Part shown: in pieces, positions 1-64,000 of the stretch
Numbering within the stretch: the stretch's first letter is position 1
How the letters are laid out: each line of letters begins with the position of its first letter
DNA from: Euzebya pacifica
GTDB lineage: Bacteria > Actinomycetota > Nitriliruptoria > Euzebyales > Euzebyaceae
Reading direction: 5' to 3'
Assembly: GCF_003344865.1 (NCBI RefSeq)
Contig: NZ_CP031165.1
Location: forward strand, 930,001 to 994,000
DNA length: 64,000 bases
The notes under the pieces: generated by a model
Told to the model about the DNA's origin: nothing
What the model saw: only the letters and a program-made list of their open reading frames with translations
Database searches by the model: none
Position numbers and translations under genes: made by a program

Positions 1-579
1 AACGACCTGCGTGTGCAGCTGGGTCGCCACAGCAGCGTGGAGTACCTGGGTGACTCGCTGGTGGAGGACTGGGAGATCACCCTGGTCGAGACGGGGCTGC
101 ACTCCGGCAGCACCGGACGCCTGCAGGGTGTCCAGCGCTACATCGACACCCCCTACTTCATGTACACCTACGGCGATGGGGTGGGGACGGTGGACATCGA
201 CGCGGTGCACCGTCAGCACGTCGAGGGTGACCGCCTGGCGACCGTGACGGGCGTGAAGCCGACGTCCCGCTACGGCATGTTGCTGCACGACGGCGACCGG
301 GTGACGGCGTTCGACGAGAAGCCAGAGATCGCCGAGGGGTACGTCTCGGGCGGGTTCTTCGCCCTGTCGTCCGGGATCTTCGACCGCCTCGACGGCGCCG
401 ACCCCACGGGGTTCATGGAATTGGACGTCCTGCCGGGCCTGGTGTCGGAGGGACAGGTCGGCATCCACCGCCACCACGGCTTCTGGCACTCGATGGACAC
501 CTACCGGGACTACGTGGCGCTCAACGACATGTGGGACGCCGGGGACCCGCCGTGGAAGACGTGGAAGGACGAGGGCTAG
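1..579 (+). CDS. rfbF: Glucose-1-phosphate cytidylyltransferase, 3' part
   Basis: The frame is open from the first base, so the start and the N-terminal nucleotide-binding signature lie outside the window; 192 codons of a roughly 257-residue protein are present. Enzymes of this family make CDP-glucose from glucose-1-phosphate and CTP, the first step towards CDP-linked 3,6-dideoxyhexoses and related surface sugars. The visible part matches the C-terminal two thirds: TYGDGVG, the VTGVKP segment, FDEKP, GYVSGGFF, then FWHSMDT and a terminal PPWKTW close to the usual APWKVW ending. The next gene, an epimerase, starts on the base after this stop codon, so the two are surely cotranscribed. A glucose-1-phosphate thymidylyltransferase would look broadly similar, but the C-terminal end favours the cytidylyltransferase. 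Confidence 0.87.
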   Translation, partial: NDLRVQLGRHSSVEYLGDSLVEDWEITLVETGLHSGSTGRLQGVQRYIDTPYFMYTYGDGVGTVDIDAVHRQHVEGDRLATVTGVKPTSRYGMLLHDGDRVTAFDEKPEIAEGYVSGGFFALSSGIFDRLDGADPTGFMELDVLPGLVSEGQVGIHRHHGFWHSMDTYRDYVALNDMWDAGDPPWKTWKDEG

Positions 580-1122
580 GTGGAGGTCCTCGACACGGCG
601 CTGGAGGAGGTCAAGGTCCTCCGCCAGCAACGCCACGGTGACGAGCGTGGCTGGTTCACGCGGGCGTGGTGCCAGCACGAGTACACCGACGCCGGCCTCG
701 ATCCCGTTGCCGCCCAGGTCAACTTCAGCTCCACCTCCCGGCGCGGCACCGTCCGCGGCCTCCACCGCCAGGTCGAGCCGCACGCCGAGGCCAAGACGGT
801 CTGGGTCGTGTCCGGCGCCATCCTCGACGTGGCGGTTGACCTGCGCGACGGCTCACCGACCCGCGCCGAGCACGTCGCCGCCGAGCTCTCCGCGGACAAC
901 GGGCTGGGCCTGCACGTCCCCAAGGGCTTCGCACACGGGTTCCAGGCCCTGACCGACGACGTCGTCATGGTCTACGTGATGAGCCAGTTCTACGCCCCGG
1001 GCACGGAGCAGGGGGTGCGGTTCGACGACCCCACGATCGGGATCGACTGGCCCCTCCCGGTGACGGTCCTCAGCGACAAGGACGCCGCCCTGCCACCCTT
1101 GGGTCCGCCCGAGACCCCCTGA
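580..1122 (+). CDS. rfbC: dTDP-4-dehydrorhamnose 3,5-epimerase family protein
   Basis: A 180-residue RmlC-type cupin that epimerises C3 and C5 of a nucleotide-linked 4-keto-6-deoxy sugar in surface polysaccharide synthesis. Family signatures run in order: DERGWF near residue 21, NFSSTSRRGTVRGLH near 48-62 (the His is the catalytic base), DVAVDLRDGSPT, NGLGLHVPKGFAHGF, then the DDP...WP and S-KD elements near the end. The start is a GTG touching the TAG of the cytidylyltransferase gene, with a GAGGG four bases upstream inside that gene. Because the neighbour makes CDP-glucose, the true substrate may be a CDP- or dTDP-sugar; the sequence does not decide this. Confidence 0.9.
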   Translation: MEVLDTALEEVKVLRQQRHGDERGWFTRAWCQHEYTDAGLDPVAAQVNFSSTSRRGTVRGLHRQVEPHAEAKTVWVVSGAILDVAVDLRDGSPTRAEHVAAELSADNGLGLHVPKGFAHGFQALTDDVVMVYVMSQFYAPGTEQGVRFDDPTIGIDWPLPVTVLSDKDAALPPLGPPETP

Positions 1123-1133
1123 CAGGAGCAACA

Positions 1134-1535
1134 GTGCCCACCTTCCCCCGTGCGGAGTGGATGACCGCCTACGCCGACACCGTGGCGGCGCACCCCCGGG
1201 CCGACGCCATGTCGACGGCGCTGGCGGGACGGTTCCGCTTCGTGGTCAAGGCGGGCGGGGGCCTGCAGACGCGGTTGGTCCACGACATGGTCGTCGCCCC
1301 GGGTGGGGTGTTCGTCGCCGAACCGGGCGACGAGTCGATCCCGGCCACGCTGACCGTCACCGCTGACTACCCGCGGTGGAAGGGCTTGATCACGGGGAAG
1401 GCCGACTTCGTCATGTCGTTCGTGATGCGCAAGGTCAAGGTGCAGGGAGACCTGTCGACGGTTCGCGACCAGCTGTCCGACGCCCGTCCGCTGCTGGAGT
1501 GCCTGCACGAGGTTCCCACGGACTTCGAGTTCTAG
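1134..1535 (+). CDS. SCP2 sterol-binding domain protein
   Basis: A 133-residue protein that looks like a single SCP2 (sterol carrier protein 2) domain, a small alpha/beta fold with a hydrophobic tunnel for lipids. Typical traits are a central strand region (RFRFVVKAGGGLQTRLV), a middle stretch LTVTADYPRWKGLITGKAD, and the helix VKVQGDLSTVRDQ near the end. The GTG start lies 8 bases after an AGGAG, 11 bases downstream of the epimerase stop, so it probably belongs to the sugar transcript. Its role next to nucleotide-sugar genes is unknown; stand-alone SCP2 proteins in actinobacteria often have no assigned ligand. Confidence 0.7.
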   Translation: MPTFPRAEWMTAYADTVAAHPRADAMSTALAGRFRFVVKAGGGLQTRLVHDMVVAPGGVFVAEPGDESIPATLTVTADYPRWKGLITGKADFVMSFVMRKVKVQGDLSTVRDQLSDARPLLECLHEVPTDFEF

Positions 1536-1570
1536 GGGTTGCCACAGGTGGGTCCATCGGGGTCGGCCCC

Positions 1571-1576
1571 TATGCT
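1571..1576 (+). promoter_or_regulatory. -10 element (TATGCT) of a leaderless promoter
   Basis: TATGCT ends eight bases before the ATG at 1585. With initiation about 7 bases after the hexamer, transcription would begin at or within two bases of the start codon. No Shine-Dalgarno sequence is present, which fits leaderless translation. No convincing -35 hexamer is visible. Confidence 0.45.
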
Positions 1577-1584
1577 GCCGTCGC

Positions 1585-2904
1585 ATGACTGCCCTCACCC
1601 TCGGCCGTGATCAGCTGGCTGCCTGGGAACTGCTGACCGGCGGGTGGCTCTTGCCGCTCGACGGCTTCGCGTCGCCCGCCGAGCTCGCCGCGGGCCTGCC
1701 CCGCGTCACCCTCGACCTGCCGGCCGACGTGGGGACGTCGCTCGTCGGGCAGACCGTCGAGCTGCGCGAACCCGAAGGAGTGCGGTTGGGCACGATGAAC
1801 GTGGCCGGCGCCGCGCCGGCGCCGTGGGCAGGGGAGGGAACGGTCCACCTGCACGGCGCCCAGGCCGTCGACGTCCCCGCCGTCCGCTACGACCACCAGG
1901 ACCTGCGCGTCACCCGTGACGGCGCGCCCGACGACGTCGCCATCGTGATCCCGTCCGGCCGGCCGCTGACGTCGGTGGAGCTCGAGGGGCTCGTCGATCG
2001 TGGTCGCAGCCGCGGTTCGCTCGCGCTGGTGTCGCTGGTCGGCGATGCACCCGCCGACGACACCGCCATGCACACCCTCGTCCGCGCCCACCGCCTGCAT
2101 GCCGACCGGCTGCGCGCCGGTGGTGTCGACGTCCACCACATCGTCCTCCCGGCACCGCCACCGGTCGACGGCGAGGTCCCGGCCGTCACGGCGCTGGCCA
2201 CGAGCGTGCTGGCCGGCGAGCACGGCCGGGTCGAGTGGCCAGCCGCCCCCGTAGGGGAAATCGACACCGACGTGGCGGCCCTGCTGGCCCGGCGCAACCC
2301 GCGGCCGGACGGTGCCGGCCTGACCATCTTCTTCACGGGCCTGTCGGGGTCCGGCAAGTCCACGGTGGCTGGCGCGGTGATGGCCAGGCTGCACGCGGAG
2401 ACCGATCGCACCGTGACCCTGCTCGACGGTGACCTCGTGCGTCAGCACCTCTCCAGCGAGCTGTCGTTCTCGCGGGAGCACCGCGACCTCAACATCACCC
2501 GCATCGGCTTCGTGGCGGCCGAGATCACCAAGCACCGTGGTGTTGCGGTCTGCGCACCCATCGCTCCCTACGACGCCACCCGACGCGCCGTGCGCGACAT
2601 GGTCGAGCGGCACGGGCAGTTCGTGCTCGTGCACGTCGCCACCCCGCTGGAGGTGTGCGAGGCCCGCGACCGCAAGGGCCTGTACGCCCGGGCGCGGGCC
2701 GGCGAGATCGGATCGTTCACGGGGATCTCCGACCCCTACGAGGTCCCCGGTGACGCCGAGCTCGTGCTGGACACCACCGACATCTCCATCGCGGCCGCGG
2801 CGGAGCAGGTCATGGCCGCCCTGCGGGACAGGGGCCTGCTGCCGCTCGGGGCGTCTCCTGTCGCGCCGGCGTCGTCGGGCAAGCGGCAGGACTCCACGGC
2901 GTGA
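1585..2904 (+). CDS. cysC: Adenylylsulfate kinase with an N-terminal degenerate ATP-sulfurylase domain
   Basis: A 439-residue fusion. Residues about 245-420 are a complete APS kinase, which phosphorylates adenylylsulfate to PAPS: P-loop GLSGSGKST, LDGD-x-VR, FSREHRDLNITRIGFVA, PYDATRR, DRKGLYARAR and the FTGISDPYEVP substrate loop. Residues about 5-110 resemble the PUA-like N-terminus of ATP sulfurylase (ELLTGGWLLPLDGF, then a valine-rich stretch ending in LREPEGVRLGTMNV). Where active sulfurylases carry QxRNPxHxxH the sequence instead reads IPSGRPLTSVEL, so the nucleotidyl-transfer site is missing. A sulfurylase encoded elsewhere would be required, unless the dead domain is regulatory. The stop overlaps the start of an anion permease by four bases, consistent with sulfate uptake and activation being coupled. 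Confidence 0.88.
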   Translation: MTALTLGRDQLAAWELLTGGWLLPLDGFASPAELAAGLPRVTLDLPADVGTSLVGQTVELREPEGVRLGTMNVAGAAPAPWAGEGTVHLHGAQAVDVPAVRYDHQDLRVTRDGAPDDVAIVIPSGRPLTSVELEGLVDRGRSRGSLALVSLVGDAPADDTAMHTLVRAHRLHADRLRAGGVDVHHIVLPAPPPVDGEVPAVTALATSVLAGEHGRVEWPAAPVGEIDTDVAALLARRNPRPDGAGLTIFFTGLSGSGKSTVAGAVMARLHAETDRTVTLLDGDLVRQHLSSELSFSREHRDLNITRIGFVAAEITKHRGVAVCAPIAPYDATRRAVRDMVERHGQFVLVHVATPLEVCEARDRKGLYARARAGEIGSFTGISDPYEVPGDAELVLDTTDISIAAAAEQVMAALRDRGLLPLGASPVAPASSGKRQDSTA

Positions 2905-4682
2905 CCGTCGACGCATGGATCACCGCTGCTGCCGTGGCTGGCGTGCTGATCGCGCTGGCCCGGGAGCTCGCGCCACCCCCGTTCGTGATCCTCGGCGCCG
3001 TGGTGGGGTTGTTGCTCCTGGACGTCATCACCACCGAGCAGGCGCTGGCCGGCTTCGCCAACCCTGCCCCGCTGACCGTGGCGGCCCTGTACGTCGTGGC
3101 TCGGGCCGTGCAGCGCACGGGCGGTGTCACCGCTGCGGTCGACATGTTGCTCGCCGGCGCGCACGACGGTGACCGGCCACCCTCCGCCAGGGGGGTCCTG
3201 ATGCGCATGTTGCCGCCGGTCATGGCCACCTCGGCCCTGCTGAACAACACGCCGATCGTGGCGGTGCTCGCGCCGAACCTTGCGACCTGGGCGGAGGAGC
3301 GGGGCCTGTCGTCGTCCAAGCTGCTGATCCCGCTGAGCTACGCGGCGATCCTCGGTGGCGTCCTGACCGCCGTCGGCACCTCGACCACCCTCGTCGTCTC
3401 GGGCCTGATGGAGCAGGCCGGCCTGGCGCCCCTCGGGCTCCTCGAGCCCCTTCGCTTCGGCCTGCCGGTGGCCGTCGTTGGGGGCGCGGTCGTCGCCATG
3501 GCCGCGCCGCGGCTGCTGCCCACCCGCAGCGCTGCCCACCAGTCCTTCCGCGTCGGGGCCAAGGCGTTCACGCTGTCGGTGCAGGTCATCGCCGACGGAC
3601 CCGTGGACGGGGTCACCATCGCCGACGCCGGCCTGCGCGCCCTGCGAGGGGTCTACTGCGTGCAGGTCCGCCGCGGCGACCAGGTCATGGCGCCGGTCGG
3701 GCCCGACATCCAGCTGCTCGGCGGGGACGAGCTGACCTTCGTCGGCAACGTGCACCGGGTGGTGGACCTGCAGCACCGACGTGGCCTGTCCTCCACCGAG
3801 GCGCACCACGCCAGCGCGATCGGGGGCACGACGCAGGTCTTCTACGAAGGGGTCATCGGCCAGTCCTCACCGCTGGTCGGGGAGACCCTCAAGCAGGTCG
3901 GGTTCCGTGCCCGCTACGGCGCGGCCGTCGTGGCGATCCATCGCGCCGGCGCCCCCGTCGGCGACAAGCTGGGCGAGGTGACCCTCAAGGTCGGCGACAC
4001 CCTGCTGTGCCTCGCAGGGGCCGGGTTCGCCGGGCGGGCGCAGGAGAGCGGCACGTTCGCCCTGGTCGCCGCCATCGGTGCGGAGGCGCCCCTGGACAAG
4101 CGACGCACCCGCGTGGCGCTGCTGGTGCTGGCCGGGATGCTGGTGCTGGCCGGCTCGGGGTTGCTGACGATCCTCGAGGCGTCCCTGGCGGCGGCCCTGG
4201 CCCTCGTGGCGACGAAGGTGATGACGGCCGCCCAGGCCCGCCAGGCCGTCGACGTGCCGGTCATCGTCGTGATCGCCGCGGCGTTCGGGCTGGGTGCCGC
4301 GGTGGAGTCCAGCGGCCTTGCCGACGCCATCGCCGGGCTCGTCGAAACGGTGGCGGGCCCCTTCGGCACCGTCGGCCTCGTGGTCGGGTTGATCCTGCTC
4401 GTGGTGGTGCTCACGGAGCTGATCACCAACAACGCCGCCGCGGTGCTGGCCTTTCCCGTGGCCCTGGCCACCGCCGAACGCGCCGACCTGGCGGCCCGCC
4501 CCCTCCTGCTGGCGGTCGCGGTGGCGGCGTCCCTGTCCTTCGTGACACCGCTGGGGTACCAGACCAACCTGATGGTCTACGGCCTGGGCGGCTACCGGTT
4601 CGGCGACTTCGCCCGGCTGGGCGTACCCGTGGCGGTCGTCAGCGTGCTCGCGCTGTCCACCGCGGTGTTCCTGCAGGTCTGA
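2901..4682 (+). CDS. SLC13-family anion permease with TrkA-C domains
   Basis: A 593-residue integral membrane protein of the SLC13/DASS type, which moves sulfate or dicarboxylates with Na+ or H+. Two hydrophobic halves (about residues 1-200 and 395-593) flank a soluble section of about 190 residues containing two TrkA-C (RCK C-terminal) domains, each with the TLL or ELTFVG end pattern. Hallmark loops are LLNNTPIVAVL in the first half and ELITNNAAAVLAFP plus SFVTPLGYQTN in the second. This SLC13-RCK-SLC13 layout is common in bacterial and algal sulfate permeases. The GTG start overlaps the APS-kinase stop by four bases, so translational coupling is likely and sulfate is the best guess for substrate. 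Confidence 0.85.
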   Translation: MTVDAWITAAAVAGVLIALARELAPPPFVILGAVVGLLLLDVITTEQALAGFANPAPLTVAALYVVARAVQRTGGVTAAVDMLLAGAHDGDRPPSARGVLMRMLPPVMATSALLNNTPIVAVLAPNLATWAEERGLSSSKLLIPLSYAAILGGVLTAVGTSTTLVVSGLMEQAGLAPLGLLEPLRFGLPVAVVGGAVVAMAAPRLLPTRSAAHQSFRVGAKAFTLSVQVIADGPVDGVTIADAGLRALRGVYCVQVRRGDQVMAPVGPDIQLLGGDELTFVGNVHRVVDLQHRRGLSSTEAHHASAIGGTTQVFYEGVIGQSSPLVGETLKQVGFRARYGAAVVAIHRAGAPVGDKLGEVTLKVGDTLLCLAGAGFAGRAQESGTFALVAAIGAEAPLDKRRTRVALLVLAGMLVLAGSGLLTILEASLAAALALVATKVMTAAQARQAVDVPVIVVIAAAFGLGAAVESSGLADAIAGLVETVAGPFGTVGLVVGLILLVVVLTELITNNAAAVLAFPVALATAERADLAARPLLLAVAVAASLSFVTPLGYQTNLMVYGLGGYRFGDFARLGVPVAVVSVLALSTAVFLQV

Positions 4683-4702
4683 GCGGTTTCCTGCAGGTCC
4701 GA
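4662..4702 (+). repeat. Tandem duplication across the permease stop codon
   Basis: A 21-bp unit ending with the permease TGA (4662-4682) is followed at once by a 20-bp near-copy (4683-4702); they share TTCCTGCAGGTC and differ by one deletion and a C/T change. The second copy is untranslated. It looks like a recent slippage event in the short space before the convergent methyltransferase gene. Confidence 0.6.
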
Positions 4703-4742
4703 GGGGGCCTGCGGGTCTGCGCACGCGTGCGTCCCGGGCTGC

Positions 4743-5441
4743 TCACCGCTGCAGGAGGAGCCAGCCGAACCCGAGGCGACCGCGGTATCCCCTCGCGTAG
4801 GCATCCCACCGCGAATCGGCGAAGGCGGCGGCCCCGGGAAGGTGCGACCGCCTGACCCCGTCACCCCACGCGCGCTCGAACGCGTCCCACTCCCACGGAT
4901 CGCTGGCCTCCGCGCCGATGACGGTCCACCCCGCGACGTGGGCGCGATCGACCAGGCCGCCCAGGCCTTCCGGCAGGGGACCGAACACGTCTCGCCAGGC
5001 CAGCGGTTGGCTGCCGTACCAGAAGCCCTCGCCGACCAGCATCGTGTCGGCGTCGACGTCGTGGAGGAGGCCCTTGAGTCCTCCGACTGCATGGCTCGAC
5101 CCCACGCACAGGACGGCGTCGGCCCGGAGGGTCGACCGGCCCGCGTCGACCGGGTCATGGGTCACCCGGTCGGCCAACCCCAACGTCCGGGCCGCACGGG
5201 CGGCCCGCTCAGTGGCCACGGGGTCGACATCGATGCCGCGCCCACGGGCGGTCGGCACGGCGAGGAGGACCTCGTGGAGCAGGGCTCCCGACCCGCAGCC
5301 GACGTCGAGGACCCGGTCGGGTTGCCTGGACGCGACGGCCCGGGCCAAGCGGGTTGCACGGCCCCTCGACAGGGGCGCGTTGTAGCGCAACGACCCCCCG
5401 CCGTGCCGCCTGAACTGCTGGTTTCGGGATGTATCGGACAT
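4743..5441 (-). CDS. Class I SAM-dependent methyltransferase
   Basis: A 232-residue protein with the Rossmann-type SAM site: motif I VLDVGCGSGALLHE near residues 44-57, the acidic end of strand 2 (GIDVDP) and the motif IV region DAVLCVGSSHA. Upstream of the fold, a basic N-terminal stretch with RHGGGSLRYNAPL may contact the substrate. The ATG at 5441 is chosen because residues align from there and a GGAGGG lies 13 bases upstream; an in-frame start at 5522 would add 27 residues of little family character. It converges on the permease gene and diverges from the Cys-repeat surface protein. The substrate is not recognisable. Confidence 0.75.
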   Translation of the reverse strand: MSDTSRNQQFRRHGGGSLRYNAPLSRGRATRLARAVASRQPDRVLDVGCGSGALLHEVLLAVPTARGRGIDVDPVATERAARAARTLGLADRVTHDPVDAGRSTLRADAVLCVGSSHAVGGLKGLLHDVDADTMLVGEGFWYGSQPLAWRDVFGPLPEGLGGLVDRAHVAGWTVIGAEASDPWEWDAFERAWGDGVRRSHLPGAAAFADSRWDAYARGYRGRLGFGWLLLQR

Positions 5442-5504
5442 GGCCGTTCGGTCACCCTCCTCGAGTTCGGCGCTCCGTGATGCATAGTGAATCGGCTCTG
5501 TGAG

Positions 5505-5534
5505 TTGACGACGCGTGTCCAAGGCGCCTACCGT
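5505..5534 (+). promoter_or_regulatory. Promoter of the Cys-repeat surface protein
   Basis: TTGACG (5505-5510), an 18-bp spacer and TACCGT (5529-5534) form a well-spaced housekeeping-type promoter. The predicted start near 5541 leaves an 80-nt leader before the ATG at 5621. It lies just outside the divergent methyltransferase gene. Confidence 0.55.
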
Positions 5535-5620
5535 CCCGTGCTGACCAGCATTGCGTGTCGCGTTGCAGTGGTGCCCTCTGGGCGCCAGGGGTGGGCGACC
5601 ACAGACGGAGATGATGACAG

Positions 5621-6523
5621 ATGACCAAGATCCTGCGGCAAATGGGGATGTACGCCCTCGTACTGCTCGTGGGCATGTTCACGATGATGGCAGTTGCTGT
5701 CCCCGCGAGCGCCCAGGACGACTCCTGCTATCCCGTGCCCCCGGGCGGTTGCCCGAGCGTGGTGCCCGAGTGTGCAGACGTCGTCGCCGCCATCGTGGCC
5801 GATGACCCGACGCAGGAGCAGATCGACGCGCTCGACGCCAACGGCGACGGGATCATCGACGAGCAGGACCTCCCCGCCACGTGCACCTGCGAGGAGCTGA
5901 TCGCCGCGATCGCCGCAGGTGAGCTCGACCCCGACAACCTCCCAGCGGACGCGCTCGCGAACTGTGGCTGTTCGGAGATCCTCGATGCGATCGCCGCTGG
6001 CACGCTGGACGCCAGCAACCTGCCGGAGGGCGCTGCCGAGGCACTCGCCCAGTGCGGCTGCCAGGAGGTCCTCGATGCGATCGCCGCTGGCACGCTGGAC
6101 GCCGACAACCTGCCCGAGGCCGCCGCTGAGGCGCTTGCGCAGTGTGGTTGCGAGGAGCTCGTCGCCGCCATCGTGGCCGGCACCGTCGACCCGATGAACC
6201 TGCCCGGCGACCTCGGTGACCTGCTGGCCACCTGCTGTGACGAGCTCGCCGAGGCCGTCATCGCCGGCGACATCGACCCCGCGACCCTCCCCGAGGGCCT
6301 GCTGGAGAGCTGTGGCTGTGACACGGTCCAGGCCCTGATCGACGCGGGCGTCCTCGACGCCGACGCGCTGCCCGAGGACTGCGAAGAGGGGCCGTCGGTT
6401 GCCGTCGCCCAGGACATCGCCGACACGGGCATCGACGCCGAGGGCATGGGTGCCATGACCCTGGGTGCGCTGCTCGCCGGTGGGCTGTTCCTGCTGCTGA
6501 GCCGCCGCCGCACGGCCGCGTAG
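5621..6523 (+). CDS. Secreted surface protein with tandem CGC repeats and a sortase-like tail
   Basis: I do not recognise the family. The 300-residue product has a signal peptide (hydrophobic core at about 10-28, cleavage near ASAQ-DD). Six consecutive units of 25-31 residues follow, most opening with CGC or CTC and then an aliphatic helix such as EILDAIAAG, an acidic turn and D-x-x-NLPE. The first unit contains an EF-hand/dockerin-like loop, DANGDGIIDEQDL. The end is a cell-wall sorting signal in outline: DIADTG, a hydrophobic stretch, then SRRRTAA. The pentapeptide deviates from LPXTG, and no sortase gene is in the window. Two central repeats are almost identical in DNA (90-bp period), so the array may vary in copy number. 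It has its own promoter and terminator. Binding of Ca2+ or cysteine-linked stacking is conjecture. Confidence 0.7.
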   Translation: MTKILRQMGMYALVLLVGMFTMMAVAVPASAQDDSCYPVPPGGCPSVVPECADVVAAIVADDPTQEQIDALDANGDGIIDEQDLPATCTCEELIAAIAAGELDPDNLPADALANCGCSEILDAIAAGTLDASNLPEGAAEALAQCGCQEVLDAIAAGTLDADNLPEAAAEALAQCGCEELVAAIVAGTVDPMNLPGDLGDLLATCCDELAEAVIAGDIDPATLPEGLLESCGCDTVQALIDAGVLDADALPEDCEEGPSVAVAQDIADTGIDAEGMGAMTLGALLAGGLFLLLSRRRTAA

Positions 6524-6538
6524 CACAGACAGACGCTG

Positions 6539-6569
6539 GAGGGCCCCGTCGCACCGCGACGGGGCCCTC
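6539..6569 (+). terminator. Intrinsic terminator after the surface-protein gene
   Basis: A perfect 14-bp stem (GAGGGCCCCGTCGC and its complement) with an ACC loop begins 16 bases after the stop codon. There is no U-run beyond a short TCT, as is common in GC-rich actinobacteria. Confidence 0.8.
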
Positions 6570-6616
6570 TGCGTTGCCCGGGCCCGTCCACGTCGGCAGT
6601 TGGGGCCGCCGTTCGG

Positions 6617-6622
6617 TACCAT
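6617..6622 (+). promoter_or_regulatory. -10 element (TACCAT) of the guaB3 leader
   Basis: TACCAT matches the TAnnnT pattern of the other promoters in the window. Initiation near 6629 would give a leader of about 98 nt before guaB3, starting just ahead of the terminator-like hairpin. No clear -35 hexamer is seen. Confidence 0.45.
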
Positions 6623-6633
6623 GCGTCCACGAC

Positions 6634-6678
6634 CCCCGGGTGAGTCGGTTCTCACGCCGGGGCTTGTTGTTTTCCCCG
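6634..6678 (+). promoter_or_regulatory. Candidate transcription attenuator in the guaB3 leader
   Basis: An 11-bp stem, CCCCGG plus GTGAG (6634-6644) pairing with CTCAC plus CCGGGG (6651-6662), is followed by CTTGTTGTTTT (6663-6673). That tract is the most T-rich stretch noticed near any hairpin in this GC-rich window. The 3' arm can alternatively pair CGGGG (6658-6662) with CCCCG (6674-6678), which would break the terminator. A further perfect inverted repeat, GCGTGCAC/GTGCACGC with a GAG loop, lies at 6681-6699 just before the ribosome binding site. Premature termination controlled by purine status is inferred, not shown. Confidence 0.45.
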
Positions 6679-6726
6679 CAGCGTGCACGAGGTGCACGCC
6701 ACCACGAACCCATGTGAGGACCCACC

Positions 6727-7887
6727 ATGGCGGAGATCGAGATCGGCATCGGCAAGAGCGGTCGTCAGGCCTACGGGCTGGACGACATCGCGATCGTCCC
6801 CTCCCGACGGACCCGAGACCCCGAGGACGTCGACGTCAGCTGGCAGATCGACGCCTACACCTTCGACCTGCCGGTGCTGGCTTCGGCGATGGACGGCGTC
6901 TCCTCGCCGGCCACCTGCATCGAGATGGGCAAGCTCGGCGGCCTCGGGGTGCTCAACCTCGAGGGGCTGTGGACTCGGTACGAGGACCCCGAGCCACTGC
7001 TGCAGGAGATCGCCGGGCTGGACCAGGAGGTGGCGACCGCGCGGATGCAGGAGATCTACAAGCAGCCCGTGCAGCCCGAGCTGATCGGTCGGCGGGTCGA
7101 GGAGATGGCGGCCGCCGGCATCACCGTCGCGGCGTCGTTGACGCCGCAGAAGGTCAACGAGTGGCACTCACTCGCCCTCGACGCGGGCCTCGACATCCTG
7201 GTGATCCAGGGCACCGTGGTGTCCGCTGAGCACGTGTCGACGCGCAGCGAGCCGCTGAACCTCAAGGAGTTCATCGCCCGCTACGACATCCCCGTGATCG
7301 TCGGCGGCTGCGCCTCGTACTCCTCCGCCCTCCACCTGATGCGCACCGGTGCGGCCGGCATCCTCGTCGGAGTCGGACCGGGCAACGCCTGCACGACCCG
7401 TGGGGTGCTCGGCCTCGGTGTTCCCCAGGCGACCGCCATCGCCGATGCGGCCGGCGCACGCAGCCGCCACCTGGAGGAGACCGGCCGGTACGTCCAGATC
7501 ATCGCCGACGGCGGGATGCGCACCGGCGGCGACATCGCCAAGGCCATCGCCTGCGGCGCCGACGCCGTGATGCTCGGCTCACCCCTCGCCCGTGCCAGCG
7601 AGGCCCCCGGCAAGGGGACCCACTGGGGCATGGCGACGTTCCACCCGACCCTGCCCCGCGGCGCCCGCGTCCGGGTGGATCAGATCGGGTCGCTCGAGGA
7701 GATCCTCGTCGGTCCGGCCAACGAGAACGACGGCACACGCAACCTCTTCGGCGCGCTTGCCACGTCCATGGCGACCTGCGGCTACCAGACCATCAAGGAG
7801 TTCCAGCGTGCCGAGGTCATGGTCGCCCCGTCCCTGCAGACCGAGGGCAAGACCTACCAGCGCGAGCAGGGCGTCGGCATGGGCTAG
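6727..7887 (+). CDS. guaB3: GuaB3-family IMP dehydrogenase-like protein
   Basis: A 386-residue TIM-barrel protein of the IMPDH/GMP-reductase superfamily that lacks the two CBS domains of canonical GuaB, the normal state for GuaB3. It opens with the family-typical YGLDDIAIVPSRRTRDP, carries LASAMDGVSSP, and has the catalytic-loop cysteine in GNACTTR within a GVGPGNACTTRGVLGLG stretch, followed by IIADGGMRTGGDI and the phosphate-binding AVMLGSP. Actinobacteria usually carry GuaB3 in addition to GuaB; a cyanobacterial GuaB3 has been reported to have IMP dehydrogenase activity. The ATG has a GAGGA seven bases upstream. Expression may be set by the hairpin leader described separately. guaA, the next enzyme of GMP synthesis, lies 9.5 kb downstream. 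Confidence 0.92.
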   Translation: MAEIEIGIGKSGRQAYGLDDIAIVPSRRTRDPEDVDVSWQIDAYTFDLPVLASAMDGVSSPATCIEMGKLGGLGVLNLEGLWTRYEDPEPLLQEIAGLDQEVATARMQEIYKQPVQPELIGRRVEEMAAAGITVAASLTPQKVNEWHSLALDAGLDILVIQGTVVSAEHVSTRSEPLNLKEFIARYDIPVIVGGCASYSSALHLMRTGAAGILVGVGPGNACTTRGVLGLGVPQATAIADAAGARSRHLEETGRYVQIIADGGMRTGGDIAKAIACGADAVMLGSPLARASEAPGKGTHWGMATFHPTLPRGARVRVDQIGSLEEILVGPANENDGTRNLFGALATSMATCGYQTIKEFQRAEVMVAPSLQTEGKTYQREQGVGMG

Positions 7888-7906
7888 CCAAGCGTCCAGG
7901 CCCGGG

Positions 7907-8062
7907 CGTGTGCACCGGCCGCCCCCTGCGGCTGGCCATGCCGCACGCCCTTCGGGCACGTGTGCGTTGGGCGGCCCCAGCAGGTGGTCATGTCACACGT
8001 GGCCCGGGGGTGTGTGCGTTGGGCGCCCGGACGGGCTGCCCAAGGCGCACGGTGTGCGGGCT
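7907..8062. repeat. Three imperfect 52-bp tandem repeats between guaB3 and tadC
   Basis: Three units of exactly 52 bp (7907-7958, 7959-8010, 8011-8062) fill the space between the convergent guaB3 and tadC genes. Units 1 and 2 agree at about 34 of 52 positions; units 2 and 3 share TGTGCGTTGGGCG near the start. Each contains GTGTGC near one end and GCAC- or CACAC-type complements further in, so each could fold into a hairpin. They may act together as a bidirectional terminator; no gene is seen here. Confidence 0.5.
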
Positions 8063-8078
8063 GGGTCACGAGACCCGG

Positions 8079-8984
8079 TCAGCGGCTGAAGGCGTCCATG
8101 ATCGAGAGGACGCCCGGGCCCATGATGATGATGAACAGCGCGGGGAAGATGCCGAAGATGAGGGGGAACAGCAGCTTCACCGGCGCCTTGCCGGCACGCT
8201 CGCGGGCCCTCGCCCGGCGGCGGCGACGCATCTCGCGGGCCTGGACCTGCAGCGTCTTGGAGATCGGGGTGCCCAGCTGCTCGGCCTGGAGCAGCGCCAG
8301 GGCGAAGGACTTCAGGTCCTCCGAGTCGTTGCGGTCGATCAGCCCCTGCAGCGCGGCCTGACGGCTGACGCCGAGCTGCTGCTCCTTGAGGAACCGGTCG
8401 AGCTCGGCGCCGAGGGGGCCGGGCAGCTCACCGGCGACCTCGGCCACGCCCTGCTCGAGTCCGAGGCCCGCCTGGGCGGTCAGGGCCAGCAGGTCCAGCG
8501 TCTCGGGCATGCTGCGGGTGATCTGCTGCTGACGACGCTGGGCGGTGTTGAGCACCCAGAGGTCCGGCACCAGCCACGCGACCACGCCGGCACCCACGAT
8601 CGTGGCCAGCGCAACACCGACGGACAGGGCGAAGACGAGGCTGATCAGCAGCCCGACGACGAGCCCGGCGCCGATCGCGGCGACCTTCAGGGCCATGACC
8701 GCTTCGGGCGGCATGGTCAGGCCGGCGCGGTCAAGGCGGCCGCGCCAGCGGTTGTTCTCCTCCCGGCTCATCCGTCGGCGTCCGGGCAGCCGCCGGCTGA
8801 CGATCGTGCCGAGGCGGGCGCCGAGCCCGGGGTCCCGGTCGATGGTCGGCGTGGCGGCCACGGGACCACCGACACCGGCCCGGGTCAGCGCGGCCACGCC
8901 GCTGGTGGTGCGGCGGGACAGGCCCACCGCGACGAACGCAACCGACAGCCCGATGAGGACCGCCGCGAGGTATCCGACGACCAT
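8079..8984 (-). CDS. tadC: Tad pilus inner-membrane platform protein TadC
   Basis: A 301-residue type II secretion F-domain protein, last gene of the Tad (tight adherence) cluster. With TadB it forms the membrane platform on which the TadA ATPase acts to assemble Flp pili. It has an N-terminal membrane segment (MVVGYLAAVLIGLSVAFVAV), a pair of helices near 100-150, the conserved cytoplasmic block SMPETLDLLALTAQAGLGLEQG, LQAEQLGTPISKTL with a basic cluster REMRRRRRARARE, and a final membrane segment. The start at 8984 follows an AAGGAGGT at six bases; an upstream in-frame codon at 9053 lacks such support. A small hairpin lies between it and tadB. Confidence 0.9.
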   Translation of the reverse strand: MVVGYLAAVLIGLSVAFVAVGLSRRTTSGVAALTRAGVGGPVAATPTIDRDPGLGARLGTIVSRRLPGRRRMSREENNRWRGRLDRAGLTMPPEAVMALKVAAIGAGLVVGLLISLVFALSVGVALATIVGAGVVAWLVPDLWVLNTAQRRQQQITRSMPETLDLLALTAQAGLGLEQGVAEVAGELPGPLGAELDRFLKEQQLGVSRQAALQGLIDRNDSEDLKSFALALLQAEQLGTPISKTLQVQAREMRRRRRARARERAGKAPVKLLFPLIFGIFPALFIIIMGPGVLSIMDAFSR

Positions 8985-9001
8985 CCCTAGACCTCCTTCT
9001 T

Positions 9002-9020
9002 TCCGGGGCTCCGCCCCGGA
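9002..9020. repeat. GGGGCTCCGCCCC hairpin between tadB and tadC
   Basis: TCCGGGGC (9002-9009) pairs perfectly with GCCCCGGA (9013-9020) around a TCC loop. It lies in the 91-bp tadB-tadC space and resembles the hairpin at 19056-19074 read on the other strand, so it may be a dispersed small palindrome or an intercistronic stabiliser. Confidence 0.5.
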
Positions 9021-9075
9021 CCCGCGAGTGCGATGACCACAGGTCCCTCCCACGAGTGGGTCCCTCCCATGGACA

Positions 9076-10050
9076 TCACACCTCCACCTTGATGATCCCG
9101 CGGATCAGGAACCACGCCAGGCCCATGGAGCCGAGGGCGCCGATGATCATCACGCGGCCGAGCGGGTTGGTCAGCATGGGCTGCAGGTACGTGGCGTTGG
9201 TCGACAGCACGCCGGCGAGGACCACGAACGGCAGCGCCATCAGGATGATCGCGGAGATCTTGCCCTCGGCGGTGAGCGCGCGGACCTCGCGGCGGATCTC
9301 CATGCGGTCGTGCATGAACTCCGCCAGCACGTCGAGGATCTCGGCGAGCTTGCCGCCGGTGCGGCGCTGGATCAGCATCGCGCGGACCGCCCAGCGGAGG
9401 TCCGTGGAGCCGACTCGCTCGCCCATCGCCAGCAGCGCGTCGTCGAGCGGTCGGCCGACGCGGGTGTCGGCCAGCACGCGGGCGAACTCACCGGCCAGGG
9501 GCGCCGACCCGTGGTTGGCGTACCCCTCGAGCGCCTGCTGCAGGGAGTGGCCCGACCGCATCGCCGAGCCCATCTGGCCCAGGGCCTCCGGCAGCTGCTC
9601 GTCGCAGCGGGAGGAGTAGCGATCGGCCCGTCCCGACAGCAGCAGGTAGGTGGCGATCGGGGCAGCCACCGCGAACATGACGGCCACCAGCACCCCGTCG
9701 AGCACCCAGCCCAGCGCACCCGCCCCCACCGACAGGCCACCCAGCAGGAGGAGGAACTCCGTGGGGTTGAGAACCCATCCGGCGCGGGTCAGCTTGTCCG
9801 CGAGGCTGGCGTACAGGCCGGACCCCGAGCCGATGTCCTCCGCGGCGCGGACCAGCGCCGACCACGTGGCGGCAAGCGAGGGGTCGTGCTCGGTCCCGGC
9901 GTCGTCGGCGAGGACGCGGCGCAGCCGTTCGACCCCGCGGGCCCGGCGGTTCTGCCAGGACAGGAACAGCAGGACCACGCCGCCGGTCAGCAGCAGGCCG
10001 GCGCCGATGATCCCGACGAGCGAGGTGTCCTGAACGAAGGAGGCGTCCAT
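9076..10050 (-). CDS. tadB: Tad pilus inner-membrane platform protein TadB
   Basis: A 324-residue partner of TadC with one type II secretion F domain. An N-terminal helix (LVGIIGAGLLLTGGVVLLFL) is followed by a soluble basic part, two helices at about 100-140, the conserved LPEALGQMGSAMRSGHSLQQAL block, RTGGKLAEILD, and two C-terminal membrane helices. Transcribed from the minus strand, it begins two bases after the tadA stop with a GGAAGGG ten bases upstream, so translation is probably coupled to tadA. Confidence 0.9.
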   Translation of the reverse strand: MDASFVQDTSLVGIIGAGLLLTGGVVLLFLSWQNRRARGVERLRRVLADDAGTEHDPSLAATWSALVRAAEDIGSGSGLYASLADKLTRAGWVLNPTEFLLLLGGLSVGAGALGWVLDGVLVAVMFAVAAPIATYLLLSGRADRYSSRCDEQLPEALGQMGSAMRSGHSLQQALEGYANHGSAPLAGEFARVLADTRVGRPLDDALLAMGERVGSTDLRWAVRAMLIQRRTGGKLAEILDVLAEFMHDRMEIRREVRALTAEGKISAIILMALPFVVLAGVLSTNATYLQPMLTNPLGRVMIIGALGSMGLAWFLIRGIIKVEV

Positions 10051-10052
10051 GG

Positions 10053-11507
<1,455 letters not shown>

Positions 11508-11512
11508 GGCGG

Positions 11513-12859
11513 TCAGCTCCTCCTGAACAGGCCCGCACGACGGCGGCCGGTCGAGGGTGCGGCGTCCAGGCCCGGGACGATCGGGGCGAGGATGCTGTGC
11601 AGCAGGCGGGTGAACTCGTGGTCGGGCAGCGCGGCGGTCACCGGGAGCCCGTCGTTGAGGGCACGGGCGACGAGGGGCTCGAACGGCAGGATCCCGGCGA
11701 CCGGTCCCATGACCTGTTCGACGTCCCGGCCGGTGACGCCGCTGGCCGGGATCTCCTTGTTCAGCACGACCGACTGGCTGGTCGGCTCGACCCCGAGGCG
11801 TTCGAGGGTGTCGAGGTAGCTCCGCAGGTTCGCGATCGCGGGTACGTCGATCTGGGTGACGACGATGTGGTGGTCGGCACGGTCCAGCGCGGCCAGCGTC
11901 TTCTCGCCGAGGCCGGCGGGGCAGTCGAGGACGACGGCGTCGCAGCTGCGGCGCAGCGCACCGACGAGGGTCGTCACGTCCTCGCCGGTGATCGCGTCGC
12001 CGTGGACCGGGTCGGGTGGGGCGGCCAGCACCCCGAAGCCGGCGGGTGCGTCGACGAGGGCGTCGGGCACGTGCTCGGCGACCAGGCGGCGGTCGTAGCG
12101 GCGGCCGCTGTCGTCGAAGAGGCACTCGTAGGCCGACGCGGCCGGGCGCAGCTGGAGCGACCCGGCGACCTTGCCGAACTGGGAGTCGAGGTCGGCCAGG
12201 ACCACCCGGTCGCTGCCTGCCGACAGCAGGTGGGCCAGCACCATCGACATCATGGTCTTGCCGGCGCCGCCGGAGGGGCCGGTGACGACGTGCACGGGAG
12301 CCAGTCGTGGGGGCGGGGTGCCCTCGGCCCGACGGTTCATCGAGTCCTCGTGGACTCCACGTCGCTTGCGAACCAGCACCAGCGCCTGCCCGATGGCACG
12401 GGCGAGGGCGTCGTCGCCCAGCGGCAGGGTGACCAGCTCGTCGGGACGTGCCCGGACGAACGTGCTGAGGTCAGCGGGCTGGTGGTCGTTGATGGTGACG
12501 ACCAGGCCCATGTCGGGCCGGGCGGCACGGACGGCTGCGAGCATCTCCAGGGCAGGTGAGTCGGCGTGCTCGGGGCCGGCGACGATGACGTCCCACGGCT
12601 CGCGGTCGACGGCCTGCTGCAGGGCAGCGGTGTCACGAAGGTGCGCGACGGACACCCCGGGGATGGCGAGGGGGGCGAGCAGCTCGTCGCTGGCAGCGAC
12701 GAGGAGGACTCGTGCGCCGGAGAGGTCGGCTGGCTGCGCCACCGCGGTCGGGCGGGTGGGGGCGGCCGCCGGGGGCGGCGGCGCGACACCGGCACCGGGC
12801 GGGGGCGGCGGAGGTGGGCTGGCGGCGCCCGGCGGAGGAGGTGGCTGGAGGCGCAACAT
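11513..12859 (-). CDS. tadZ: TadZ/CpaE-like pilus assembly ATPase
   Basis: A 448-residue MinD/ParA-type ATPase with a receiver-like N-terminal domain, the usual form of TadZ/CpaE, which positions the Tad machinery at a cell pole. Residues 1-40 are a Pro/Gly/Ala tail. About 45-160 form a response-regulator fold (VLLVAASDE at the start, VIVAGPEH in the middle). The ATPase domain begins with a deviant Walker A (GPSGGAGKT), has VVLADLDSQFGKV, and DAVVLDCPAGLGE as the Walker B region. The start codon directly abuts the cpaB stop, and tadA follows five bases after its own stop. Confidence 0.9.
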   Translation of the reverse strand: MLRLQPPPPPGAASPPPPPPPGAGVAPPPPAAAPTRPTAVAQPADLSGARVLLVAASDELLAPLAIPGVSVAHLRDTAALQQAVDREPWDVIVAGPEHADSPALEMLAAVRAARPDMGLVVTINDHQPADLSTFVRARPDELVTLPLGDDALARAIGQALVLVRKRRGVHEDSMNRRAEGTPPPRLAPVHVVTGPSGGAGKTMMSMVLAHLLSAGSDRVVLADLDSQFGKVAGSLQLRPAASAYECLFDDSGRRYDRRLVAEHVPDALVDAPAGFGVLAAPPDPVHGDAITGEDVTTLVGALRRSCDAVVLDCPAGLGEKTLAALDRADHHIVVTQIDVPAIANLRSYLDTLERLGVEPTSQSVVLNKEIPASGVTGRDVEQVMGPVAGILPFEPLVARALNDGLPVTAALPDHEFTRLLHSILAPIVPGLDAAPSTGRRRAGLFRRS

Positions 12860-13735
12860 CTACTCCCCACCGTCCGTGCTCGTGGGGACGTCGGCGCTGG
12901 TGTTCCGCCTGGCCAGCTCGTCGGCCTCGGCCGCCTCGGTGGCGGCACGGTCGGCCTCCAGCTGCGTGCGGGCCTCGCTGATCGACTGGGTGATGGCCGC
13001 GGGGTCGAGGTCCTCGAAGGTGAACCGTTCGCTTGTCGGGGCCGGGTCGTCGGCGTTGGCCAGGGAGAACCAGAGGGAGCCGTTCTGCTCGGCGAACACC
13101 AGCGTGGGCACGTCCTCGGGCCGGACCTTGAGGAGGAAGACCATCCCGCCGGCGGCAGCCTGCTCGTTGACGGCGGTGGCCTCGCCGGTCAGCGTGCCGC
13201 GGGTGACGGCCAGCACCTCGGTGTGGGCCATGACGAGCTGGGTGAACGCCTCGCCGGCAACGGTCTGCCCGTCGGCGGTCGCCTGTGGCTTGGTGGTGGC
13301 GGTGTAGTAGAGGTTCAGCAGCGAACCGGTGGTGGCGTATCCCTCGACACCGGGCGCGGGGCTGGCCTCGACGCTCAGGACCTCCCATCCCTCCGGCACG
13401 ACCAGGCCGCCGGCCGCGGGCCCGACCGGGGCGAACTGGTCGGCGGTCAGGATCTCGCCCGGCCCGACGGGTCGCGAGACCTGCTGGCCGACGACGTCGT
13501 CGGGGCCGATCAGCGCACGGGCGGGGACCAGGTCGAGGGGCACGTCGCGCAGCACTGCGGCGGCAGCGACCTCCTCCGCCGGGGTTCCGGCGGCGATGCC
13601 GGCGTCGCTGGCCATCCAGACGGCGGCGGTCTCACCGGCCTTCTCGCCGGAGGAGCTGGTGACGAACAGGGCGAGCAGGACGGTCCCCGCGAGTCCGAGG
13701 AGGATGCCGACGAGGGCGAGCCGGTTGGCCTTCAT
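12860..13735 (-). CDS. cpaB: Flp pilus assembly protein CpaB/RcpC
   Basis: A 291-residue CpaB-type protein: an N-terminal membrane anchor (LALVGILLGLAGTVLLALFV) and an exported SAF/RcpC region. The SAF-like core shows VLRDVPLDLVPARALIGPDDVVGQ cut by the usual turns, then RPVGPGEILTADQF. In Gram-negative systems RcpC works with the secretin; with no secretin gene here, the protein presumably supports the pilus in the thick wall. The ATG at 13735 begins the membrane helix; an in-frame start 34 codons upstream adds no family sequence. The C-terminus is acidic and Ala-rich. It lies 53 bp after tadG and touches tadZ. Confidence 0.85.
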   Translation of the reverse strand: MKANRLALVGILLGLAGTVLLALFVTSSSGEKAGETAAVWMASDAGIAAGTPAEEVAAAAVLRDVPLDLVPARALIGPDDVVGQQVSRPVGPGEILTADQFAPVGPAAGGLVVPEGWEVLSVEASPAPGVEGYATTGSLLNLYYTATTKPQATADGQTVAGEAFTQLVMAHTEVLAVTRGTLTGEATAVNEQAAAGGMVFLLKVRPEDVPTLVFAEQNGSLWFSLANADDPAPTSERFTFEDLDPAAITQSISEARTQLEADRAATEAAEADELARRNTSADVPTSTDGGE

Positions 13736-13788
13736 GGTGGGATGTGCCTTTCGCGTGCGGAATGCGGTGGTGGAGGTGGAGGGCGGGG

Positions 13789-15414
13789 TCAGCTGCGCAG
13801 GACCGGCTGCGCGCAGGTGGGGGCGTCCAGCGCCCACACGTCGGCGCCGGCGACGGTCATGCCGAGCTGCGGGGCGATCTGGGTGACGATCGCGTGGTCC
13901 AGCGCGCCGATGGTGCTGTTGAGCGCGCCGACGAGTGGGCTGAGGAGCGGGGCGAGCAGGGCGCTGACCGGCAGGCCGGCGATCGTGACGTTGGTGCTGA
14001 CCGACAGGGGGGTGAGGCCGATGCTGCCGGGACCGCTCGAGTGGGGTGCGGTCATCCCGTCGGAGAAGGTTGTCGTGTCGACCGTCACGACGGTCGGGGG
14101 CGCGGTCGAGGGGGCGGTGCCGGCCACAACGGAGAGGTCGAGCAGCCGGATGTCCAGCAGCGGCACCACGGTCACCGAGACCTGCATGCTGGTGGCCAGG
14201 GACTGCCTCGCCACGCTCCGGTCGTGGACGCTGACGTCGAGGGACCCCGGCGGGTTGGCGGTGCAGTCGATGTCGATGATCTCGGCGCGGGCGGTGGCCA
14301 GGTCGAGGGTCATGGCGAAGCTGGGGTTGGCGACCACCAGGGGGAGGCCGGTCAGGGTGCCGCCGAGGGTCAGCTGCACCTGGGAGGTCTCGGCGACCGA
14401 GTCGTCACAGGCGAGCACCGGTCCCTGGGTCACCCGGAGGCTGGCGGACAGGCCGGCCACGCCGGGCACGGTGACGCCCAGGCCCGGGACGGCGATGGCG
14501 TTGGTGCCGTTGGCCACGAACGCCGCCCCGGTGACGAGGTCCAGCACGTTGACGTGGGCAGCCAGGGCTGCGGTGCCGGCCTGTCCCACGGCCAGCAGGT
14601 CGCCGAGGGCGATGGAGACCGACGACACCGAGGTGGTGACGATGCCGTCCAGCAGCGCGGCGTGGGCGGTGTCGCCCCCGTTGCGCAGCACGTCGGCGGT
14701 GGCGGCGTACAGGTCGCCGAGGGTGACGTCGGTGCCGGCCAGCTCCTGCGGGGTGCCGGCGCCCAGCTCGGCAGCGAGGTCGCCGAGGGTGATGGTGGCG
14801 TCGGCCAGGCCGGCGTAGCCGACGAGCGTCGTGTTGAGCGCGCCGCCCAGGATCGGGTCCAGCAGGGGCGAGGACGAGGAGTCCAGGCCGAGCGCGAACG
14901 AGCCGAGGCGGATGCAGGCCGAGCCGGGGGCGCCGGGGCGGAGGCCGTTGGCGGTGGCGACGGCGGATCGGGTGGCGGGGCCGCTGGCCGGGCCGCCGAA
15001 CCCGGCGGTGAAGGCGAAGGGGACGCGGCCGGCGATGGTCACGCGGACGGCGTCGGGGACCTCGCTGGTGGCGATGGAGGTGAAGGAGCCGTCGGCGGCC
15101 AGGCGGCCGGCCTCGACGTCGACCTGCTCGATCGCGCCGACGTTGTCGGTGTTGCGGTCCAGGCTCGCGTCCAGCGGGCCGCTGTGCCACAGGTTCTCGA
15201 CGTCGGTGCGGGTGCCGGAGTCCAGTCGGCGGGCGAGGTCGAGGGCGACGACGTCGGCGGTGCCCTGCAGGTCGCGGGCCAGGACGCGTTGCATGCCCAG
15301 GTCGACCGCGAAGGCCGCGGCGGCCAGCAACACGACGAGGAGGAGGGCGAAGATGGGAAGCACGGCACCCCGCTCGTCGGCGGGGTCCAGGCGGCGCCGG
15401 ATGACGGCGGTCAT
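13789..15414 (-). CDS. tadG: TadG-like pseudopilin-type membrane protein
   Basis: A 541-residue protein with the Tad-minor-pilin start: a short basic leader, the motif DERGAVLP, then one hydrophobic helix (IFALLLVVLLAAAAFAVDLG) and a long exported domain. This fits the TadG/TadE-like group (vWF-lacking form) of putative membrane-tethered adhesins or pilus-length factors. The exported part is Ser/Thr/Val-rich, low in charge, with few cysteines (about five), and no further domain is recognised. An AGGAGG-like GGAGGT lies eight bases before the ATG; tadE ends two bases upstream, so coupling is likely. Confidence 0.82.
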   Translation of the reverse strand: MTAVIRRRLDPADERGAVLPIFALLLVVLLAAAAFAVDLGMQRVLARDLQGTADVVALDLARRLDSGTRTDVENLWHSGPLDASLDRNTDNVGAIEQVDVEAGRLAADGSFTSIATSEVPDAVRVTIAGRVPFAFTAGFGGPASGPATRSAVATANGLRPGAPGSACIRLGSFALGLDSSSSPLLDPILGGALNTTLVGYAGLADATITLGDLAAELGAGTPQELAGTDVTLGDLYAATADVLRNGGDTAHAALLDGIVTTSVSSVSIALGDLLAVGQAGTAALAAHVNVLDLVTGAAFVANGTNAIAVPGLGVTVPGVAGLSASLRVTQGPVLACDDSVAETSQVQLTLGGTLTGLPLVVANPSFAMTLDLATARAEIIDIDCTANPPGSLDVSVHDRSVARQSLATSMQVSVTVVPLLDIRLLDLSVVAGTAPSTAPPTVVTVDTTTFSDGMTAPHSSGPGSIGLTPLSVSTNVTIAGLPVSALLAPLLSPLVGALNSTIGALDHAIVTQIAPQLGMTVAGADVWALDAPTCAQPVLRS

Positions 15415-15415
15415 G

Positions 15416-15847
15416 TCAGCTGACCTCCGCCGACGCCTCGTAGACCAGGTGGTCGGGCATGGGGACCAACGCCCCGACGGCCGGGATGAGGGGGAAGGCG
15501 CCGTAGTCGTAGTCGAGCTCGACGAACGCGCAGCCGTGCAGGCCGCAGGTGTCGTCGACGACGACGGTGCAGGTCATGCCGGGGCTGGCGCAGGTGACGC
15601 CGTAGCCGACGGCGCGGTCGACGGCGTCCAGCGCCCGGGCCTCGCGGTCGGCGTTGGGCAGCCCGGCCGGGGTGACGGCGGCGGCGCGTGCCCCCTCGGC
15701 GGCGGCCTGGCTGATCGCCTGGCGGAAGCTCAGCATGTAGCCGTAGGAGATGATCCCGAGGACCAGGACCATCAGCGGCACCAGGATCGCGGCGAACTCG
15801 ACCGTGGCGGCGCCGCGGTCATCATTCAGGCGAGTGGCGGGCTGCAT
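15416..15847 (-). CDS. tadE: TadE-like pseudopilin
   Basis: A 143-residue minor pseudopilin. The prepilin-like sequence DDRGAATVEFAAILVPLMV carries the conserved Glu five residues after the Gly cleavage point, followed by the TadE hydrophobic helix and an exported C-terminal domain of about 95 residues with four cysteines (SPGMTC, DDTCGLHGC) that may form disulfides. Such proteins are cut by the prepilin peptidase TadV/CpaA, which is not encoded in this window. It is transcribed after the pilin gene but separated from it by a strong hairpin. Confidence 0.87.
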   Translation of the reverse strand: MQPATRLNDDRGAATVEFAAILVPLMVLVLGIISYGYMLSFRQAISQAAAEGARAAAVTPAGLPNADREARALDAVDRAVGYGVTCASPGMTCTVVVDDTCGLHGCAFVELDYDYGAFPLIPAVGALVPMPDHLVYEASAEVS

Positions 15848-15933
15848 GGGGGGTGATCCTCGGAGTGATGGTGTGGGATTCTGACGATGGGTTCGGGGAG
15901 GTCGCGGTGGGTGACTTCGTCCCGGGATCGGCG

Positions 15934-15962
15934 CTGGCCGGGACCGTCGAGGTCCCGGCCAG
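15934..15962 (-). terminator. Hairpin terminator between flp pilin and tadE
   Basis: A perfect 12-bp stem, CTGGCCGGGACC with its complement, around a 5-nt GTCGA loop lies in the 171-bp gap after the pilin gene. Read on the minus strand it would stop most pilin transcripts while letting some continue into tadE and the machinery genes. No other feature is seen in this gap. Confidence 0.65.
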
Positions 15963-16018
15963 GCGAGGTTGGGACGGGCCGCGCGCTCGAGGCGATCGGG
16001 CGGCCCGTGTGGTCTGAC

Positions 16019-16234
16019 CTAGGGGCAGGTCGTGGTGCCCGTGGTGTTCGCCGCGATGCTGGTGCAGGTCTCGGTGAAGCTCTCGTTCAGCACGCCGCCA
16101 AGGGCGGCGACCGCCGCGATGATGACGACGGCGATGAGGGCGACCATCAGGCCGTACTCCACGGCCGTGGCGCCGCGCTCGTCCTTGATGCGCAGGGACA
16201 GCATGTGGGCGATGGTGGTGATGGTGGTGATCAT
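16019..16234 (-). CDS. flp: Flp/Fap-type major pilin
   Basis: A 71-residue type IVb pilin and first gene of the Tad cluster. The leader ends at DERG; the mature part would begin ATAVEYGLMVALIAVVIIA, with the invariant Glu-Tyr at positions 5-6 after the cleavage glycine and a continuous hydrophobic helix for polymerisation. The short C-terminal tail holds two cysteines (TETC and TTTC) that could close a loop. A GGGAGGA precedes the ATG by about nine bases. The gene diverges from a lipoprotein gene across about 110 bp that must hold both promoters. Confidence 0.92.
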   Translation of the reverse strand: MITTITTIAHMLSLRIKDERGATAVEYGLMVALIAVVIIAAVAALGGVLNESFTETCTSIAANTTGTTTCP

Positions 16235-16314
16235 GGCGGTGGGGTCCTCCCTGGACTCTTACTCTTGGTGACGGTGGGTTGCCTTTGCGTGACTTAACTA
16301 TCGGTGCGCATGCG

Positions 16315-16320
16315 TACGCT
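16315..16320 (+). promoter_or_regulatory. -10 element (TACGCT) of the metzincin-like lipoprotein gene
   Basis: TACGCT would place the transcript start near 16327, giving a 19-nt leader that contains GAGGG (16331-16335 region) seven bases before the ATG at 16346. This supports the later of the possible start codons. Confidence 0.4.
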
Positions 16321-16345
16321 CGGTATGGCGAAAGAGGGCTATTTC

Positions 16346-17350
16346 ATGGCATCAGGACGGACTAGTTCGCGGCACGGCGCACGGGTGTCCGTGGCGGCGA
16401 TGACGCTCTGTGCGCTGCTCGCGGCCGCGTGCGGACCCACGTCCACCCCGGTGGATCCGCCATCGACCGTGGCGGTGCCGGGCGCGCCCGAGGGCCCCGC
16501 CGACGAGCCGTCGGTCGACGGCGGCGACACCACCGCAGCCGCCCCGGCCGACGCCCCGCCCGAGCCAGCGCCGGCCACCCCAGCACCTGCGGACGCCGCA
16601 CCGGCCACCCCGACCGACGGTGCGCCGCCGCCAGCCGCCACCCCGACCGCGGACGCGGCCCCGCCGGCCCCGACGCCGATCGATGCGGACGGGCCGCTCG
16701 CCAGCGCCTGCCGGCCACTCCTCCAGCCCACCATCCCCGCTCGGGTGATCGAGGTGGACGCGCAGGCAGGGGCCGAGCTGTCCGGTGCGGTCCTCGAGCA
16801 CCTCGCCGGACAGCTCCGACAGGTTGCCGACACGCCCGGCGGCGTCACCGTCGACGCCTCCGGCCGCATCGATGGCGACGTGCGCGAGTGGACGCTGGGG
16901 GACATCCGTGCCGTCGAGGCCGCGTCCCGCTCGATCCCCCAGACCAGCGACACGGCGGTCGTGCACGTCGTGGCCCTGCGAGGTCAGCCCGACCAGTCCG
17001 ACCCCGGCATCGCCTCCTCCATCGGCATCGCGTTCGGGGCCACGTCGTTCGTGGTGTTCCCCGACCGGGTCGACGACCTTGCCCTCCTGCTCGGCGGCGC
17101 CGACGCCATCCTCCGCGCGGTCGTCGTGCACGAGCTCGGCCACCTCCTGTGCTTGGTCAACCTCTCCTATGACTCCGAGATCGACCACGAGGACCCCGAG
17201 CACCCCGGGCACAGCCGAGACGACACCTCGGTGATGTTCCACGCCATCGAGACCACGGCGATCGGCCAGCTCTTCCAGGGGGCGCCGCCGTCGACGTTCG
17301 GCGACGCCGACCTCGCCGACCTCGAGGGGCTGCGCACCGGCCGCTACTGA
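16346..17350 (+). CDS. Lipoprotein with a metzincin-like HELGH motif
   Basis: A 334-residue exported protein. The N-terminus is basic (many Arg up to residue 13) then hydrophobic, ending LCALLAAAC, an actinobacterial-type lipobox with Cys29. A Pro/Ala/Thr-rich spacer runs to about residue 120. The C-terminal half carries a zinc-protease motif, [14 protein letters not shown] at about 260-273, followed by an S-V-M that could be the Met-turn and the final [12 protein letters not shown] typical of matrixin-like folds. In true metzincins the motif is HExxHxxGxxH; here Gly is Cys and the third His is Asn, so catalytic activity is doubtful. Its position next to the pilin gene is divergent, so a shared function is only possible. 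Confidence 0.65.
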
Positions 17351-17448
17351 CGCCGGTCGGCCAGTCCCGGGTGCGGGGCCGAGGGTGGTGGTCGCCCGAC
17401 ACAGCCCCGCGTTGGGCCGACCGTCACCCGCCTGCCACACTTGGGACC

Positions 17449-18996
17449 GTGAGCACCAACGCCCAGCAACATGACACCGTCCTCGTGGTGGACTTCGGCG
17501 CCCAGTACGCCCAGGTCATCGCCCGTCGCGTCCGCGAGGCGCACGTGTACTCCGAGATCGTCGGACACGACATCACCGCGGAGGAGGTCGCTGCTCGCAA
17601 GCCCAAGGGGCTGATCCTGTCCGGCGGGCCCAAGTCGGTCCACGTGGAGGGCGCCCCGACCATCGACCCGGGGATCCTCGAGCTCGGCATCCCCACGCTC
17701 GGCATCTGCTACGGCCACCAGGTCATCGCCCAGGCGCTCGGTGGCACGGTCGCCAGGACCGACAACCCCGAGTTCGGTCGCACCGACTTCCGCGGCGACC
17801 CCTCCTCCACACTGCTCGCCGACCAGCCCGAGGCGCAGACCGTGTGGATGTCCCACCGCGACGCCGTGTCGGAGGTCCCCGAGGGCTTCACCGCCATCGG
17901 CACGACGACCGGCGGTCAGGTGGCAGCCATGGAGGCCCCGGAGAAGGGGATCTTCAGCGTCCAGTACCACCCGGAGGTCAGCCACACCCCGCACGGCCAG
18001 GACGTCATCAAGTCCTTCCTGCACGCCGCCGGTGCCCACCCGTCGTGGACGGCCTTCAACGTGATCGAGGAATCCGTCGAGGCCATCCGTGCTCAGGTCG
18101 GCGACGCCGAGGTGCTGTGCGGCCTGTCGGGCGGCGTCGACTCCGCCGTTGCCGCCGCGCTGGTCCACCGGGCCATCGGCGACAAGCTGACCTGCGTCTT
18201 CGTCGACCACGGCCTGCTTCGCCACGGCGAGGCCGAGCAGGTCCAGGAGGCCTTCGGCGAGCACTTCGACGTCAACCTCGTCACCGTCAAGGCGGCCGAC
18301 CAGTTCCTCGAACACCTCGCCGGCGTGACCGAGCCCGAGGAGAAGCGCAAGATCATCGGGCGCGAGTTCATCCGCGTCTTCGAGCAAGCCGCCCGCGAGC
18401 ACGCTGGTGACGCCAAGTACCTGGTGCAGGGCACCCTCTACCCCGACGTCATCGAGTCGGGCCACGGCAGCGCGTCGACCATCAAGTCCCACCACAACGT
18501 CGGTGGCCTGCCCGACGACATGGAGTTCGACCTCGTCGAGCCGCTCCGCTGGTTGTTCAAGGACGAGGTCCGCAAGGTGGGGGAGGAGCTCGGGCTGCCC
18601 GAGGAGATGGTCTGGCGCCAGCCCTTCCCGGGCCCCGGACTCGGCGTGCGGATCATCGGTGAGGTCACCGGCGAACGCCTCGACCTGCTGCGTGCGGCCG
18701 ACCGGATCGTGCTGGCCGAGCTCAAGCGGGCGGGCCTCGAACGCGAGATCTGGCAGTCCTTCGCGGTGCTGCCGGCCATCCGCTCGGTGGGTGTCCAGGG
18801 CGACGAGCGCACCTACGGCCACCCCATCATCATTCGCGCCGTCACCAGCGAGGACGCCATGACGGCCGACTTCGCCCGCATCCCCTACGACGTCCTCGAA
18901 CGCATCGCCACCCGCGTCATCAACGAGGTCGACGGCATCAACCGCGTCGCCTACGACGTGACGAGCAAGCCCCCCGGGACCATCGAGTGGGAGTAG
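17449..18996 (+). CDS. guaA: GMP synthase (glutamine-hydrolysing)
   Basis: A 515-residue single-chain GMP synthetase that aminates XMP to GMP using glutamine and ATP. The N-terminal class I glutaminase has the nucleophile in LGICYGHQ (Cys about 87) and the His-Glu of YHPEVSH; the ATP-pyrophosphatase domain has the PP-loop LSGGVDS near 226; the dimerisation domain ends with the invariant PPGTIEWE. The GTG at 17449 gives the standard N-terminus; no Shine-Dalgarno is visible and a CACACT lies seven bases upstream, so it may be leaderless. The last 19 bases including the stop are repeated 101 bp downstream. Confidence 0.97.
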
Positions 18997-19100
18997 GACC
19001 CGACTCCGCGACGAAGGAGCGCTAGGAGGCCCGCGCTCCCGCGAGGGGGGTTCGAAAGGGGGCGGAGCCCCCTTGGGCAGGCATCGAGTGGGAGTAGGAC
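18981..19100 (+). repeat. 19-bp direct repeat of the guaA 3' end flanking 82 bp
   Basis: CATCGAGTGGGAGTAGGAC occurs at 18981-18999, where it encodes the last guaA codons and stop, and identically at 19082-19100. The 82 bp between them hold no gene but do hold an 8-bp GC hairpin. The guaA 3' end is a known integration site for genomic islands, whose attachment core restores these codons, so the pair looks like attL/attR of a lost or minimal element, or a local tandem duplication. Confidence 0.6.
19056..19074. terminator. Hairpin downstream of guaA
   Basis: AAGGGGGC (19056-19063) pairs with GCCCCCTT (19067-19074) around GGA, inside the segment between the guaA-end repeats. It could terminate guaA transcription, and is the mirror of the tadB-tadC hairpin. 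Confidence 0.5.
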
Positions 19101-19144
19101 TCTGGCGGTAGTGCGGGTCCTCCCACCGGGGCTGTTGTATCCGG

Positions 19145-19150
19145 TACCGT
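19145..19150 (+). promoter_or_regulatory. -10 element (TACCGT) upstream of the fahA operon
   Basis: TACCGT ends nine bases before the ATG at 19160, again placing the transcript start at or next to the start codon. No ribosome binding site is visible, as expected for a leaderless message. Confidence 0.4.
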
Positions 19151-19159
19151 GGCGCACCG

Positions 19160-20122
19160 ATGGCTGAGCAGTTCCTGGACGCCCGACAGGCCGCGCTGAA
19201 CGGCCTCTTCGACGATGCCGCGGTGTTCCCGCCGGCGAACCGCCCCATGGAGGACGCGCTGGCGAGCCACCGTGGGCACCAGGGCGGTGATCGCGGATGG
19301 CTGGTCAACCGGTTCCTCATCCGCGCCAGCCAGGCCGGCGAGCTGCCCGAGCTGCTGGAGGATCCCGACGAGCTGCAGCTCGGCGTCGTCCTCGACCGCA
19401 CGGCCGGCGGCACCTTCGCGGAGTCCGTCGGAGCCGACCTCGCCAGCATCACCGGGCTGGCCCGTGACCGGCGGATCAGGCTGACCGGCCTGGAGCTGTC
19501 GCTGGACGGTGATGACGCCGAGGGCGAGGTCGCTGGCATCCTGGCTGCACTCCAGGGGGCACGCTTCCCCGAGAACCTGACCCTGGCCATCGAGGTCCCG
19601 ATCAGCGGCCGGTCCGCCGGTGAGGTCCTGCGGGGCATCAGCGCCATCGCGGGGGCCCGGGCGCCGGGCGGCAGGTACGCCGACGGGCTGATCGCCAAGG
19701 TCCGCTGCGGAGGAACGGTCGCCTCGGCCATCCCCGCTGACCTGGAGGTCGCCGGCTTCATCCGTGCCTGCGCCAAGGAGCAGGTCCCCTTCAAGGCCAC
19801 CGCCGGGCTGCACCACCCCTCCCGCACGACCAACGAGGACCACGGCGGTCTCGAGCACGGGTTCCTGAACGTCCTGGCCGCCGCCACCGCCGCGTTCCAG
19901 GGCGAACGCCTCGACGTCGTCGAGGACCACCTCGGCCGCGCCGGCGACCAGTTCAAGCTGGGTCCGGGCGCCATGATCGTCGGCGACGCCGTGGTCGAGG
20001 GGCAGACCCTCGCTGCCGTGCGCGCCCAGTTCTTCCGCGGCATCGGCTGCTGCGACATCCTCGACCCCATCACCGACCTCGCACAGATGGGTGTCGTCAC
20101 CGCAACCGGAGGCCTGTCATGA
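19160..20122 (+). CDS. Conserved protein of unknown function coupled to fahA
   Basis: I cannot name this 320-residue protein. It is soluble, has no signal peptide, and shows blocks that look like conserved active-site loops: GLFDDAAVFPPAN near residues 15-27, KVRCGGTVASAIP near 180-192, and PFKATAGLHHPSR near 210-222 followed by HGFLNVLAAA. The alternation of strands and helices, with charged residues at strand ends, would suit a TIM-barrel-like enzyme. Its stop overlaps the fumarylacetoacetase start (ATGA), so the two are translated together and a role in aromatic amino acid or homogentisate breakdown, or handling of its products, is the natural inference. Confidence 0.75.
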   Translation: MAEQFLDARQAALNGLFDDAAVFPPANRPMEDALASHRGHQGGDRGWLVNRFLIRASQAGELPELLEDPDELQLGVVLDRTAGGTFAESVGADLASITGLARDRRIRLTGLELSLDGDDAEGEVAGILAALQGARFPENLTLAIEVPISGRSAGEVLRGISAIAGARAPGGRYADGLIAKVRCGGTVASAIPADLEVAGFIRACAKEQVPFKATAGLHHPSRTTNEDHGGLEHGFLNVLAAATAAFQGERLDVVEDHLGRAGDQFKLGPGAMIVGDAVVEGQTLAAVRAQFFRGIGCCDILDPITDLAQMGVVTATGGLS

Positions 20123-21351
20123 GCCGCTCCTGGGTGGCCGGGGCCGACGGGTCGGGCTACGGCCTGTCCCACCTGCCCTACGGGGTCGTGATGGTGGACG
20201 GCCATCCCGTTCCCGCCGTTCGCATCGGCGACCATGCGCTGGACCTCCGGGCCTGCCACCGCGCAGGGCTCCTGCCGGGCGTGGTCTGGGCCGAGCACGT
20301 CGACCTGACGATGCTGATGATGGAGGGCGCCGACGTGTGGGCGGGGGTCCGCGCTGCCGTGACCGACCTGCTGTCGGAGGACGGCTCGCAGCGCCCGCCC
20401 GACGGGGCGCTGGTCCCGCTCGCCGACGTGGCCGCCCCGACGATGCCGTTCACCGTCGCCGACTACGTCGACTTCTACTCCTCCCTCCACCACGCCACGA
20501 ACCTCGGCCGGCTGTTCCGCCCTGACTCCGACCCGTTGCTGCCGAACTGGCGCCACCTGCCGGTCGGCTACCACGGACGCGCCGGGACGGTCGTGGTCAG
20601 CGGCACGCCGATCCATCGGCCCGTCGGCCAGCAGCGGCCGCCCCAGCCGGGTGCCGCCCCGCCGGTCGGCCCGTCGGAACGCCTCGACATCGAGCTCGAG
20701 GTCGGCTTCGTGACCGGTGGACTGGGCACGCCGCTGGGCACCGCCGTGCCGGCGTCCGCGGCCGGAGACCACATCTTCGGCATCGTGCTGGTCAACGACT
20801 GGTCCGCTCGCGACATCCAGGCGTGGGAGTACCAGCCGCTCGGCCCGTTCCTCGGCAAGTCCTTCGCCACGTCGATCGGCCCGTGGATCACCCCGCTGGC
20901 TGCCCTCGAGGCCGCCCGCGTGGCCCCGCCCGAGCAGGACCCGCCCGTCAGTGACTACCTGCGTGTCGACGGGAAGTGGTCCTTCGACCTATCCCTGGAG
21001 GTGGCCATCACGCCGGCCGGTACCACGACCGAGGAGGTCATCAGCCGCGTGTCGTTCGCCGACATGTACTGGACGATGCCCCAGCAGCTGGCCCACGCGA
21101 CGGTCAACGGCGCGACCATCCGGGCCGGCGACCTGTTCGCCTCCGGCACCGTGTCGGGGCCGGAGCGCGGCACCGAGGGCTCGTTGATCGAGCTGACCAT
21201 GGGCGGGCGCGAACCCATCACCATCGCCGGGGTCGAGCGCACGTTCCTGCAGGACGGCGACACCGTGACCCTGCGCGGGTCGTGCGAGGGCGTCGACGGC
21301 CAGCCGGTCGTGCTGGCCGAGGTCACCGGGACGATCCTGCCCCCGGGGTAG
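20119..21351 (+). CDS. fahA: Fumarylacetoacetase
   Basis: A 410-residue fumarylacetoacetate hydrolase, which splits fumarylacetoacetate to fumarate and acetoacetate in the last step of tyrosine and phenylalanine degradation. It has the small N-terminal domain, then the catalytic domain with VADYVDFYSSLHHATNLGR (metal-site Asp and the catalytic His region), LPVGYHGRAGTVVVSGTPI, the ExE pair in LDIELEVGFV, the LVNDWSARDIQAWEYQPLGPF block and the SFATSIGPW turn, cut here into short pieces. Near its end GDLFASGTVSGPE is also typical. It starts within the stop codon of the unknown gene above. No homogentisate dioxygenase gene is present in the window. Confidence 0.94.
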   Translation: MSRSWVAGADGSGYGLSHLPYGVVMVDGHPVPAVRIGDHALDLRACHRAGLLPGVVWAEHVDLTMLMMEGADVWAGVRAAVTDLLSEDGSQRPPDGALVPLADVAAPTMPFTVADYVDFYSSLHHATNLGRLFRPDSDPLLPNWRHLPVGYHGRAGTVVVSGTPIHRPVGQQRPPQPGAAPPVGPSERLDIELEVGFVTGGLGTPLGTAVPASAAGDHIFGIVLVNDWSARDIQAWEYQPLGPFLGKSFATSIGPWITPLAALEAARVAPPEQDPPVSDYLRVDGKWSFDLSLEVAITPAGTTTEEVISRVSFADMYWTMPQQLAHATVNGATIRAGDLFASGTVSGPERGTEGSLIELTMGGREPITIAGVERTFLQDGDTVTLRGSCEGVDGQPVVLAEVTGTILPPG

Positions 21352-21363
21352 GGGGCAGCGGGG

Positions 21364-21786
21364 TCAGTCCTTCTGACCCCTGGCGGCCATCGTCGGGATC
21401 AGCACGACCGCGACGGCCGAGAACAGCGCCACAAGCCCCCACTTGGCGCCGGTGGTGACGTCGGCGGGGACGATGGCGAGGATCGACGCGGCCAGTGCCC
21501 CGAAGGCGACGGCCATCCAGATCCTGCGGGACTTCTCCTTGCCCAGGCCCTGCTCCAGCAGCATGACCGCGATCCAGGCGACCATGCCGACCGCGAGGGT
21601 GGCCAGCGTCACCGTCATCAGCCCGAAGCCGCTCTCCAGCGACAGGCCGAACGGCCCGGTGAGGACGAGGTGCATCGTGGCGGCGACACCGGGGGCGAGC
21701 AGCACACCGGCAAGCCGGTAGCCGATGGGCTTGGGCGTCGGGGGGACGATGTCTTCCTGGGTCTGAACGGGGATTGCGCCGGCCAT
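21364..21786 (-). CDS. Small four-helix membrane protein
   Basis: Not recognised. The 140-residue product has a short polar N-terminus and four hydrophobic stretches: about residues 23-47 (containing LAGVLLAPGVAATMHL), 55-77 (LMTVTLATLAVGMVAWIAVM), 88-106 and 113-132. The loop after helix 2 is charged (GLGKEKSRR), which puts it in the cytoplasm by the positive-inside rule. It converges on fahA with 12 bp between stops. Its start at 21786 is chosen because the membrane protein begins there; the open frame extends further but overlaps the divergent helicase gene. Confidence 0.6.
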   Translation of the reverse strand: MAGAIPVQTQEDIVPPTPKPIGYRLAGVLLAPGVAATMHLVLTGPFGLSLESGFGLMTVTLATLAVGMVAWIAVMLLEQGLGKEKSRRIWMAVAFGALAASILAIVPADVTTGAKWGLVALFSAVAVVLIPTMAARGQKD

Positions 21787-21943
21787 GGGGTGATCGTGTT
21801 CCTCTGGGTGGGTGGCTCGGTGTGCGCCCCGCCGTGCGGGGCACGAGGACGCAGGGCTGCCTGCATCATCTCGTCGACGTGGAGGGTATCGGATCGTGTC
21901 GGCCGTCCAGCATTCGGCCCCGGGCGGTGTCAGTGGCAGCCCG

Positions 21944-21949
21944 TACCAT
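21944..21949 (+). promoter_or_regulatory. -10 element (TACCAT) of a leaderless pcrA promoter
   Basis: TACCAT ends nine bases before the GTG at 21959, with no ribosome binding site in between. The same geometry is seen before five other genes in the window. Confidence 0.45.
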
Positions 21950-21958
21950 GACGTCACC

Positions 21959-24199
21959 GTGACGATTCCCAGCCTGCACCTCGACGGACTCAACCCACAG
22001 CAGAAGGACGCCGTGATGCACGACGGCGGGCCGCTGCTCGTCGTGGCCGGGGCGGGCTCGGGCAAGACCCGCGTGCTGACCCACCGGATCGCGCGGCTGA
22101 TCGGCGACGGGGTGCACCCGCTGGAGATCCTCGCGATCACCTTCACCAACAAGGCCGCGGGCGAGATGAAGGACCGCGTCGGGCGCCTCGTCGGCGACGA
22201 CCTGGTGGGCATCAGCCGCGACGACCAGGGGCAGCCCACGAAGCGGCGCTGGGGCGGGATGTGGGTGCAGACCTTCCACTCGGCCTGCGCCCGGTTGCTG
22301 CGCACCGAGGCGCCACGGCTCGGGTACGCCAAGCACTTCTCGATCTACGACACCAGCGACTCGGGGCGGGTCGTGTCCAGCGTCATCAGCGACATCGGCC
22401 TGGACACCAAGAAGATCCCGGTCCGGGCGGCGCTGTCGGCCATCTCCGCGGCGAAGAACGAGCTGATCGACTTCGAGACCTACGCCTCACGCGCCGAGGA
22501 CTGGTGGACCACCCAGGTCGCGGAGGTCTACAAGGGCTACCAGGCCAAGCTCCACACGGCCTCGGCCATGGACTTCGACGACCTGCTGGTCAAGAGCGTG
22601 GAGATCCTCCAGCTGTTCGACGACACGCGGGAGCGCTACCAGCGGCAGTTCCAGCACGTGCTCGTCGACGAGTGGCAGGACACCAACCACGCCCAGTACA
22701 AGCTGGTGCAGCTGCTGGCCGAACAGCATCGCAACATCACCGTCGTCGGCGACTCCGACCAGTCGATCTACGCCTTTCGCGGGGCGGACATCCGCAACCT
22801 GCTGGACTTCGAGAACGACTTCCCCGACGCGACCACGATCGTGCTGGATCGCAACTACCGGTCCACCCAGACGGTGCTCGACGCGGCCAACGCCGTCATC
22901 GCCAACAACTCCCAGCGGGTCGCCAAGGACCTGTGGACCGAGGCGGGCGCCGGCGACCGGATCATCCGCTACACCGCCGAGAACGAACATGACGAGGCCG
23001 CGTTCGTCGCCGAGGAGATCCGCAAGCTGACCGCCGAGGGCACCTACCGCGGCGAGGACTGTGCCGTCTTCTACCGGACCAACGCCCAGTCCCGTGTGAT
23101 GGAGGAGGTCATGCTGCGGGTGGGGCAGCCCTATCAGGTGATCGGCTCGACCCGCTTCTACGACCGCAAGGAGGTCAAGGACGCGCTGGCGTACCTGACC
23201 GTCCTGGTCAACCCCGGCGACGACGTCGCAGCGGGCCGCATCCTCAACGTCCCGCGACGTGGCATCGGCAAGAAGACGCAGGAGGCGCTGACCGGATACG
23301 CGGCCACGACCGGCACCTCGTTGATCGAGGCCTGCCGGCAGGTGGGTGCGATCAACGGCGTGCCCACCCGTGCCGTCGGGGCCGTCGAGGGATTCGTGGC
23401 CTTCGTCGACCGAATGCGCACCTCGTGGATCGAGGAGGAGCTGACCCCCCGCGCGCTGCTGGAGAAGGTGCTCGCGGAGTCGGGCTACATCTCCGAGCTC
23501 GAGGCCGAGCGCAGCCCCGAGGCCGAGGCACGGCTGGAGAACCTCGCCGAGCTCGAAGGGGTCGCGGAGGACCTGCTGTCGCTGACGCCCGACGCCACGC
23601 TGCCGGAGTTCCTCGAGCGGGTGCAGCTGGTCAACGCCGAGGACGACCTGACCGACGAGTCGGCACGGGTGACCCTCATGACCCTCCACAACGCCAAGGG
23701 CCTGGAGTTCCCCGTCGTCTTCCTCGTGGGGCTCGAGGAAGGGGTCTTCCCCCACAGCCGCACCCTGTCGGAGCCCGACGAGATCGAGGAGGAGCGCCGA
23801 CTGGCCTACGTGGGCATGACTCGCGCGGAGAAGCGGCTGTACGTCACTTCGGCGTGGGCGCGCACGCTGTTCGGCGGGTCGCAGTCCAACCCGCCGAGCC
23901 GGTTCCTCGGCGAGATCCCGTCGGAGCTGGTGGAGGACCGCTCCACCGACCGTGGCGGTCCCTCCCGCAGGGCGCTGTCGATGGCCGGCGTGAAGACGCA
24001 GTACCACCGCCGGGTCGAGGCCGACGATGACGACGGCCCGGAGTTCAAGGCCGGGGACTGGGTCATGCACACGCGCTTCGGCAAGGGGCGTATCGTCGAG
24101 ATGGCGGGCATGCCGGGCGAGGAGGAAGCCGTCATCGACTTCGCCGAGTCCGGTGAGAAGCGCCTCGTCCTGGCCTACGCTCCGCTGATCCGCGCCTGA
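21959..24199 (+). CDS. pcrA: ATP-dependent 3'-5' DNA helicase PcrA/UvrD
   Basis: A 746-residue superfamily 1A helicase for repair, replication restart and removal of bound proteins from DNA. All motifs are present in order: Q motif LNPQQKDAV, Walker A AGAGSGKT near residue 30, Ia AITFTNKAAGEM, II VDEWQDTN (Glu-to-Glu pattern DEWQD), III GDSDQSIYAFRGA, IV DRNYRST, V TLHNAKGLEFPVVF and VI VGMTRAEKRLY. The C-terminal tail has the PcrA-type tudor-like region GDWVMHTRFGKGRIVEM used for RNA polymerase contact. Length suits PcrA/UvrD1. The GTG start matches the family N-terminus and sits behind a leaderless-type promoter; a hairpin terminator follows. Confidence 0.95.
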   Translation: MTIPSLHLDGLNPQQKDAVMHDGGPLLVVAGAGSGKTRVLTHRIARLIGDGVHPLEILAITFTNKAAGEMKDRVGRLVGDDLVGISRDDQGQPTKRRWGGMWVQTFHSACARLLRTEAPRLGYAKHFSIYDTSDSGRVVSSVISDIGLDTKKIPVRAALSAISAAKNELIDFETYASRAEDWWTTQVAEVYKGYQAKLHTASAMDFDDLLVKSVEILQLFDDTRERYQRQFQHVLVDEWQDTNHAQYKLVQLLAEQHRNITVVGDSDQSIYAFRGADIRNLLDFENDFPDATTIVLDRNYRSTQTVLDAANAVIANNSQRVAKDLWTEAGAGDRIIRYTAENEHDEAAFVAEEIRKLTAEGTYRGEDCAVFYRTNAQSRVMEEVMLRVGQPYQVIGSTRFYDRKEVKDALAYLTVLVNPGDDVAAGRILNVPRRGIGKKTQEALTGYAATTGTSLIEACRQVGAINGVPTRAVGAVEGFVAFVDRMRTSWIEEELTPRALLEKVLAESGYISELEAERSPEAEARLENLAELEGVAEDLLSLTPDATLPEFLERVQLVNAEDDLTDESARVTLMTLHNAKGLEFPVVFLVGLEEGVFPHSRTLSEPDEIEEERRLAYVGMTRAEKRLYVTSAWARTLFGGSQSNPPSRFLGEIPSELVEDRSTDRGGPSRRALSMAGVKTQYHRRVEADDDDGPEFKAGDWVMHTRFGKGRIVEMAGMPGEEEAVIDFAESGEKRLVLAYAPLIRA

Positions 24200-24215
24200 G
24201 GGACGAGGACAGAGG

Positions 24216-24240
24216 GTCCGACCGCGGTGCCCGGTCGGAC
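24216..24240 (+). terminator. Terminator after pcrA
   Basis: GTCCGACCG (24216-24224) pairs with CGGTCGGAC (24232-24240) around a 7-nt loop, 17 bases after the pcrA stop. No U-run follows. Confidence 0.7.
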
Positions 24241-24330
24241 GGGACCGAGCGTTACGCTCTTGGGTCCGGAAACATACGCTGATCGCCGAACTAAGTCCGC
24301 GGTCGATTGGCCAGAAGTGTGAGGATCACG

Positions 24331-25509
24331 ATGGACGAGAACGCCACGGTCAACACCGCTGGAGAAGTACTCGCGCTGATCCGTGACGGGCGGGCGCGCA
24401 CCCGCGCCGAACTCGTCCGGCTGACTGGCCTGTCACGCGCAACGGTGTCCCAGCGGGTGGAGTCCCTCCTCGGCGGTGGATTCGTCTACGAAGCAGGCGA
24501 GGCGCCCAGCACCGGTGGGCGTCCGCCCCAGACGCTGGCGTTCAACAGCGACGCAGGGGTCGTGCTCGTCGCCGACCTCGACGTCACCCACGCCCGCCTC
24601 GCCGTTGCCGACCTCTCCGGCAGCCTCCTCGCGGAGTCAACGGGCGAGATCGACATCGCCGACGGGCCCGACCGGGTGATCTCGTGGATGCTGGAGGGGT
24701 TCGAGGCGCTGCTCGACAGGGTCAGCCGTGGGTCGGCCTCCGTGCGGGGCATAGGCATCGGCGTCCCGGGGCCGGTGGAGTACTCCGCTGGCCGAGCGGT
24801 CAGCCCGCCGATCATGCCCGGCTGGGACGGGGTGGCCATCCCTGCCCTCGTGCAGAAGGTGCACCCGGTGCCGGTGCTCGTGGACAACGACGTCAACATC
24901 ATGGCGCTCGGTGAGTACTGGACGAACTGGCGAGACCGGGTCGACGACCTGCTCTTCGTGAAGGTCGGCACCGGCATCGGCAGCGGCCTGGTCATGCACG
25001 GCCGCATCTACCGCGGGCAGAACGGCGCGGCGGGCGACATGGGGCACATCCGCGTCCCCTCAGCGGGCTCGGTGGTCTGTCGCTGCGGCAACGTGGGGTG
25101 CCTGGAGGCGGTGGCCAGCGGCGCTGCGCTGGCGACGGAGCTCCGGGCGATGGGGGTGGATGCCCAGGGGGTCCGCGATGTCGCCCGCGAGGCCACCGGC
25201 GGCAACACCCAGGCGATCCGGATGATCAGGGAGGCGGGTCGGCAGATCGGCGAGGTGCTCGCCGGCGCCGTCAACCTGCTCAACCCCGGCGCCATCGTCC
25301 TCGGCGGCGACGTGGCCCTGGCGGCCGCCGAGCTCGTCGCGGGCGTCCGCGAGGCCGTCTACGAGCGGTCGACGGTGCTTGCGACCAACGACCTGCGCGT
25401 GCAGACCAGCGAGCTCAACGAGCGCGCCGGCGTGACCGGCGCGGCCGTCATGATCATCGAGTCGATCCTGCTGCCGGTCGCCGTCGACGAGGCCATCCGC
25501 ACCAGCTGA
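24331..25509 (+). CDS. ROK-family transcriptional repressor of the sugar operon
   Basis: A 392-residue regulator with an N-terminal winged helix (about 10-65: RTRAELVRLTGLSRATVSQRV) joined to an ROK sugar-kinase-like domain. Visible ROK signatures are VGTGIGSGLV in the ATP region and the zinc site with CRCGNVGCLEA near 250; the sugar-phosphate or sugar ligand binds here and relieves repression. The ATG at 24331 follows a GAGGA by six bases; a TTG at 24307 is possible but unsupported. It precedes the uptake operon in the same direction and is the obvious candidate to bind the inverted repeat at 25545-25574. Confidence 0.87.
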   Translation: MDENATVNTAGEVLALIRDGRARTRAELVRLTGLSRATVSQRVESLLGGGFVYEAGEAPSTGGRPPQTLAFNSDAGVVLVADLDVTHARLAVADLSGSLLAESTGEIDIADGPDRVISWMLEGFEALLDRVSRGSASVRGIGIGVPGPVEYSAGRAVSPPIMPGWDGVAIPALVQKVHPVPVLVDNDVNIMALGEYWTNWRDRVDDLLFVKVGTGIGSGLVMHGRIYRGQNGAAGDMGHIRVPSAGSVVCRCGNVGCLEAVASGAALATELRAMGVDAQGVRDVAREATGGNTQAIRMIREAGRQIGEVLAGAVNLLNPGAIVLGGDVALAAAELVAGVREAVYERSTVLATNDLRVQTSELNERAGVTGAAVMIIESILLPVAVDEAIRTS

Positions 25510-25544
25510 GGTCACCGTCGGGTGGCAGGAGTGTGTCGCCTGCG

Positions 25545-25587
25545 TTACGTGCTTTTGCTTGACATCTGACGTAAGTGTGATCATATG
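25545..25587 (+). promoter_or_regulatory. Operon promoter overlapped by a TTACGT-N18-ACGTAA operator
   Basis: A consensus -35, TTGACA (25559-25564), a 17-bp spacer and CATATG (25582-25587) precede the ATG at 25595, so the transcript would start on or next to that codon (leaderless). The -35 lies between the arms of an inverted repeat, TTACGT (25545-25550) and ACGTAA (25569-25574). A bound dimeric repressor would block polymerase; the ROK protein encoded just upstream is the likely ligand-responsive repressor. Confidence 0.6.
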
Positions 25588-25594
25588 TCGGCAG

Positions 25595-26746
25595 ATGGAC
25601 GTCGAAACGTTGGCCGATAACGGTGTCGAACCCCTCGGAAGTGTGGCCGCTGCACCAGCGCACACCTACCGGGCAGGGATCATTGGCGGTGGGTTCATGG
25701 GCCGGGTCCATGCGCGTGCCGTGCGGGTGGCGGGAGGACGCGTGGTTGCGCTCGCGTCCAGCAGTCCCGACCGTGCCGCCCGCGCCGCGGCCGACATCGG
25801 GGCCGAACGGGCCGTCGAGTCCGTGGAGGCCCTGGTCGGCGCCGACGACGTCGACGTCGTCCACGTGTGCACGCCCAACCACCTGCACCACCCCGTCGCG
25901 ATGGCGGCCGTGGCCGCCGGCAAGCACGTGGTGTGCGAGAAGCCGCTGGCCACGTCCCCCGAGGAGGCCCGCGAGCTGGTCGACGCCGTGACCGCCAACG
26001 GCCTCGTCGGCACCGTCCCCTTCGTCTACCGGTTCCACCCCATGGTGCGCGAGGCCCGTGCACGTGTGCGCAGCGGCGAGATGGGTCGCGTCCTGCTGAC
26101 CCACGGCTCCTACCTGCAGGACTGGCTGAGCAACGACGCCGACAACAACTGGCGGGTCGACGCCGACCTCGGGGGCCCGAGCCGTGCGTTCGCCGACATC
26201 GGGTCGCACTGGTGTGACCTGGTGGAGTTCGTGACCGGCGACCGCATCTCCGCCCTGAGCGGCCAGATGGCAACCATCGCCCCGAACCGCGGTGGTGACG
26301 GCCGGGTCGTCACCACGGAGGACATGGCCACCGTGCAGTTCCGCACCGAGGCCGGGGTCCTGGGTTCGGTCGTCATCAGCCAGGTCTCGCCGGGCCGCAA
26401 GAACCGCCTGCTGCTGGAGATCTCGTGCAGCGAGGGTTCCCTCGCCTTCGACCAGGAACAGCCCGAACGCCTGTGGCACGGTCGCAGGGACGCGTCGCAG
26501 GACCTGCTGCGCGACCCCGACACCCTGTCCGCGGCTGCGGCACGTTACAGCCGGCTCCCGGCCGGCCACGCGCAGGGCTATCAGGACTGCTTCGACGCCT
26601 TCGTCGCCGACACGGGTGCCGCCATCGGTGGTGCTGCCCCCGACGGGCTGCCGACCTTCGAGGACGGCCTCCGTTCGGCCCACGTGGTCGACGCCGTCCT
26701 GCGCTCCTCGGCGGCGGACGGTCGTTGGGAGGCGGTCTGCTCGTGA
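25595..26746 (+). CDS. Gfo/Idh/MocA-family oxidoreductase
   Basis: A 383-residue NAD(P)-dependent sugar or inositol dehydrogenase type. The Rossmann domain begins AGIIGGGFMGRVHARAV at about residue 29, with VHVCTPNHLHHP and the family motif VCEKPLATS. The C-terminal alpha/beta domain carries GPSRAFADIGSHWCDLVEF, with the Asp and His expected in the active site. The ATG at 25595 is preferred because it falls at the predicted leaderless transcript start; a TTG at 25559 would lie inside the -35 hexamer. First structural gene of the uptake operon, it overlaps the ATPase gene by four bases and probably oxidises the imported sugar or a derivative. Confidence 0.88.
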   Translation: MDVETLADNGVEPLGSVAAAPAHTYRAGIIGGGFMGRVHARAVRVAGGRVVALASSSPDRAARAAADIGAERAVESVEALVGADDVDVVHVCTPNHLHHPVAMAAVAAGKHVVCEKPLATSPEEARELVDAVTANGLVGTVPFVYRFHPMVREARARVRSGEMGRVLLTHGSYLQDWLSNDADNNWRVDADLGGPSRAFADIGSHWCDLVEFVTGDRISALSGQMATIAPNRGGDGRVVTTEDMATVQFRTEAGVLGSVVISQVSPGRKNRLLLEISCSEGSLAFDQEQPERLWHGRRDASQDLLRDPDTLSAAAARYSRLPAGHAQGYQDCFDAFVADTGAAIGGAAPDGLPTFEDGLRSAHVVDAVLRSSAADGRWEAVCS

Positions 26747-28260
26747 CCGGCCTGCCCCAGCCCCCACAGCCCATCGTCGAGATGACGGGGATCGTGAAGT
26801 CCTTCTTCGGCGTCGACGTCCTGCACGGCGTGGACTTCGACGTGCGACCCGGAGAGGTCCACGCGCTCGTCGGCGAGAACGGCGCTGGCAAGTCCACGCT
26901 GATGAAGGTGCTCGCCGGCGTGCACCGCGCCGACGCAGGGACCGTGCGCCTCGACGGTGCGGTCGTGGAGTTCGGCCACCCCCTGGACGCGCAGCACGCC
27001 GGGGTGACGACGGTCTACCAGGAGTTCAACCTGCTGCCCGAGCGCACCGTCGCCCAGAACGTCTTCCTCGGTCGCGAACCCCGCCGCCGTGGGCTCGTCG
27101 ACCGCCGCCGCATGCGGCAGGAGACCGCAGACCTGCTCGACGACCTGGGCGTGGACCGGACCGTCCTGGACCCCGACCGACGGGTGGCAAGCCTCTCGGT
27201 GGCCCAGCAGCAGGTCGTCGAGATCGTCAAGGCCATGTCGATGCAGACCCGGGTGATCTGCATGGACGAGCCCACCGCCGCGCTGGCCGGTGCCGAGGTC
27301 GACCTGCTGTACCGGCTCGTGCGGACGCTGCAGTCCCGCGGGGTGGCCATCGTCTACGTGTCCCACCGGCTCGTGGAGATCTTCGACCTGAGCGACCGGA
27401 TCACCGTGCTCAAGGACGGCCACCTGGTGCACACCGTGGACACCGCCGAGACCACCCCCGACGACCTCGTCCGGGACATGGTGGGCCGCAACCTCGGCTC
27501 GTTCTTCCCGGCGCGGACCGACGACGGTCCCTCCGAGGAGGTGCTGCTGTCGCTGTCCGATGCGGGGAACCACGACGTGGACGGCATCGACCTGCAGGTT
27601 CGAGCCGGCGAGGTGGTCGGCGTGGCCGGCCTGCAGGGCAGCGGACGCACGGAGCTCGCGCACGCGGTGTTCGGCCTGCGGCCCTTCACCAGGGGCACCA
27701 TGCGGGTCAAGGGACAGGACGTTCGTCCGACCTCTGCTCGCGAGGCCATCACGGCCGGCATCGCGCTGGTCACCGAGGACCGCAAGGCCCAGGGCCTGGC
27801 GCTCGAACAGGGCGTCGAGGCCAACGCCCGGCTCGTGCTGGACGCCGTCGCCCCGCGGCAAGCCCCCGAACGGGCCGCACGCATCCCTGAGCTCCTGTCC
27901 AGCCTCGAGTTCTCCGCGCGCAGCGGGTCCCGGGAGGTCAGGTATCTCTCCGGTGGGAACCAGCAGAAGGTCGTGCTGACCAAGTGGCTGGTCACCGATC
28001 CGGCGGTCCTCGTCCTGGACGAACCGACACGGGGCATCGACGTGGGCGCGAAACGCGCCGTCTACGACCTGGTCCGTGACCGCTGCGCCGCTGGCGTCGG
28101 CGTGCTGCTGATCTCCTCGGAGCTCCCCGAGCTGCTGGGCGTCTCCGATCGCATCGTGGTGATGCGGGACGGTCGCCTGGTCGGCGAGGTCGGTCCGGAC
28201 GCCAGCGAGTCCGACATCCTGGCCATCGCGGCCGGCGCCACCGGCGAGGCGGCGGCATGA
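26743..28260 (+). CDS. Sugar ABC transporter ATP-binding protein (RbsA/MglA type)
   Basis: A 505-residue double ATPase energising carbohydrate uptake (CUT2 family). The first half has Walker A GENGAGKST, signature LSVAQQQVVEIVKAM and Walker B VICMDEPTAAL; the second half has the expected degenerate Walker A GLQGSGRTE, signature LSGGNQQKVVLTKWL and LVLDEPTRGIDVGAK. The GTG start overlaps the dehydrogenase stop (GTGA), and the first permease start overlaps its own stop (ATGA). Ribose, xylose, galactose or inositol are all plausible substrates for this family; the sequence does not choose. Confidence 0.93.
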   Translation: MTGLPQPPQPIVEMTGIVKSFFGVDVLHGVDFDVRPGEVHALVGENGAGKSTLMKVLAGVHRADAGTVRLDGAVVEFGHPLDAQHAGVTTVYQEFNLLPERTVAQNVFLGREPRRRGLVDRRRMRQETADLLDDLGVDRTVLDPDRRVASLSVAQQQVVEIVKAMSMQTRVICMDEPTAALAGAEVDLLYRLVRTLQSRGVAIVYVSHRLVEIFDLSDRITVLKDGHLVHTVDTAETTPDDLVRDMVGRNLGSFFPARTDDGPSEEVLLSLSDAGNHDVDGIDLQVRAGEVVGVAGLQGSGRTELAHAVFGLRPFTRGTMRVKGQDVRPTSAREAITAGIALVTEDRKAQGLALEQGVEANARLVLDAVAPRQAPERAARIPELLSSLEFSARSGSREVRYLSGGNQQKVVLTKWLVTDPAVLVLDEPTRGIDVGAKRAVYDLVRDRCAAGVGVLLISSELPELLGVSDRIVVMRDGRLVGEVGPDASESDILAIAAGATGEAAA

Positions 28261-29309
28261 CGACCACCACCTCGTCGGGAATCCGGGACCGGTTCGACCT
28301 CTCGCCCACCGTCCTGATCTGGCTCGCCCTCGTCCTCGTGCTGGTCGTCGGCGGGATCATCGTCTCCGCCGACGGCGGGAACCTGTTCGCGCAGTCCAAC
28401 GTGGTCAACCTGCTGAGCCGGACCAGCGTCCTCGGCTTCGTCGCCCTCGGCCAGACCCTCGTGATCCTGTGCCGGTCGCTGGACCTCTCCGTGGGGTTCA
28501 CCGCGGCCCTCGCCAGCATCGTCGGCGCCACGGTGATGGACGGTGACCCCGGCCGGATCGTGCTCGGCGTTGCGGCGGCGCTCGCCGTCTCGGCCGTCAT
28601 CGGGCTGGTCAACGGCGTCGTCATCGCCCGACTCGACGTCAACCCCTTCATCGCCACCCTCGGCATGGGGCTGATCATCAAGGGCTACCTCGACACGCGC
28701 TACGCCGGCCCCGTCGGCGCGGTGCCCCCGGCCTTCCAGGACTTCGGCTACACCCGCATCTGGGTCGTCCCCGTCGCCACGGTGGTCATGCTGCTCGTGG
28801 CGCTGGCGTCCGGCCTCCTGCTCGGGCGGACCCGCGCCGGCCACGCCATGTACGCCGTCGGCGGCAACACCGATGCCGCACGGCTGTCGGGCATCCGCAC
28901 CGACCGCACCATCGTCCTCGCCCACGTGCTGTGTGCGGTGGCCGCGGGACTGGCCGGCCTGCTGCTCGCCGCACGGTTCTCCACCGGCGTGGGCGCACAG
29001 ATCTACAGCGCCGGCTACGACCTCGAGTCCATCGCCGCCGTCGTCCTCGGCGGCACCCTCCTGATGGGTGGACGAGGCGGTGTGTCGGGGACCGTCGCCG
29101 GTGTCCTGATCCTCGCGACGCTCGACTCGGTCTTCAACCTGCTGCAGGTCGACCCCTTCTTCCGCGACGTGCTGCGCGGCGTCATCATCATCACCGCCGT
29201 GGCGATCTACGCACGGCGCCAGATCGACGCCTCGAGCCTGCGGCAGCGCTTCACCCGCACGGGTGCGCCCAGAACCGCCGATGCGGTCAGCCGGGAGGTG
29301 GCCTCGTGA
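28257..29309 (+). CDS. Sugar ABC transporter permease 1 (RbsC type)
   Basis: A 350-residue membrane subunit of the BPD_transp_2 family. About eight to ten hydrophobic helices are visible, starting at VLIWLALVLVLVVGGIIV; the family motif region reads SLDLSVGFTAALASI and, near the end, the coupling-helix segment GYDLESIAAVVLGGTLLMGG. The tail after residue 315 is short and basic. Starts within the ATPase stop and ends within the start of a second permease, so the three are translated as a unit. Confidence 0.92.
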   Translation: MTTTTSSGIRDRFDLSPTVLIWLALVLVLVVGGIIVSADGGNLFAQSNVVNLLSRTSVLGFVALGQTLVILCRSLDLSVGFTAALASIVGATVMDGDPGRIVLGVAAALAVSAVIGLVNGVVIARLDVNPFIATLGMGLIIKGYLDTRYAGPVGAVPPAFQDFGYTRIWVVPVATVVMLLVALASGLLLGRTRAGHAMYAVGGNTDAARLSGIRTDRTIVLAHVLCAVAAGLAGLLLAARFSTGVGAQIYSAGYDLESIAAVVLGGTLLMGGRGGVSGTVAGVLILATLDSVFNLLQVDPFFRDVLRGVIIITAVAIYARRQIDASSLRQRFTRTGAPRTADAVSREVAS

Positions 29310-30400
29310 GCGGTCTCCGGGAACGCAGCGGCGCCCTTGCCGGCCTGATGGGACGCCTGACCACCGGGACGGCAACGGTGTTCGCCCTGCTGGTGTCCGT
29401 GCTGGTCGTCATCACGGCCCTCAACCCGTCCTTCGCCGAGCCGCCGTCGTTGATGACCTTCCTGCGCGCTGCCGCGCCGCTGGTCGTCCTCGCCATCGGC
29501 CAGTACCTGGTGATCGTCAGCGGCGAGTTCGACCTCTCGGTCGGTGCCCTCGTCGGTGCGCAGGTCGTGGTCGCCGCTCGGCTCATCGACGGCATGGAGG
29601 AGCGCACGTGGCCGGTGCTGCTGCTGATGATGGGGCTCGGCGTGCTGGTCGGCCTCGTCAACGGCCTGGTGACCACGCTGCTCAGGGTTCCCTCCTTCAT
29701 CACCACGCTCGGCACGCAGCTCGTGCTCTTCGGGGCCGTGCGGCTGTGGACCGGCGGTGCACCCACCGGCGCCCTGTCCGAAGGGTTCCGCCGCTGGGGA
29801 CGGATGGGCATCGACATGCCGGTGCTGCGACAGCTGCCCTACGCGTTGCTGATCGCGCTCGTCGTGGCCGGCCTCGCCGCGCTGCTGATGCGGTCCCCGT
29901 TCGGAAGGACGCTGATCGCGACCGGTGACAACGACACCGCCGCTGCCTTCGCGGGTGTGCGGGTGTGGCGTGTCCGGACCATCGCCTTCGTCCTGTCCTC
30001 CCTCATGGCCACCCTGGCCGCGGTGCTCATCGGCGGGTTCGCCGGCGTCACCGCGCAGGTCGGGGACGGCCTGGAGTTCACCGCCATCACCGCGGTCGTG
30101 CTCGGCGGCGTCGTGCTCGGCGGTGGGCGGGGAACCGTCACCGCCGCCATCGCCGGTGCGCTGGCCTACCAGGCCATCCAGCGCCTGTTCACGCAGCTGG
30201 CGCTGCCGTCGACAGCCAGGCCCACCCTCCAGGGACTGATCATCATCGCGGCCGTCGCTTGGGCGGCACGGGGCAGCAGCCGCGCGACGACCAGCCCACC
30301 GGCCGGACACGACGACCCCACCGACCCGCCCGGTACCGCCGCCACCGCAGGTGTCGGCGATCGACACATCGCGACGTCGCCCGCACCTTCCGGCGACTGA
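29306..30400 (+). CDS. Sugar ABC transporter permease 2 (RbsC type)
   Basis: A 364-residue paralogue of the preceding permease, so the transporter is likely a heterodimer, unlike the homodimeric RbsC of E. coli. The corresponding motifs are SGEFDLSVGALVGAQVV, VPSFITTLGTQL and LEFTAITAVVLGGVVLGGG. The last 40 residues are a hydrophilic Pro/Thr-rich extension (from about TTSPPAGHDDP). The GTG at 29306 is inside the stop of the first permease. A 60-bp gap with a ribosome binding site separates it from the binding protein gene. Confidence 0.91.
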   Translation: MSGLRERSGALAGLMGRLTTGTATVFALLVSVLVVITALNPSFAEPPSLMTFLRAAAPLVVLAIGQYLVIVSGEFDLSVGALVGAQVVVAARLIDGMEERTWPVLLLMMGLGVLVGLVNGLVTTLLRVPSFITTLGTQLVLFGAVRLWTGGAPTGALSEGFRRWGRMGIDMPVLRQLPYALLIALVVAGLAALLMRSPFGRTLIATGDNDTAAAFAGVRVWRVRTIAFVLSSLMATLAAVLIGGFAGVTAQVGDGLEFTAITAVVLGGVVLGGGRGTVTAAIAGALAYQAIQRLFTQLALPSTARPTLQGLIIIAAVAWAARGSSRATTSPPAGHDDPTDPPGTAATAGVGDRHIATSPAPSGD

Positions 30401-30460
30401 CCACCCGATCCACCCCGACCGCACAGCAACACCAACCGACACACGAACAAGGAGAGCAAG

Positions 30461-31732
30461 ATGAAGCCGACCAGATTCCTGGTTGTGGCCGTGTTCGCCA
30501 TCAGCATGGCGCTCGCAGGCTGTTCCACCGACGAACCCGCCGCCAACGAGGACGTCACCGCAGCGACCGAGGCAGACGCCGCCGACGGCGATGACGCCGC
30601 AGAGACCGACGACGCTGCCGAGGGCGATGACGCTGCCGAGGGCGACGACGCCGCCAGCAGCGACTTCTTCGTCCAGGCCGACTACGAGCGCCAGCTGGCG
30701 CAGCGTGACGTCGAGCCGGAGGGCGACGCCTCCACCCCATGGCTGCAGGCCATCGAGCCGGAGATGGTCGACACCTCCGAGTTCGCCGCCGAGGGGGCGC
30801 AGGACCTCTGCTTCTCCAACGCCTCCATCTCCAACCCCTGGCGCGTCACGGGTTGGATCACCATGCAGCAGCAGGTCGAGGTCTACCAGGAGAGCGGCGA
30901 CATCGGTGAGTTCCGTGTCGCTGACGCTGCTGACGACGACAACCAGCAGATCTCCGACATCCAGTCCTTCATCGACTCCGGTGACTGCGGTGCCATCATC
31001 ATCTCGCCGTCGACCACCGCGACCCTGACCCCGATCGTCGAGGCCGCCTGCGAGAGCGGTGTCCCGGTGATCGTGTTCGACCGTGGCGTCAACACCGACT
31101 GCATGGTCACCTTCATCCACCCCATCGGCGGCTACGCCTACGGCGCCGACGGTGCCGAGTTCCTGGTGGAGAACCTCGAGCCGGGCAGCAACGTGCTGGC
31201 CCTGCGCATCCTCCCCGGCGTCGACGTGCTCGAGCACCGTTGGGGCGCTGCCCAGCAGATCTTCGGCGACTCCGAGCTGAACGTCCTCGGTGACGAGTTC
31301 ACCGGTGGCGACGCGGCCCAGATCAAGGACATCGTCACCCAGTACCTGCAGCGCGGCGACGTCGACGGCATCTGGATGGACGCCGGTGACGGCTCCGTCG
31401 CCGCGATCGAGGCCTTCGAGGACGCCGGTGCGGACTACCCCGTCATGGTCGGCGAGGACGAGATGAGCTTCCTGCGCAAGTGGCAGGACACCGGGCTCAC
31501 CGCCATCGCGCCGGTGTACTCCAACTTCCAGTGGCGCACGCCCATCGAGGCCGCGGTCCGGATCTGGAACGGCGAGGAGGTCCCCAGCGAGTGGATCCTG
31601 CCGCAGGAGCCGATCAACGCCGACGAGCTGGACGCGTTCCTCGAGGCCAACGCCGACATGCCGTCCCTGCACTACGCCAAGTACGGCGGCGAGGACCTGC
31701 CCGGGTTCCCCGAGGCCTGGACGGACCGCTAG
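30461..31732 (+). CDS. Sugar-binding lipoprotein of the ABC importer
   Basis: A 423-residue solute-binding protein with a type II signal peptide (MKPTRFLVVAVFAISMALAG then Cys21). Residues about 25-65 are a strongly acidic Asp/Ala linker containing near-repeats of AEGDD. The rest is a periplasmic-binding-protein fold of the RbsB/peripla_BP_4 type: ISNPWRVTGW near the start, DIQSFIDSGDCGAIIISPS, then VIVFDRGVNTD and YLQRGDVDGIWMDAGDG, the last probably lining the sugar site. An AAGGAG lies nine bases before the ATG. Placement after the permeases is less common than first position and may lower its relative expression unless it has its own promoter. Confidence 0.9.
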   Translation: MKPTRFLVVAVFAISMALAGCSTDEPAANEDVTAATEADAADGDDAAETDDAAEGDDAAEGDDAASSDFFVQADYERQLAQRDVEPEGDASTPWLQAIEPEMVDTSEFAAEGAQDLCFSNASISNPWRVTGWITMQQQVEVYQESGDIGEFRVADAADDDNQQISDIQSFIDSGDCGAIIISPSTTATLTPIVEAACESGVPVIVFDRGVNTDCMVTFIHPIGGYAYGADGAEFLVENLEPGSNVLALRILPGVDVLEHRWGAAQQIFGDSELNVLGDEFTGGDAAQIKDIVTQYLQRGDVDGIWMDAGDGSVAAIEAFEDAGADYPVMVGEDEMSFLRKWQDTGLTAIAPVYSNFQWRTPIEAAVRIWNGEEVPSEWILPQEPINADELDAFLEANADMPSLHYAKYGGEDLPGFPEAWTDR

Positions 31733-31779
31733 TCACCACACAGAGGGTCCGGAACCCGCAACGAGAAGGGGGCAATGAC

Positions 31780-32631
31780 ATGACATGGCCGATCGGAGTG
31801 TCGACCTGGTTGTGGCACTCACCGTTGCGGGATTCCGACCTCGCGGCCCTCGCGCCGCAGGTCAGCCGCTGGGGGTTCGACGTGATCGAGCTCCCGGTGG
31901 AGACGCCCGGGGACTGGGATCCGACGGCAGCCCGCCGGCTGCTGGACGATCTCGGTCTCGGGGCGACCGTGTGCCTGGTCCTGGGCCCGGGGCGCGAGCT
32001 GGTCGCGACGGATGCCAGCACCAAGCAGCAGACGCAGGACTACCTGCGTCACGTGATCGACGTGGCCCACACCGTCGGGGCCACCGCGATCGGGGGGCCC
32101 GCCTACACCTCCGTGGGCAGGACCTGGCGCATGGACGCCGCCGAGCGCCGCGCCGCGCTGGCGGAGTGGGCCGACGCGATCGCACCGGTCGCCGACCACG
32201 CCGCACAGGCCGGGGTGCGCATCGCCGTCGAACCCCTGAACCGCTACGAGACGTCGTTGTTCAACACGGTGTCGCAGGCGATGGAGGCGATCGCCGACCT
32301 GCCCGACAGCGTCGGCGTGCTGCTGGACACCTACCACCTGAACATCGAGGAGGCGGACCCTCTCGCCGCCATCCGAGCGGCAGGCAGCCGGGTCGCGCAC
32401 GTACAGGTCTGCGCCAACGACCGGGGTGCGCCGGGACACGGCCACCTCGACTGGCCCGCCATCCTCGACGCGTTGCGCGACATCGGCTACGCCGGTCCGC
32501 TGTGCATCGAGTCGTTCACGCCCGAGAACCAGACCATCGCGGTTGCCGCGTCCATCTGGCGACCGCTCGCCGAGTCCCAGGACCGCCTCGCCACCGATGG
32601 CCTGGCGTACCTCCGCAATCTCCTGACCTGA
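31780..32631 (+). CDS. Sugar isomerase/epimerase, D-tagatose/D-psicose 3-epimerase type
   Basis: A 283-residue xylose-isomerase-like TIM barrel. Metal ligands of ketose 3-epimerases are in place: Glu in AVEPLNRYETS, Asp and His in LLDTYHLNIEEAD, His in AHVQVCANDRGAPGHG, and the final Glu in LCIESFTPEN. The VEPLNRYE signature favours a ketose 3-epimerase over other AP-endonuclease-fold isomerases. ATG at 31780 has an AAGGGGG upstream; an ATG five bases earlier is closed by a stop after two codons. It is the last gene of the sugar operon and followed by a strong hairpin. Confidence 0.83.
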   Translation: MTWPIGVSTWLWHSPLRDSDLAALAPQVSRWGFDVIELPVETPGDWDPTAARRLLDDLGLGATVCLVLGPGRELVATDASTKQQTQDYLRHVIDVAHTVGATAIGGPAYTSVGRTWRMDAAERRAALAEWADAIAPVADHAAQAGVRIAVEPLNRYETSLFNTVSQAMEAIADLPDSVGVLLDTYHLNIEEADPLAAIRAAGSRVAHVQVCANDRGAPGHGHLDWPAILDALRDIGYAGPLCIESFTPENQTIAVAASIWRPLAESQDRLATDGLAYLRNLLT

Positions 32632-32640
32632 CCCGCCACC

Positions 32641-32668
32641 GCTGACGCGTTCCGCCGGACGCGTCAGC
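32641..32668 (+). terminator. Terminator of the sugar operon
   Basis: GCTGACGCGT (32641-32650) and ACGCGTCAGC (32659-32668) form a perfect 10-bp stem with an 8-nt loop, nine bases after the epimerase stop. Confidence 0.75.
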
Positions 32669-32681
32669 TGGTCAGGGCCCC

Positions 32682-32741
32682 GCCAGTCCCGCCAGTCAGT
32701 CCCGCCAGCCAGTCCCGCCAGTCAGTCCCGCCAGCCAGTCC
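32682..32741. repeat. 13-bp tandem repeat
   Basis: Four successive 13-bp units alternate GCCAGTCAGTCCC and GCCAGCCAGTCCC (a 26-bp dimer twice, the last unit one base short), preceded by a shorter GCCAGTCCC. The array lies between the sugar-operon terminator and the giant secreted protein gene. The remaining bases up to 32885 hold only the ribosome binding site. Confidence 0.75.
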
Positions 32742-32885
32742 GTGGCGTTCGGACGTGGCGCCAGCCTGCCCTCGGGTGGGTGGGCGCTGCGGTGTCCGGA
32801 CACCCGCCAGAACGCCGCTCCCGCGGTCGGCCCACCGCCGTTCGACGAGGAGCATCCCGCCTGCAAGTGAAGGAGTCGATCGATC

Positions 32886-35800
32886 ATGAAGGACACCCCT
32901 GCCAGGATCTCGAGGTGGCTGACGCGCTGGGGCGCCGTCGTCGCCCTCCTGCTCGTCCCCGCCGTGGCCGCCACCGCCCAGACCGGCGGCCCCTACGAGG
33001 TCGCCGATCCCGTGGCCAACGTGCTGGTCTTCACCGAGACCACCCAGTTCCGCCACACCGAAGCGATCGACCAGGGCACCCCGGTCCTGCGCCAGGCCCT
33101 CGCCGACGCGGACATCACGACGGTGCACACCGAGGACTCGTCGATCTTCAACGACGTCGACCTCGCCACCTTCGACGCCTTGTTGATGTTCCAGACCTCG
33201 GGTGATCCCTGGACGGCCGACGAGAAGGCCGCGCTCGAGCGCTACCAGCAGGCCGGCGGTGGCATCGTCGCGGTCCACAACGCCACCGACATGCGTGGCA
33301 ACTACGCCTGGTGGGACGACATGATCGGCGCGTTGATGCCCGGTCACGCCGCCACGGGAAGCAGCCCCGGGCTGCCGGGGACGGTCCTTGTGGAGGACGG
33401 GACCCACCCCTCCACCGAGCACCTGCCCACCCGCTGGGACCGTGCGGACGAGTGGTACAACTACTCCGCCAACGTCCGGGGCGAGGCCCATGTCCTGGCG
33501 ACGATGGACGAGTCCACCTACGACCCGGGCGGCAACGCCATGGGGTACGACCACCCCATCTCCTGGTGCCGGATGTACGACGGTGGCCGCGCCTGGATGA
33601 CCGGGATGGGCCACTTCGGCGCGCACTACACCGACGAGCCCTTCCTGGTGGATCACATCCTGGGCGGCGTGGAGTGGGCTGCCGGCCTGGTCGAGGGTGA
33701 CTGCGGCGGCACCGACTGGAGCGAGTTCGAGCGGGTGACCCTGGACTCCAACACCTCCGCGCCGTTCGCGATGGACGTCGCCTCCGACGGCCGTGTCTTC
33801 TTCACCGAGCTCGTGCGCGGCCAGATCCGCATCCACGACCCCGAGACCCAGACCACCTCCACCGCCCTGACGCTCGACGTGTACTCCGGCGGCGAGGACG
33901 GGTTGCTCGGCATCGCGCTGGACCCAGACTTCGACAGCAACGGCCACCTGTTCGTCTACTACTCCCCGGACACCGCCGACAACAGCGACCCGGCGAACTT
34001 CGTCAGCCTCCTGTCCCGCTTCACCGTCGAGGGCAACGGCATCGACCCGGCCAGCGAGGTCGTGGTCATGGAGGTGCCCGCCAGCCGGCTGCCCGACGAA
34101 CCCGGTCACACCGGTGGTGGCCTGCGCTTCGGCCCCGACGGCGACCTGTACCTGTCGGTCGGCGACGACGTGAACCCCCACTCCGAGCCCTCCGGTGGCT
34201 ACGCCCCGCTGCACGAGTCCTCCTCCAACCTGTGGGACGCCCGCGCCACCTCGGCCAACACCAACGACCTGCGCGGCAAGCTGCTGCGCATCCACCCCGA
34301 GCCGGACGGCAGCTACACCGTCCCGGCCGGCAACCTCGTCGACAGCGACTGGGCGCAGGCGTTGTCCCCGGCGGACCTGGAGAAGGTGCGGCCCGAGATC
34401 TACGCCATGGGCTTCCGGAACCCCTTCCGCTTCTTCGTCGACCCCGTCACCGGCGACATCGGCCTGGCGGACTACTCGCCGGACAACAACAGCGACGCCC
34501 CGGCCACCCGTGGCCCTGCCGGGATCGCGGAGTGGAACTGGATCACCGAGCCGGGCTTCTACGGCTGGCCGCTGTGCATGGGCGCCAACGAGCCGTTCCG
34601 TGACGTGGACTACCTCACCAGTCCGGCCACCGTCGGCGACTTCTTCGACTGCGATGCGCCGATCAACGACTCGATCCACAACACCGGTGTCGAGGCGCTG
34701 CCACCGGCACGACCGGCCGACGTCTTCTACGGCTACCAGCGTGCGTCCGACCAGGGGTCGGGCCTGAACCAGGGTGGCGGCCTCGCACCCATGGGCGGCC
34801 CGGTCTACGACTTCGACGAGACGCTGGACTCCGACACCAAGTTCCCGTCGTCCTACGACGGCAAGGCGTTCTTCTACGAGTGGTCCCGCAACCGGATGTT
34901 CAACTTCCTCCTGGCCGACGAGGCCACGACGGAGGCGTTCGTCCCGGGTGAGGCGGTGGAGAAGGTCACGCCGTTCCTGCCGCAGACCCAGTTCCTCGCC
35001 CCGATCGACTCGGTCTTCGGGCCGGACGGCTCGTTGTACGTCCTGGACTGGGGTGGCGGCTTCGGCCGTGACAACCCCAACTCGGGCCTGCACCGCATCG
35101 ACTACATCTCCGGCTCCCGTTCACCGATCGCCCGGATCAGCGCCAGCCCGACCGACGGTCAGGCACCGCTGGAGGTCACCTTCTCCGCGACGGAGTCCAC
35201 CGACCCCGAAGGAGAGGCCCTCACCGTCGAATGGGACGTCGACGGCGACGGAACCATCGACCAGACGGGTGAGACCATCACCCACACCTACGAGACCGCA
35301 GGGGTCTACGACGCCCGCCTGGTCGTCACCGACCCGCACGGCAAGACCGGCACGGCGATCCAGCCCATCACCGTGGGCAACACCCGCCCGGTCGTCACCG
35401 TCGACACGCCTGCCGACGGCGCGTTCTTCGACTTCGGCACCGAGGTGTCGTGGGCGATCACGGCCACCGACGTCGAGGACGACCCCGTCGACCCGAACGA
35501 GGTGATCGTGCAGCCGGCCCTCGGCCACGACTACCACGCCCACCCGACCACGGAGTTCACCGGCCTGACCGGGTCGGTGCAGACGTCCCTCGGCGGCCAC
35601 GCGCCGGACGAGAACATCTTCTTCGTCCTCGACGCGCGCTACTCCGACCACGGTGGTGACGGCGTGCAGTCGCTGACCGGCAGCGACACGGTGCTGGTTT
35701 ACCCCCGCCTGCGCGAGGCGGAGTTCCGCCAGTCCGACGAGGGCATGACGGTCGTGGCGGCCCGCGACGTCGCTGGTCACGGCGACGCCCTGTCGGGTGA

Positions 35801-38800
35801 GGACGGGGCATGGTTCGCCTACGACCGGATGAGCCTCGCCGGCATCGATGAGCTGATCGTCCGCGCGGCCTCGGCCGGCGGCGGCACCATCGAGCTGCGG
35901 GCCGACAGCCCCGACGGGGCCCTCATCGGCAGCGCCGAGGTTCCGGCGGGTGGCCTCAGCCGCTTCGTCGACGTCCACGTGCCGGTGGGCCCGACCGACC
36001 CGGGTGGCTCCTTCGCCCTCTATGTCGTCATGCCCGGTGACGGCACCCGCCAGGTCAACTTCATCGAGGCCGTCGGCCAGGGCGTGTCGGGCACCACGGT
36101 GCCTGCGGTGACCATCACCAGCCCCGAGCCGTACGCCGTGGTCGACGAGGTCGGCGACATCCAGCTGACCGCCGACGCCACCGACGCCGACAACGGCATC
36201 GCCAGCGTGGAGTTCCTCGTCGACGGCGTGTCCGTCGGCAGCGACGACACCGCCCCCTACGAGATCACCTGGACCCCCGCGACGGAGGACAGGTACCTCC
36301 TCGAGGCGGTGGCGACCAACCCCGACGGGGTGTCGACCACCTCCCGGGCCATCCAGGTCGACGTCGGTGACCTGCTCGCCGGCTGGGAGACCTTCAGCCA
36401 CGAGGCAGCCAGCGCCAACTTCGACCGACCCGACGCCGACACGTGGACCATCGACTCCGGTGGTGCCAACACCTGGCAGGGCACCGACGAGTACGGCGCG
36501 GTCTACCAGCCGGCCGCCGCACAGTGGACCCAGTGGACCGCGACGGTGCGGGTCGACAGCGTCGACATGCCCAACGCCAGCGCCAAGGCGGGCATCATCG
36601 TCCGCAACGACGTGACCGACCCGGGCAGCTCGCCGGGGTACGGGTTCCTCACCGCTCGTCAGGGCAACCCCTACGAGTGGCTGCGCGACAGCGACGGCAA
36701 CGGCTCGATCGACGCGGCCACGAACGGCGCGTCGTCCTCGGTGCCGGTCTGGTTGCGCCTCACCCGTGACGGCGACGACTACCAGGCCTGGTCCAGCAGC
36801 GACGGCACGACGTTCACCCCCATCGGTGGACCGGTTGCGCTGCCCAACGCGGCCGCGGTGCAGGACATCGGCCTGGCCGTGACCGCACACAGCACCACCG
36901 GCCGTGCCACCGCGACGTTCTCCAGCTTCTCCATCGAGGAGGGGGTGCCGACGGTCGAGGAACCCGAGCCGCTGCCCACCTGCCTGACCGGCAGCGTCGA
37001 CCAGTTCGACGGCACGGAGATCGACACCGGCGTCTGGACGACCGTCCGGGACGCCGACGGCCACCCGGTGAGTGTGTCCGACGGCATGCTCCACCTGCCG
37101 GTGACGGCTGGCGACATCAACGAGGACGGCGCGGGGCCGATCAGCTACGTCGGACGGCCTGCACCGGAAGGCCCCTGGGCGTTCACCGCGGCCCTCTCGC
37201 TGCCCCACACCCGTGAGTGGCAGCACGCCGGGCTGATGCTGCACAGCAGCGACGACGAGTACGTCAAGCTGGCCTACACCCGCAGCACCAACGGCAACCG
37301 GTTCCTCGAGTTCCAGACCGAGACCGGCGGAAGCCGCACCTGGCACGCCAACAACGTCGCGCTGGACCCTGCGCCGGACGCCGTCTGGTTCCGCATGGTC
37401 AGCGACGGCGCGGCGATCACCGCCGCCTACTCCACCGACGGCACCACGTGGATCGACCTGCCGGGTGCCGCACCCGTGAAGCCGGATGCCGACATCGGCA
37501 TGGTCGCCGCTGGCGACGTCACGGCCACCGAGGTTGTCGCGACGGTCGACTGGGCTGCGCTCGAGACCCCCTCCGATGACGACGTGATCGACCCCAACGA
37601 CGAGTTCGAGGGCGACGCCCTGGACACCTGTCGCTGGGCGGCCACCGTCCGCGGTGACGCCAACACCCTGGAGGTGGCCGACGGCCACCTGTCGATCACG
37701 ACCCAGCCGGGTGACATCAACGGCGGGGACAACCTGGACCCGCGCAACTTCGTCCTCCAGCACGCCCCCGAGGGCGACTGGGTGGCCACCACCCGCATGC
37801 GGGCCCCGCTGATGCACCAGTGGCAGCTGGCCGGCCTGATGGCCTACGGCGGAGACGACGACTACGTCAAGCTCGACGTGGTTGCCCGCAATGCCCCCGG
37901 CGCCCCGGTCGACCTGCAGACCGAGCTGGTCTCGGAGCAGGGTGGCAACTTCGGTGCCGGCGGCAACCGCCTGGTCGACACCGCCGAAACCGCCGAGTCG
38001 GGCTACTTCTACCTGCGCCTCACCAAGCAGGGTGACACCTACACCGGTGAGTGGAGCGACGGCGGCATCAGCTGGACGCCGATCGGCGAACCCGTCACCA
38101 ACAGCGCCGACCTGGACCGCATCGGCCTCCTGGCCATCGGCCCGGAACAGGTCGATCCCGTCGTGGTCGACTTCGACTGGTTCCACCTCGACACCGAGGT
38201 GGTGGGCGACACCACGCCGCCGGAGGTCCGGGCCAACCTGCTCGGCACCTTCGAGGGCGACGTCAGCGCCATCCCCGGCGAGACGATCGGTGGCAGCATC
38301 GAGCTGGTCGTGGGCGCTGACCAGACCACCTCCACGGCGACCCTCTCCGGCCTCGACGCCGGTGCGACCTACCAGGCGCACCTGCACGAGGGCGTCTGCG
38401 GCGAGATGGGTGCCCACTACATGGACGACCCCGACGGCGTGGAGGAGCCGCCCAACGAGCTGTGGTTGGTCGACAACCCCTCCGACCCACACGCCGGGTT
38501 CACCGCCAGCCCGGCGGGCCACGCCGTGGTCAGCGGTTCCGCACCGTGGGCAGCTGCGTCCAGCGCCCAGTCGGTGATGATCCATGGTGGTGACGCCGGC
38601 CTGATGATCGGTTGCGCCACGCTGGACACCAGCGCGGACGACGTGGACGTGGTCATCGAGGCCACCGACGACGACGGCACCGTTGCCCTCGTCGAGCACC
38701 GCCTCGACGGCGGCGACTGGACCGCCCACGAGGGCCCGATCACCGTCACCGCGGCGGGTTCGCACACCGTGGAGTACCGCGCCACCGATGACGCGGGCAA

Positions 38801-40406
38801 CACCTCCGAGGTGGGAACCGCCACCTTCACCATCACCCCGCCGCTCCCACCGCTGGAGCTGCAGGTCGACGTCGACCCGCAGGACCCCGACGGCCTGGAC
38901 GGCTGGTACATCAGCCCCGTGACCGTGACGGCCACGCCGAACGACGAGGCAGCCACCGTCGAGGTGGACCTCGACGGAACGGGCTGGACGACCGACGACG
39001 ACGGTGTCGTGGTCATCGCCAGCGAGGGGAACCACACGCTGGACCTGCGGGCCCGACGGGGCGAGGACCTCACCGAGGTGCAGTCCTTCACCTGCATGCT
39101 GGACCTGACCGCCCCGACCGTGGCCGTGGACGGCCTGGTCGACGGCGAGGAGGTCGAGGAGGACGATGCGACACCTGTCGGCTGGACCGCGTCCGACGAC
39201 GTGTCGGGTGTGGCCTCGGTGGTCGTGACCCTCGACGGTGACCCCGTCGTGGGCGAGGCCTTCGATGCCGGTGCCCTCGAGCCGGGCAGTCACGAGCTGA
39301 TCGTCGCGGCGTCCGATGTCGCGGGCCACACGACGGAGGAGACCGTCTCCTTCACCGTGCTCGAGTCCGACCCGAACCCCAACCCCAACCCCAACCCGAA
39401 TCCCAACCCGACCCCCACACCGACGCCGACCCCCGAGCCGACGCCGACGCCGACGCCGGAACCCGAGCCGGAGGTCGAGGTCGACCGCATCGAGGGCGAG
39501 AACCGGTTCGACACCGCCGCTCGGATCGCCGATCGGTTCGAACCCGGCGTCGAGCGCGTCTTCCTCGCGACAGGGTCCTCCTTCGCCGACGCGTTGGCGG
39601 CCGTGCCGATCGCCGGTGACCTGCGCTATCCCATCCTGCTGGTGGAGGTCGATGCCATCCCGGCTGCGACCGCCGCGCAGCTGACCAGGCTCGACCCCGG
39701 CCGCATCACCATCCTCGGAGGCACCGCCGTGATCGGCGCCGACGTCGAGGCGATGGCCGCGGACTACACCGACGGGCCGGTGGATCGCATCGCCGGTGCG
39801 AACCGTTACGAAACCGCGGCCGCGCTCGTGGAGGAGTTCATGGGCTCCACGTCGTTCGCCCAGGACGGTGACGTCGTGGCCTACATCGCCACGGGCGACT
39901 CCTTCGCCGACTCCCTGTCCCTCGGTCCGGTGGCCGTCGTGACCGGTGGACCCCTGCTGCTCGTGCAGCAGGACGCCGTGCCGGACGCCACCGCGGCGGC
40001 GCTCGCGTCGTTGTCGCCGGACCGGATCGTCATCGTCGGGGGTGAGGCCGTCGTCTCCGCTGGCGTCGCCGAGGCCCTGACGGCCTTCACCGATGGACCG
40101 GTCGACCGCTGGGCCGGCCCCAACCGGTACGCCACCGCGGCGGCCGTGTCGAGCCAGGGTTTCCCCGGTGCGACGTCGACGGTCTACATGGCCACGGGTT
40201 CGGACTACCCCGACGCCCTGGCCGGCGGGGTCGCTGCCGGCATGGACCACGCTCCCTTGCTCGTGGTCCAGCAGGACTGCGTCCCGGCGGAGGTGCTGGC
40301 CGAGATCGAGCGGTTGGGCGCGACGAACGTCGTCGTGCTCGGCGGCCCGAATGCGGTGAGTGACGCCGCAGCAGCGCTCACCCCGTGTTCGGAGGACGCT
40401 GGCTGA
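32886..40406 (+). CDS. Giant secreted ThuA / sugar dehydrogenase / CWB2 protein
   Basis: A 2506-residue exported protein. In order: signal peptide (1-32); ThuA-like glutamine-amidotransferase-fold domain (about 42-270); glucose/sorbosone dehydrogenase beta-propeller (about 275-745, with GLLGIALDPDFDSNGHLFVYY cut around residue 340 and MGFRNPFRF); a PKD domain (745-830); a CBM6-like module (945-1060); an Ig-like domain (1075-1160); three DUF1349/LamG-like modules (about 1167-1355, 1369-1558, 1569-1772); a segment reminiscent of Cu/Zn superoxide dismutase or CHRD folds (AHLHEGVCGEMGAHYM, about 1782-1913); three Ig-like domains; an NPNP/TPTP linker; and three CWB2 repeats (2199-2506) for wall attachment. 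ThuA-GSDH pairs are a known combination in saccharide catabolism. It lies just downstream of the sugar-uptake operon. AAGGAG lies 11 bases before the ATG. Confidence 0.88.
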   Translation: MKDTPARISRWLTRWGAVVALLLVPAVAATAQTGGPYEVADPVANVLVFTETTQFRHTEAIDQGTPVLRQALADADITTVHTEDSSIFNDVDLATFDALLMFQTSGDPWTADEKAALERYQQAGGGIVAVHNATDMRGNYAWWDDMIGALMPGHAATGSSPGLPGTVLVEDGTHPSTEHLPTRWDRADEWYNYSANVRGEAHVLATMDESTYDPGGNAMGYDHPISWCRMYDGGRAWMTGMGHFGAHYTDEPFLVDHILGGVEWAAGLVEGDCGGTDWSEFERVTLDSNTSAPFAMDVASDGRVFFTELVRGQIRIHDPETQTTSTALTLDVYSGGEDGLLGIALDPDFDSNGHLFVYYSPDTADNSDPANFVSLLSRFTVEGNGIDPASEVVVMEVPASRLPDEPGHTGGGLRFGPDGDLYLSVGDDVNPHSEPSGGYAPLHESSSNLWDARATSANTNDLRGKLLRIHPEPDGSYTVPAGNLVDSDWAQALSPADLEKVRPEIYAMGFRNPFRFFVDPVTGDIGLADYSPDNNSDAPATRGPAGIAEWNWITEPGFYGWPLCMGANEPFRDVDYLTSPATVGDFFDCDAPINDSIHNTGVEALPPARPADVFYGYQRASDQGSGLNQGGGLAPMGGPVYDFDETLDSDTKFPSSYDGKAFFYEWSRNRMFNFLLADEATTEAFVPGEAVEKVTPFLPQTQFLAPIDSVFGPDGSLYVLDWGGGFGRDNPNSGLHRIDYISGSRSPIARISASPTDGQAPLEVTFSATESTDPEGEALTVEWDVDGDGTIDQTGETITHTYETAGVYDARLVVTDPHGKTGTAIQPITVGNTRPVVTVDTPADGAFFDFGTEVSWAITATDVEDDPVDPNEVIVQPALGHDYHAHPTTEFTGLTGSVQTSLGGHAPDENIFFVLDARYSDHGGDGVQSLTGSDTVLVYPRLREAEFRQSDEGMTVVAARDVAGHGDALSGEDGAWFAYDRMSLAGIDELIVRAASAGGGTIELRADSPDGALIGSAEVPAGGLSRFVDVHVPVGPTDPGGSFALYVVMPGDGTRQVNFIEAVGQGVSGTTVPAVTITSPEPYAVVDEVGDIQLTADATDADNGIASVEFLVDGVSVGSDDTAPYEITWTPATEDRYLLEAVATNPDGVSTTSRAIQVDVGDLLAGWETFSHEAASANFDRPDADTWTIDSGGANTWQGTDEYGAVYQPAAAQWTQWTATVRVDSVDMPNASAKAGIIVRNDVTDPGSSPGYGFLTARQGNPYEWLRDSDGNGSIDAATNGASSSVPVWLRLTRDGDDYQAWSSSDGTTFTPIGGPVALPNAAAVQDIGLAVTAHSTTGRATATFSSFSIEEGVPTVEEPEPLPTCLTGSVDQFDGTEIDTGVWTTVRDADGHPVSVSDGMLHLPVTAGDINEDGAGPISYVGRPAPEGPWAFTAALSLPHTREWQHAGLMLHSSDDEYVKLAYTRSTNGNRFLEFQTETGGSRTWHANNVALDPAPDAVWFRMVSDGAAITAAYSTDGTTWIDLPGAAPVKPDADIGMVAAGDVTATEVVATVDWAALETPSDDDVIDPNDEFEGDALDTCRWAATVRGDANTLEVADGHLSITTQPGDINGGDNLDPRNFVLQHAPEGDWVATTRMRAPLMHQWQLAGLMAYGGDDDYVKLDVVARNAPGAPVDLQTELVSEQGGNFGAGGNRLVDTAETAESGYFYLRLTKQGDTYTGEWSDGGISWTPIGEPVTNSADLDRIGLLAIGPEQVDPVVVDFDWFHLDTEVVGDTTPPEVRANLLGTFEGDVSAIPGETIGGSIELVVGADQTTSTATLSGLDAGATYQAHLHEGVCGEMGAHYMDDPDGVEEPPNELWLVDNPSDPHAGFTASPAGHAVVSGSAPWAAASSAQSVMIHGGDAGLMIGCATLDTSADDVDVVIEATDDDGTVALVEHRLDGGDWTAHEGPITVTAAGSHTVEYRATDDAGNTSEVGTATFTITPPLPPLELQVDVDPQDPDGLDGWYISPVTVTATPNDEAATVEVDLDGTGWTTDDDGVVVIASEGNHTLDLRARRGEDLTEVQSFTCMLDLTAPTVAVDGLVDGEEVEEDDATPVGWTASDDVSGVASVVVTLDGDPVVGEAFDAGALEPGSHELIVAASDVAGHTTEETVSFTVLESDPNPNPNPNPNPNPTPTPTPTPEPTPTPTPEPEPEVEVDRIEGENRFDTAARIADRFEPGVERVFLATGSSFADALAAVPIAGDLRYPILLVEVDAIPAATAAQLTRLDPGRITILGGTAVIGADVEAMAADYTDGPVDRIAGANRYETAAALVEEFMGSTSFAQDGDVVAYIATGDSFADSLSLGPVAVVTGGPLLLVQQDAVPDATAAALASLSPDRIVIVGGEAVVSAGVAEALTAFTDGPVDRWAGPNRYATAAAVSSQGFPGATSTVYMATGSDYPDALAGGVAAGMDHAPLLVVQQDCVPAEVLAEIERLGATNVVVLGGPNAVSDAAAALTPCSEDAG

Positions 40407-40486
40407 TCGTCCGCCAAGCAGGTGCCCGTCGTCCTCAGGGACGGCGGGCACTTCGCCGTTCCGGCCGATGTGTCCGCGCGGCTGCC

Positions 40487-40522
40487 GTCCCGGCGACCGT
40501 CCCGGCGACCGTCCCGGCGGCC
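40487..40522. repeat. 12-bp tandem repeat
   Basis: Two identical GTCCCGGCGACC units (40487-40498, 40499-40510) and one variant GTCCCGGCGGCC (40511-40522) directly precede the left palindrome module of the DUF559 gene. Confidence 0.75.
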
Positions 40523-40528
40523 GGAGTT

Positions 40529-40635
40529 GTGCAGCTCGGCCGGCGGGCTGGCTGACCTGCGCACATCCCCGGCAGGCTCGTGCAGGTCGGCCGGGTGACC
40601 GGCTGACCTGCACATCGCCGGGGGAGGGGGAGGGG
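40529..40635 (+). repeat. Left repeat module: two palindromes and a G-run
   Basis: Palindrome a (40529-40564) and palindrome b (40580-40613) are separated by 15 bp. In b the arms GTGCAGGTCGGCCGG and CCGGCTGACCTGCAC pair at all positions but one G-T. A G-run of the form GGGGGAGGGGGAGGGG follows (40620-40635). A second module of the same composition, order and orientation lies on the other side of the gene at 41858-41967. This accounts for most of the 298-bp gap after the giant protein gene; nothing else is seen there. Confidence 0.7.
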
Positions 40636-40704
40636 CCACACACGCGCCTCGGGTTGTCCACGAGCGGGGCCGAGGTCGTCGACGGGTGACCCCAGCCGGA
40701 GGAC

Positions 40705-41811
40705 ATGGTGGTGGACATGGACGTCCCACAGGCCGCCGACGGCGGAACCCCGGACCCCGCACGGGTCGATCCGGCGCTCCTTGATCGGCTGGCTGCACGG
40801 CAGGCCGGCCACCTCGCGGTGTGGCAGCTCGTCATGCTCGGCGTCGCACGTTCCTCGGTCACCGAGCTGGTCAGCCGGCGGGGCTGGACGCGTGTCCATC
40901 GCGGCGTCCTCCGCGTGCTGGGCGGACGGGCGGACGACATGGGGCAGCTGTGGGCGGGCCTGCTCTGCGTGGCTGGCGTCGGCGGTCCCGAACGGGCCAC
41001 GTCCCGCCTGCTGGAGGGAGGGGATCGGGTCGCAGCCCTCGCAGCGGCGGTGTCCGACGTGGCGGTCGTGACCGGATTCTCGGCGGGGTGGCTGATGGGT
41101 ATTCGGGACAACCCGCCTGCGGTTCCCCAGCTGCTCGTCGAGCGGGAGACCCAGGTCCGCGGCCGCCCCGTGCGGGTGGTCCGCAGCCGACGAGCGTCCG
41201 ACGACCTCCGCTGGATCGACGGCGTGCCGTGTGCCCTCCCTCACCGGGTCCTGTGGGACATGGCCTGGATCGCCCGCCGAACGGGACGGGCCGAGGTCAA
41301 CGTGGCTGATGCGGCCGTTCACCTGGACCGGCTCCGGGTGCTGTCGATGGACGAGTTCCTCGGCGCCGTGGCGGATCCCCTCTCCTTCGGGCTTCCGCGG
41401 CGCGTCCCCCGGGCGATGGTCCGGGCGGCCGACCGAGTGCGGCCAGGGTTCTCCCATTCCGAGACCGAGGCCCGTGGACGCGCGATCATCCGGGAAGTCC
41501 TTGCCGAGCTCGGCCTGGACGCAACCACACGTCCCTACCTCCTGCGCGACGGGGCGGGCGCGATGGTGGGCGAGATGGACGTGGCGGTCATCGACGTGCA
41601 GTGGGGGCTGGAGGTGGACGGTCCGCACCACGACGCACCGTCGGTGGCCCGGCGAGACCGCCGACGCGACGAGCAGGTGCGGGGTGTGGACGGGTGGGAG
41701 GTCACCCGGTATCACCACACCCTCGTGGAGGAGGAGGCGACGTTCCGGGGCCGCGTCCGGACCGATGCGCTGGACATGCTCACCCGTCGCGGCTGGTCGC
41801 GGGCCGCGTAG
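40705..41811 (+). CDS. AbiEi-like winged-helix / DUF559 (Vsr-fold) protein
   Basis: A 368-residue protein with two parts. Residues about 20-110 resemble the winged-helix domain of AbiEi-type antitoxins and related regulators (WQLVMLGVARSSVTELVSRR, then GWTRVHRGVLRVLG). Residues about 255-365 look like DUF559, a Vsr-like endonuclease fold: FSHSETEARGRAIIREVL, an Asp in MVGEMDVAVIDVQWGLEVDG, then RRDRRRDEQVRGVDGWEVTRY. The E...D...ExD pattern suggests an intact nuclease site. No AbiEii toxin gene is adjacent, so an ordinary toxin-antitoxin pair is unlikely. The start may be ATG 40705 or GTG 40708/40711, as GGAGG at 40698 is too close to the first. Both flanks carry matching repeat modules, suggesting a self-associated or mobile unit. 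Confidence 0.72.
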   Translation: MVVDMDVPQAADGGTPDPARVDPALLDRLAARQAGHLAVWQLVMLGVARSSVTELVSRRGWTRVHRGVLRVLGGRADDMGQLWAGLLCVAGVGGPERATSRLLEGGDRVAALAAAVSDVAVVTGFSAGWLMGIRDNPPAVPQLLVERETQVRGRPVRVVRSRRASDDLRWIDGVPCALPHRVLWDMAWIARRTGRAEVNVADAAVHLDRLRVLSMDEFLGAVADPLSFGLPRRVPRAMVRAADRVRPGFSHSETEARGRAIIREVLAELGLDATTRPYLLRDGAGAMVGEMDVAVIDVQWGLEVDGPHHDAPSVARRDRRRDEQVRGVDGWEVTRYHHTLVEEEATFRGRVRTDALDMLTRRGWSRAA

Positions 41812-41857
41812 TCGACCTGGAGCTCGTCGTCGAGGCCCCCGCCGCGCCGACCGAGAT

Positions 41858-41967
41858 GTGCACTTCAGCCGATGGGCCGGTCGAGCTGCACCACAGCTCG
41901 GCCAGGCTGGTCAGGTCAACCGACGGGCCGGCCAACCTGCACAACTCGCTGGAGGAGGGGGAGGGGG
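41858..41967 (+). repeat. Right repeat module: two palindromes and a G-run
   Basis: Palindrome c (41858-41891) and palindrome d (41909-41942), each 34 bp, are separated by 17 bp and followed by GGAGGAGGGGGAGGGGG (41951-41967). Copies c and d each match palindrome b at about 24 of 34 bases, conserving the GTGCA/CTGCAC ends and the CCG-GGCCGG middle, but have lost arm symmetry. A second G-run lies at 41975-41987. The rest of the gap to 42012 holds nothing else. Confidence 0.65.
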
Positions 41968-42012
41968 ACGCGCCGGAGGGGGAGGGGCGACTCCGCTGGA
42001 GAGGGGGTGGGG

Positions 42013-42969
42013 TTACGCCTCGGCGGCGAGGTCGCCCGGGGGCGAGGCCGGTTCGGCGTCGACGACCGGCGGCACCACGCGGAGGGTGCGGGTGCTGCGT
42101 TCGGGCAGGGGATGCACGTCCTCCAGCGGTTCGGGCCGGTTGAGCGTGCGATCGGAGAGGTGCCCGACGACCGTCCGCATGACCTCACCGGACAGCAGCA
42201 GCGACAGGTGGCCGAGGTCGTCGACCTTGACGTTGTGGGCGCGCAGCGCAGGGTGGACGAGCTTGGCGCTGACGCCGGGCACGATCAGCATGTCGAGGTC
42301 GGAGTAGACGGCGATCCACCGGACGTCGCTCGGACGGGCGGTCTCCTCGAGCTTGCGCATCAGGGTGTGGCCGGGACGCATCTGCGGGCCGGACGAACCC
42401 GGCGCCAGGTAGGCCGCGTAGGTCCCGCGGTGCGGGGAACCCAGCGTGATCACGGTGTCGACCGTGTCGTGCCCGCCGAGCTGCTGCACGTAGTACCGCG
42501 ACACGACCCCGCCCATGGAGTGGCCGACGATCATGACCTTGTCCGCACCCGAGATGGAACGGACCCGGTCGACCTCGGCGGCCAGCATGCCGGCGATCTC
42601 GGGGATGTCGTAGGTCAGCGGGTTGTAGTCGAAGGCGTGGATGTGGCGGAATCCCGCCTTGCGCAGGACCCGGTTGATCCCGAGGAACGCCGAGCGGTTG
42701 TGGATCCAGCCGTGCACGAGGATGATCGGCATGTTCGCCGTCTCGCTGTCGGTCACGGCGTCGGGCGCGTCCTGCCCCAGCGGGGTGCTCCGACGGTTGG
42801 CGTCGCGTGCCATCCCCATCGGGTAGGCCGCCGCGTGGACCGCGGTCAGCGCGAGCTCACGAACCGTGCCGATGTAGGTACCCGGGCGCAGGAGGCTCCT
42901 GAGGGCGACCGCCGCCTGCCGACGCAGGTGGGACAGGTCGTCGTACTCGGCTTCCACGCTTGGGTTCAA
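42013..42969 (-). CDS. Alpha/beta-hydrolase, lipase-like
   Basis: A 318-residue serine hydrolase of the triacylglycerol-lipase/esterase type. The fold starts at NMPIILVHGWIHNRSAF (oxyanion loop HGW), the nucleophile elbow is VGHSMGGVVSRYYV, LGSPHRGTYAAY follows, and the expected acid and His are in YSDLDMLIVP and LGHLSLLLS near the end. The fold core suggests a cytoplasmic or unconventional location, as no clear signal peptide is seen. The start is uncertain: the TTG at 42969 has GGAG seven bases upstream, whereas a TTG at 43047 would add 26 polar residues without a ribosome binding site. Confidence 0.8.
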   Translation of the reverse strand: MNPSVEAEYDDLSHLRRQAAVALRSLLRPGTYIGTVRELALTAVHAAAYPMGMARDANRRSTPLGQDAPDAVTDSETANMPIILVHGWIHNRSAFLGINRVLRKAGFRHIHAFDYNPLTYDIPEIAGMLAAEVDRVRSISGADKVMIVGHSMGGVVSRYYVQQLGGHDTVDTVITLGSPHRGTYAAYLAPGSSGPQMRPGHTLMRKLEETARPSDVRWIAVYSDLDMLIVPGVSAKLVHPALRAHNVKVDDLGHLSLLLSGEVMRTVVGHLSDRTLNRPEPLEDVHPLPERSTRTLRVVPPVVDAEPASPPGDLAAEA

Positions 42970-43147
42970 CTGCGGGCTCCGGCTCTCGTTGTTCGGTTGT
43001 TGCTCACGGACGGCACGAGGTGAGTGGCTGTCAGTGTGCCCGTACAACGTCGAACCAAAGCGCGTCTACGCCCCGATTCGCAAATCGTAAGGACAAAACG
43101 CCTCGATGTGACTAGACCCTGGTCGGCGAGGTTGCGGTGGTCGGCCG

Positions 43148-43720
43148 TCAGTCGCACCCGGGGGCGACGTCGCTGTCGGTCGGGGTCAGCGAGTCGCCGG
43201 GCGTGGGATCGACGTAGAGGTCGCCGTCGACCGCCGATGCCCCTGCCCGGACGAGGGAGTCCCCGGTCCCGCCGACCCGCCGTCCCTGCAGGGTCCAGAC
43301 CGTCCCGTCGGGCGACTCGATCCGCCGCGACGTGCCGCAGTACCTGGCCCCCTCGGGTGGGTCGACGAACGCGGCCAGCACCCCGCCGCCCCGGACCACG
43401 AGCACCGTCGTGCCGGTCACGTCCAGGACCGCGTCCCCGCGCGGGTCGACCTGGTCCAGCGACCCCACGTTGACGAAGGGTTCCTCCGGTCGTGCCGACC
43501 CGCCGATCACGGCGGGGATGACCACCGCGAGGATCAGCAGCCCCGCGACGACCGCAGCGACGGGCCAGTGCAGCCCCATGCGTTCGCGCAGGACGATCTT
43601 GCGGGCGCGCTTGGCGGCGCGGGGCGGCAGGTAGCCCCCCGGGCCGAAGTCCGGCTGGTCCGTGGGTGGGCTCGCGGCCGACCCGTCGGGGGCGGTCTGG
43701 TCGGTGGGACGGTCGCTCAT
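43148..43720 (-). CDS. Single-pass membrane protein of unknown function
   Basis: Not recognised. The 190-residue product has a cytoplasmic Pro/Asp/Gln-rich N-terminus with a basic patch (RAAKRARKIVLRERMG), one membrane helix at about 52-74 (PVAAVVAGLLILAVVIPAVI) and an external domain of about 115 residues with the loop ARYCGTSRRIESPDGTVW and a terminal Cys-Asp, so only two external cysteines that could pair. It lies upstream of the lipase in the same direction with an intervening 178 bp, and diverges from sucCD. The ATG has only a weak CGGAG close upstream. Confidence 0.6.
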   Translation of the reverse strand: MSDRPTDQTAPDGSAASPPTDQPDFGPGGYLPPRAAKRARKIVLRERMGLHWPVAAVVAGLLILAVVIPAVIGGSARPEEPFVNVGSLDQVDPRGDAVLDVTGTTVLVVRGGGVLAAFVDPPEGARYCGTSRRIESPDGTVWTLQGRRVGGTGDSLVRAGASAVDGDLYVDPTPGDSLTPTDSDVAPGCD

Positions 43721-43779
43721 GGCTCCGTGAAGTGTGCCGGGTCACCCGCCTCGGTTCAGGTCGGCCGGTCCCCGTGGGC

Positions 43780-43785
43780 TATTCT
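43780..43785 (+). promoter_or_regulatory. -10 element (TATTCT) upstream of sucCD
   Basis: TATTCT is the best -10 candidate in the 174-bp gap between the divergent membrane-protein and sucC genes; TTCAGG 19 bp before it is a weak -35. The leader would be about 103 nt and is rich in GGCCGG palindromes. Confidence 0.35.
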
Positions 43786-43894
43786 CGCGGCCGGCCGGCC
43801 TGTTCGGGTCGGTGAGGGCCGTCCGACTCCGGGCTGCCCTCCGGCCCCTCGACGCGGCCCCCTCCGACTGACAAGACTCCCGAGAGGAGTAGAC

Positions 43895-45058
43895 GTGGAC
43901 CTCATGGAGTTCCAGGGCAAGGACCTTTTCCGCGCCCACGGCATTCCCACGACCCCGCAAGGACAGATCGCCACGACACCCGAGCAGGCCGAAGCGCTGG
44001 CAACCGAATACGGTGTGCCGGTCATGGTCAAGGCGCAGGTGCTGACGGGCGGTCGCGGCAAGGCCGGGGGGGTGAAGTACTGCCCCGACGCGGCAGCCGC
44101 GAAGGCTGCAGCAGAGGCGATCCTGGGCCTGGACATCAAGGGTCACGTCGTGCACAAGGTCCTGGTCGAGAAGGCCAGCGACATCGGCGAGGAGTACTAC
44201 CTCTCGATCCTTCACGACCGGGTGAGCAAGGGCTACAAGGCCATCTGCTCGGTCGAGGGCGGCGTGGAGATCGAAGAGGTCAACCGCACGCAGCCGGACA
44301 AGGTTGCCAAGGTCGACATCAACCCCGTGGACGGGATGTCGGAGGAGCTGGCCAACCAGATCCTCGACCAGGGCGCCATGCCCACCGACACCCGTGACCA
44401 GCAGGTCGCGCTGCTGATGAAGCTGTACGACGGCTTCGTCGCCAGCGACGCCACGCTGTTCGAGATCAACCCGTTGATCAAGACCGAGGACGGCCGCATC
44501 ATCGCGCTGGACTCCAAGGTCTCCCTCGACGACAACGCGCTGTTCCGCCACGAGGACCTCGCTGCGCTGGAGGGGCCCGTCCCCGACGACCAGCAGGGCG
44601 ACGACCTCGAGGCACGGGCCAAGGACAAGGGCCTGCAGTACGTCAAGCTCGACGGCGACATCGGGATCATGGGCAACGGCGCCGGGCTCGTCATGAGCAC
44701 CCTCGACGTCGTCTCCCAGGCCGGTGGCGAAGCGGCCAACTTCCTCGACGCCGGTGGCGGGGCCAGCGCGGAGTCCATGGCCGAGGGCATCGCCTTCGTG
44801 CTGGGCGACCCCGCGGTCAAGGTCATGCTGATCAACATCTTCGGCGGCATCACCCGCTGCGACGACGTCGCCAACGGTGTGCTCGGCGCGATGGAGATGC
44901 TCGGCGACGTCGAGCAGAAGCTGGTCGTCCGCCTGGACGGCAACTCCGCGGAGGAGGGGCGTCGGATCCTCGAAGGGGCCAACAACCCCAAGATCGTCCC
45001 CGCATCCCAGATGATCGAGGCCGCCGAGAAGGCCGTCGCGCTCGCCAAGGAGGCCTAG
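43895..45058 (+). CDS. sucC: Succinyl-CoA synthetase (ADP-forming) beta subunit
   Basis: A 387-residue ATP-grasp subunit of the citric-acid-cycle enzyme that converts succinyl-CoA to succinate with ATP or GTP synthesis. It starts MDLMEFQGKDLFRAHGIP, has VMVKAQVLTGGRGKAGG in the nucleotide region, FEINPLIKT and ALDSKVSLDDNALFRH for Mg2+, GNGAGLVMSTLD and the NIFGGITRCD succinate-binding loop. GTG at 43895 has GAGGAG five bases upstream; an ATG nine bases later is possible. sucD begins three bases after its stop. Confidence 0.97.
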   Translation: MDLMEFQGKDLFRAHGIPTTPQGQIATTPEQAEALATEYGVPVMVKAQVLTGGRGKAGGVKYCPDAAAAKAAAEAILGLDIKGHVVHKVLVEKASDIGEEYYLSILHDRVSKGYKAICSVEGGVEIEEVNRTQPDKVAKVDINPVDGMSEELANQILDQGAMPTDTRDQQVALLMKLYDGFVASDATLFEINPLIKTEDGRIIALDSKVSLDDNALFRHEDLAALEGPVPDDQQGDDLEARAKDKGLQYVKLDGDIGIMGNGAGLVMSTLDVVSQAGGEAANFLDAGGGASAESMAEGIAFVLGDPAVKVMLINIFGGITRCDDVANGVLGAMEMLGDVEQKLVVRLDGNSAEEGRRILEGANNPKIVPASQMIEAAEKAVALAKEA

Positions 45059-45061
45059 ACC

Positions 45062-45979
45062 ATGTCCATCATCATCGACGAGTCCACCAAGGTCGTCATC
45101 CAGGGAACCGGGAGCCAGGGCACCGCCCACGGCAAGCGGAACCAGGACTACGGCACCAAGATCGTGGCGGGTACCCACCCCAAGAAGGGCGGTACCACCT
45201 GGGAGGGGCTCGACGTCCCGATCTTCGCCACGGTCAAGGAGGCCAAGGACGAGGTCGGCGCCAACACCTCCATGGTCATGGTCCCCGCCCCGTTCACGAA
45301 GGCCGCGATCCTCGAGGCCTACGAGGCCGGCATCGAGACCATCGTTGCCATCACCGAGGGTGTCCCGGTCCACGACATGACCGAGGTCTACAACACCCTC
45401 TACACCCGGCAGGACGACGGCAGCTACGACATGTCCAGCGGTCCGATCCTGATCGGACCGAACTGCCCCGGGCTGATCAGCCCCGGCAAGGCCAACGTCG
45501 GCATCATCCCGCCGCAGATCACCAAGCCGGGCAAGGTCGGGCTGGTCAGCCGCTCCGGCACGCTGACCTACCAGATCATGCACGAGCTGAACCTGGCCGG
45601 GATCGGCATCTCGACCTGTGTCGGCATCGGTGGTGACCCGATCATCGGGTCCAACTTCATGGACATCATCCCGAAGTTCGCCGAGGACCCCGACACCGAA
45701 GCGATCGTGTTCGTCGGCGAGATCGGCGGCACCGAGGAGCAGAAGGTCGGTCGCTGGATCGCCGACAACATCCCCGACACCCCCTGCGTCGCCTACGTCG
45801 CCGGGTTCTCCGCCCCTCCGGGCAAGCAGATGGGCCACGCCGGCGCCATCGTCAAGGAGGGTTCGGAGGGTGGCGAGACCGCGGCCGACAAGAAGGCTGC
45901 GCTGGAGGAGATGGGCATCTCGGTGGGCATCAACCCCTCCGAGACCGCACAGCTGATGATCCAGCGCCTGAACGGCTAG
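45062..45979 (+). CDS. sucD: Succinyl-CoA synthetase alpha subunit
   Basis: A 305-residue CoA-binding subunit that carries the phosphohistidine intermediate. The N-terminal Rossmann part shows VVIQGTGSQGTAHGKRN (family GITG-QG variant), the middle has IGPNCPGLISPGKANVGI and GLVSRSGTLTYQ, GIGGDPIIG follows, and the active-site His lies in GKQMGHAGAIV near residue 258. Together with SucC it forms the full enzyme. A 14-bp terminator hairpin follows 17 bases after the stop. Confidence 0.97.
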   Translation: MSIIIDESTKVVIQGTGSQGTAHGKRNQDYGTKIVAGTHPKKGGTTWEGLDVPIFATVKEAKDEVGANTSMVMVPAPFTKAAILEAYEAGIETIVAITEGVPVHDMTEVYNTLYTRQDDGSYDMSSGPILIGPNCPGLISPGKANVGIIPPQITKPGKVGLVSRSGTLTYQIMHELNLAGIGISTCVGIGGDPIIGSNFMDIIPKFAEDPDTEAIVFVGEIGGTEEQKVGRWIADNIPDTPCVAYVAGFSAPPGKQMGHAGAIVKEGSEGGETAADKKAALEEMGISVGINPSETAQLMIQRLNG

Positions 45980-45995
45980 CACCCACTGGATCCAC

Positions 45996-46028
45996 GACGG
46001 GCCCCCGCCACATCGGCGGGGGCCCGTC
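45996..46028. terminator. Bidirectional terminator after sucD
   Basis: GACGGGCCCCCGCC (45996-46009) pairs perfectly with its complement at 46015-46028 around ACATC, followed by GTCGTT. It lies between the convergent sucD and phosphatase genes and can serve both. Confidence 0.85.
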
Positions 46029-46051
46029 GTCGTTGGTCACCGGAGCCCGGA

Positions 46052-46798
46052 TCAGACGTCGCCGCGCAGGTTGTGCCAGATCCGTCGGGGGCCGTCGAAC
46101 AGCCGGCTGAGGCCGCGGACGGCAACCGGCGGCTGCTCCAGCGGCAGCTCCCCGTCGACGGTGAGCGCGTAGGTGATCTGCTCGAGGCTGGGCGGGCCGA
46201 TGGAGAGGTTCTCCCACAGCAGGCCCGCGTTGGACTCGTCGGTCGTCAACGAGCTGTAGGCCGCCGCCATCACACCGGTGCGACCGACCCCGGCGCCGCA
46301 GTGCACGAAGACAGTGCCGCCGGCCTCGTCGACGACCTCCATGAACCGCTCGACCTGGCGGGTGGTCGGGGTCTGGCCGTCGCGGATCGGCATGTGCACG
46401 AACTCCAGGCCCAGCTCGTCGAGCAACGCCACCGGGGCCTGCTCGAACTCCTCCGCGCGCAGGTCGACCACGACCTCGACGCCGCGGTCGGCCAGGGCTC
46501 GGTACCCCTCGTCGGTGGGTGCGCGGCCGCGCCAGACGCGATCATCGATCGCCCGGGCCCGTGGGATGCCGGCCAGCTCCAGGTCGTCGTCGGGACCGAT
46601 GGCCAGCGCCGTCAGGTGGCTGCTCACGATGGCCAGGTTGCCCAGGCCGATCAGGACGACAGTGCCGATGACGACGGCCAGCACCCAGCCTCGGGGACGG
46701 GTCGGGCGTCGCAGCCACCGACGGGTTCCGCGCTGGGCAGCGGGATCGTCGAGCCTCGGCTCGGGAATGGTGTCGGGGGTGGGGTGTGTGGTGTTCAT
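46052..46798 (-). CDS. Membrane-anchored dual-specificity/tyrosine phosphatase
   Basis: A 248-residue protein with a polar N-terminus, one membrane helix at about 40-62 (WVLAVVIGTVVLIGLGNLAI) and a cysteine-phosphatase domain. The active-site loop is VHCGAGVGRTG (C-x5-R), and MPIRDGQ contains the likely general-acid Asp. By helix orientation (Arg-rich inside) the catalytic domain should be extracytoplasmic. Such domains hydrolyse phosphoproteins, phosphoinositides or polyphosphate-like substrates; the substrate is unknown. It is the last gene of a four-gene operon and starts inside the stop of its neighbour, so its function is expected to reverse or complete a reaction of the dikinase-like enzyme. 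Confidence 0.82.
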   Translation of the reverse strand: MNTTHPTPDTIPEPRLDDPAAQRGTRRWLRRPTRPRGWVLAVVIGTVVLIGLGNLAIVSSHLTALAIGPDDDLELAGIPRARAIDDRVWRGRAPTDEGYRALADRGVEVVVDLRAEEFEQAPVALLDELGLEFVHMPIRDGQTPTTRQVERFMEVVDEAGGTVFVHCGAGVGRTGVMAAAYSSLTTDESNAGLLWENLSIGPPSLEQITYALTVDGELPLEQPPVAVRGLSRLFDGPRRIWHNLRGDV

Positions 46799-47229
46799 GT
46801 CTCGCGGTCGATGACCCGATCGCCCTCGCGTTGGGTCATCGCCTCGACCTCCAGTCGTAGATGTCGAACTCTCAGATCCTCGAGGCAGCCGTGCAGCTGG
46901 TCCCGGTCGGGGGCATCGGCACCGGGTCGCAGCTCGATGCGGTAGGCCTCGACGCGACCAGCCGGACGCGCCTCGTGCTCGTCGGGATGCTGCGTGGCCT
47001 CGAAGGCGGCGACGGTGGCGCCGGGCACCGATTCGGCCACGCACACCTCGGTGTGGGCGCGGGCCAGCTGCTCGATCGGTTCGCCCGCCGTGCGTGCGTC
47101 GGCGAGGACGACCACCTCCAGGGAGGAGTCGTCGGGCACGTCGGCATGCACGGTCATGGTCTGCTCCCGCAGCACCCAGATGCCGACGCCGAGCAGTACG
47201 ACGAGGACGACGAGCAGCGATCGCCTCAT
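46795..47229 (-). CDS. Membrane-anchored protein of unknown function
   Basis: No family recognised. The 144-residue product begins MRRSLLVVLVVLLGVGIWVL, a signal anchor, and the remaining 120 residues form an acidic exported domain with two cysteines (EVCVAES and LHGCLEDL), probably joined by a disulfide. It overlaps both neighbours by four bases (ATGA junctions), which ties it to the phosphatase and the dikinase-like enzyme. It could be an accessory or sensing subunit of the phosphatase. Confidence 0.65.
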   Translation of the reverse strand: MRRSLLVVLVVLLGVGIWVLREQTMTVHADVPDDSSLEVVVLADARTAGEPIEQLARAHTEVCVAESVPGATVAAFEATQHPDEHEARPAGRVEAYRIELRPGADAPDRDQLHGCLEDLRVRHLRLEVEAMTQREGDRVIDRET

Positions 47230-47762
47230 CGTCGGCCGACCCCCGTGGGGCGTCCACGAAGCAGGCTGCTGGCGTCGTCGGGCACGGGTTGTTCGCCGGG
47301 GACCAACCCGCCGTCGGGGTAGGCCAGCGGGCCCATGCGTTCGGCCAGGCCCTCCTCGGCCGACGGGGTCGTGGTGGACTCCGCGACACGGCCGACGATC
47401 CACGCAACGGCGGACACGACCGCGCCGCCGCCGAGCAGCACGGTGATGAAGACGTTCATCTGCTCCTGCTGCTCCCGCAACCACGCGAAGTGGTCGCGGC
47501 GAGGCCGGGTCTGCTGCAGGTCGGCGAGGAACGCCGCGTCCATTCCCGACTGACCGGATGGCTCGCGAGCGCGGTCCAGCGACTGCTCGATGCGGTCGAG
47601 CCGCTGCACGACCCAGGCGAAGCCCATGACGACGATCACGGCCAGCAGGGCGAAGCCGGAGAACAGCGCTCGGTTCCACTGCCAGCGGACGAGGTAGGTG
47701 AACAGGTAGCCAGCGGAGCCGAGCATCCCGGCCAGCCCGATGAGCCATGCAAGCTTCTTCAC
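47226..47762 (-). CDS. Three-helix membrane protein of unknown function
   Basis: No family recognised. The 178-residue protein has hydrophobic segments at about 4-26, 33-53 and 103-123. Between the second and third lies a hydrophilic, charged section (VVQRLDRIEQSLDRAREP, then an Arg/Gln-rich stretch) that may form a coiled coil. The tail after 125 is Pro/Gly-rich. The GTG start overlaps the dikinase-like stop (GTGA) and its stop overlaps the next start (ATGA), so it is part of the coupled four-gene set and may be a membrane scaffold. Confidence 0.65.
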   Translation of the reverse strand: MKKLAWLIGLAGMLGSAGYLFTYLVRWQWNRALFSGFALLAVIVVMGFAWVVQRLDRIEQSLDRAREPSGQSGMDAAFLADLQQTRPRRDHFAWLREQQEQMNVFITVLLGGGAVVSAVAWIVGRVAESTTTPSAEEGLAERMGPLAYPDGGLVPGEQPVPDDASSLLRGRPTGVGRR

Positions 47763-49873
47763 GAGGTGCTCCTCTCCACGGTCCCCGCACCACCGTCGAC
47801 GACCAGCGACTCGGCGTCGGCCAGGTCCTCACGGGCGCCGGCCAGGCCGACGACGGTGGCGACGTCGGCCTCGCGGGCAAGGATGGCGACGTGGCTGAGC
47901 GGGCTGCCGGTCTCGGCGACCACCCCCTCGAGGCGTCCGAGGACACCCGCCAGCTCGGGTCCCAGCGCCGCGGTCAGCAGGACGGCGCCGTCCGGGATGT
48001 CGTCGACCTCGGTTTCGTCGTCCATCACGAACGGCTTCCCACGGCCGGTGCCGCCGCCCGCGCCGGTCCCGTCGTCGCCGTTGCCGGACCGCAGCGGCAC
48101 GATCGTGCCATCCGCTCCTCGGCGGAACCGTGACGGCAACGCGTCGTCGGCCGGTGGCGGCTGTAGGTCAGGGGCGGTGCCTGAGCGGACGGACGCGCAG
48201 AGGTCGTCCAGCCGGACGTGGCGGATGGCGGTCGGTTGGTCCAGCAGGTCCCGGTCGTGCAGGCGCCGGCCGAGGACGAGGGCGGCACGGGCCTGCAGCT
48301 CGTGGACCCAGCGGACGCGCATGCGCAACGCTTCGCGGACCACCCCGGGCGCCTCGGGGTCGGTCGTGCGATCCGGCCGATCCGGGACGTCGGTGACCTC
48401 CGGAAGATCGGGCTCGCCGCCGATGCGGGGCGCGTAGAGCGACAGGATCGCCGGCTCCCGGACGATCGCCTCGGCGTCGGTGAGACCGCGGCGGCGGGCA
48501 TCGGCCAGCAGGCGCAGCGCCACCCCGTTCCCGGTGAGCTCGTTGCCCGAGGGATCGGTGATGAGCCCGGTCAGCACCTCGTGGCCGTGGAGCGCGCGAA
48601 GCACGTCCCGGCTGCGGTGGAGCAGGTCCAGCAGCTGCTCGTCGGCGTAGTCCTCGAGCGGGCCGAGCTGTCCGAGCTCCTCGTCGGTCCGCCGGGCGAT
48701 CCGGCGACCGGCCGCGGGCAGGGCCGCCCGCAGACGGCCGAGTCGCCACGACGCCACCACCCGACGGGCCCGATCGCGGATGGGGGATCGGTTGCGGTCC
48801 GAGCGACCGAACAGCTCCAGGTCCACCGCGGGACGCCCGTAAATGGTCACCAGGACCGGCGAGGCATCGACGTCACCGTCGGATGCCACGGCACCGATAC
48901 GGAGCGCATGGGCGATTCCCTCGCGCAACGGCGGCACCCACAGGTCAACCTCGAGCGCCGCCATGCCCGACGGGAAGGTCTCGGCGATCGGCCCGGTGCC
49001 GAGCTCCGGTCCCTCGGGCACCGCGGTGACCTCGGTGGTGACGGGTCGTGTCTGCAGCAGGTACAACGTCCCGTCGGCGTCGGCGGCCCACTCGACATCC
49101 TGGGGGCCGTCGAATCGCTCGCCGACCTCGTTCACCAGGTCCACGACCGCCGCGATCAGGTCGTCGCCGGGGTCGGTCTCGGGATCCTCGGGTTCGGTGA
49201 CGACGGCGCCGTCGGCGTCGGTGATCCAGGTGTCCCCGTCGACGGTGCCGGACACGAGATCGTCGGGGTCGCCACAGACGACCGCGACGGTGCGCCGATC
49301 GGGACGGCCGGTCACGGGGTCGACCCCGAACGCCACCCCGCTCCAGGTCGGGTCGATCTGGCGCTGCACGACCACGGCGATGTCGTGCTGCGGCTCGAGG
49401 TCAGGCGTGTCGTCGGCCACGTTCGTGCGGGAATCGAGGACGGTCGCGATCGCCTTGCGGAGCTGCTCGACGGTGGTGACGTCCGCCACGGTCTCGTAGC
49501 GGCCGGCCATCGACTCCTCGTCCCCGTCCTCGACGACGGAGGAGGAGCGCACGACCACCGGGCCGCCGCGCCATGCCTCCTGCAGCTCGGCCTCGAGCAC
49601 GTCGATGCCCTCGCCGTCGATCTGCCGCGTGCCGTACACGGTCACCACCCAACCGGGGATGACGGGACACCCGGCGTTGGCCGCGATGGCCAGCGCGGCG
49701 CCCTTGCCGCCGACGACATCGCGGTCGGTGGCGCGGGGGTCGTCGAGGTCCAGCACCACCGTTTCGGTGGCCGTCGCCTCGGTCGAGGCCGCCGCGTCGG
49801 ACGAGGCCGTGCTGCGGTCGGACTCGACCGAAACGTGTCCAGCGGATGAGGTCCCGTCGCGCAGATCGGTCAT
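47759..49873 (-). CDS. PEP-synthase-like phosphotransferase (PPDK_N plus PEP-utiliser His domain)
   Basis: A 704-residue enzyme with dikinase architecture but no PEP-binding TIM barrel. An ATP-grasp N-terminal part (about 35-300) shows VVGGKGAALAIAANAGCPV, PVVVRSSSVVEDGDEESMAG, VVVQRQIDPTWSGVAFGVDP and a final QDVEWAADADGTLYLLQTRP, all typical and intact. Residues about 310-590 form a substrate-type region I do not recognise. The C-terminal swivelling domain carries the phosphorylatable His in GSPLSHVAILARE. This three-part layout is that of rifampicin phosphotransferase and a range of uncharacterised relatives, which move the beta phosphate of ATP to a hydroxyl. Substrate unknown. The first 35 residues are a Ser/Ala/Thr tail; no strong ribosome binding site precedes the ATG. 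Confidence 0.8.
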   Translation of the reverse strand: MTDLRDGTSSAGHVSVESDRSTASSDAAASTEATATETVVLDLDDPRATDRDVVGGKGAALAIAANAGCPVIPGWVVTVYGTRQIDGEGIDVLEAELQEAWRGGPVVVRSSSVVEDGDEESMAGRYETVADVTTVEQLRKAIATVLDSRTNVADDTPDLEPQHDIAVVVQRQIDPTWSGVAFGVDPVTGRPDRRTVAVVCGDPDDLVSGTVDGDTWITDADGAVVTEPEDPETDPGDDLIAAVVDLVNEVGERFDGPQDVEWAADADGTLYLLQTRPVTTEVTAVPEGPELGTGPIAETFPSGMAALEVDLWVPPLREGIAHALRIGAVASDGDVDASPVLVTIYGRPAVDLELFGRSDRNRSPIRDRARRVVASWRLGRLRAALPAAGRRIARRTDEELGQLGPLEDYADEQLLDLLHRSRDVLRALHGHEVLTGLITDPSGNELTGNGVALRLLADARRRGLTDAEAIVREPAILSLYAPRIGGEPDLPEVTDVPDRPDRTTDPEAPGVVREALRMRVRWVHELQARAALVLGRRLHDRDLLDQPTAIRHVRLDDLCASVRSGTAPDLQPPPADDALPSRFRRGADGTIVPLRSGNGDDGTGAGGGTGRGKPFVMDDETEVDDIPDGAVLLTAALGPELAGVLGRLEGVVAETGSPLSHVAILAREADVATVVGLAGAREDLADAESLVVDGGAGTVERSTS

Positions 49874-49930
49874 GAAAAGGCACGTTCCCGGCTGGCCACT
49901 TGACGAAACGCTCCGACGGTCAGCTCGGCG

Positions 49931-50920
49931 TCAGGTCCCTCGCGCGTCGCTCCGGGCGCGGTGGGCGTCCACGGCTCGGTCGGCCTTCGCCTGGAGCAGG
50001 CGCAGGCCGGCGCGCTCCAGCAGCGACGACAGGTCGTCGGTCCGGTCGGCCATGGCCAGGCCATGGGTCCAGGGTGTCGGGGACATCGCCTGCATGCGGG
50101 CGAGCATCTGCTCGGCCGTCCAGCGATCGGCGCCCGGCGCGAGGAGGACGAACTCGTCGCCGCCGAGTCGGGCCAGCACGTCACCCTTCCGGATGGCGCT
50201 GCGCCAGGCGTCCGCACAGTCCACGAGCAGCTCGTCCCCCGCAGCGTGGCCCCGGCCGTCGTTGATCGACTTGAACCCGTCGAGGTCGATGACCGCCAGC
50301 GCGAGCGGGCGTTCGGTTCGTTGGGCGTCCGACACCACGCGCGCACCGATGTCGAGGAGCCCGGCACGGTTCGCCAGCCCCGTGAGCGGGTCCGACTCGG
50401 CCAGCGTCCGCAGCCCGCCGCTCAACCGGTTGACCAGCTCCATCGTGGCCACCGTGGTGAGCGCCAGGACGACCAGCAGCCGCCACGCCGCGTCCACCCC
50501 GGCGGCCAGGAGGGCCAGGCTCGACCCCACCGAGAGGAAGGCGGCGTACGCACGGCTGGTCCACTTCGACGAGATGGCCGCGACCAGCACGCCGGTCCAC
50601 AACAACGAGGTGCTGACGATGGTCGCATCGACCGCTGATGCACTCCGCAGGATGGACCCGAACCCCAGCGCGATGCCGCCGGCCATGACGAGGTGGAACG
50701 ACCACATCCGGAACCTGGGGGCCAGCAGCCAGTAGACCAGGCCGATGATCGTCGTCGTCGCCACGCTGATGGCCGCGTCGTATGTCGTCGTCGGATCGGC
50801 AGGCCGCACGATCTGGACGAGCCCCGACACGACCACGAGCACCGCGAACGTCCGGACGTGCGTCGGGTCGACCGGCTGACGCCACGAGGCTGCACGTCGT
50901 CGGGACCCGGGGCTGAACAT
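49931..50920 (-). CDS. Membrane diguanylate cyclase (GGDEF)
   Basis: A 329-residue protein with about six N-terminal hydrophobic helices (residues 24-165) and one GGDEF domain, which makes cyclic di-GMP from two GTP. The catalytic loop is ARLGGDEFVLL, and RKGD five residues before it fits the inhibitory I-site RxxD; DPLTGLANRAG opens the domain. The membrane part has no recognised sensor. It lies 57 bp upstream of the dikinase-like gene in the same orientation, so cotranscription is possible. The opposite-strand exporter gene begins 95 bp away. Confidence 0.9.
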   Translation of the reverse strand: MFSPGSRRRAASWRQPVDPTHVRTFAVLVVVSGLVQIVRPADPTTTYDAAISVATTTIIGLVYWLLAPRFRMWSFHLVMAGGIALGFGSILRSASAVDATIVSTSLLWTGVLVAAISSKWTSRAYAAFLSVGSSLALLAAGVDAAWRLLVVLALTTVATMELVNRLSGGLRTLAESDPLTGLANRAGLLDIGARVVSDAQRTERPLALAVIDLDGFKSINDGRGHAAGDELLVDCADAWRSAIRKGDVLARLGGDEFVLLAPGADRWTAEQMLARMQAMSPTPWTHGLAMADRTDDLSSLLERAGLRLLQAKADRAVDAHRARSDARGT

Positions 50921-50999
50921 CGCTCACAGGCTAGCGAGGTCACGCCGGCGGGTCCCTCGTGCGTCCCGTCAGGGGGTGCAGATGCGGATCCGCCCGTGA

Positions 51000-51005
51000 T
51001 AGCGT
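51000..51005 (+). promoter_or_regulatory. -10 element (TAGCGT) of a leaderless exporter promoter
   Basis: TAGCGT ends nine bases before the GTG at 51015, with no ribosome binding site between. It lies in the 94-bp gap shared with the divergent diguanylate cyclase gene. Confidence 0.4.
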
Positions 51006-51014
51006 CGATCGGCT

Positions 51015-52775
51015 GTGCGCACATCAGGGGAGGGTTCCGCCGACCTGTCGTTGTTGACGGCCCACCTGCGGCCCGAGCGACGACAGCTCCTCGGCCTGCT
51101 CGGCGTGCTGCTCGTGGCGATGCTGCTGCCCGTCGCGGGCCCGGTGTTGCTGGGCAACGTGGTCGATGCGGCGCTTGCGGGCCGGCCCACCGGGGTGCTG
51201 CTGCGTGGGGCGGTGGCCTTCCTCGTCGTGACCCTCTTCGCCGATGGCCTGCAGCTGGCCCTGACCCGGTGGTCGGTGGCGCTGGCGTGGCGTGTCGGCA
51301 ACCGGCTGCGGCTGGACCTCGCACGCCACGCCCTCCGCCTCGACCTGACCTGGCACGGCGACCACAGCCCCGGGCTGCTGATCGAGCGCATCGACGGTGA
51401 CGTCGACGCGATCGTCCGCTTCTCCTCCTCCGCAGTCCTGAACCTGCTGGGCAACGCGGTGCTGCTGACCGGCACGCTGGCGGTGGCCCTGGTGATCGAG
51501 TGGCGTGCCGGCCTGCTGATCGCCGCCGCGTCCTTGCTGGCGGTGGAGGTCATGCGCCGGATGCGGCGCGCGGCCGTGCCCTTCTACGACGAGGAACGCG
51601 AGGTCCAGGCCAGCCTGTACGGCGACCTGGAGGAACGGCTCGGCGGACTGGAGGACGTCCGTGCCAACGGCGCCGCAGGCTACGCGGTGCACCGCCTGCA
51701 CGAGTCCTCGGCGCGCTGGTGGCGGGTCGCCAGGCGTGCCTCGATGCGGGGTGACGGCGCCTACGCGATCGCCGCCGCCGTCTTCACGATCGGTTCCGTG
51801 GCCACCCTGGCGCTGGCGATCTGGCTGCAGCTGGCCGGTCGCATCTCCCTCGGCGAGGTGCTGGCCCTGTTCCGCTTCTCCCAGATGGTCCGCCAGCCGC
51901 TGGAGGCGATCGCCGAGCAGATCACCGAGTTCCAGCGCGCCGTGGCCGGGTCCCGTCGGGCCGCACGGCTGCTGGCGACCGCTCCCGACATCGAGGACGG
52001 TCCCGGCGCGCACATCCCGCCCGGGCCGCTGTCGGTGGACTTCGACGACGTGCACTTCGCCTACCCCGACGAACCCGAACGGGTGGTGCTCGCCGGCATC
52101 GACATGCACCTGCCCGCCGGCTCCGTCGTGGGCGTGGTCGGTCGCACCGGCAGCGGCAAGACCTCCCTCGGTCGTCTGCTGGTTCGCTTCTGGGACGTCA
52201 CCGGCGGCTCGATCCGCCTCGGCGGCGTGGACGTGCGCGAACCCACGGGAGAGGAGCTGCGGCGCCGCGTCGGCGTGGTCACCCAGGAGGTACAGATCCT
52301 CCGCGCCAGCCTGCGGGACAACCTGACCCTCCTCGGGGCCGTCGAGGCCACCGACGACCAGCTCGTCGCCGCCATGCAGGAGGTCGGCCTCGGGGGATGG
52401 CTGGCCGCCCAGCCGGACGGCCTTGACACCCACCTGGAGGGGGCCGGGGGGTTGTCGGCCGGGCAGGCCCAGCTGCTGGCGTTCGCCCGCATCCTGCTGA
52501 CCGATCCGGGGCTCATCGTCCTCGACGAGGCCACCAGCCGGCTGGACCCGGCCACCGAGGCCCTCGTCACCCGGGCCACGGACCGGGTGTTCGCCGGTCG
52601 CACCGTCGTCATCATCGCCCACCGGCTTGCGACGCTGGACCGGGCCGACATCGTCGTGGTCATCGACGAGGGACGGGTGCTGGAAGCCGGCCCCCGCGCC
52701 GACCTGGCGCGACGCCACCGCGGTCGGTACGCCGCACTGCTGCAGGAGTCCGCCGGCGTGGGGGGCCAGCCATGA
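51015..52775 (+). CDS. ABC exporter half-transporter 1
   Basis: A 586-residue fused membrane-ATPase protein. Six hydrophobic helices (about 20-310) include LLGLLGVLLVAMLLPVAG and the substrate-cavity region. The nucleotide domain has Walker A GRTGSGKTSLG, the Q-loop (VTQEVQIL), signature LSAGQAQLLAFAR, a complete Walker B with the catalytic Glu (LIVLDEATSRLDP) and the His switch in IIAHRLATLDRA. The signature Ser-Ala replaces the common Ser-Gly-Gly. It forms a heterodimer with the next gene, whose start lies inside its stop. Cargo (drug, lipid or peptide) is unknown. Confidence 0.9.
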   Translation: MRTSGEGSADLSLLTAHLRPERRQLLGLLGVLLVAMLLPVAGPVLLGNVVDAALAGRPTGVLLRGAVAFLVVTLFADGLQLALTRWSVALAWRVGNRLRLDLARHALRLDLTWHGDHSPGLLIERIDGDVDAIVRFSSSAVLNLLGNAVLLTGTLAVALVIEWRAGLLIAAASLLAVEVMRRMRRAAVPFYDEEREVQASLYGDLEERLGGLEDVRANGAAGYAVHRLHESSARWWRVARRASMRGDGAYAIAAAVFTIGSVATLALAIWLQLAGRISLGEVLALFRFSQMVRQPLEAIAEQITEFQRAVAGSRRAARLLATAPDIEDGPGAHIPPGPLSVDFDDVHFAYPDEPERVVLAGIDMHLPAGSVVGVVGRTGSGKTSLGRLLVRFWDVTGGSIRLGGVDVREPTGEELRRRVGVVTQEVQILRASLRDNLTLLGAVEATDDQLVAAMQEVGLGGWLAAQPDGLDTHLEGAGGLSAGQAQLLAFARILLTDPGLIVLDEATSRLDPATEALVTRATDRVFAGRTVVIIAHRLATLDRADIVVVIDEGRVLEAGPRADLARRHRGRYAALLQESAGVGGQP

Positions 52776-54481
52776 GCGGCGCGACGTCGACCGCGGCTGT
52801 GCCCTCCCGGGTGGTGGCCTGGCGCCTCGTGCGGCAGGAACCCGTCGCCTACGCGATCGCCCTGCTGACGTGGACGACCTTCCACTCCCTGCCCGTGCTG
52901 TCGGGCTGGCTGCTGAAGGTCGTGCTCGACCGGGTGCAGGGCGGTCAGCCCGCCTCGACCGTCTGGACGGTGCTCGCCGTGCTGGCCGGCGTCGAGGTCG
53001 GCCGCTGGATGGTGCTGGTCGTCAGCGCCGTGCAGTGGCACGGCGTCTGGGTCTTCTGGCACACCGTCCTCCGCCTCAACATGCTCCGTTCGTTGGTCGC
53101 CGCGCCCGGCCCGGCCGCCGGACGACTGCCGGGTGCGCCCGGAGAGGCCGTGTCGCGGTTCCGCGACGACACCAAGCACGTGGCCCTCGTGGCCGACGTG
53201 TGGCTGGACATGACCGGCGTGTCGGTCGCCGCTGCAGGCGCCCTCGCGGTCATGGTTCGCGTCGACCCGCTGGTGACCCTTGTGGCGCTGCTGCCGGTCG
53301 GGTGTGCGCTGCTGCTGACGAGGGTGATGGCGCGGCGGCTCAAGGACCTGCGGGTGGTCGAGCGCGAGGCCACGGCGGCGGTCACCGGGTTCATCGGTGA
53401 CACGTTCGCGGCCATCACCGCCATCAAGGCGGCGGGCGCCGAGAAGGCCGCCGAGCACCGCTTCGACACGCTCGGCCGGACCCGCGCCACCGCAGCGCTG
53501 CGCGACCAGGTCGCCACGCAGGTCCTGCAGACGCTGTCGGGCGCAACCGGCAACCTCTCGACCGGCCTGGCGCTCCTCCTGCTCGCCCCGGCGCTGGCAG
53601 CCGGCGACGCCAGCGTCGGCGACGTCGGGTTGTTCGCCAGCTCCGCGATCGTCCTGGCGACGGTGCCCCGCTGGGTCGCCCGCCTCGGGGCCTACCACCG
53701 GCAGGCCGACGTGTCGGTCGACCGGATGACGCGGCTGCTCCCGCCGGGCGCCGACGGCGGGACGCTGGCCGACCCGGTCCACACGGCGCTGCGGCACGGA
53801 CCCGGCGCCTTCCCGACGGTGCCGGCCCGCCCGGTGCGGCCGCCGCGGGACCACCTTGAGCTACTGGAGGTCGTCGGCCTGGTCGTGCGACACGAGGACG
53901 GAACCACCGTGGGTCCCGTCGACCTGACCGTCGAGTCCGGCCGCGTCACCGTCCTGACTGGTCCCGTCGGTGCCGGCAAGACCACCGTCCTGCGTGCCCT
54001 GCTGGGGCTTGTCGCCCGCGACGAGGGCGAGATCCGCTGGAACGGTCGGCTGATCGAGGACCCGTCGACCGTGCTGGTCCCGCCGCTGACCGCCTACCTC
54101 CCCCAGGTGCCTCGCCTGTTCTCCGAGACGTTGGCCCAGACCATCCTGCTGGGTGTCGACGACGCCGGGCTGGAGGAGGCGCTCGCCATCGCGTGCCTGC
54201 AGCCGGACCTCGCGAGGATGGGATCGGGGCTGGACACGATGGTCGGCCCCCGCGGGGTCAGGTTGTCAGGCGGGCAGATCCAGCGGACCGCGGCCGCACG
54301 GGCGTTCGTCCGTCGTCCCGACCTGCTGGTGGTCGACGACCTGTCCTCGGCCCTCGACGTGACCACCGAGACCCAGGTGTGGCAACGGTTGCTGGACCGT
54401 CCCGACCGTCCCGCACTGCTGGTCGTCAGCCATCGCGAACGGGTGCTGCGGGCGGCCGACTTCGTGATCGAGATGGGGTGA
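52772..54481 (+). CDS. ABC exporter half-transporter 2 (degenerate ATP site)
   Basis: A 569-residue partner of the preceding exporter. Membrane helices run through about residues 20-310. The ATPase part has Walker A GPVGAGKTTVL and signature LSGGQIQRTAAARAF, but the residue after Walker B is Asp (LLVVDDLSSALDV) where the catalytic Glu is expected; the His switch is present in VVSHRERVL. One consensus and one degenerate site is a well-known arrangement in heterodimeric exporters such as TM287/288. The ATG overlaps the first subunit's stop by four bases. Confidence 0.9.
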   Translation: MSGATSTAAVPSRVVAWRLVRQEPVAYAIALLTWTTFHSLPVLSGWLLKVVLDRVQGGQPASTVWTVLAVLAGVEVGRWMVLVVSAVQWHGVWVFWHTVLRLNMLRSLVAAPGPAAGRLPGAPGEAVSRFRDDTKHVALVADVWLDMTGVSVAAAGALAVMVRVDPLVTLVALLPVGCALLLTRVMARRLKDLRVVEREATAAVTGFIGDTFAAITAIKAAGAEKAAEHRFDTLGRTRATAALRDQVATQVLQTLSGATGNLSTGLALLLLAPALAAGDASVGDVGLFASSAIVLATVPRWVARLGAYHRQADVSVDRMTRLLPPGADGGTLADPVHTALRHGPGAFPTVPARPVRPPRDHLELLEVVGLVVRHEDGTTVGPVDLTVESGRVTVLTGPVGAGKTTVLRALLGLVARDEGEIRWNGRLIEDPSTVLVPPLTAYLPQVPRLFSETLAQTILLGVDDAGLEEALAIACLQPDLARMGSGLDTMVGPRGVRLSGGQIQRTAAARAFVRRPDLLVVDDLSSALDVTTETQVWQRLLDRPDRPALLVVSHRERVLRAADFVIEMG

Positions 54482-54542
54482 TACGACCGGTGGCCCGTTC
54501 GTTCGGTCACCCCCGTGTTCCGGCGAGATCCCGTGACCGGGT

Positions 54543-54548
54543 TACCGT
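54543..54548 (+). promoter_or_regulatory. -10 element (TACCGT) of a leaderless foldase promoter
   Basis: TACCGT ends eight bases before the GTG at 54557. The start codon is not preceded by a ribosome binding site, so the transcript is predicted to start at or within a few bases of the GTG. Confidence 0.4.
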
Positions 54549-54556
54549 GGTCGGTT

Positions 54557-55873
54557 GTGAACGAGAACGCAAACGGCATCGATGCCGACGCCCCGACCGC
54601 AGACGACACCCCGGCAGGTGAGCCGGCCGTCGTTGCGGACGCGCTCGGTGCCGAGGACATGACCCCCAGGGCCGAGGAGGCGTCGCCGCCGCTCGAGCAG
54701 CCCACCGACGACCACGGCCACGGCCACGGCGACCACGGCCACGGCGACCATGGCCACGTCACCCCTGACGACGGGGCCGGCGGGACCTCCACCGGCATGA
54801 TCGTGCTGGCCCTCCTCGGCGTGCTCGCCGGCGTGGCGGGCCTGATCTGGTACGCCGTGGGGGTCACCCCGGAGGACGACGAGGTCGTCACCGAGGGGTC
54901 GGCCGTCACCACCGGCGAGTCGCTGCCCGAGGGTGTCGTGTACTCCATCGCCGGTGTGGACCGGAAGCTGGAGGACGTCGAGCCCCGCGTCCGCAGCATC
55001 GCCCCGGACCTGGCCGACGCGCTCGTCGACCCCGAGGCCGCCACCGCTGAGCAGCGGGGACAGCTCGCACAGGTCGTGGCGACGCTCGTCGTCGACGACC
55101 TGCTCGGCGTCGCTGCCGAGGACGCGGGTGTCGAGGTCACCGAGGAGGACCTGCAGGCCTCGATCGACGAGATCGTGGACATCCAGTTCGGTGGCGACGC
55201 CGCCGCCTTCGAGACCCAGGTCGAGGCCGAGGGGCTGACGGTCGAGGCCGTGCGCGAGCTCCAGCGTCCCGCCGTGCTGATCGACAAGCTCGTCGACGCC
55301 CGCATCACCGACATCACCGACGAGGAGGTCGAGGCGTTCTACGAGCAGGAGTCCGCGACCGAGATCGTCAGCCACATCCTGGTGGAGACCGAGGACGAGG
55401 CACAGGCCGTCGTCGACCGCCTGGACGCCGGTGAGGCGTTCGCCGACGTGGCTGCCGAGGTGTCGATCGACGGCAGCGCCCAGAGCGGTGGCCAGCTCGG
55501 ACCGTTCCAGCCCGGCCAGTTCGTCGAGCCCTTCGAGAACGCGGTCCTGGAGACCGAGCCCGGTGAGATCACCGGTCCGGTCGAGACCGAGTTCGGCTGG
55601 CACGTCATCACCATCGATGGCGCCGACATCCCGCCGCTGGACGAGGCCCGCCCCGACATCGAGGAGTTCCTGCGCCAGCAGCAGGTCGGTGGCATCACCG
55701 AGGAGATCGTCACCGAGATCGACGCGGCGGCGCAGGTGACCGTCGCCCCGGTGTACGGCACCTGGCTCGGGATCACCGGCGGCGGCGTCCAGCCCCCCGT
55801 CAGCGAGGTCCAGGACCTGGAGCTGCCCGACGAGGCGCTGCCGCTGGAGGAGCTGCCCACCGAGGGCGAGTGA
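54557..55873 (+). CDS. Membrane-anchored parvulin-type peptidyl-prolyl isomerase with a His-rich tail
   Basis: A 438-residue PrsA/SurA-like foldase. The cytosolic N-terminus has seven His in a 15-residue Gly/Asp/His tract (about 53-67), then one membrane helix (about 81-101: IVLALLGVLAGVAGLIWYAV). The external part begins with a SurA-like chaperone region and holds one parvulin domain at about 269-356 (SHILVETEDEAQAVVDRL, SGGQLGPFQPGQFVEPFE, TEFGWHVITIDG), with the usual His and Gly positions. The tail is acidic. Such proteins help exported proteins fold at the outer face of the membrane. The GTG at 54557 is chosen from the leaderless promoter; an ATG at 54515 adds 14 residues. Confidence 0.85.
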   Translation: MNENANGIDADAPTADDTPAGEPAVVADALGAEDMTPRAEEASPPLEQPTDDHGHGHGDHGHGDHGHVTPDDGAGGTSTGMIVLALLGVLAGVAGLIWYAVGVTPEDDEVVTEGSAVTTGESLPEGVVYSIAGVDRKLEDVEPRVRSIAPDLADALVDPEAATAEQRGQLAQVVATLVVDDLLGVAAEDAGVEVTEEDLQASIDEIVDIQFGGDAAAFETQVEAEGLTVEAVRELQRPAVLIDKLVDARITDITDEEVEAFYEQESATEIVSHILVETEDEAQAVVDRLDAGEAFADVAAEVSIDGSAQSGGQLGPFQPGQFVEPFENAVLETEPGEITGPVETEFGWHVITIDGADIPPLDEARPDIEEFLRQQQVGGITEEIVTEIDAAAQVTVAPVYGTWLGITGGGVQPPVSEVQDLELPDEALPLEELPTEGE

Positions 55874-55901
55874 TCGAGCCAGACCGACGGCAGCGCGTCA
55901 G

Positions 55902-55933
55902 CAGTGGCCGGGACCCGAAGGTCCCGGCCACTG
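55902..55933. terminator. Bidirectional terminator between the foldase and RHS genes
   Basis: A perfect 14-bp stem, CAGTGGCCGGGACC with its complement, and a CGAA tetraloop lie between two convergent genes. The stem core matches the flp-tadE hairpin, so this is probably a recurring terminator type in the genome. Confidence 0.85.
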
Positions 55934-55939
55934 CCGTGT

Positions 55940-58900
55940 TCAGAGCGGGAAACAGACGCCTGTGGTGGCCGAGCAGCCGACGTCCAGGTCCAGCGCGTCC
56001 AGCACGCCGCTGTCCCACGGGTTGATCAGCGGCCCCTTGAACTCGCACTTCGACTTGTACATGTCGGGGTTGTTCGGTCCGCATTGCACGACCCGGCACT
56101 CGACCCCGAGCTCGAACGGTCCGAGGCTGCAGCCGAACTGGTAGTACCCCTCGTTGCCACGTTGTCCCTGTCCCGGGTCGATGCTGACGGAACCCCCGGG
56201 AGTGCCGAGGCCACCGCCGATGCACAGGGAACACCCGCCGGAGTCACAGGCGATCTCGGTCTCCAGGCACGCGCCGCCGAGGCAGAAGCCGCCCCCGACG
56301 GCGCCACCGCCGGTCGGGTCGTGCAGCGTGACCGGGTCGTTGCGGGCGTACCGGTAGAGGTTGGGCTCGCCGGAGTCGATCAGCAACGGGTCGGGAGACA
56401 GCCAACGTCCGGCTGCCGGGTCGTAGTCACGCAGCCCCATGCGCACCAGGCCGGTGTCGGGGTCCTCGAGGCCCCCACCGAACCCGACGGCCAGCGGGAA
56501 GCTGCCCGTGCTCGACCGGAGCTCGCCGAAGGGGCTGTAGTCGCGGGTCAGGACGACCGTCCCGGCTGCGTCGACGACGGCTCGGGGCGAACCGACGGCA
56601 TCGGTCACGACGGTGTACCAGTCGCCGTCGTGCCGGACGGCGGCCAGGAACCGGGTGGCCTGCTGGTGGACGTACTCCGTCACCACGGGGGCGCCGCCGT
56701 CGGGCGTGGTGATGGTGCCCGTCACCAGCAGCGGGTCGTAGGGGTCGCCGTAGAGGTGGATGGTCCGGGTGCCCGCCGCGTCGACACGGGCGGTCATGCG
56801 CCCCATGGCGTCGTAGCCGTACTCGGCGATGGGGCCGCCGGCGTCGGACACCTCGACGAGCTCGCCGGTGGGGAGGTAGTCCAGCTCGACGTCGCCGATG
56901 GCGGTGACGAAGCCGTTGGCGTCGCTGGTGTAAGTGATCCCGTCGCGTTCGAGCAGGCGGTCGCGGTCGTCGTAGGTCGCGGTTGCGGTGAGCCCACCAG
57001 CCGTCGTGCTGGTGCGGTTGCCGTGGTCGTCCCAGGTCCATGACTCGATCGGGTTGTCGGCGCCGTCCGTCACGGCCACGAGCTGGCCGTCGAGGTCGCG
57101 GCTGAAGCGCTCGACGGTGGTCGTGCTGTCGATCGTGATCGACTGCTCGGTGATCCGTCCGGCGTTGTCGCGGGTGAAGGCGATGTCGACGACGTCACCG
57201 GCCGTGTCGTGCGTCATGCCGAACCCGAGGACCTGTGACAGGCCGTCGACGTCGAGCGTCACGCTGCTGGTCCCGTCGGTGATCGCGTTGGTCGGGTCGT
57301 TGGGAGTGGTCGACTGCCAGGTCCACGGCCCGACCTGCCGGACTGCCCCTTCCGCGGAGACGTCGAAGGTCAGCGCGTCCTCGCCGTCGAGCTGTCGGCT
57401 GGTGACGATCCCGTCGGTGCTGTCGTAGTCGTAGGTGTGGGCGACCGCATCCACCTGGGTGGTCAGGATCGACAGCGCGTCGGTGGTGAAGAACCGCGAG
57501 AGGGTGACGGGCAGACCCGCGGCGTCGACGTCGGGGGTCCACGACGCGGTGGCCCAGTCGGCCTCCAGGCCGGCCTCACCCGAGCCGGGTGCCTGGCCGG
57601 GGTGGTAGGTGAACGCCGTGGTCGCGCCGTCCACGGTGCGGCCGCGATGGTGCCCGTCGACGACCGTGATGGTGCTGGACGAGCCGTCGGGATAGTCCAC
57701 GCCGGTCGGCTGTCGCCGGTCGTCGTACCGCCGGTCCGTGGCCACGGCAGCGGTGGGCGCGGTGTGGCTGTCGAGAAGGCCGAAGGGGGTCAGGGTCAGC
57801 TCGTGGGCGTCGGTGCCCGGCAGGCCCCACCCGTTCCTTTGGTCGCGGTCGTCCCAGCTGTAGGTGGTCGTGCGTCCCTCGGGTGAGGTCCACGAGACCA
57901 GCCGGTCGGCGTCGTCGAAGATCCACGAGACCGTCTCGCCCTCGCCGTTGGTGGTCGTCCGCAGGCGACCGGAGTCGTCGTAGGTGTGGACCTCCTCGTG
58001 GGCGCCGCGGGCCACGCGGACCAGCCGGCCCCGTGCGTCGTGGGCGTAGGTGGTCGGTGTGGCCCCGGCTGCCTCGATGTGGCTCGTGACCCGCCCGAGG
58101 ACGTCGAAGGTCCGGGTCTCGACCCGTCCGTCGTCGTGCGTCAGGGTCTCGGTCATCGTCGTCGCGTCGAACGTCCGCGTGGTGGTCGTCCCGTCGGGGT
58201 TGGTCACCCGCGTGGTCATGGTCTCCAGGCTGAGCGGGTCGAGCGGGTCGGCCAGCGTCGCCTCCCATTCGGTCTCGCTGGAGGAGAACGTGAACCCTCC
58301 CGAGGCGGAGTTGGACGTCCGCCGCTCCGTTTCGACGAGGACGAGACCGCCGAGCTGCGGATGCGGGCCGTAGCTGACGGAACGAGACAGCCCGGACGGC
58401 ACCGAGGTCTCGACGGTGGATCCGTCGGCGCTGGTCTCGACTTCGGTGACGGCGCCCGTCGGATCGGTGATGGTGTGGACGATCCGCGAGCCTCGGGTGA
58501 CGGTTCGGTAGGTGGTGGCATCGCCACCGCCGTCGACGCCGACGGTCATGGTGACCTCGTGGCCGGACTCGTCGTCCTCGCGGACTGTGGTCTCGGTGAG
58601 GGTGGTCACCTGTCCGTCGGCGGCGACGGCACCGGTGAGGCGTCCGAGGGTGTCGTAGGTGTAGGTCGAGGTCCCGCCCGCGGCATCGACCTGCTCGACC
58701 AGCAGGCCGTCGTCGTAGCCGAACGTCCTGGTCCGGCTGGCGGGGTCGGTGATGCCGGTGATCATGCCGTCGGTGACGGCCAGGGTGGTCAGCCGTCCGT
58801 AGGCGTCGACGATGCCGGTCGGGACGCCGTCGGTGTCGCGCTGGATCGTGACGGTGTTGCCGTGGGCGTCGGTGCGGCTGGTCAACCAGCCGTCGGCGTC

Positions 58901-61900
58901 GTAACCGAACGTGGTCAGCACCACGCCGGTCCGGGGGTCGACGGTGGTCAGGTGCCGGCCGTCCTCGGCGAAGCCGAAGATGCGGTCGCCCGTGTCGTCG
59001 GGAACGGCCCAGGCGACCGGCTCACCGTTGACCTCGTCGCCGATCAGCGGTCCCTCGGAGCCCGGCAGCGTCGTCAGCGACTGCAGGCCACCGCCGAGCA
59101 CGAAGACCTCGTTGACGTGGTTGTCGGGGGTGTCGCCGAAGAACGGCGGGCCGGGGACGACAATGGGCGTGCCGTCGGGGGCGATGTCGACGGCGTGGAT
59201 CTGTGCGAGCGCCCCGGAGGGTCCGCTGCGGCCCTCGAAGCCCTGTGTCTCGAAGCTGCCGGCCACGCCGAAGTAGTCGTTGTCGTCGAACGCGTCCAGC
59301 GCCACGAAGTTGGCGACATACCGCCGCCCACCCGGACCCAGCGCGACGTCGTGGTCGGCCTCGACCTCGGTGTACTGGCTGGCGGCGTACTGGCGGGCCA
59401 GGCCGTCGGAGGTGATCTCGACGTACCCGCCGGGCTGCCCGTAGGCCGCTGCAGGCTGGCCGATCGCGACGGTGGCGCCGTCGTCGCTGACGTCGACGGA
59501 GTTCGGGGCAACCAGCTCGATGTCGCCGCGGTAGCAGTAGGCCTCGCCGGTGTCCTGCTCACCGTTGTCGTTGTCGTCGACGAACCCGCCCTCGCAGGTG
59601 AAGTCGCGGATCGACCGCGTGCCACCGCCGGCGTAGGTCACGATCGTGCCGTCGGCGGCGATCCGGCGGATCCGGTCGTTGTCGGTGTCGGCGACGAACA
59701 CCGCGCCGTCGCTGGTGACCGCCAGGTCGGTGGGGCTGTCGAGCTGGGCAGCGGTGGCCGGTCCGTCGTCACCGGAGTACCCCGACGTGCCGGTCCCGGC
59801 GACGGTGGCGATCGTGCCGTCGGTGGCGACCCGCCTGATGACGTGGTTGCCGGTGTCGGCGATCCAGAGGCTGCCGTCGGGGTGCACGGCCATGCCGCCT
59901 GGGTTGTCGAGCTGGGCGGCGGTGGCCGGTCCGCCGTCGCCGGTGTAGCCCGCGGTGCCGGTCCCGGCGATGGTGGTGACGATGTAGTCGGTGTCGATGG
60001 TGCGGACCCGGTTGCGGTAGCCCTCTGCGACGTGGATGGCACCGGAGGGCGCCACGACGACGTCGTTGGCCTCGACGTCGACCTGCGAAGCGGGGATGCC
60101 CTCGCTGGTGGAGTCGTCGCCACCGGTCAGCAACGTGGCGGTCGGGAACTCGGTCCCGTCGATCGCCCGGGTGCTACCGTCGCCGTAGTACAGCCGTGAC
60201 CCGACCGGGGAGTAGTAGTGGTGATCGGGCAACGACCAGCCGGCGAGCTGATCGGCGGTGCCGTTGGTGAGGGTGCCCTGCCAGGTGCGGCGCTCGTTCA
60301 CCCCGACACGCTGGTCGGGCAGGTCGATGACGTTGAACTGGCCGGTGTTCTGCTCCACGTCGAGCAGCGGCGGCAGCGGGAAGACCGCGTTGGTGTAGTC
60401 GATGTTGATGATGTAGGCGGTCCGCAGGCTGACGGGGACCTCGCCGATCACCTCGCGGCCGTACCGGTCCAGCCCGTCCCACGTGAACGTGGCGACGGTG
60501 TTCGGCGCCGGGTTCGGGAACTGCTGGAGGACGGTCTGGCCGGCCACCGTCCACTCGAGCTGGACCTCGATGATCGCCGGGTCGACGTCGTCGCTGGTGA
60601 CCTCGTACTCGATCGAGCGGCCGTCGAGGAAGCCGTCCTGCCGGTCGCTGACGTAGCTGATCGCCAGCCCGCCGATGTCGCCGCCGAGGCCGTTCAACGC
60701 GACGGTCTCGCCGATCGTCCGCGCCTCGCAGCGGATGGTCGAGCCGTTCAGCTGCTCGCAGGGGTCATCGGGCTCCTCGTCCTCGGCCGGGTCGTCGCCG
60801 AACTCCACCAGGGGCTTGTCGGCGTAGTTCAGGTCGTAGCGCGAGAAGTGGTCGACCAGGACACGCATGACCGTGTCCCCGGGGGCGTAGGTGGCGGCCA
60901 GCGCGGCCAGCTCGGTGTCGGTGAACCCGTTGGCCACCGGGTCGTCGGCGTTGCCGTCCCCGTCGACATCGATGGTTGCCGTGCCGCCGTCGGTGGTCAG
61001 CACCTCGATGATCACGCCGCTGTCGATGCCGATCCAGGCGTGCAGCTGGTCGTCGTAGTAGCCGGCTGGGACGGGGAACCCGACCGGGAAGCCGAGGTAG
61101 TTGTCGACGTGGGTGGCGACGGGCCGGTCGAAGGTGACGCCCACGGCACCGGCAGCCACCGCCTCGTCCAGGCTGAACTCCGCGGCGTAGGTGTAGGCGC
61201 TGGTCGCCGGTAGCTCGGCCGGCATGGCCTGCGGCCCGTAGGGACCGACGGTGAACTCCGTCGCCCGGACGTCGAAGCCGTCGAGGACCTGGGTCGACCC
61301 GTCCGACAGCGTCATGGTGGCCACGAGGCCCGGCGGGAAGACGAGGTGGGTGGTGCGGGTGCCGTCGTCGTCAACCTGCGGCGTGGCGGTGTGGGCGCCA
61401 CCGGCGTCGGGGTCGATGGTCGTGACGGCGGTGTCGAAGGCGATCATCACCACGTCCTCGAGGACGACCCAGTCCTGCCAGGGGACCTGCGCCGACCGTT
61501 CGACCCCGATCAGGCCGTCCTTGTCGAAGGTGACCACCAGCGTGCCGCCACCGGGCACGACCAGGTCGAACTGGCCGTCGGCACGGGTCAGGGTCTGGCC
61601 CAGCTCGGGTCGGTCGGCGACGGTCACCGTCACCCCCGGCAGCGGGCCGCCGTCCCGGTCGAGCACGCGACCGGCCACCACACCGACGTGGTCGTCGTCG
61701 ATCGCCCCGGTGTCCAGCCCCGTCTGGACGGGATCGGGCCCCGCATACAGGAACTCGATGGTGTCGGCGAAGATCGTCCGCCCGTTCGCCGGGTTGGCCG
61801 GCGCGTCGATGACCGGCAACGGCGTCTCGGTCTCGGTGGGGTCCGGATCGGGCGTCTCGGTCTCGGTGGGATCGGGATCGGGCGTCTCGGTTTCGGTGGG

Positions 61901-63097
61901 ATCGGGATCGGGCGTCTCCGTCTCGGTTGGGGTCGGAGAGCCGGAGTCCGTCGGTGTCGGCACGGGCAGGGGGCCGCCGGGGGACACGGGGACGATGGGA
62001 TCGCCCCCATCGGTGGGCGTGGGGGTGGGCTCCGTGGTCGGGTCGGGCTGGACGTCGGTCGCCAAGGCCGTCTGGATCGCGTCGAACGTGGTCTCGCTGA
62101 CCGCGGCGGTGCCACCGATCACCCACGCCTCGTCGAACTCGCCTGCCCGCTCCTGCAACCACTGCCGAACGGACTCGTCCAGGGTCTCGGTCGGGACCAG
62201 GACCAGGACCGCCGGCAGGTACGGCAGGAGTGCTCCGGAGGCCAGGGCATCGGGGTAGGCCTCGGCGGTCGTGAACACCACGGTCCGCGGGACATCGGTG
62301 GACTGGCGAGTTCCCGACGTGTCGAGGGCCTCGTCGGCCGCGGCCAGCGCGGTGGTGTAGCGCGAGTCGCCCGCCACCCGCGTGACGGTGGCGCCGGTCG
62401 ACGCGAGCTCGGCCTCGACGACCGGACCAACGGCGAGCTCGCCGCCCACGATGACGATCTCGGAGGGAGCGAGCGCGGTGATGGCATCCCGCGTCGCCTG
62501 GGGCAGCAGGTCCGGCGCGGTCAGCAGGACGGGAGTGCCGTCGAGGGCCAGGTTGGCCGCCGACAGCGCGTCGGGCCACGCCCGGTCGGGATCGGAGTGG
62601 GTGCCCGGCGCCACGATCACGCGTCCGCCGGTGGCCGCTCCACCGGCCTCCGCCACAGCGGCCGCCGTGGCGAACCGGTCAGCACCGCTGAGGCGTTCCA
62701 CCACCAGGCCGGCGTCCGAGAGCTGGTCGGCGACCGCCTCGCCGACCGCCGCCTCGCCGCCGAGGATCGTGGCGGCGGTGGCCCCGAGCCTGGTGATCTC
62801 CTCCGCCACCACCGTCGGCAGGGCGTTGGGCGCCGTCAGCAACACCGGGGCGCCGAGGAGCCCGGCCAGGGGCGAGCCGGCCAAAGCGTCGGCGAACCCG
62901 TCCGCGCGCGCCAGCACCACGTGGTCAGCGGTCGGGAAGAACCGCTGTGACACCGCCACCGCCGTGCCGATTCGGTCCCCCGCCGCCACCCGCTGCAGGG
63001 TGACGGGCTCGTCGGGTTGTCCCAGCACCGGAGTGCCGAGCAGCCCGACGACGAGCAGGAGGACAACGCCGAGGACGGCGAACGGACGGTTGTGCAT
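55940..63097 (-). CDS. Giant CWB2 / NHL / RHS-YD-repeat surface protein
   Basis: A 2385-residue exported protein. In order: signal peptide (cleavage about residue 26); three CWB2 repeats (about 33-335) for attachment to the wall; a Thr/Glu/Pro/Asp linker with four 10-residue repeats (about 386-425); a carboxypeptidase-regulatory-like beta domain (466-532); a long beta-rich region; NHL repeats (about 1009-1156: GYTGDGGPATAAQLDNPGG, a motif also seen in teneurin-like proteins); many YD/RHS repeats (about 1370-2130); an RHS core (AAGRWLSPDPLL ... NLYRYARNDP, 2222-2262); and a 120-residue tail with eleven cysteines. RHS cages in other bacteria hold a toxic C-terminal domain, but the tail resembles no toxin I know and the next gene downstream is convergent, so no immunity gene follows. 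GAGGG lies nine bases before the ATG. Confidence 0.9.
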   Translation of the reverse strand: MHNRPFAVLGVVLLLVVGLLGTPVLGQPDEPVTLQRVAAGDRIGTAVAVSQRFFPTADHVVLARADGFADALAGSPLAGLLGAPVLLTAPNALPTVVAEEITRLGATAATILGGEAAVGEAVADQLSDAGLVVERLSGADRFATAAAVAEAGGAATGGRVIVAPGTHSDPDRAWPDALSAANLALDGTPVLLTAPDLLPQATRDAITALAPSEIVIVGGELAVGPVVEAELASTGATVTRVAGDSRYTTALAAADEALDTSGTRQSTDVPRTVVFTTAEAYPDALASGALLPYLPAVLVLVPTETLDESVRQWLQERAGEFDEAWVIGGTAAVSETTFDAIQTALATDVQPDPTTEPTPTPTDGGDPIVPVSPGGPLPVPTPTDSGSPTPTETETPDPDPTETETPDPDPTETETPDPDPTETETPLPVIDAPANPANGRTIFADTIEFLYAGPDPVQTGLDTGAIDDDHVGVVAGRVLDRDGGPLPGVTVTVADRPELGQTLTRADGQFDLVVPGGGTLVVTFDKDGLIGVERSAQVPWQDWVVLEDVVMIAFDTAVTTIDPDAGGAHTATPQVDDDGTRTTHLVFPPGLVATMTLSDGSTQVLDGFDVRATEFTVGPYGPQAMPAELPATSAYTYAAEFSLDEAVAAGAVGVTFDRPVATHVDNYLGFPVGFPVPAGYYDDQLHAWIGIDSGVIIEVLTTDGGTATIDVDGDGNADDPVANGFTDTELAALAATYAPGDTVMRVLVDHFSRYDLNYADKPLVEFGDDPAEDEEPDDPCEQLNGSTIRCEARTIGETVALNGLGGDIGGLAISYVSDRQDGFLDGRSIEYEVTSDDVDPAIIEVQLEWTVAGQTVLQQFPNPAPNTVATFTWDGLDRYGREVIGEVPVSLRTAYIINIDYTNAVFPLPPLLDVEQNTGQFNVIDLPDQRVGVNERRTWQGTLTNGTADQLAGWSLPDHHYYSPVGSRLYYGDGSTRAIDGTEFPTATLLTGGDDSTSEGIPASQVDVEANDVVVAPSGAIHVAEGYRNRVRTIDTDYIVTTIAGTGTAGYTGDGGPATAAQLDNPGGMAVHPDGSLWIADTGNHVIRRVATDGTIATVAGTGTSGYSGDDGPATAAQLDSPTDLAVTSDGAVFVADTDNDRIRRIAADGTIVTYAGGGTRSIRDFTCEGGFVDDNDNGEQDTGEAYCYRGDIELVAPNSVDVSDDGATVAIGQPAAAYGQPGGYVEITSDGLARQYAASQYTEVEADHDVALGPGGRRYVANFVALDAFDDNDYFGVAGSFETQGFEGRSGPSGALAQIHAVDIAPDGTPIVVPGPPFFGDTPDNHVNEVFVLGGGLQSLTTLPGSEGPLIGDEVNGEPVAWAVPDDTGDRIFGFAEDGRHLTTVDPRTGVVLTTFGYDADGWLTSRTDAHGNTVTIQRDTDGVPTGIVDAYGRLTTLAVTDGMITGITDPASRTRTFGYDDGLLVEQVDAAGGTSTYTYDTLGRLTGAVAADGQVTTLTETTVREDDESGHEVTMTVGVDGGGDATTYRTVTRGSRIVHTITDPTGAVTEVETSADGSTVETSVPSGLSRSVSYGPHPQLGGLVLVETERRTSNSASGGFTFSSSETEWEATLADPLDPLSLETMTTRVTNPDGTTTTRTFDATTMTETLTHDDGRVETRTFDVLGRVTSHIEAAGATPTTYAHDARGRLVRVARGAHEEVHTYDDSGRLRTTTNGEGETVSWIFDDADRLVSWTSPEGRTTTYSWDDRDQRNGWGLPGTDAHELTLTPFGLLDSHTAPTAAVATDRRYDDRRQPTGVDYPDGSSSTITVVDGHHRGRTVDGATTAFTYHPGQAPGSGEAGLEADWATASWTPDVDAAGLPVTLSRFFTTDALSILTTQVDAVAHTYDYDSTDGIVTSRQLDGEDALTFDVSAEGAVRQVGPWTWQSTTPNDPTNAITDGTSSVTLDVDGLSQVLGFGMTHDTAGDVVDIAFTRDNAGRITEQSITIDSTTTVERFSRDLDGQLVAVTDGADNPIESWTWDDHGNRTSTTAGGLTATATYDDRDRLLERDGITYTSDANGFVTAIGDVELDYLPTGELVEVSDAGGPIAEYGYDAMGRMTARVDAAGTRTIHLYGDPYDPLLVTGTITTPDGGAPVVTEYVHQQATRFLAAVRHDGDWYTVVTDAVGSPRAVVDAAGTVVLTRDYSPFGELRSSTGSFPLAVGFGGGLEDPDTGLVRMGLRDYDPAAGRWLSPDPLLIDSGEPNLYRYARNDPVTLHDPTGGGAVGGGFCLGGACLETEIACDSGGCSLCIGGGLGTPGGSVSIDPGQGQRGNEGYYQFGCSLGPFELGVECRVVQCGPNNPDMYKSKCEFKGPLINPWDSGVLDALDLDVGCSATTGVCFPL
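61821..61940 (-). repeat. Four 30-bp tandem repeats in the RHS-gene linker
   Basis: Units beginning GGCGTCTC at 61821, 61851, 61881 and 61911 repeat with a 30-bp period (the last diverges) and encode the TETETPDPDP linker in frame. The period is a multiple of three, so unit gain or loss would keep the frame and change the distance of the RHS part from the wall. Confidence 0.8.
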
Positions 63098-63192
63098 GGC
63101 TGGCTTCCCTCATTCGACGGGCACGCCCGGACGGGGCGTGGTGGCATGCCGCGGCCCACCCGGAGCGGGTGTCTGCGGCGACGGGGTGTGGA

Positions 63193-63660
63193 CTAGGGGA
63201 GGAGGAGGTCGATCTGGTACCGCTCGCACACCTCGACCAAGCGCGCCACGTCGGGCGGTTCGGGCTCGGGGTGTTCGTCCGCAGCGATCGGGAAGCCGTA
63301 GTCGGCGACCATGTCCTCGAACTGCGCCGGCGTGGTGATCTGCAGGATGCGTCCGCCCTCGGGACCCATCTCGAAACGGTGGGGCAGCCCCTTGGGCAGC
63401 CAGCAGAATCCACCGGCCTCGTAGGTCACCTCTTCGTTGTCGCACCAGAAGGAGGCCGACCCCTCCAGGACGTAGAACATCTCGTCCTCGATCCGGTGGA
63501 TGTGTGGCGGTGGGCCGAAGCCCGGGGGCGCCTCGAACTCGATGATCGACATCGCGCCGTCGGTGGCCTTCCGCCCGGCGAGGACCCGGTTGCGGCCGGC
63601 CAGGAACTGATACCAGTCGCCCTCACCGGGGCCGTGCAGGGTTGGGGTTTGCATGCTCAT
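63193..63660 (-). CDS. Cupin-domain protein
   Basis: A 155-residue single-domain cupin. Motif 1 carries the metal ligands in PPHIHRIEDEMFYVLEG (His, His, Glu), and the last ligand His is in WLPKGLPHRFEMG, the layout of quercetin-dioxygenase-like (pirin-side) cupins. The C-terminus is acidic and Pro-rich. GGAGG lies seven bases before the ATG at 63660; a second Met follows two residues later. It is separated from the RHS gene by about 95 bp and follows the isomerase-type gene in the same direction, with a 116-bp gap. Substrate unknown. Confidence 0.82.
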   Translation of the reverse strand: MSMQTPTLHGPGEGDWYQFLAGRNRVLAGRKATDGAMSIIEFEAPPGFGPPPHIHRIEDEMFYVLEGSASFWCDNEEVTYEAGGFCWLPKGLPHRFEMGPEGGRILQITTPAQFEDMVADYGFPIAADEHPEPEPPDVARLVEVCERYQIDLLLP

Positions 63661-63776
63661 CAGGCGTCCTCCATAAGCAGTGGCGAGGGCCCGCCCCTCG
63701 CGTCCTCCTCGACGATGCGTGCGATGTGCGCACGCGGCGATCCCCAATGTTGGGTAGCGGTCCGGCGCACGCGTAG

Positions 63777-64000
63777 TCAGAAGAGGACAGGTACCGCCAG
63801 CAGGCCCTGCCCCGGCACTCGCCCGCTCACCGTCCGGGCCCAGGCGATGGCGTCCACCTCGATGCCCGGTCCGTCGGCGCCCTGCACGAACGTGCCGCCG
63901 CCGGGGCCCGTCAGCTCCATGCGAACCGGCTGCCCGTGCTGCTGGAGCCACTCGGCCACCGCGTCGTGGACGACGATGCGGTCGAGGTCGCCGGACCGGT
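63777..64000 (-). CDS. Mycothiol-dependent maleylpyruvate isomerase family protein, C-terminal part
   Basis: The frame runs off the right edge, so only about 74 C-terminal residues are visible. The sequence RMELTGPGGGTFVQGADG, then GIEVDAIAWARTVSGR and the ending GLLAVPVLF are characteristic of the C-terminal domain of the TIGR03083/mycothiol-dependent maleylpyruvate isomerase family. These DinB-like metalloenzymes use mycothiol, a thiol confined to actinobacteria. The catalytic N-terminal half is outside the window, so activity cannot be judged. Confidence 0.65.
   Translation of the reverse strand, partial: RSGDLDRIVVHDAVAEWLQQHGQPVRMELTGPGGGTFVQGADGPGIEVDAIAWARTVSGRVPGQGLLAVPVLF

Follow-up and report, generated by a model that had tools for sequence, protein, structure and literature searches.

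The window that we analysed is a stretch of 64,000 nucleotides from Euzebya pacifica, corresponding to C1:930001-994000 of a genome (designated G000) of 6.37 Mb in two contigs, the second of which measures 0.57 Mb. At positions 40705..41811 of its forward strand, the window carries an open reading frame for a 368-residue AbiEi-like/EDxHD (DUF559-type) protein, orthologues of which occupy this locus in three further genomes of the genus. The next gene downstream encodes a hydrolase and is convergent. The DUF559-type gene is bracketed by two modules, and the sequence confirmed the places and the unchanged order that the original prediction had assigned to them. Each module is composed of two imperfect 36-bp palindromes separated by a 15-bp spacer, with a period of 51 bp, and this 36-15-36 frame also fits the other copies described below. 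In the left module, which scored E=3.7e-21 when the genome was scanned, palindrome a occupies 40528..40563 and palindrome b, 15 bp after it, 40579..40614; the right module (E=6.8e-19) begins 45 bp past the stop codon, with palindrome a at 41857..41892 and, again after 15 bp, palindrome b at 41908..41943, all four being on the forward strand. The half-site frame, as seen in left palindrome a, is TGTGCAGCTCGGCCG-N6-CGGCCGAGCTGCACA. The arms of both left copies had been described as nearly perfect, which holds for palindrome b (one G-T pair in the arms, plus loop and end mismatches) but not for palindrome a, which has four arm mismatches in addition to the loop. Left palindrome b is the only near-perfect one; the other three contain 5-8 mismatched pairs of 18 with loops included (7-8 in the two on the right), and the modules are 63-65% alike when measured against the left reference copy.

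A run of G residues (GGGGGAGGGGG; 40620..40636, forward strand) had been counted as a further component of the module. Because such a run is found near only 3 of the 26 modules of the genome, we place it outside the module. Immediately 5′ of the left module is a short tandem repeat of a 12-bp unit (CGGCGACCGTCC, 40479-40523), and between the left module and the gene lies a DnaA-box-like motif, TTGTCCACG (40654..40662, forward strand). Upstream of the DUF559 genes of this class, TTRTCCACA is present exactly at 10 of 23 loci and with at most one mismatch at 20 of 23, compared with 0.7% and 3% of control windows, respectively, the 23 loci being not fully independent because orthologues are included among them. 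No enrichment of TTRTCCACA was seen in the phylum-wide set of DUF559 genes.

The winged helix and the Vsr-fold domain that had been proposed for the protein were both borne out by an AlphaFold2 model built with nine homologues (mean pLDDT 85.5, pTM 0.64). In the predicted structure, residues 17-246 (40753..41442, forward strand), comprising a winged helix and a C-terminal domain, resemble the AbiEi antitoxin of S. agalactiae (6y8q; Z 11.1, 185 residues aligned, rmsd 4.4) and Rv2827c (1zel; Z 8.1), and PADLOC calls the N-terminal part AbiEi with E=2e-11. The second domain extends over residues 250-365 (41452..41799, forward strand), of which residues 256-360 resemble the catalytic domain of I-Bth0305I, an EDxHD homing endonuclease (3r3p; Z 11.5, 95 residues aligned), and a similar span matches Vsr (1cw0; Z 9.8). 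Residues E255, E290, D292, E303, D305, H308, H309, D318 and D322 are invariant in the nine homologues. The DUF559/MTES_1575 Pfam match of the protein itself is below the curated cut-off (E=0.038), whereas homologues of the same architecture pass it. The protein thus models as an AbiEi antitoxin-like part fused to a nuclease of the EDxHD/Vsr type. Euzebyaceae and other Nitriliruptoria contain homologues, and a scan of contigs with the alignment returned six loci only. AbiEi is known to bind two 23-bp inverted repeats in its own promoter, and Rv2827c binds four (PMC7319586); by analogy, these proteins provide a good precedent for the recognition of paired inverted half-sites.

Searching the genome at the DNA level revealed many further copies. 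A gap-free alignment of 22 modules was converted into a profile based on sequence only, and a scan of the 6.37-Mb genome with this profile identified 26 chromosomal module places at E<1e-9, the next-best match having E=0.006; no module was detected on the 0.57-Mb second contig. A search with a degenerate 15-mer allowing two mismatches was swamped by chance matches (577 and 581 matches versus 538 and 484 for controls). The 36-15-36 geometry is present in all 22 modules inspected, and copies from different places show only about 63% likeness to one another. All of the modules are extragenic and reside in gaps between genes. When 22 gaps were typed with genes called by a simple codon-usage script rather than by standard annotation, 11 were convergent, 11 tandem and none divergent, an outcome with a chance of about 0.002 if a quarter were expected to be divergent. 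The congeneric genome G002 likewise gave 0 of 27 for divergent gaps, a count that is not independent of the first because most module positions are common to both genomes. Since no module lies between divergent genes, the modules are not ordinary promoter operators. Intrinsic terminators were also rejected, as there is no T-run in the modules inspected for one. At one place (C1:37714-41194 of G000), two modules surround several genes, one of them transporter-ATPase-like, and this arrangement is kept with both modules in G002.

One could envision that the palindromes fold into hairpins, in RNA or in single-stranded DNA. In the module alignment, however, the arms pair in 80.0% of cells compared with 79.5% in shuffled alignments, and the covariation score was matched or exceeded by 84 of 500 shuffles. 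The arms vary independently, and we did not encounter a hairpin kept by compensatory changes; with no covariation between the arms, an RNA or single-strand hairpin was rejected. What is conserved is the half-site TGTGCAGCTCGGCCG, repeated four times at fixed spacing, together with the invariant 51-bp period. At orthologous positions of G000 and G002, the arms are 77% identical as compared with 50% for the loops and 45% for the spacers, the flanks being mostly 80-92% identical; the likeness of orthologous modules (68%) barely exceeds that of non-orthologous ones (63%), with the geometry intact. Together, these figures imply that the half-sites and their spacing are under constraint or, alternatively, are re-homogenised.

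The gene and its modules were compared with those of three congeneric genomes (G001, G002 and G003). Their orthologues are 77% (G002), 46-47% (G001) and 43% identical to the window protein and are found at the same locus with the same hydrolase neighbour, the assignment in G003 being based on the terminal part of the adjacent gene. The G002 orthologue has a module on each side. The G001 orthologue has a palindrome pair upstream and one palindrome downstream, of a diverged type (CGATGTGCAGATCGGCCAC) that is itself dispersed in G001, and the other G001 copies examined adjoin genes that are not orthologous to those at the G000 and G002 modules. Because the gene is syntenic even in distant congeners and the G001 copies are elsewhere, it is the gene locus that is fixed, and the dispersed copies turn over. 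Comparison of G000 and G002 gives modest signs of such dynamics. At one shared site, G000 carries five modules in tandem (C1:4623684-4624499) and G002 a single one; one module is cleanly absent from its site in G002. Two further gaps that hold a module in G002 (L163, L176) contain in G000 (L225, L230) about 1 kb of extra, apparently coding DNA and no module. Among the modules compared between G000 and G002, there was no target duplication, excision product or pair of identical young copies.

We asked whether the palindrome is missing from the rest of the genome and from other DUF559 loci. It is not: besides the 26 dispersed copies, other DUF559 genes have flanking repeats of their own. Further DUF559-type genes in related genomes each have a different repeat, which in most cases flanks both sides of the gene. 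In a scan of gene boundaries in these genomes, the eight DUF559 genes present came first to eighth among 63 genes for repeats common to both flanks, with scores of 27-122 versus 21 or less in 55 control genes. The best flank-to-flank alignment at random sites had a mean score of 18.1 and a 99th percentile of 33, and 13 of 25 DUF559-type loci scored at least 33. Phylum-wide, 20 of 57 DUF559 (PF18741) genes scored above the 99th percentile obtained with mismatched flank pairs, fewer than one being expected to do so (p=9e-8), though a few of these genes, L326 among them, resemble chance coding similarity; about two thirds of the genes in this sample showed no flank sharing. Most of the shared segments are imperfect palindromes, usually located a few bases from the stop codon and some 40-80 bp before the start. 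Most of the families that were searched in their own genomes are dispersed, according to counts taken by hand from listings: about 30 places in G003, 25-30 and 5 for two families in G001, 14 and 15 for two in G002, and 11, 13 and 7 in G171, G149 and G096, with pairs of a 72-bp period in G135. In the same kind of search, the families of L122 and L126 matched at their own gene only, as did that of L329 at strong E-values. The genome of the window has a third, short DUF559-type open frame (C1:2673527-2673877), which has four repeat copies, downstream only. The original idea of a tie between protein and palindrome, like that of RAYT proteins to REP sequences, is strongly supported by the genome-wide dispersal and by the other DUF559 genes, bracketed by their own, often dispersed repeats; the alternative, that the modules form the ends of a small mobile unit, fared less well, as will be seen below.

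REP/REPIN-RAYT systems (REPtrons) consist of extragenic palindromes, often paired and dispersed by dozens, each family being associated with a single gene and located on its flanks; RAYT genes are inherited vertically, and several gene-repeat pairs may reside in one genome (PMC3116915, PMC3733652). The system described here has the same features: the gene has its cognate palindromes on its flanks, with further copies dispersed outside genes, it is vertically inherited, and several gene-repeat pairs occur per genome. It differs in that the protein combines AbiEi with an EDxHD/Vsr nuclease instead of being a Y1/HUH transposase, in that the arms lack covariation, unlike REPIN hairpins, in which compensatory changes are common, and in the lack of a GTAG tag. 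PF01797 (Y1 transposase) has no match in the genome, although control genomes do match. With neither a Y1 transposase nor hairpin covariation, the system is not RAYT or REPIN. Type IV antitoxins of the AbiEi/Rv2827c kind share with our protein the AbiEi fold of the N-terminal 230 residues and paired inverted repeats just upstream, but here there is an extra nuclease domain, and the repeats are also located downstream and dispersed. An AbiE toxin-antitoxin operon of type IV was rejected, given that AbiEii is not adjacent: the sole genome match to PF08843 is at C1:1723524, about 753 kb from the gene. I-Bth0305I and Vsr resemble the C-terminal domain in fold and in conserved acidic and histidine residues; unlike theirs, the gene here is free-standing rather than intronic, has whole repeat modules on its flanks, and has no adjacent methylase gene.

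The palindrome is dispersed and many relatives of the gene in the phylum have different scattered palindromes of their own, so the locus looks like an undescribed partnership between a nuclease and a repeat. We therefore favour, with slightly better than even confidence, the interpretation of gene and palindromes as partners in a REP/RAYT-like system built on a different, unrelated nuclease. Recognition of the module by the protein is likely, judging from the overall pattern. The AbiEi-like part would bind double-stranded DNA as paired dimers, occupying all four half-sites of a module, and the upstream pair would probably repress the gene's own promoter, in the manner of AbiEi proteins with paired inverted repeats. 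The C-terminal EDxHD/Vsr-type domain might then nick or cut the DNA at the module or close to it, and in repairing the break the cell could copy modules to new extragenic places or multiply them in tandem. By analogy, the protein may mobilise the modules, its nuclease part promoting their copying in the way proposed for RAYTs and REPs. The gene would be a fixed master locus that stays between two modules, with protein and repeat diverging together in each lineage.

The main rival views the modules as conserved binding sites with a purely regulatory or structural role. The protein could bind its own modules for autoregulation and the dispersed ones for a chromosomal role such as insulation or termination at gene ends, a network without mobility in which the nuclease would be secondary. 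At orthologous positions, half-sites and the 51-bp period are kept whereas loops and spacers drift, as retained binding without mobility would have it; arms without covariation are expected of independent protein half-sites, and AbiEi proteins do bind paired inverted repeats (PMC7319586). We nevertheless consider this rather unlikely because divergent gaps are devoid of modules (0/22 in G000, 0/27 in G002), module positions are not common with G001, and the nuclease residues are invariant. Alternatively, the gene and both modules might move as one piece, like a small insertion sequence, the solo modules being remnants. Full modules on both sides of the gene in two species and the frequency of solo modules fit with such a unit, which had been suggested originally. 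We do not favour it and regard it as improbable, given that in four congeneric genomes the gene occupies one syntenic locus, next to the same hydrolase gene, at a protein identity as low as 43% (range 43-77%), that no repeat family surrounds a second gene copy in the genomes checked, and that the repeats diverge, left and right modules having the limited likeness to the left reference copy given above.

Two further explanations seem more remote. The nuclease might serve in defence or restriction, attacking foreign DNA that carries the palindrome, or might be a selfish nuclease whose sites mark self. Anti-phage proteins, Hhe and ProA among them, contain DUF559/MTES_1575 domains, and the PADLOC label points the same way, but a chromosome with 26 sites of its own, no methylase gene adjoining the gene and an AbiEii (the cognate toxin) encoded once in the genome and away from this gene make a defensive role very improbable. 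Finally, terminators or ordinary repeats could lie beside the gene by chance, the modules being extragenic and near gene ends. We find this hardly credible in view of the top eight ranks held by DUF559 genes in the boundary scan, the same bracketing even though the repeat differs from gene to gene, and modules that have neither a T-run nor covarying arms.

Returning to the REP/RAYT-like partnership, one may ask how far it extends. We tentatively propose, at somewhat less than even confidence, a class spanning the phylum Actinomycetota in which each extragenic palindrome would be recognised and spread by an AbiEi-EDxHD nuclease of its own rather than by an HUH transposase, in co-diverging pairs of which a genome may hold several. 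Dispersed palindromes are widespread in bacteria. AbiEi/DUF559 genes form a common, uncharacterised family that is here linked one-to-one to repeat families in many genomes. The partnership would supply a candidate enzyme for the orphan palindromes of Actinomycetota and a testable role for many DUF559 genes that resemble orphan type IV antitoxins, and it suggests a second origin of a REP/RAYT kind of partnership, from homing-type nucleases. For some families of dispersed palindromes, the CGTC REPs being one example, no dedicated enzyme is known (PMC3733652). Our literature search, which covered mainly freely available published papers, found no paper tying DUF559 or AbiEi proteins to dispersed palindromes.

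Palindrome pairs were also observed in two genomes of another genus (L191-L193 in G012 and G008). There, 44-bp palindromes with nearly perfect arms are paired across a spacer of about 27 bp (GGTGTGGGCGGTTCGGCCGG...) and have the core TCGGCCGG in common.
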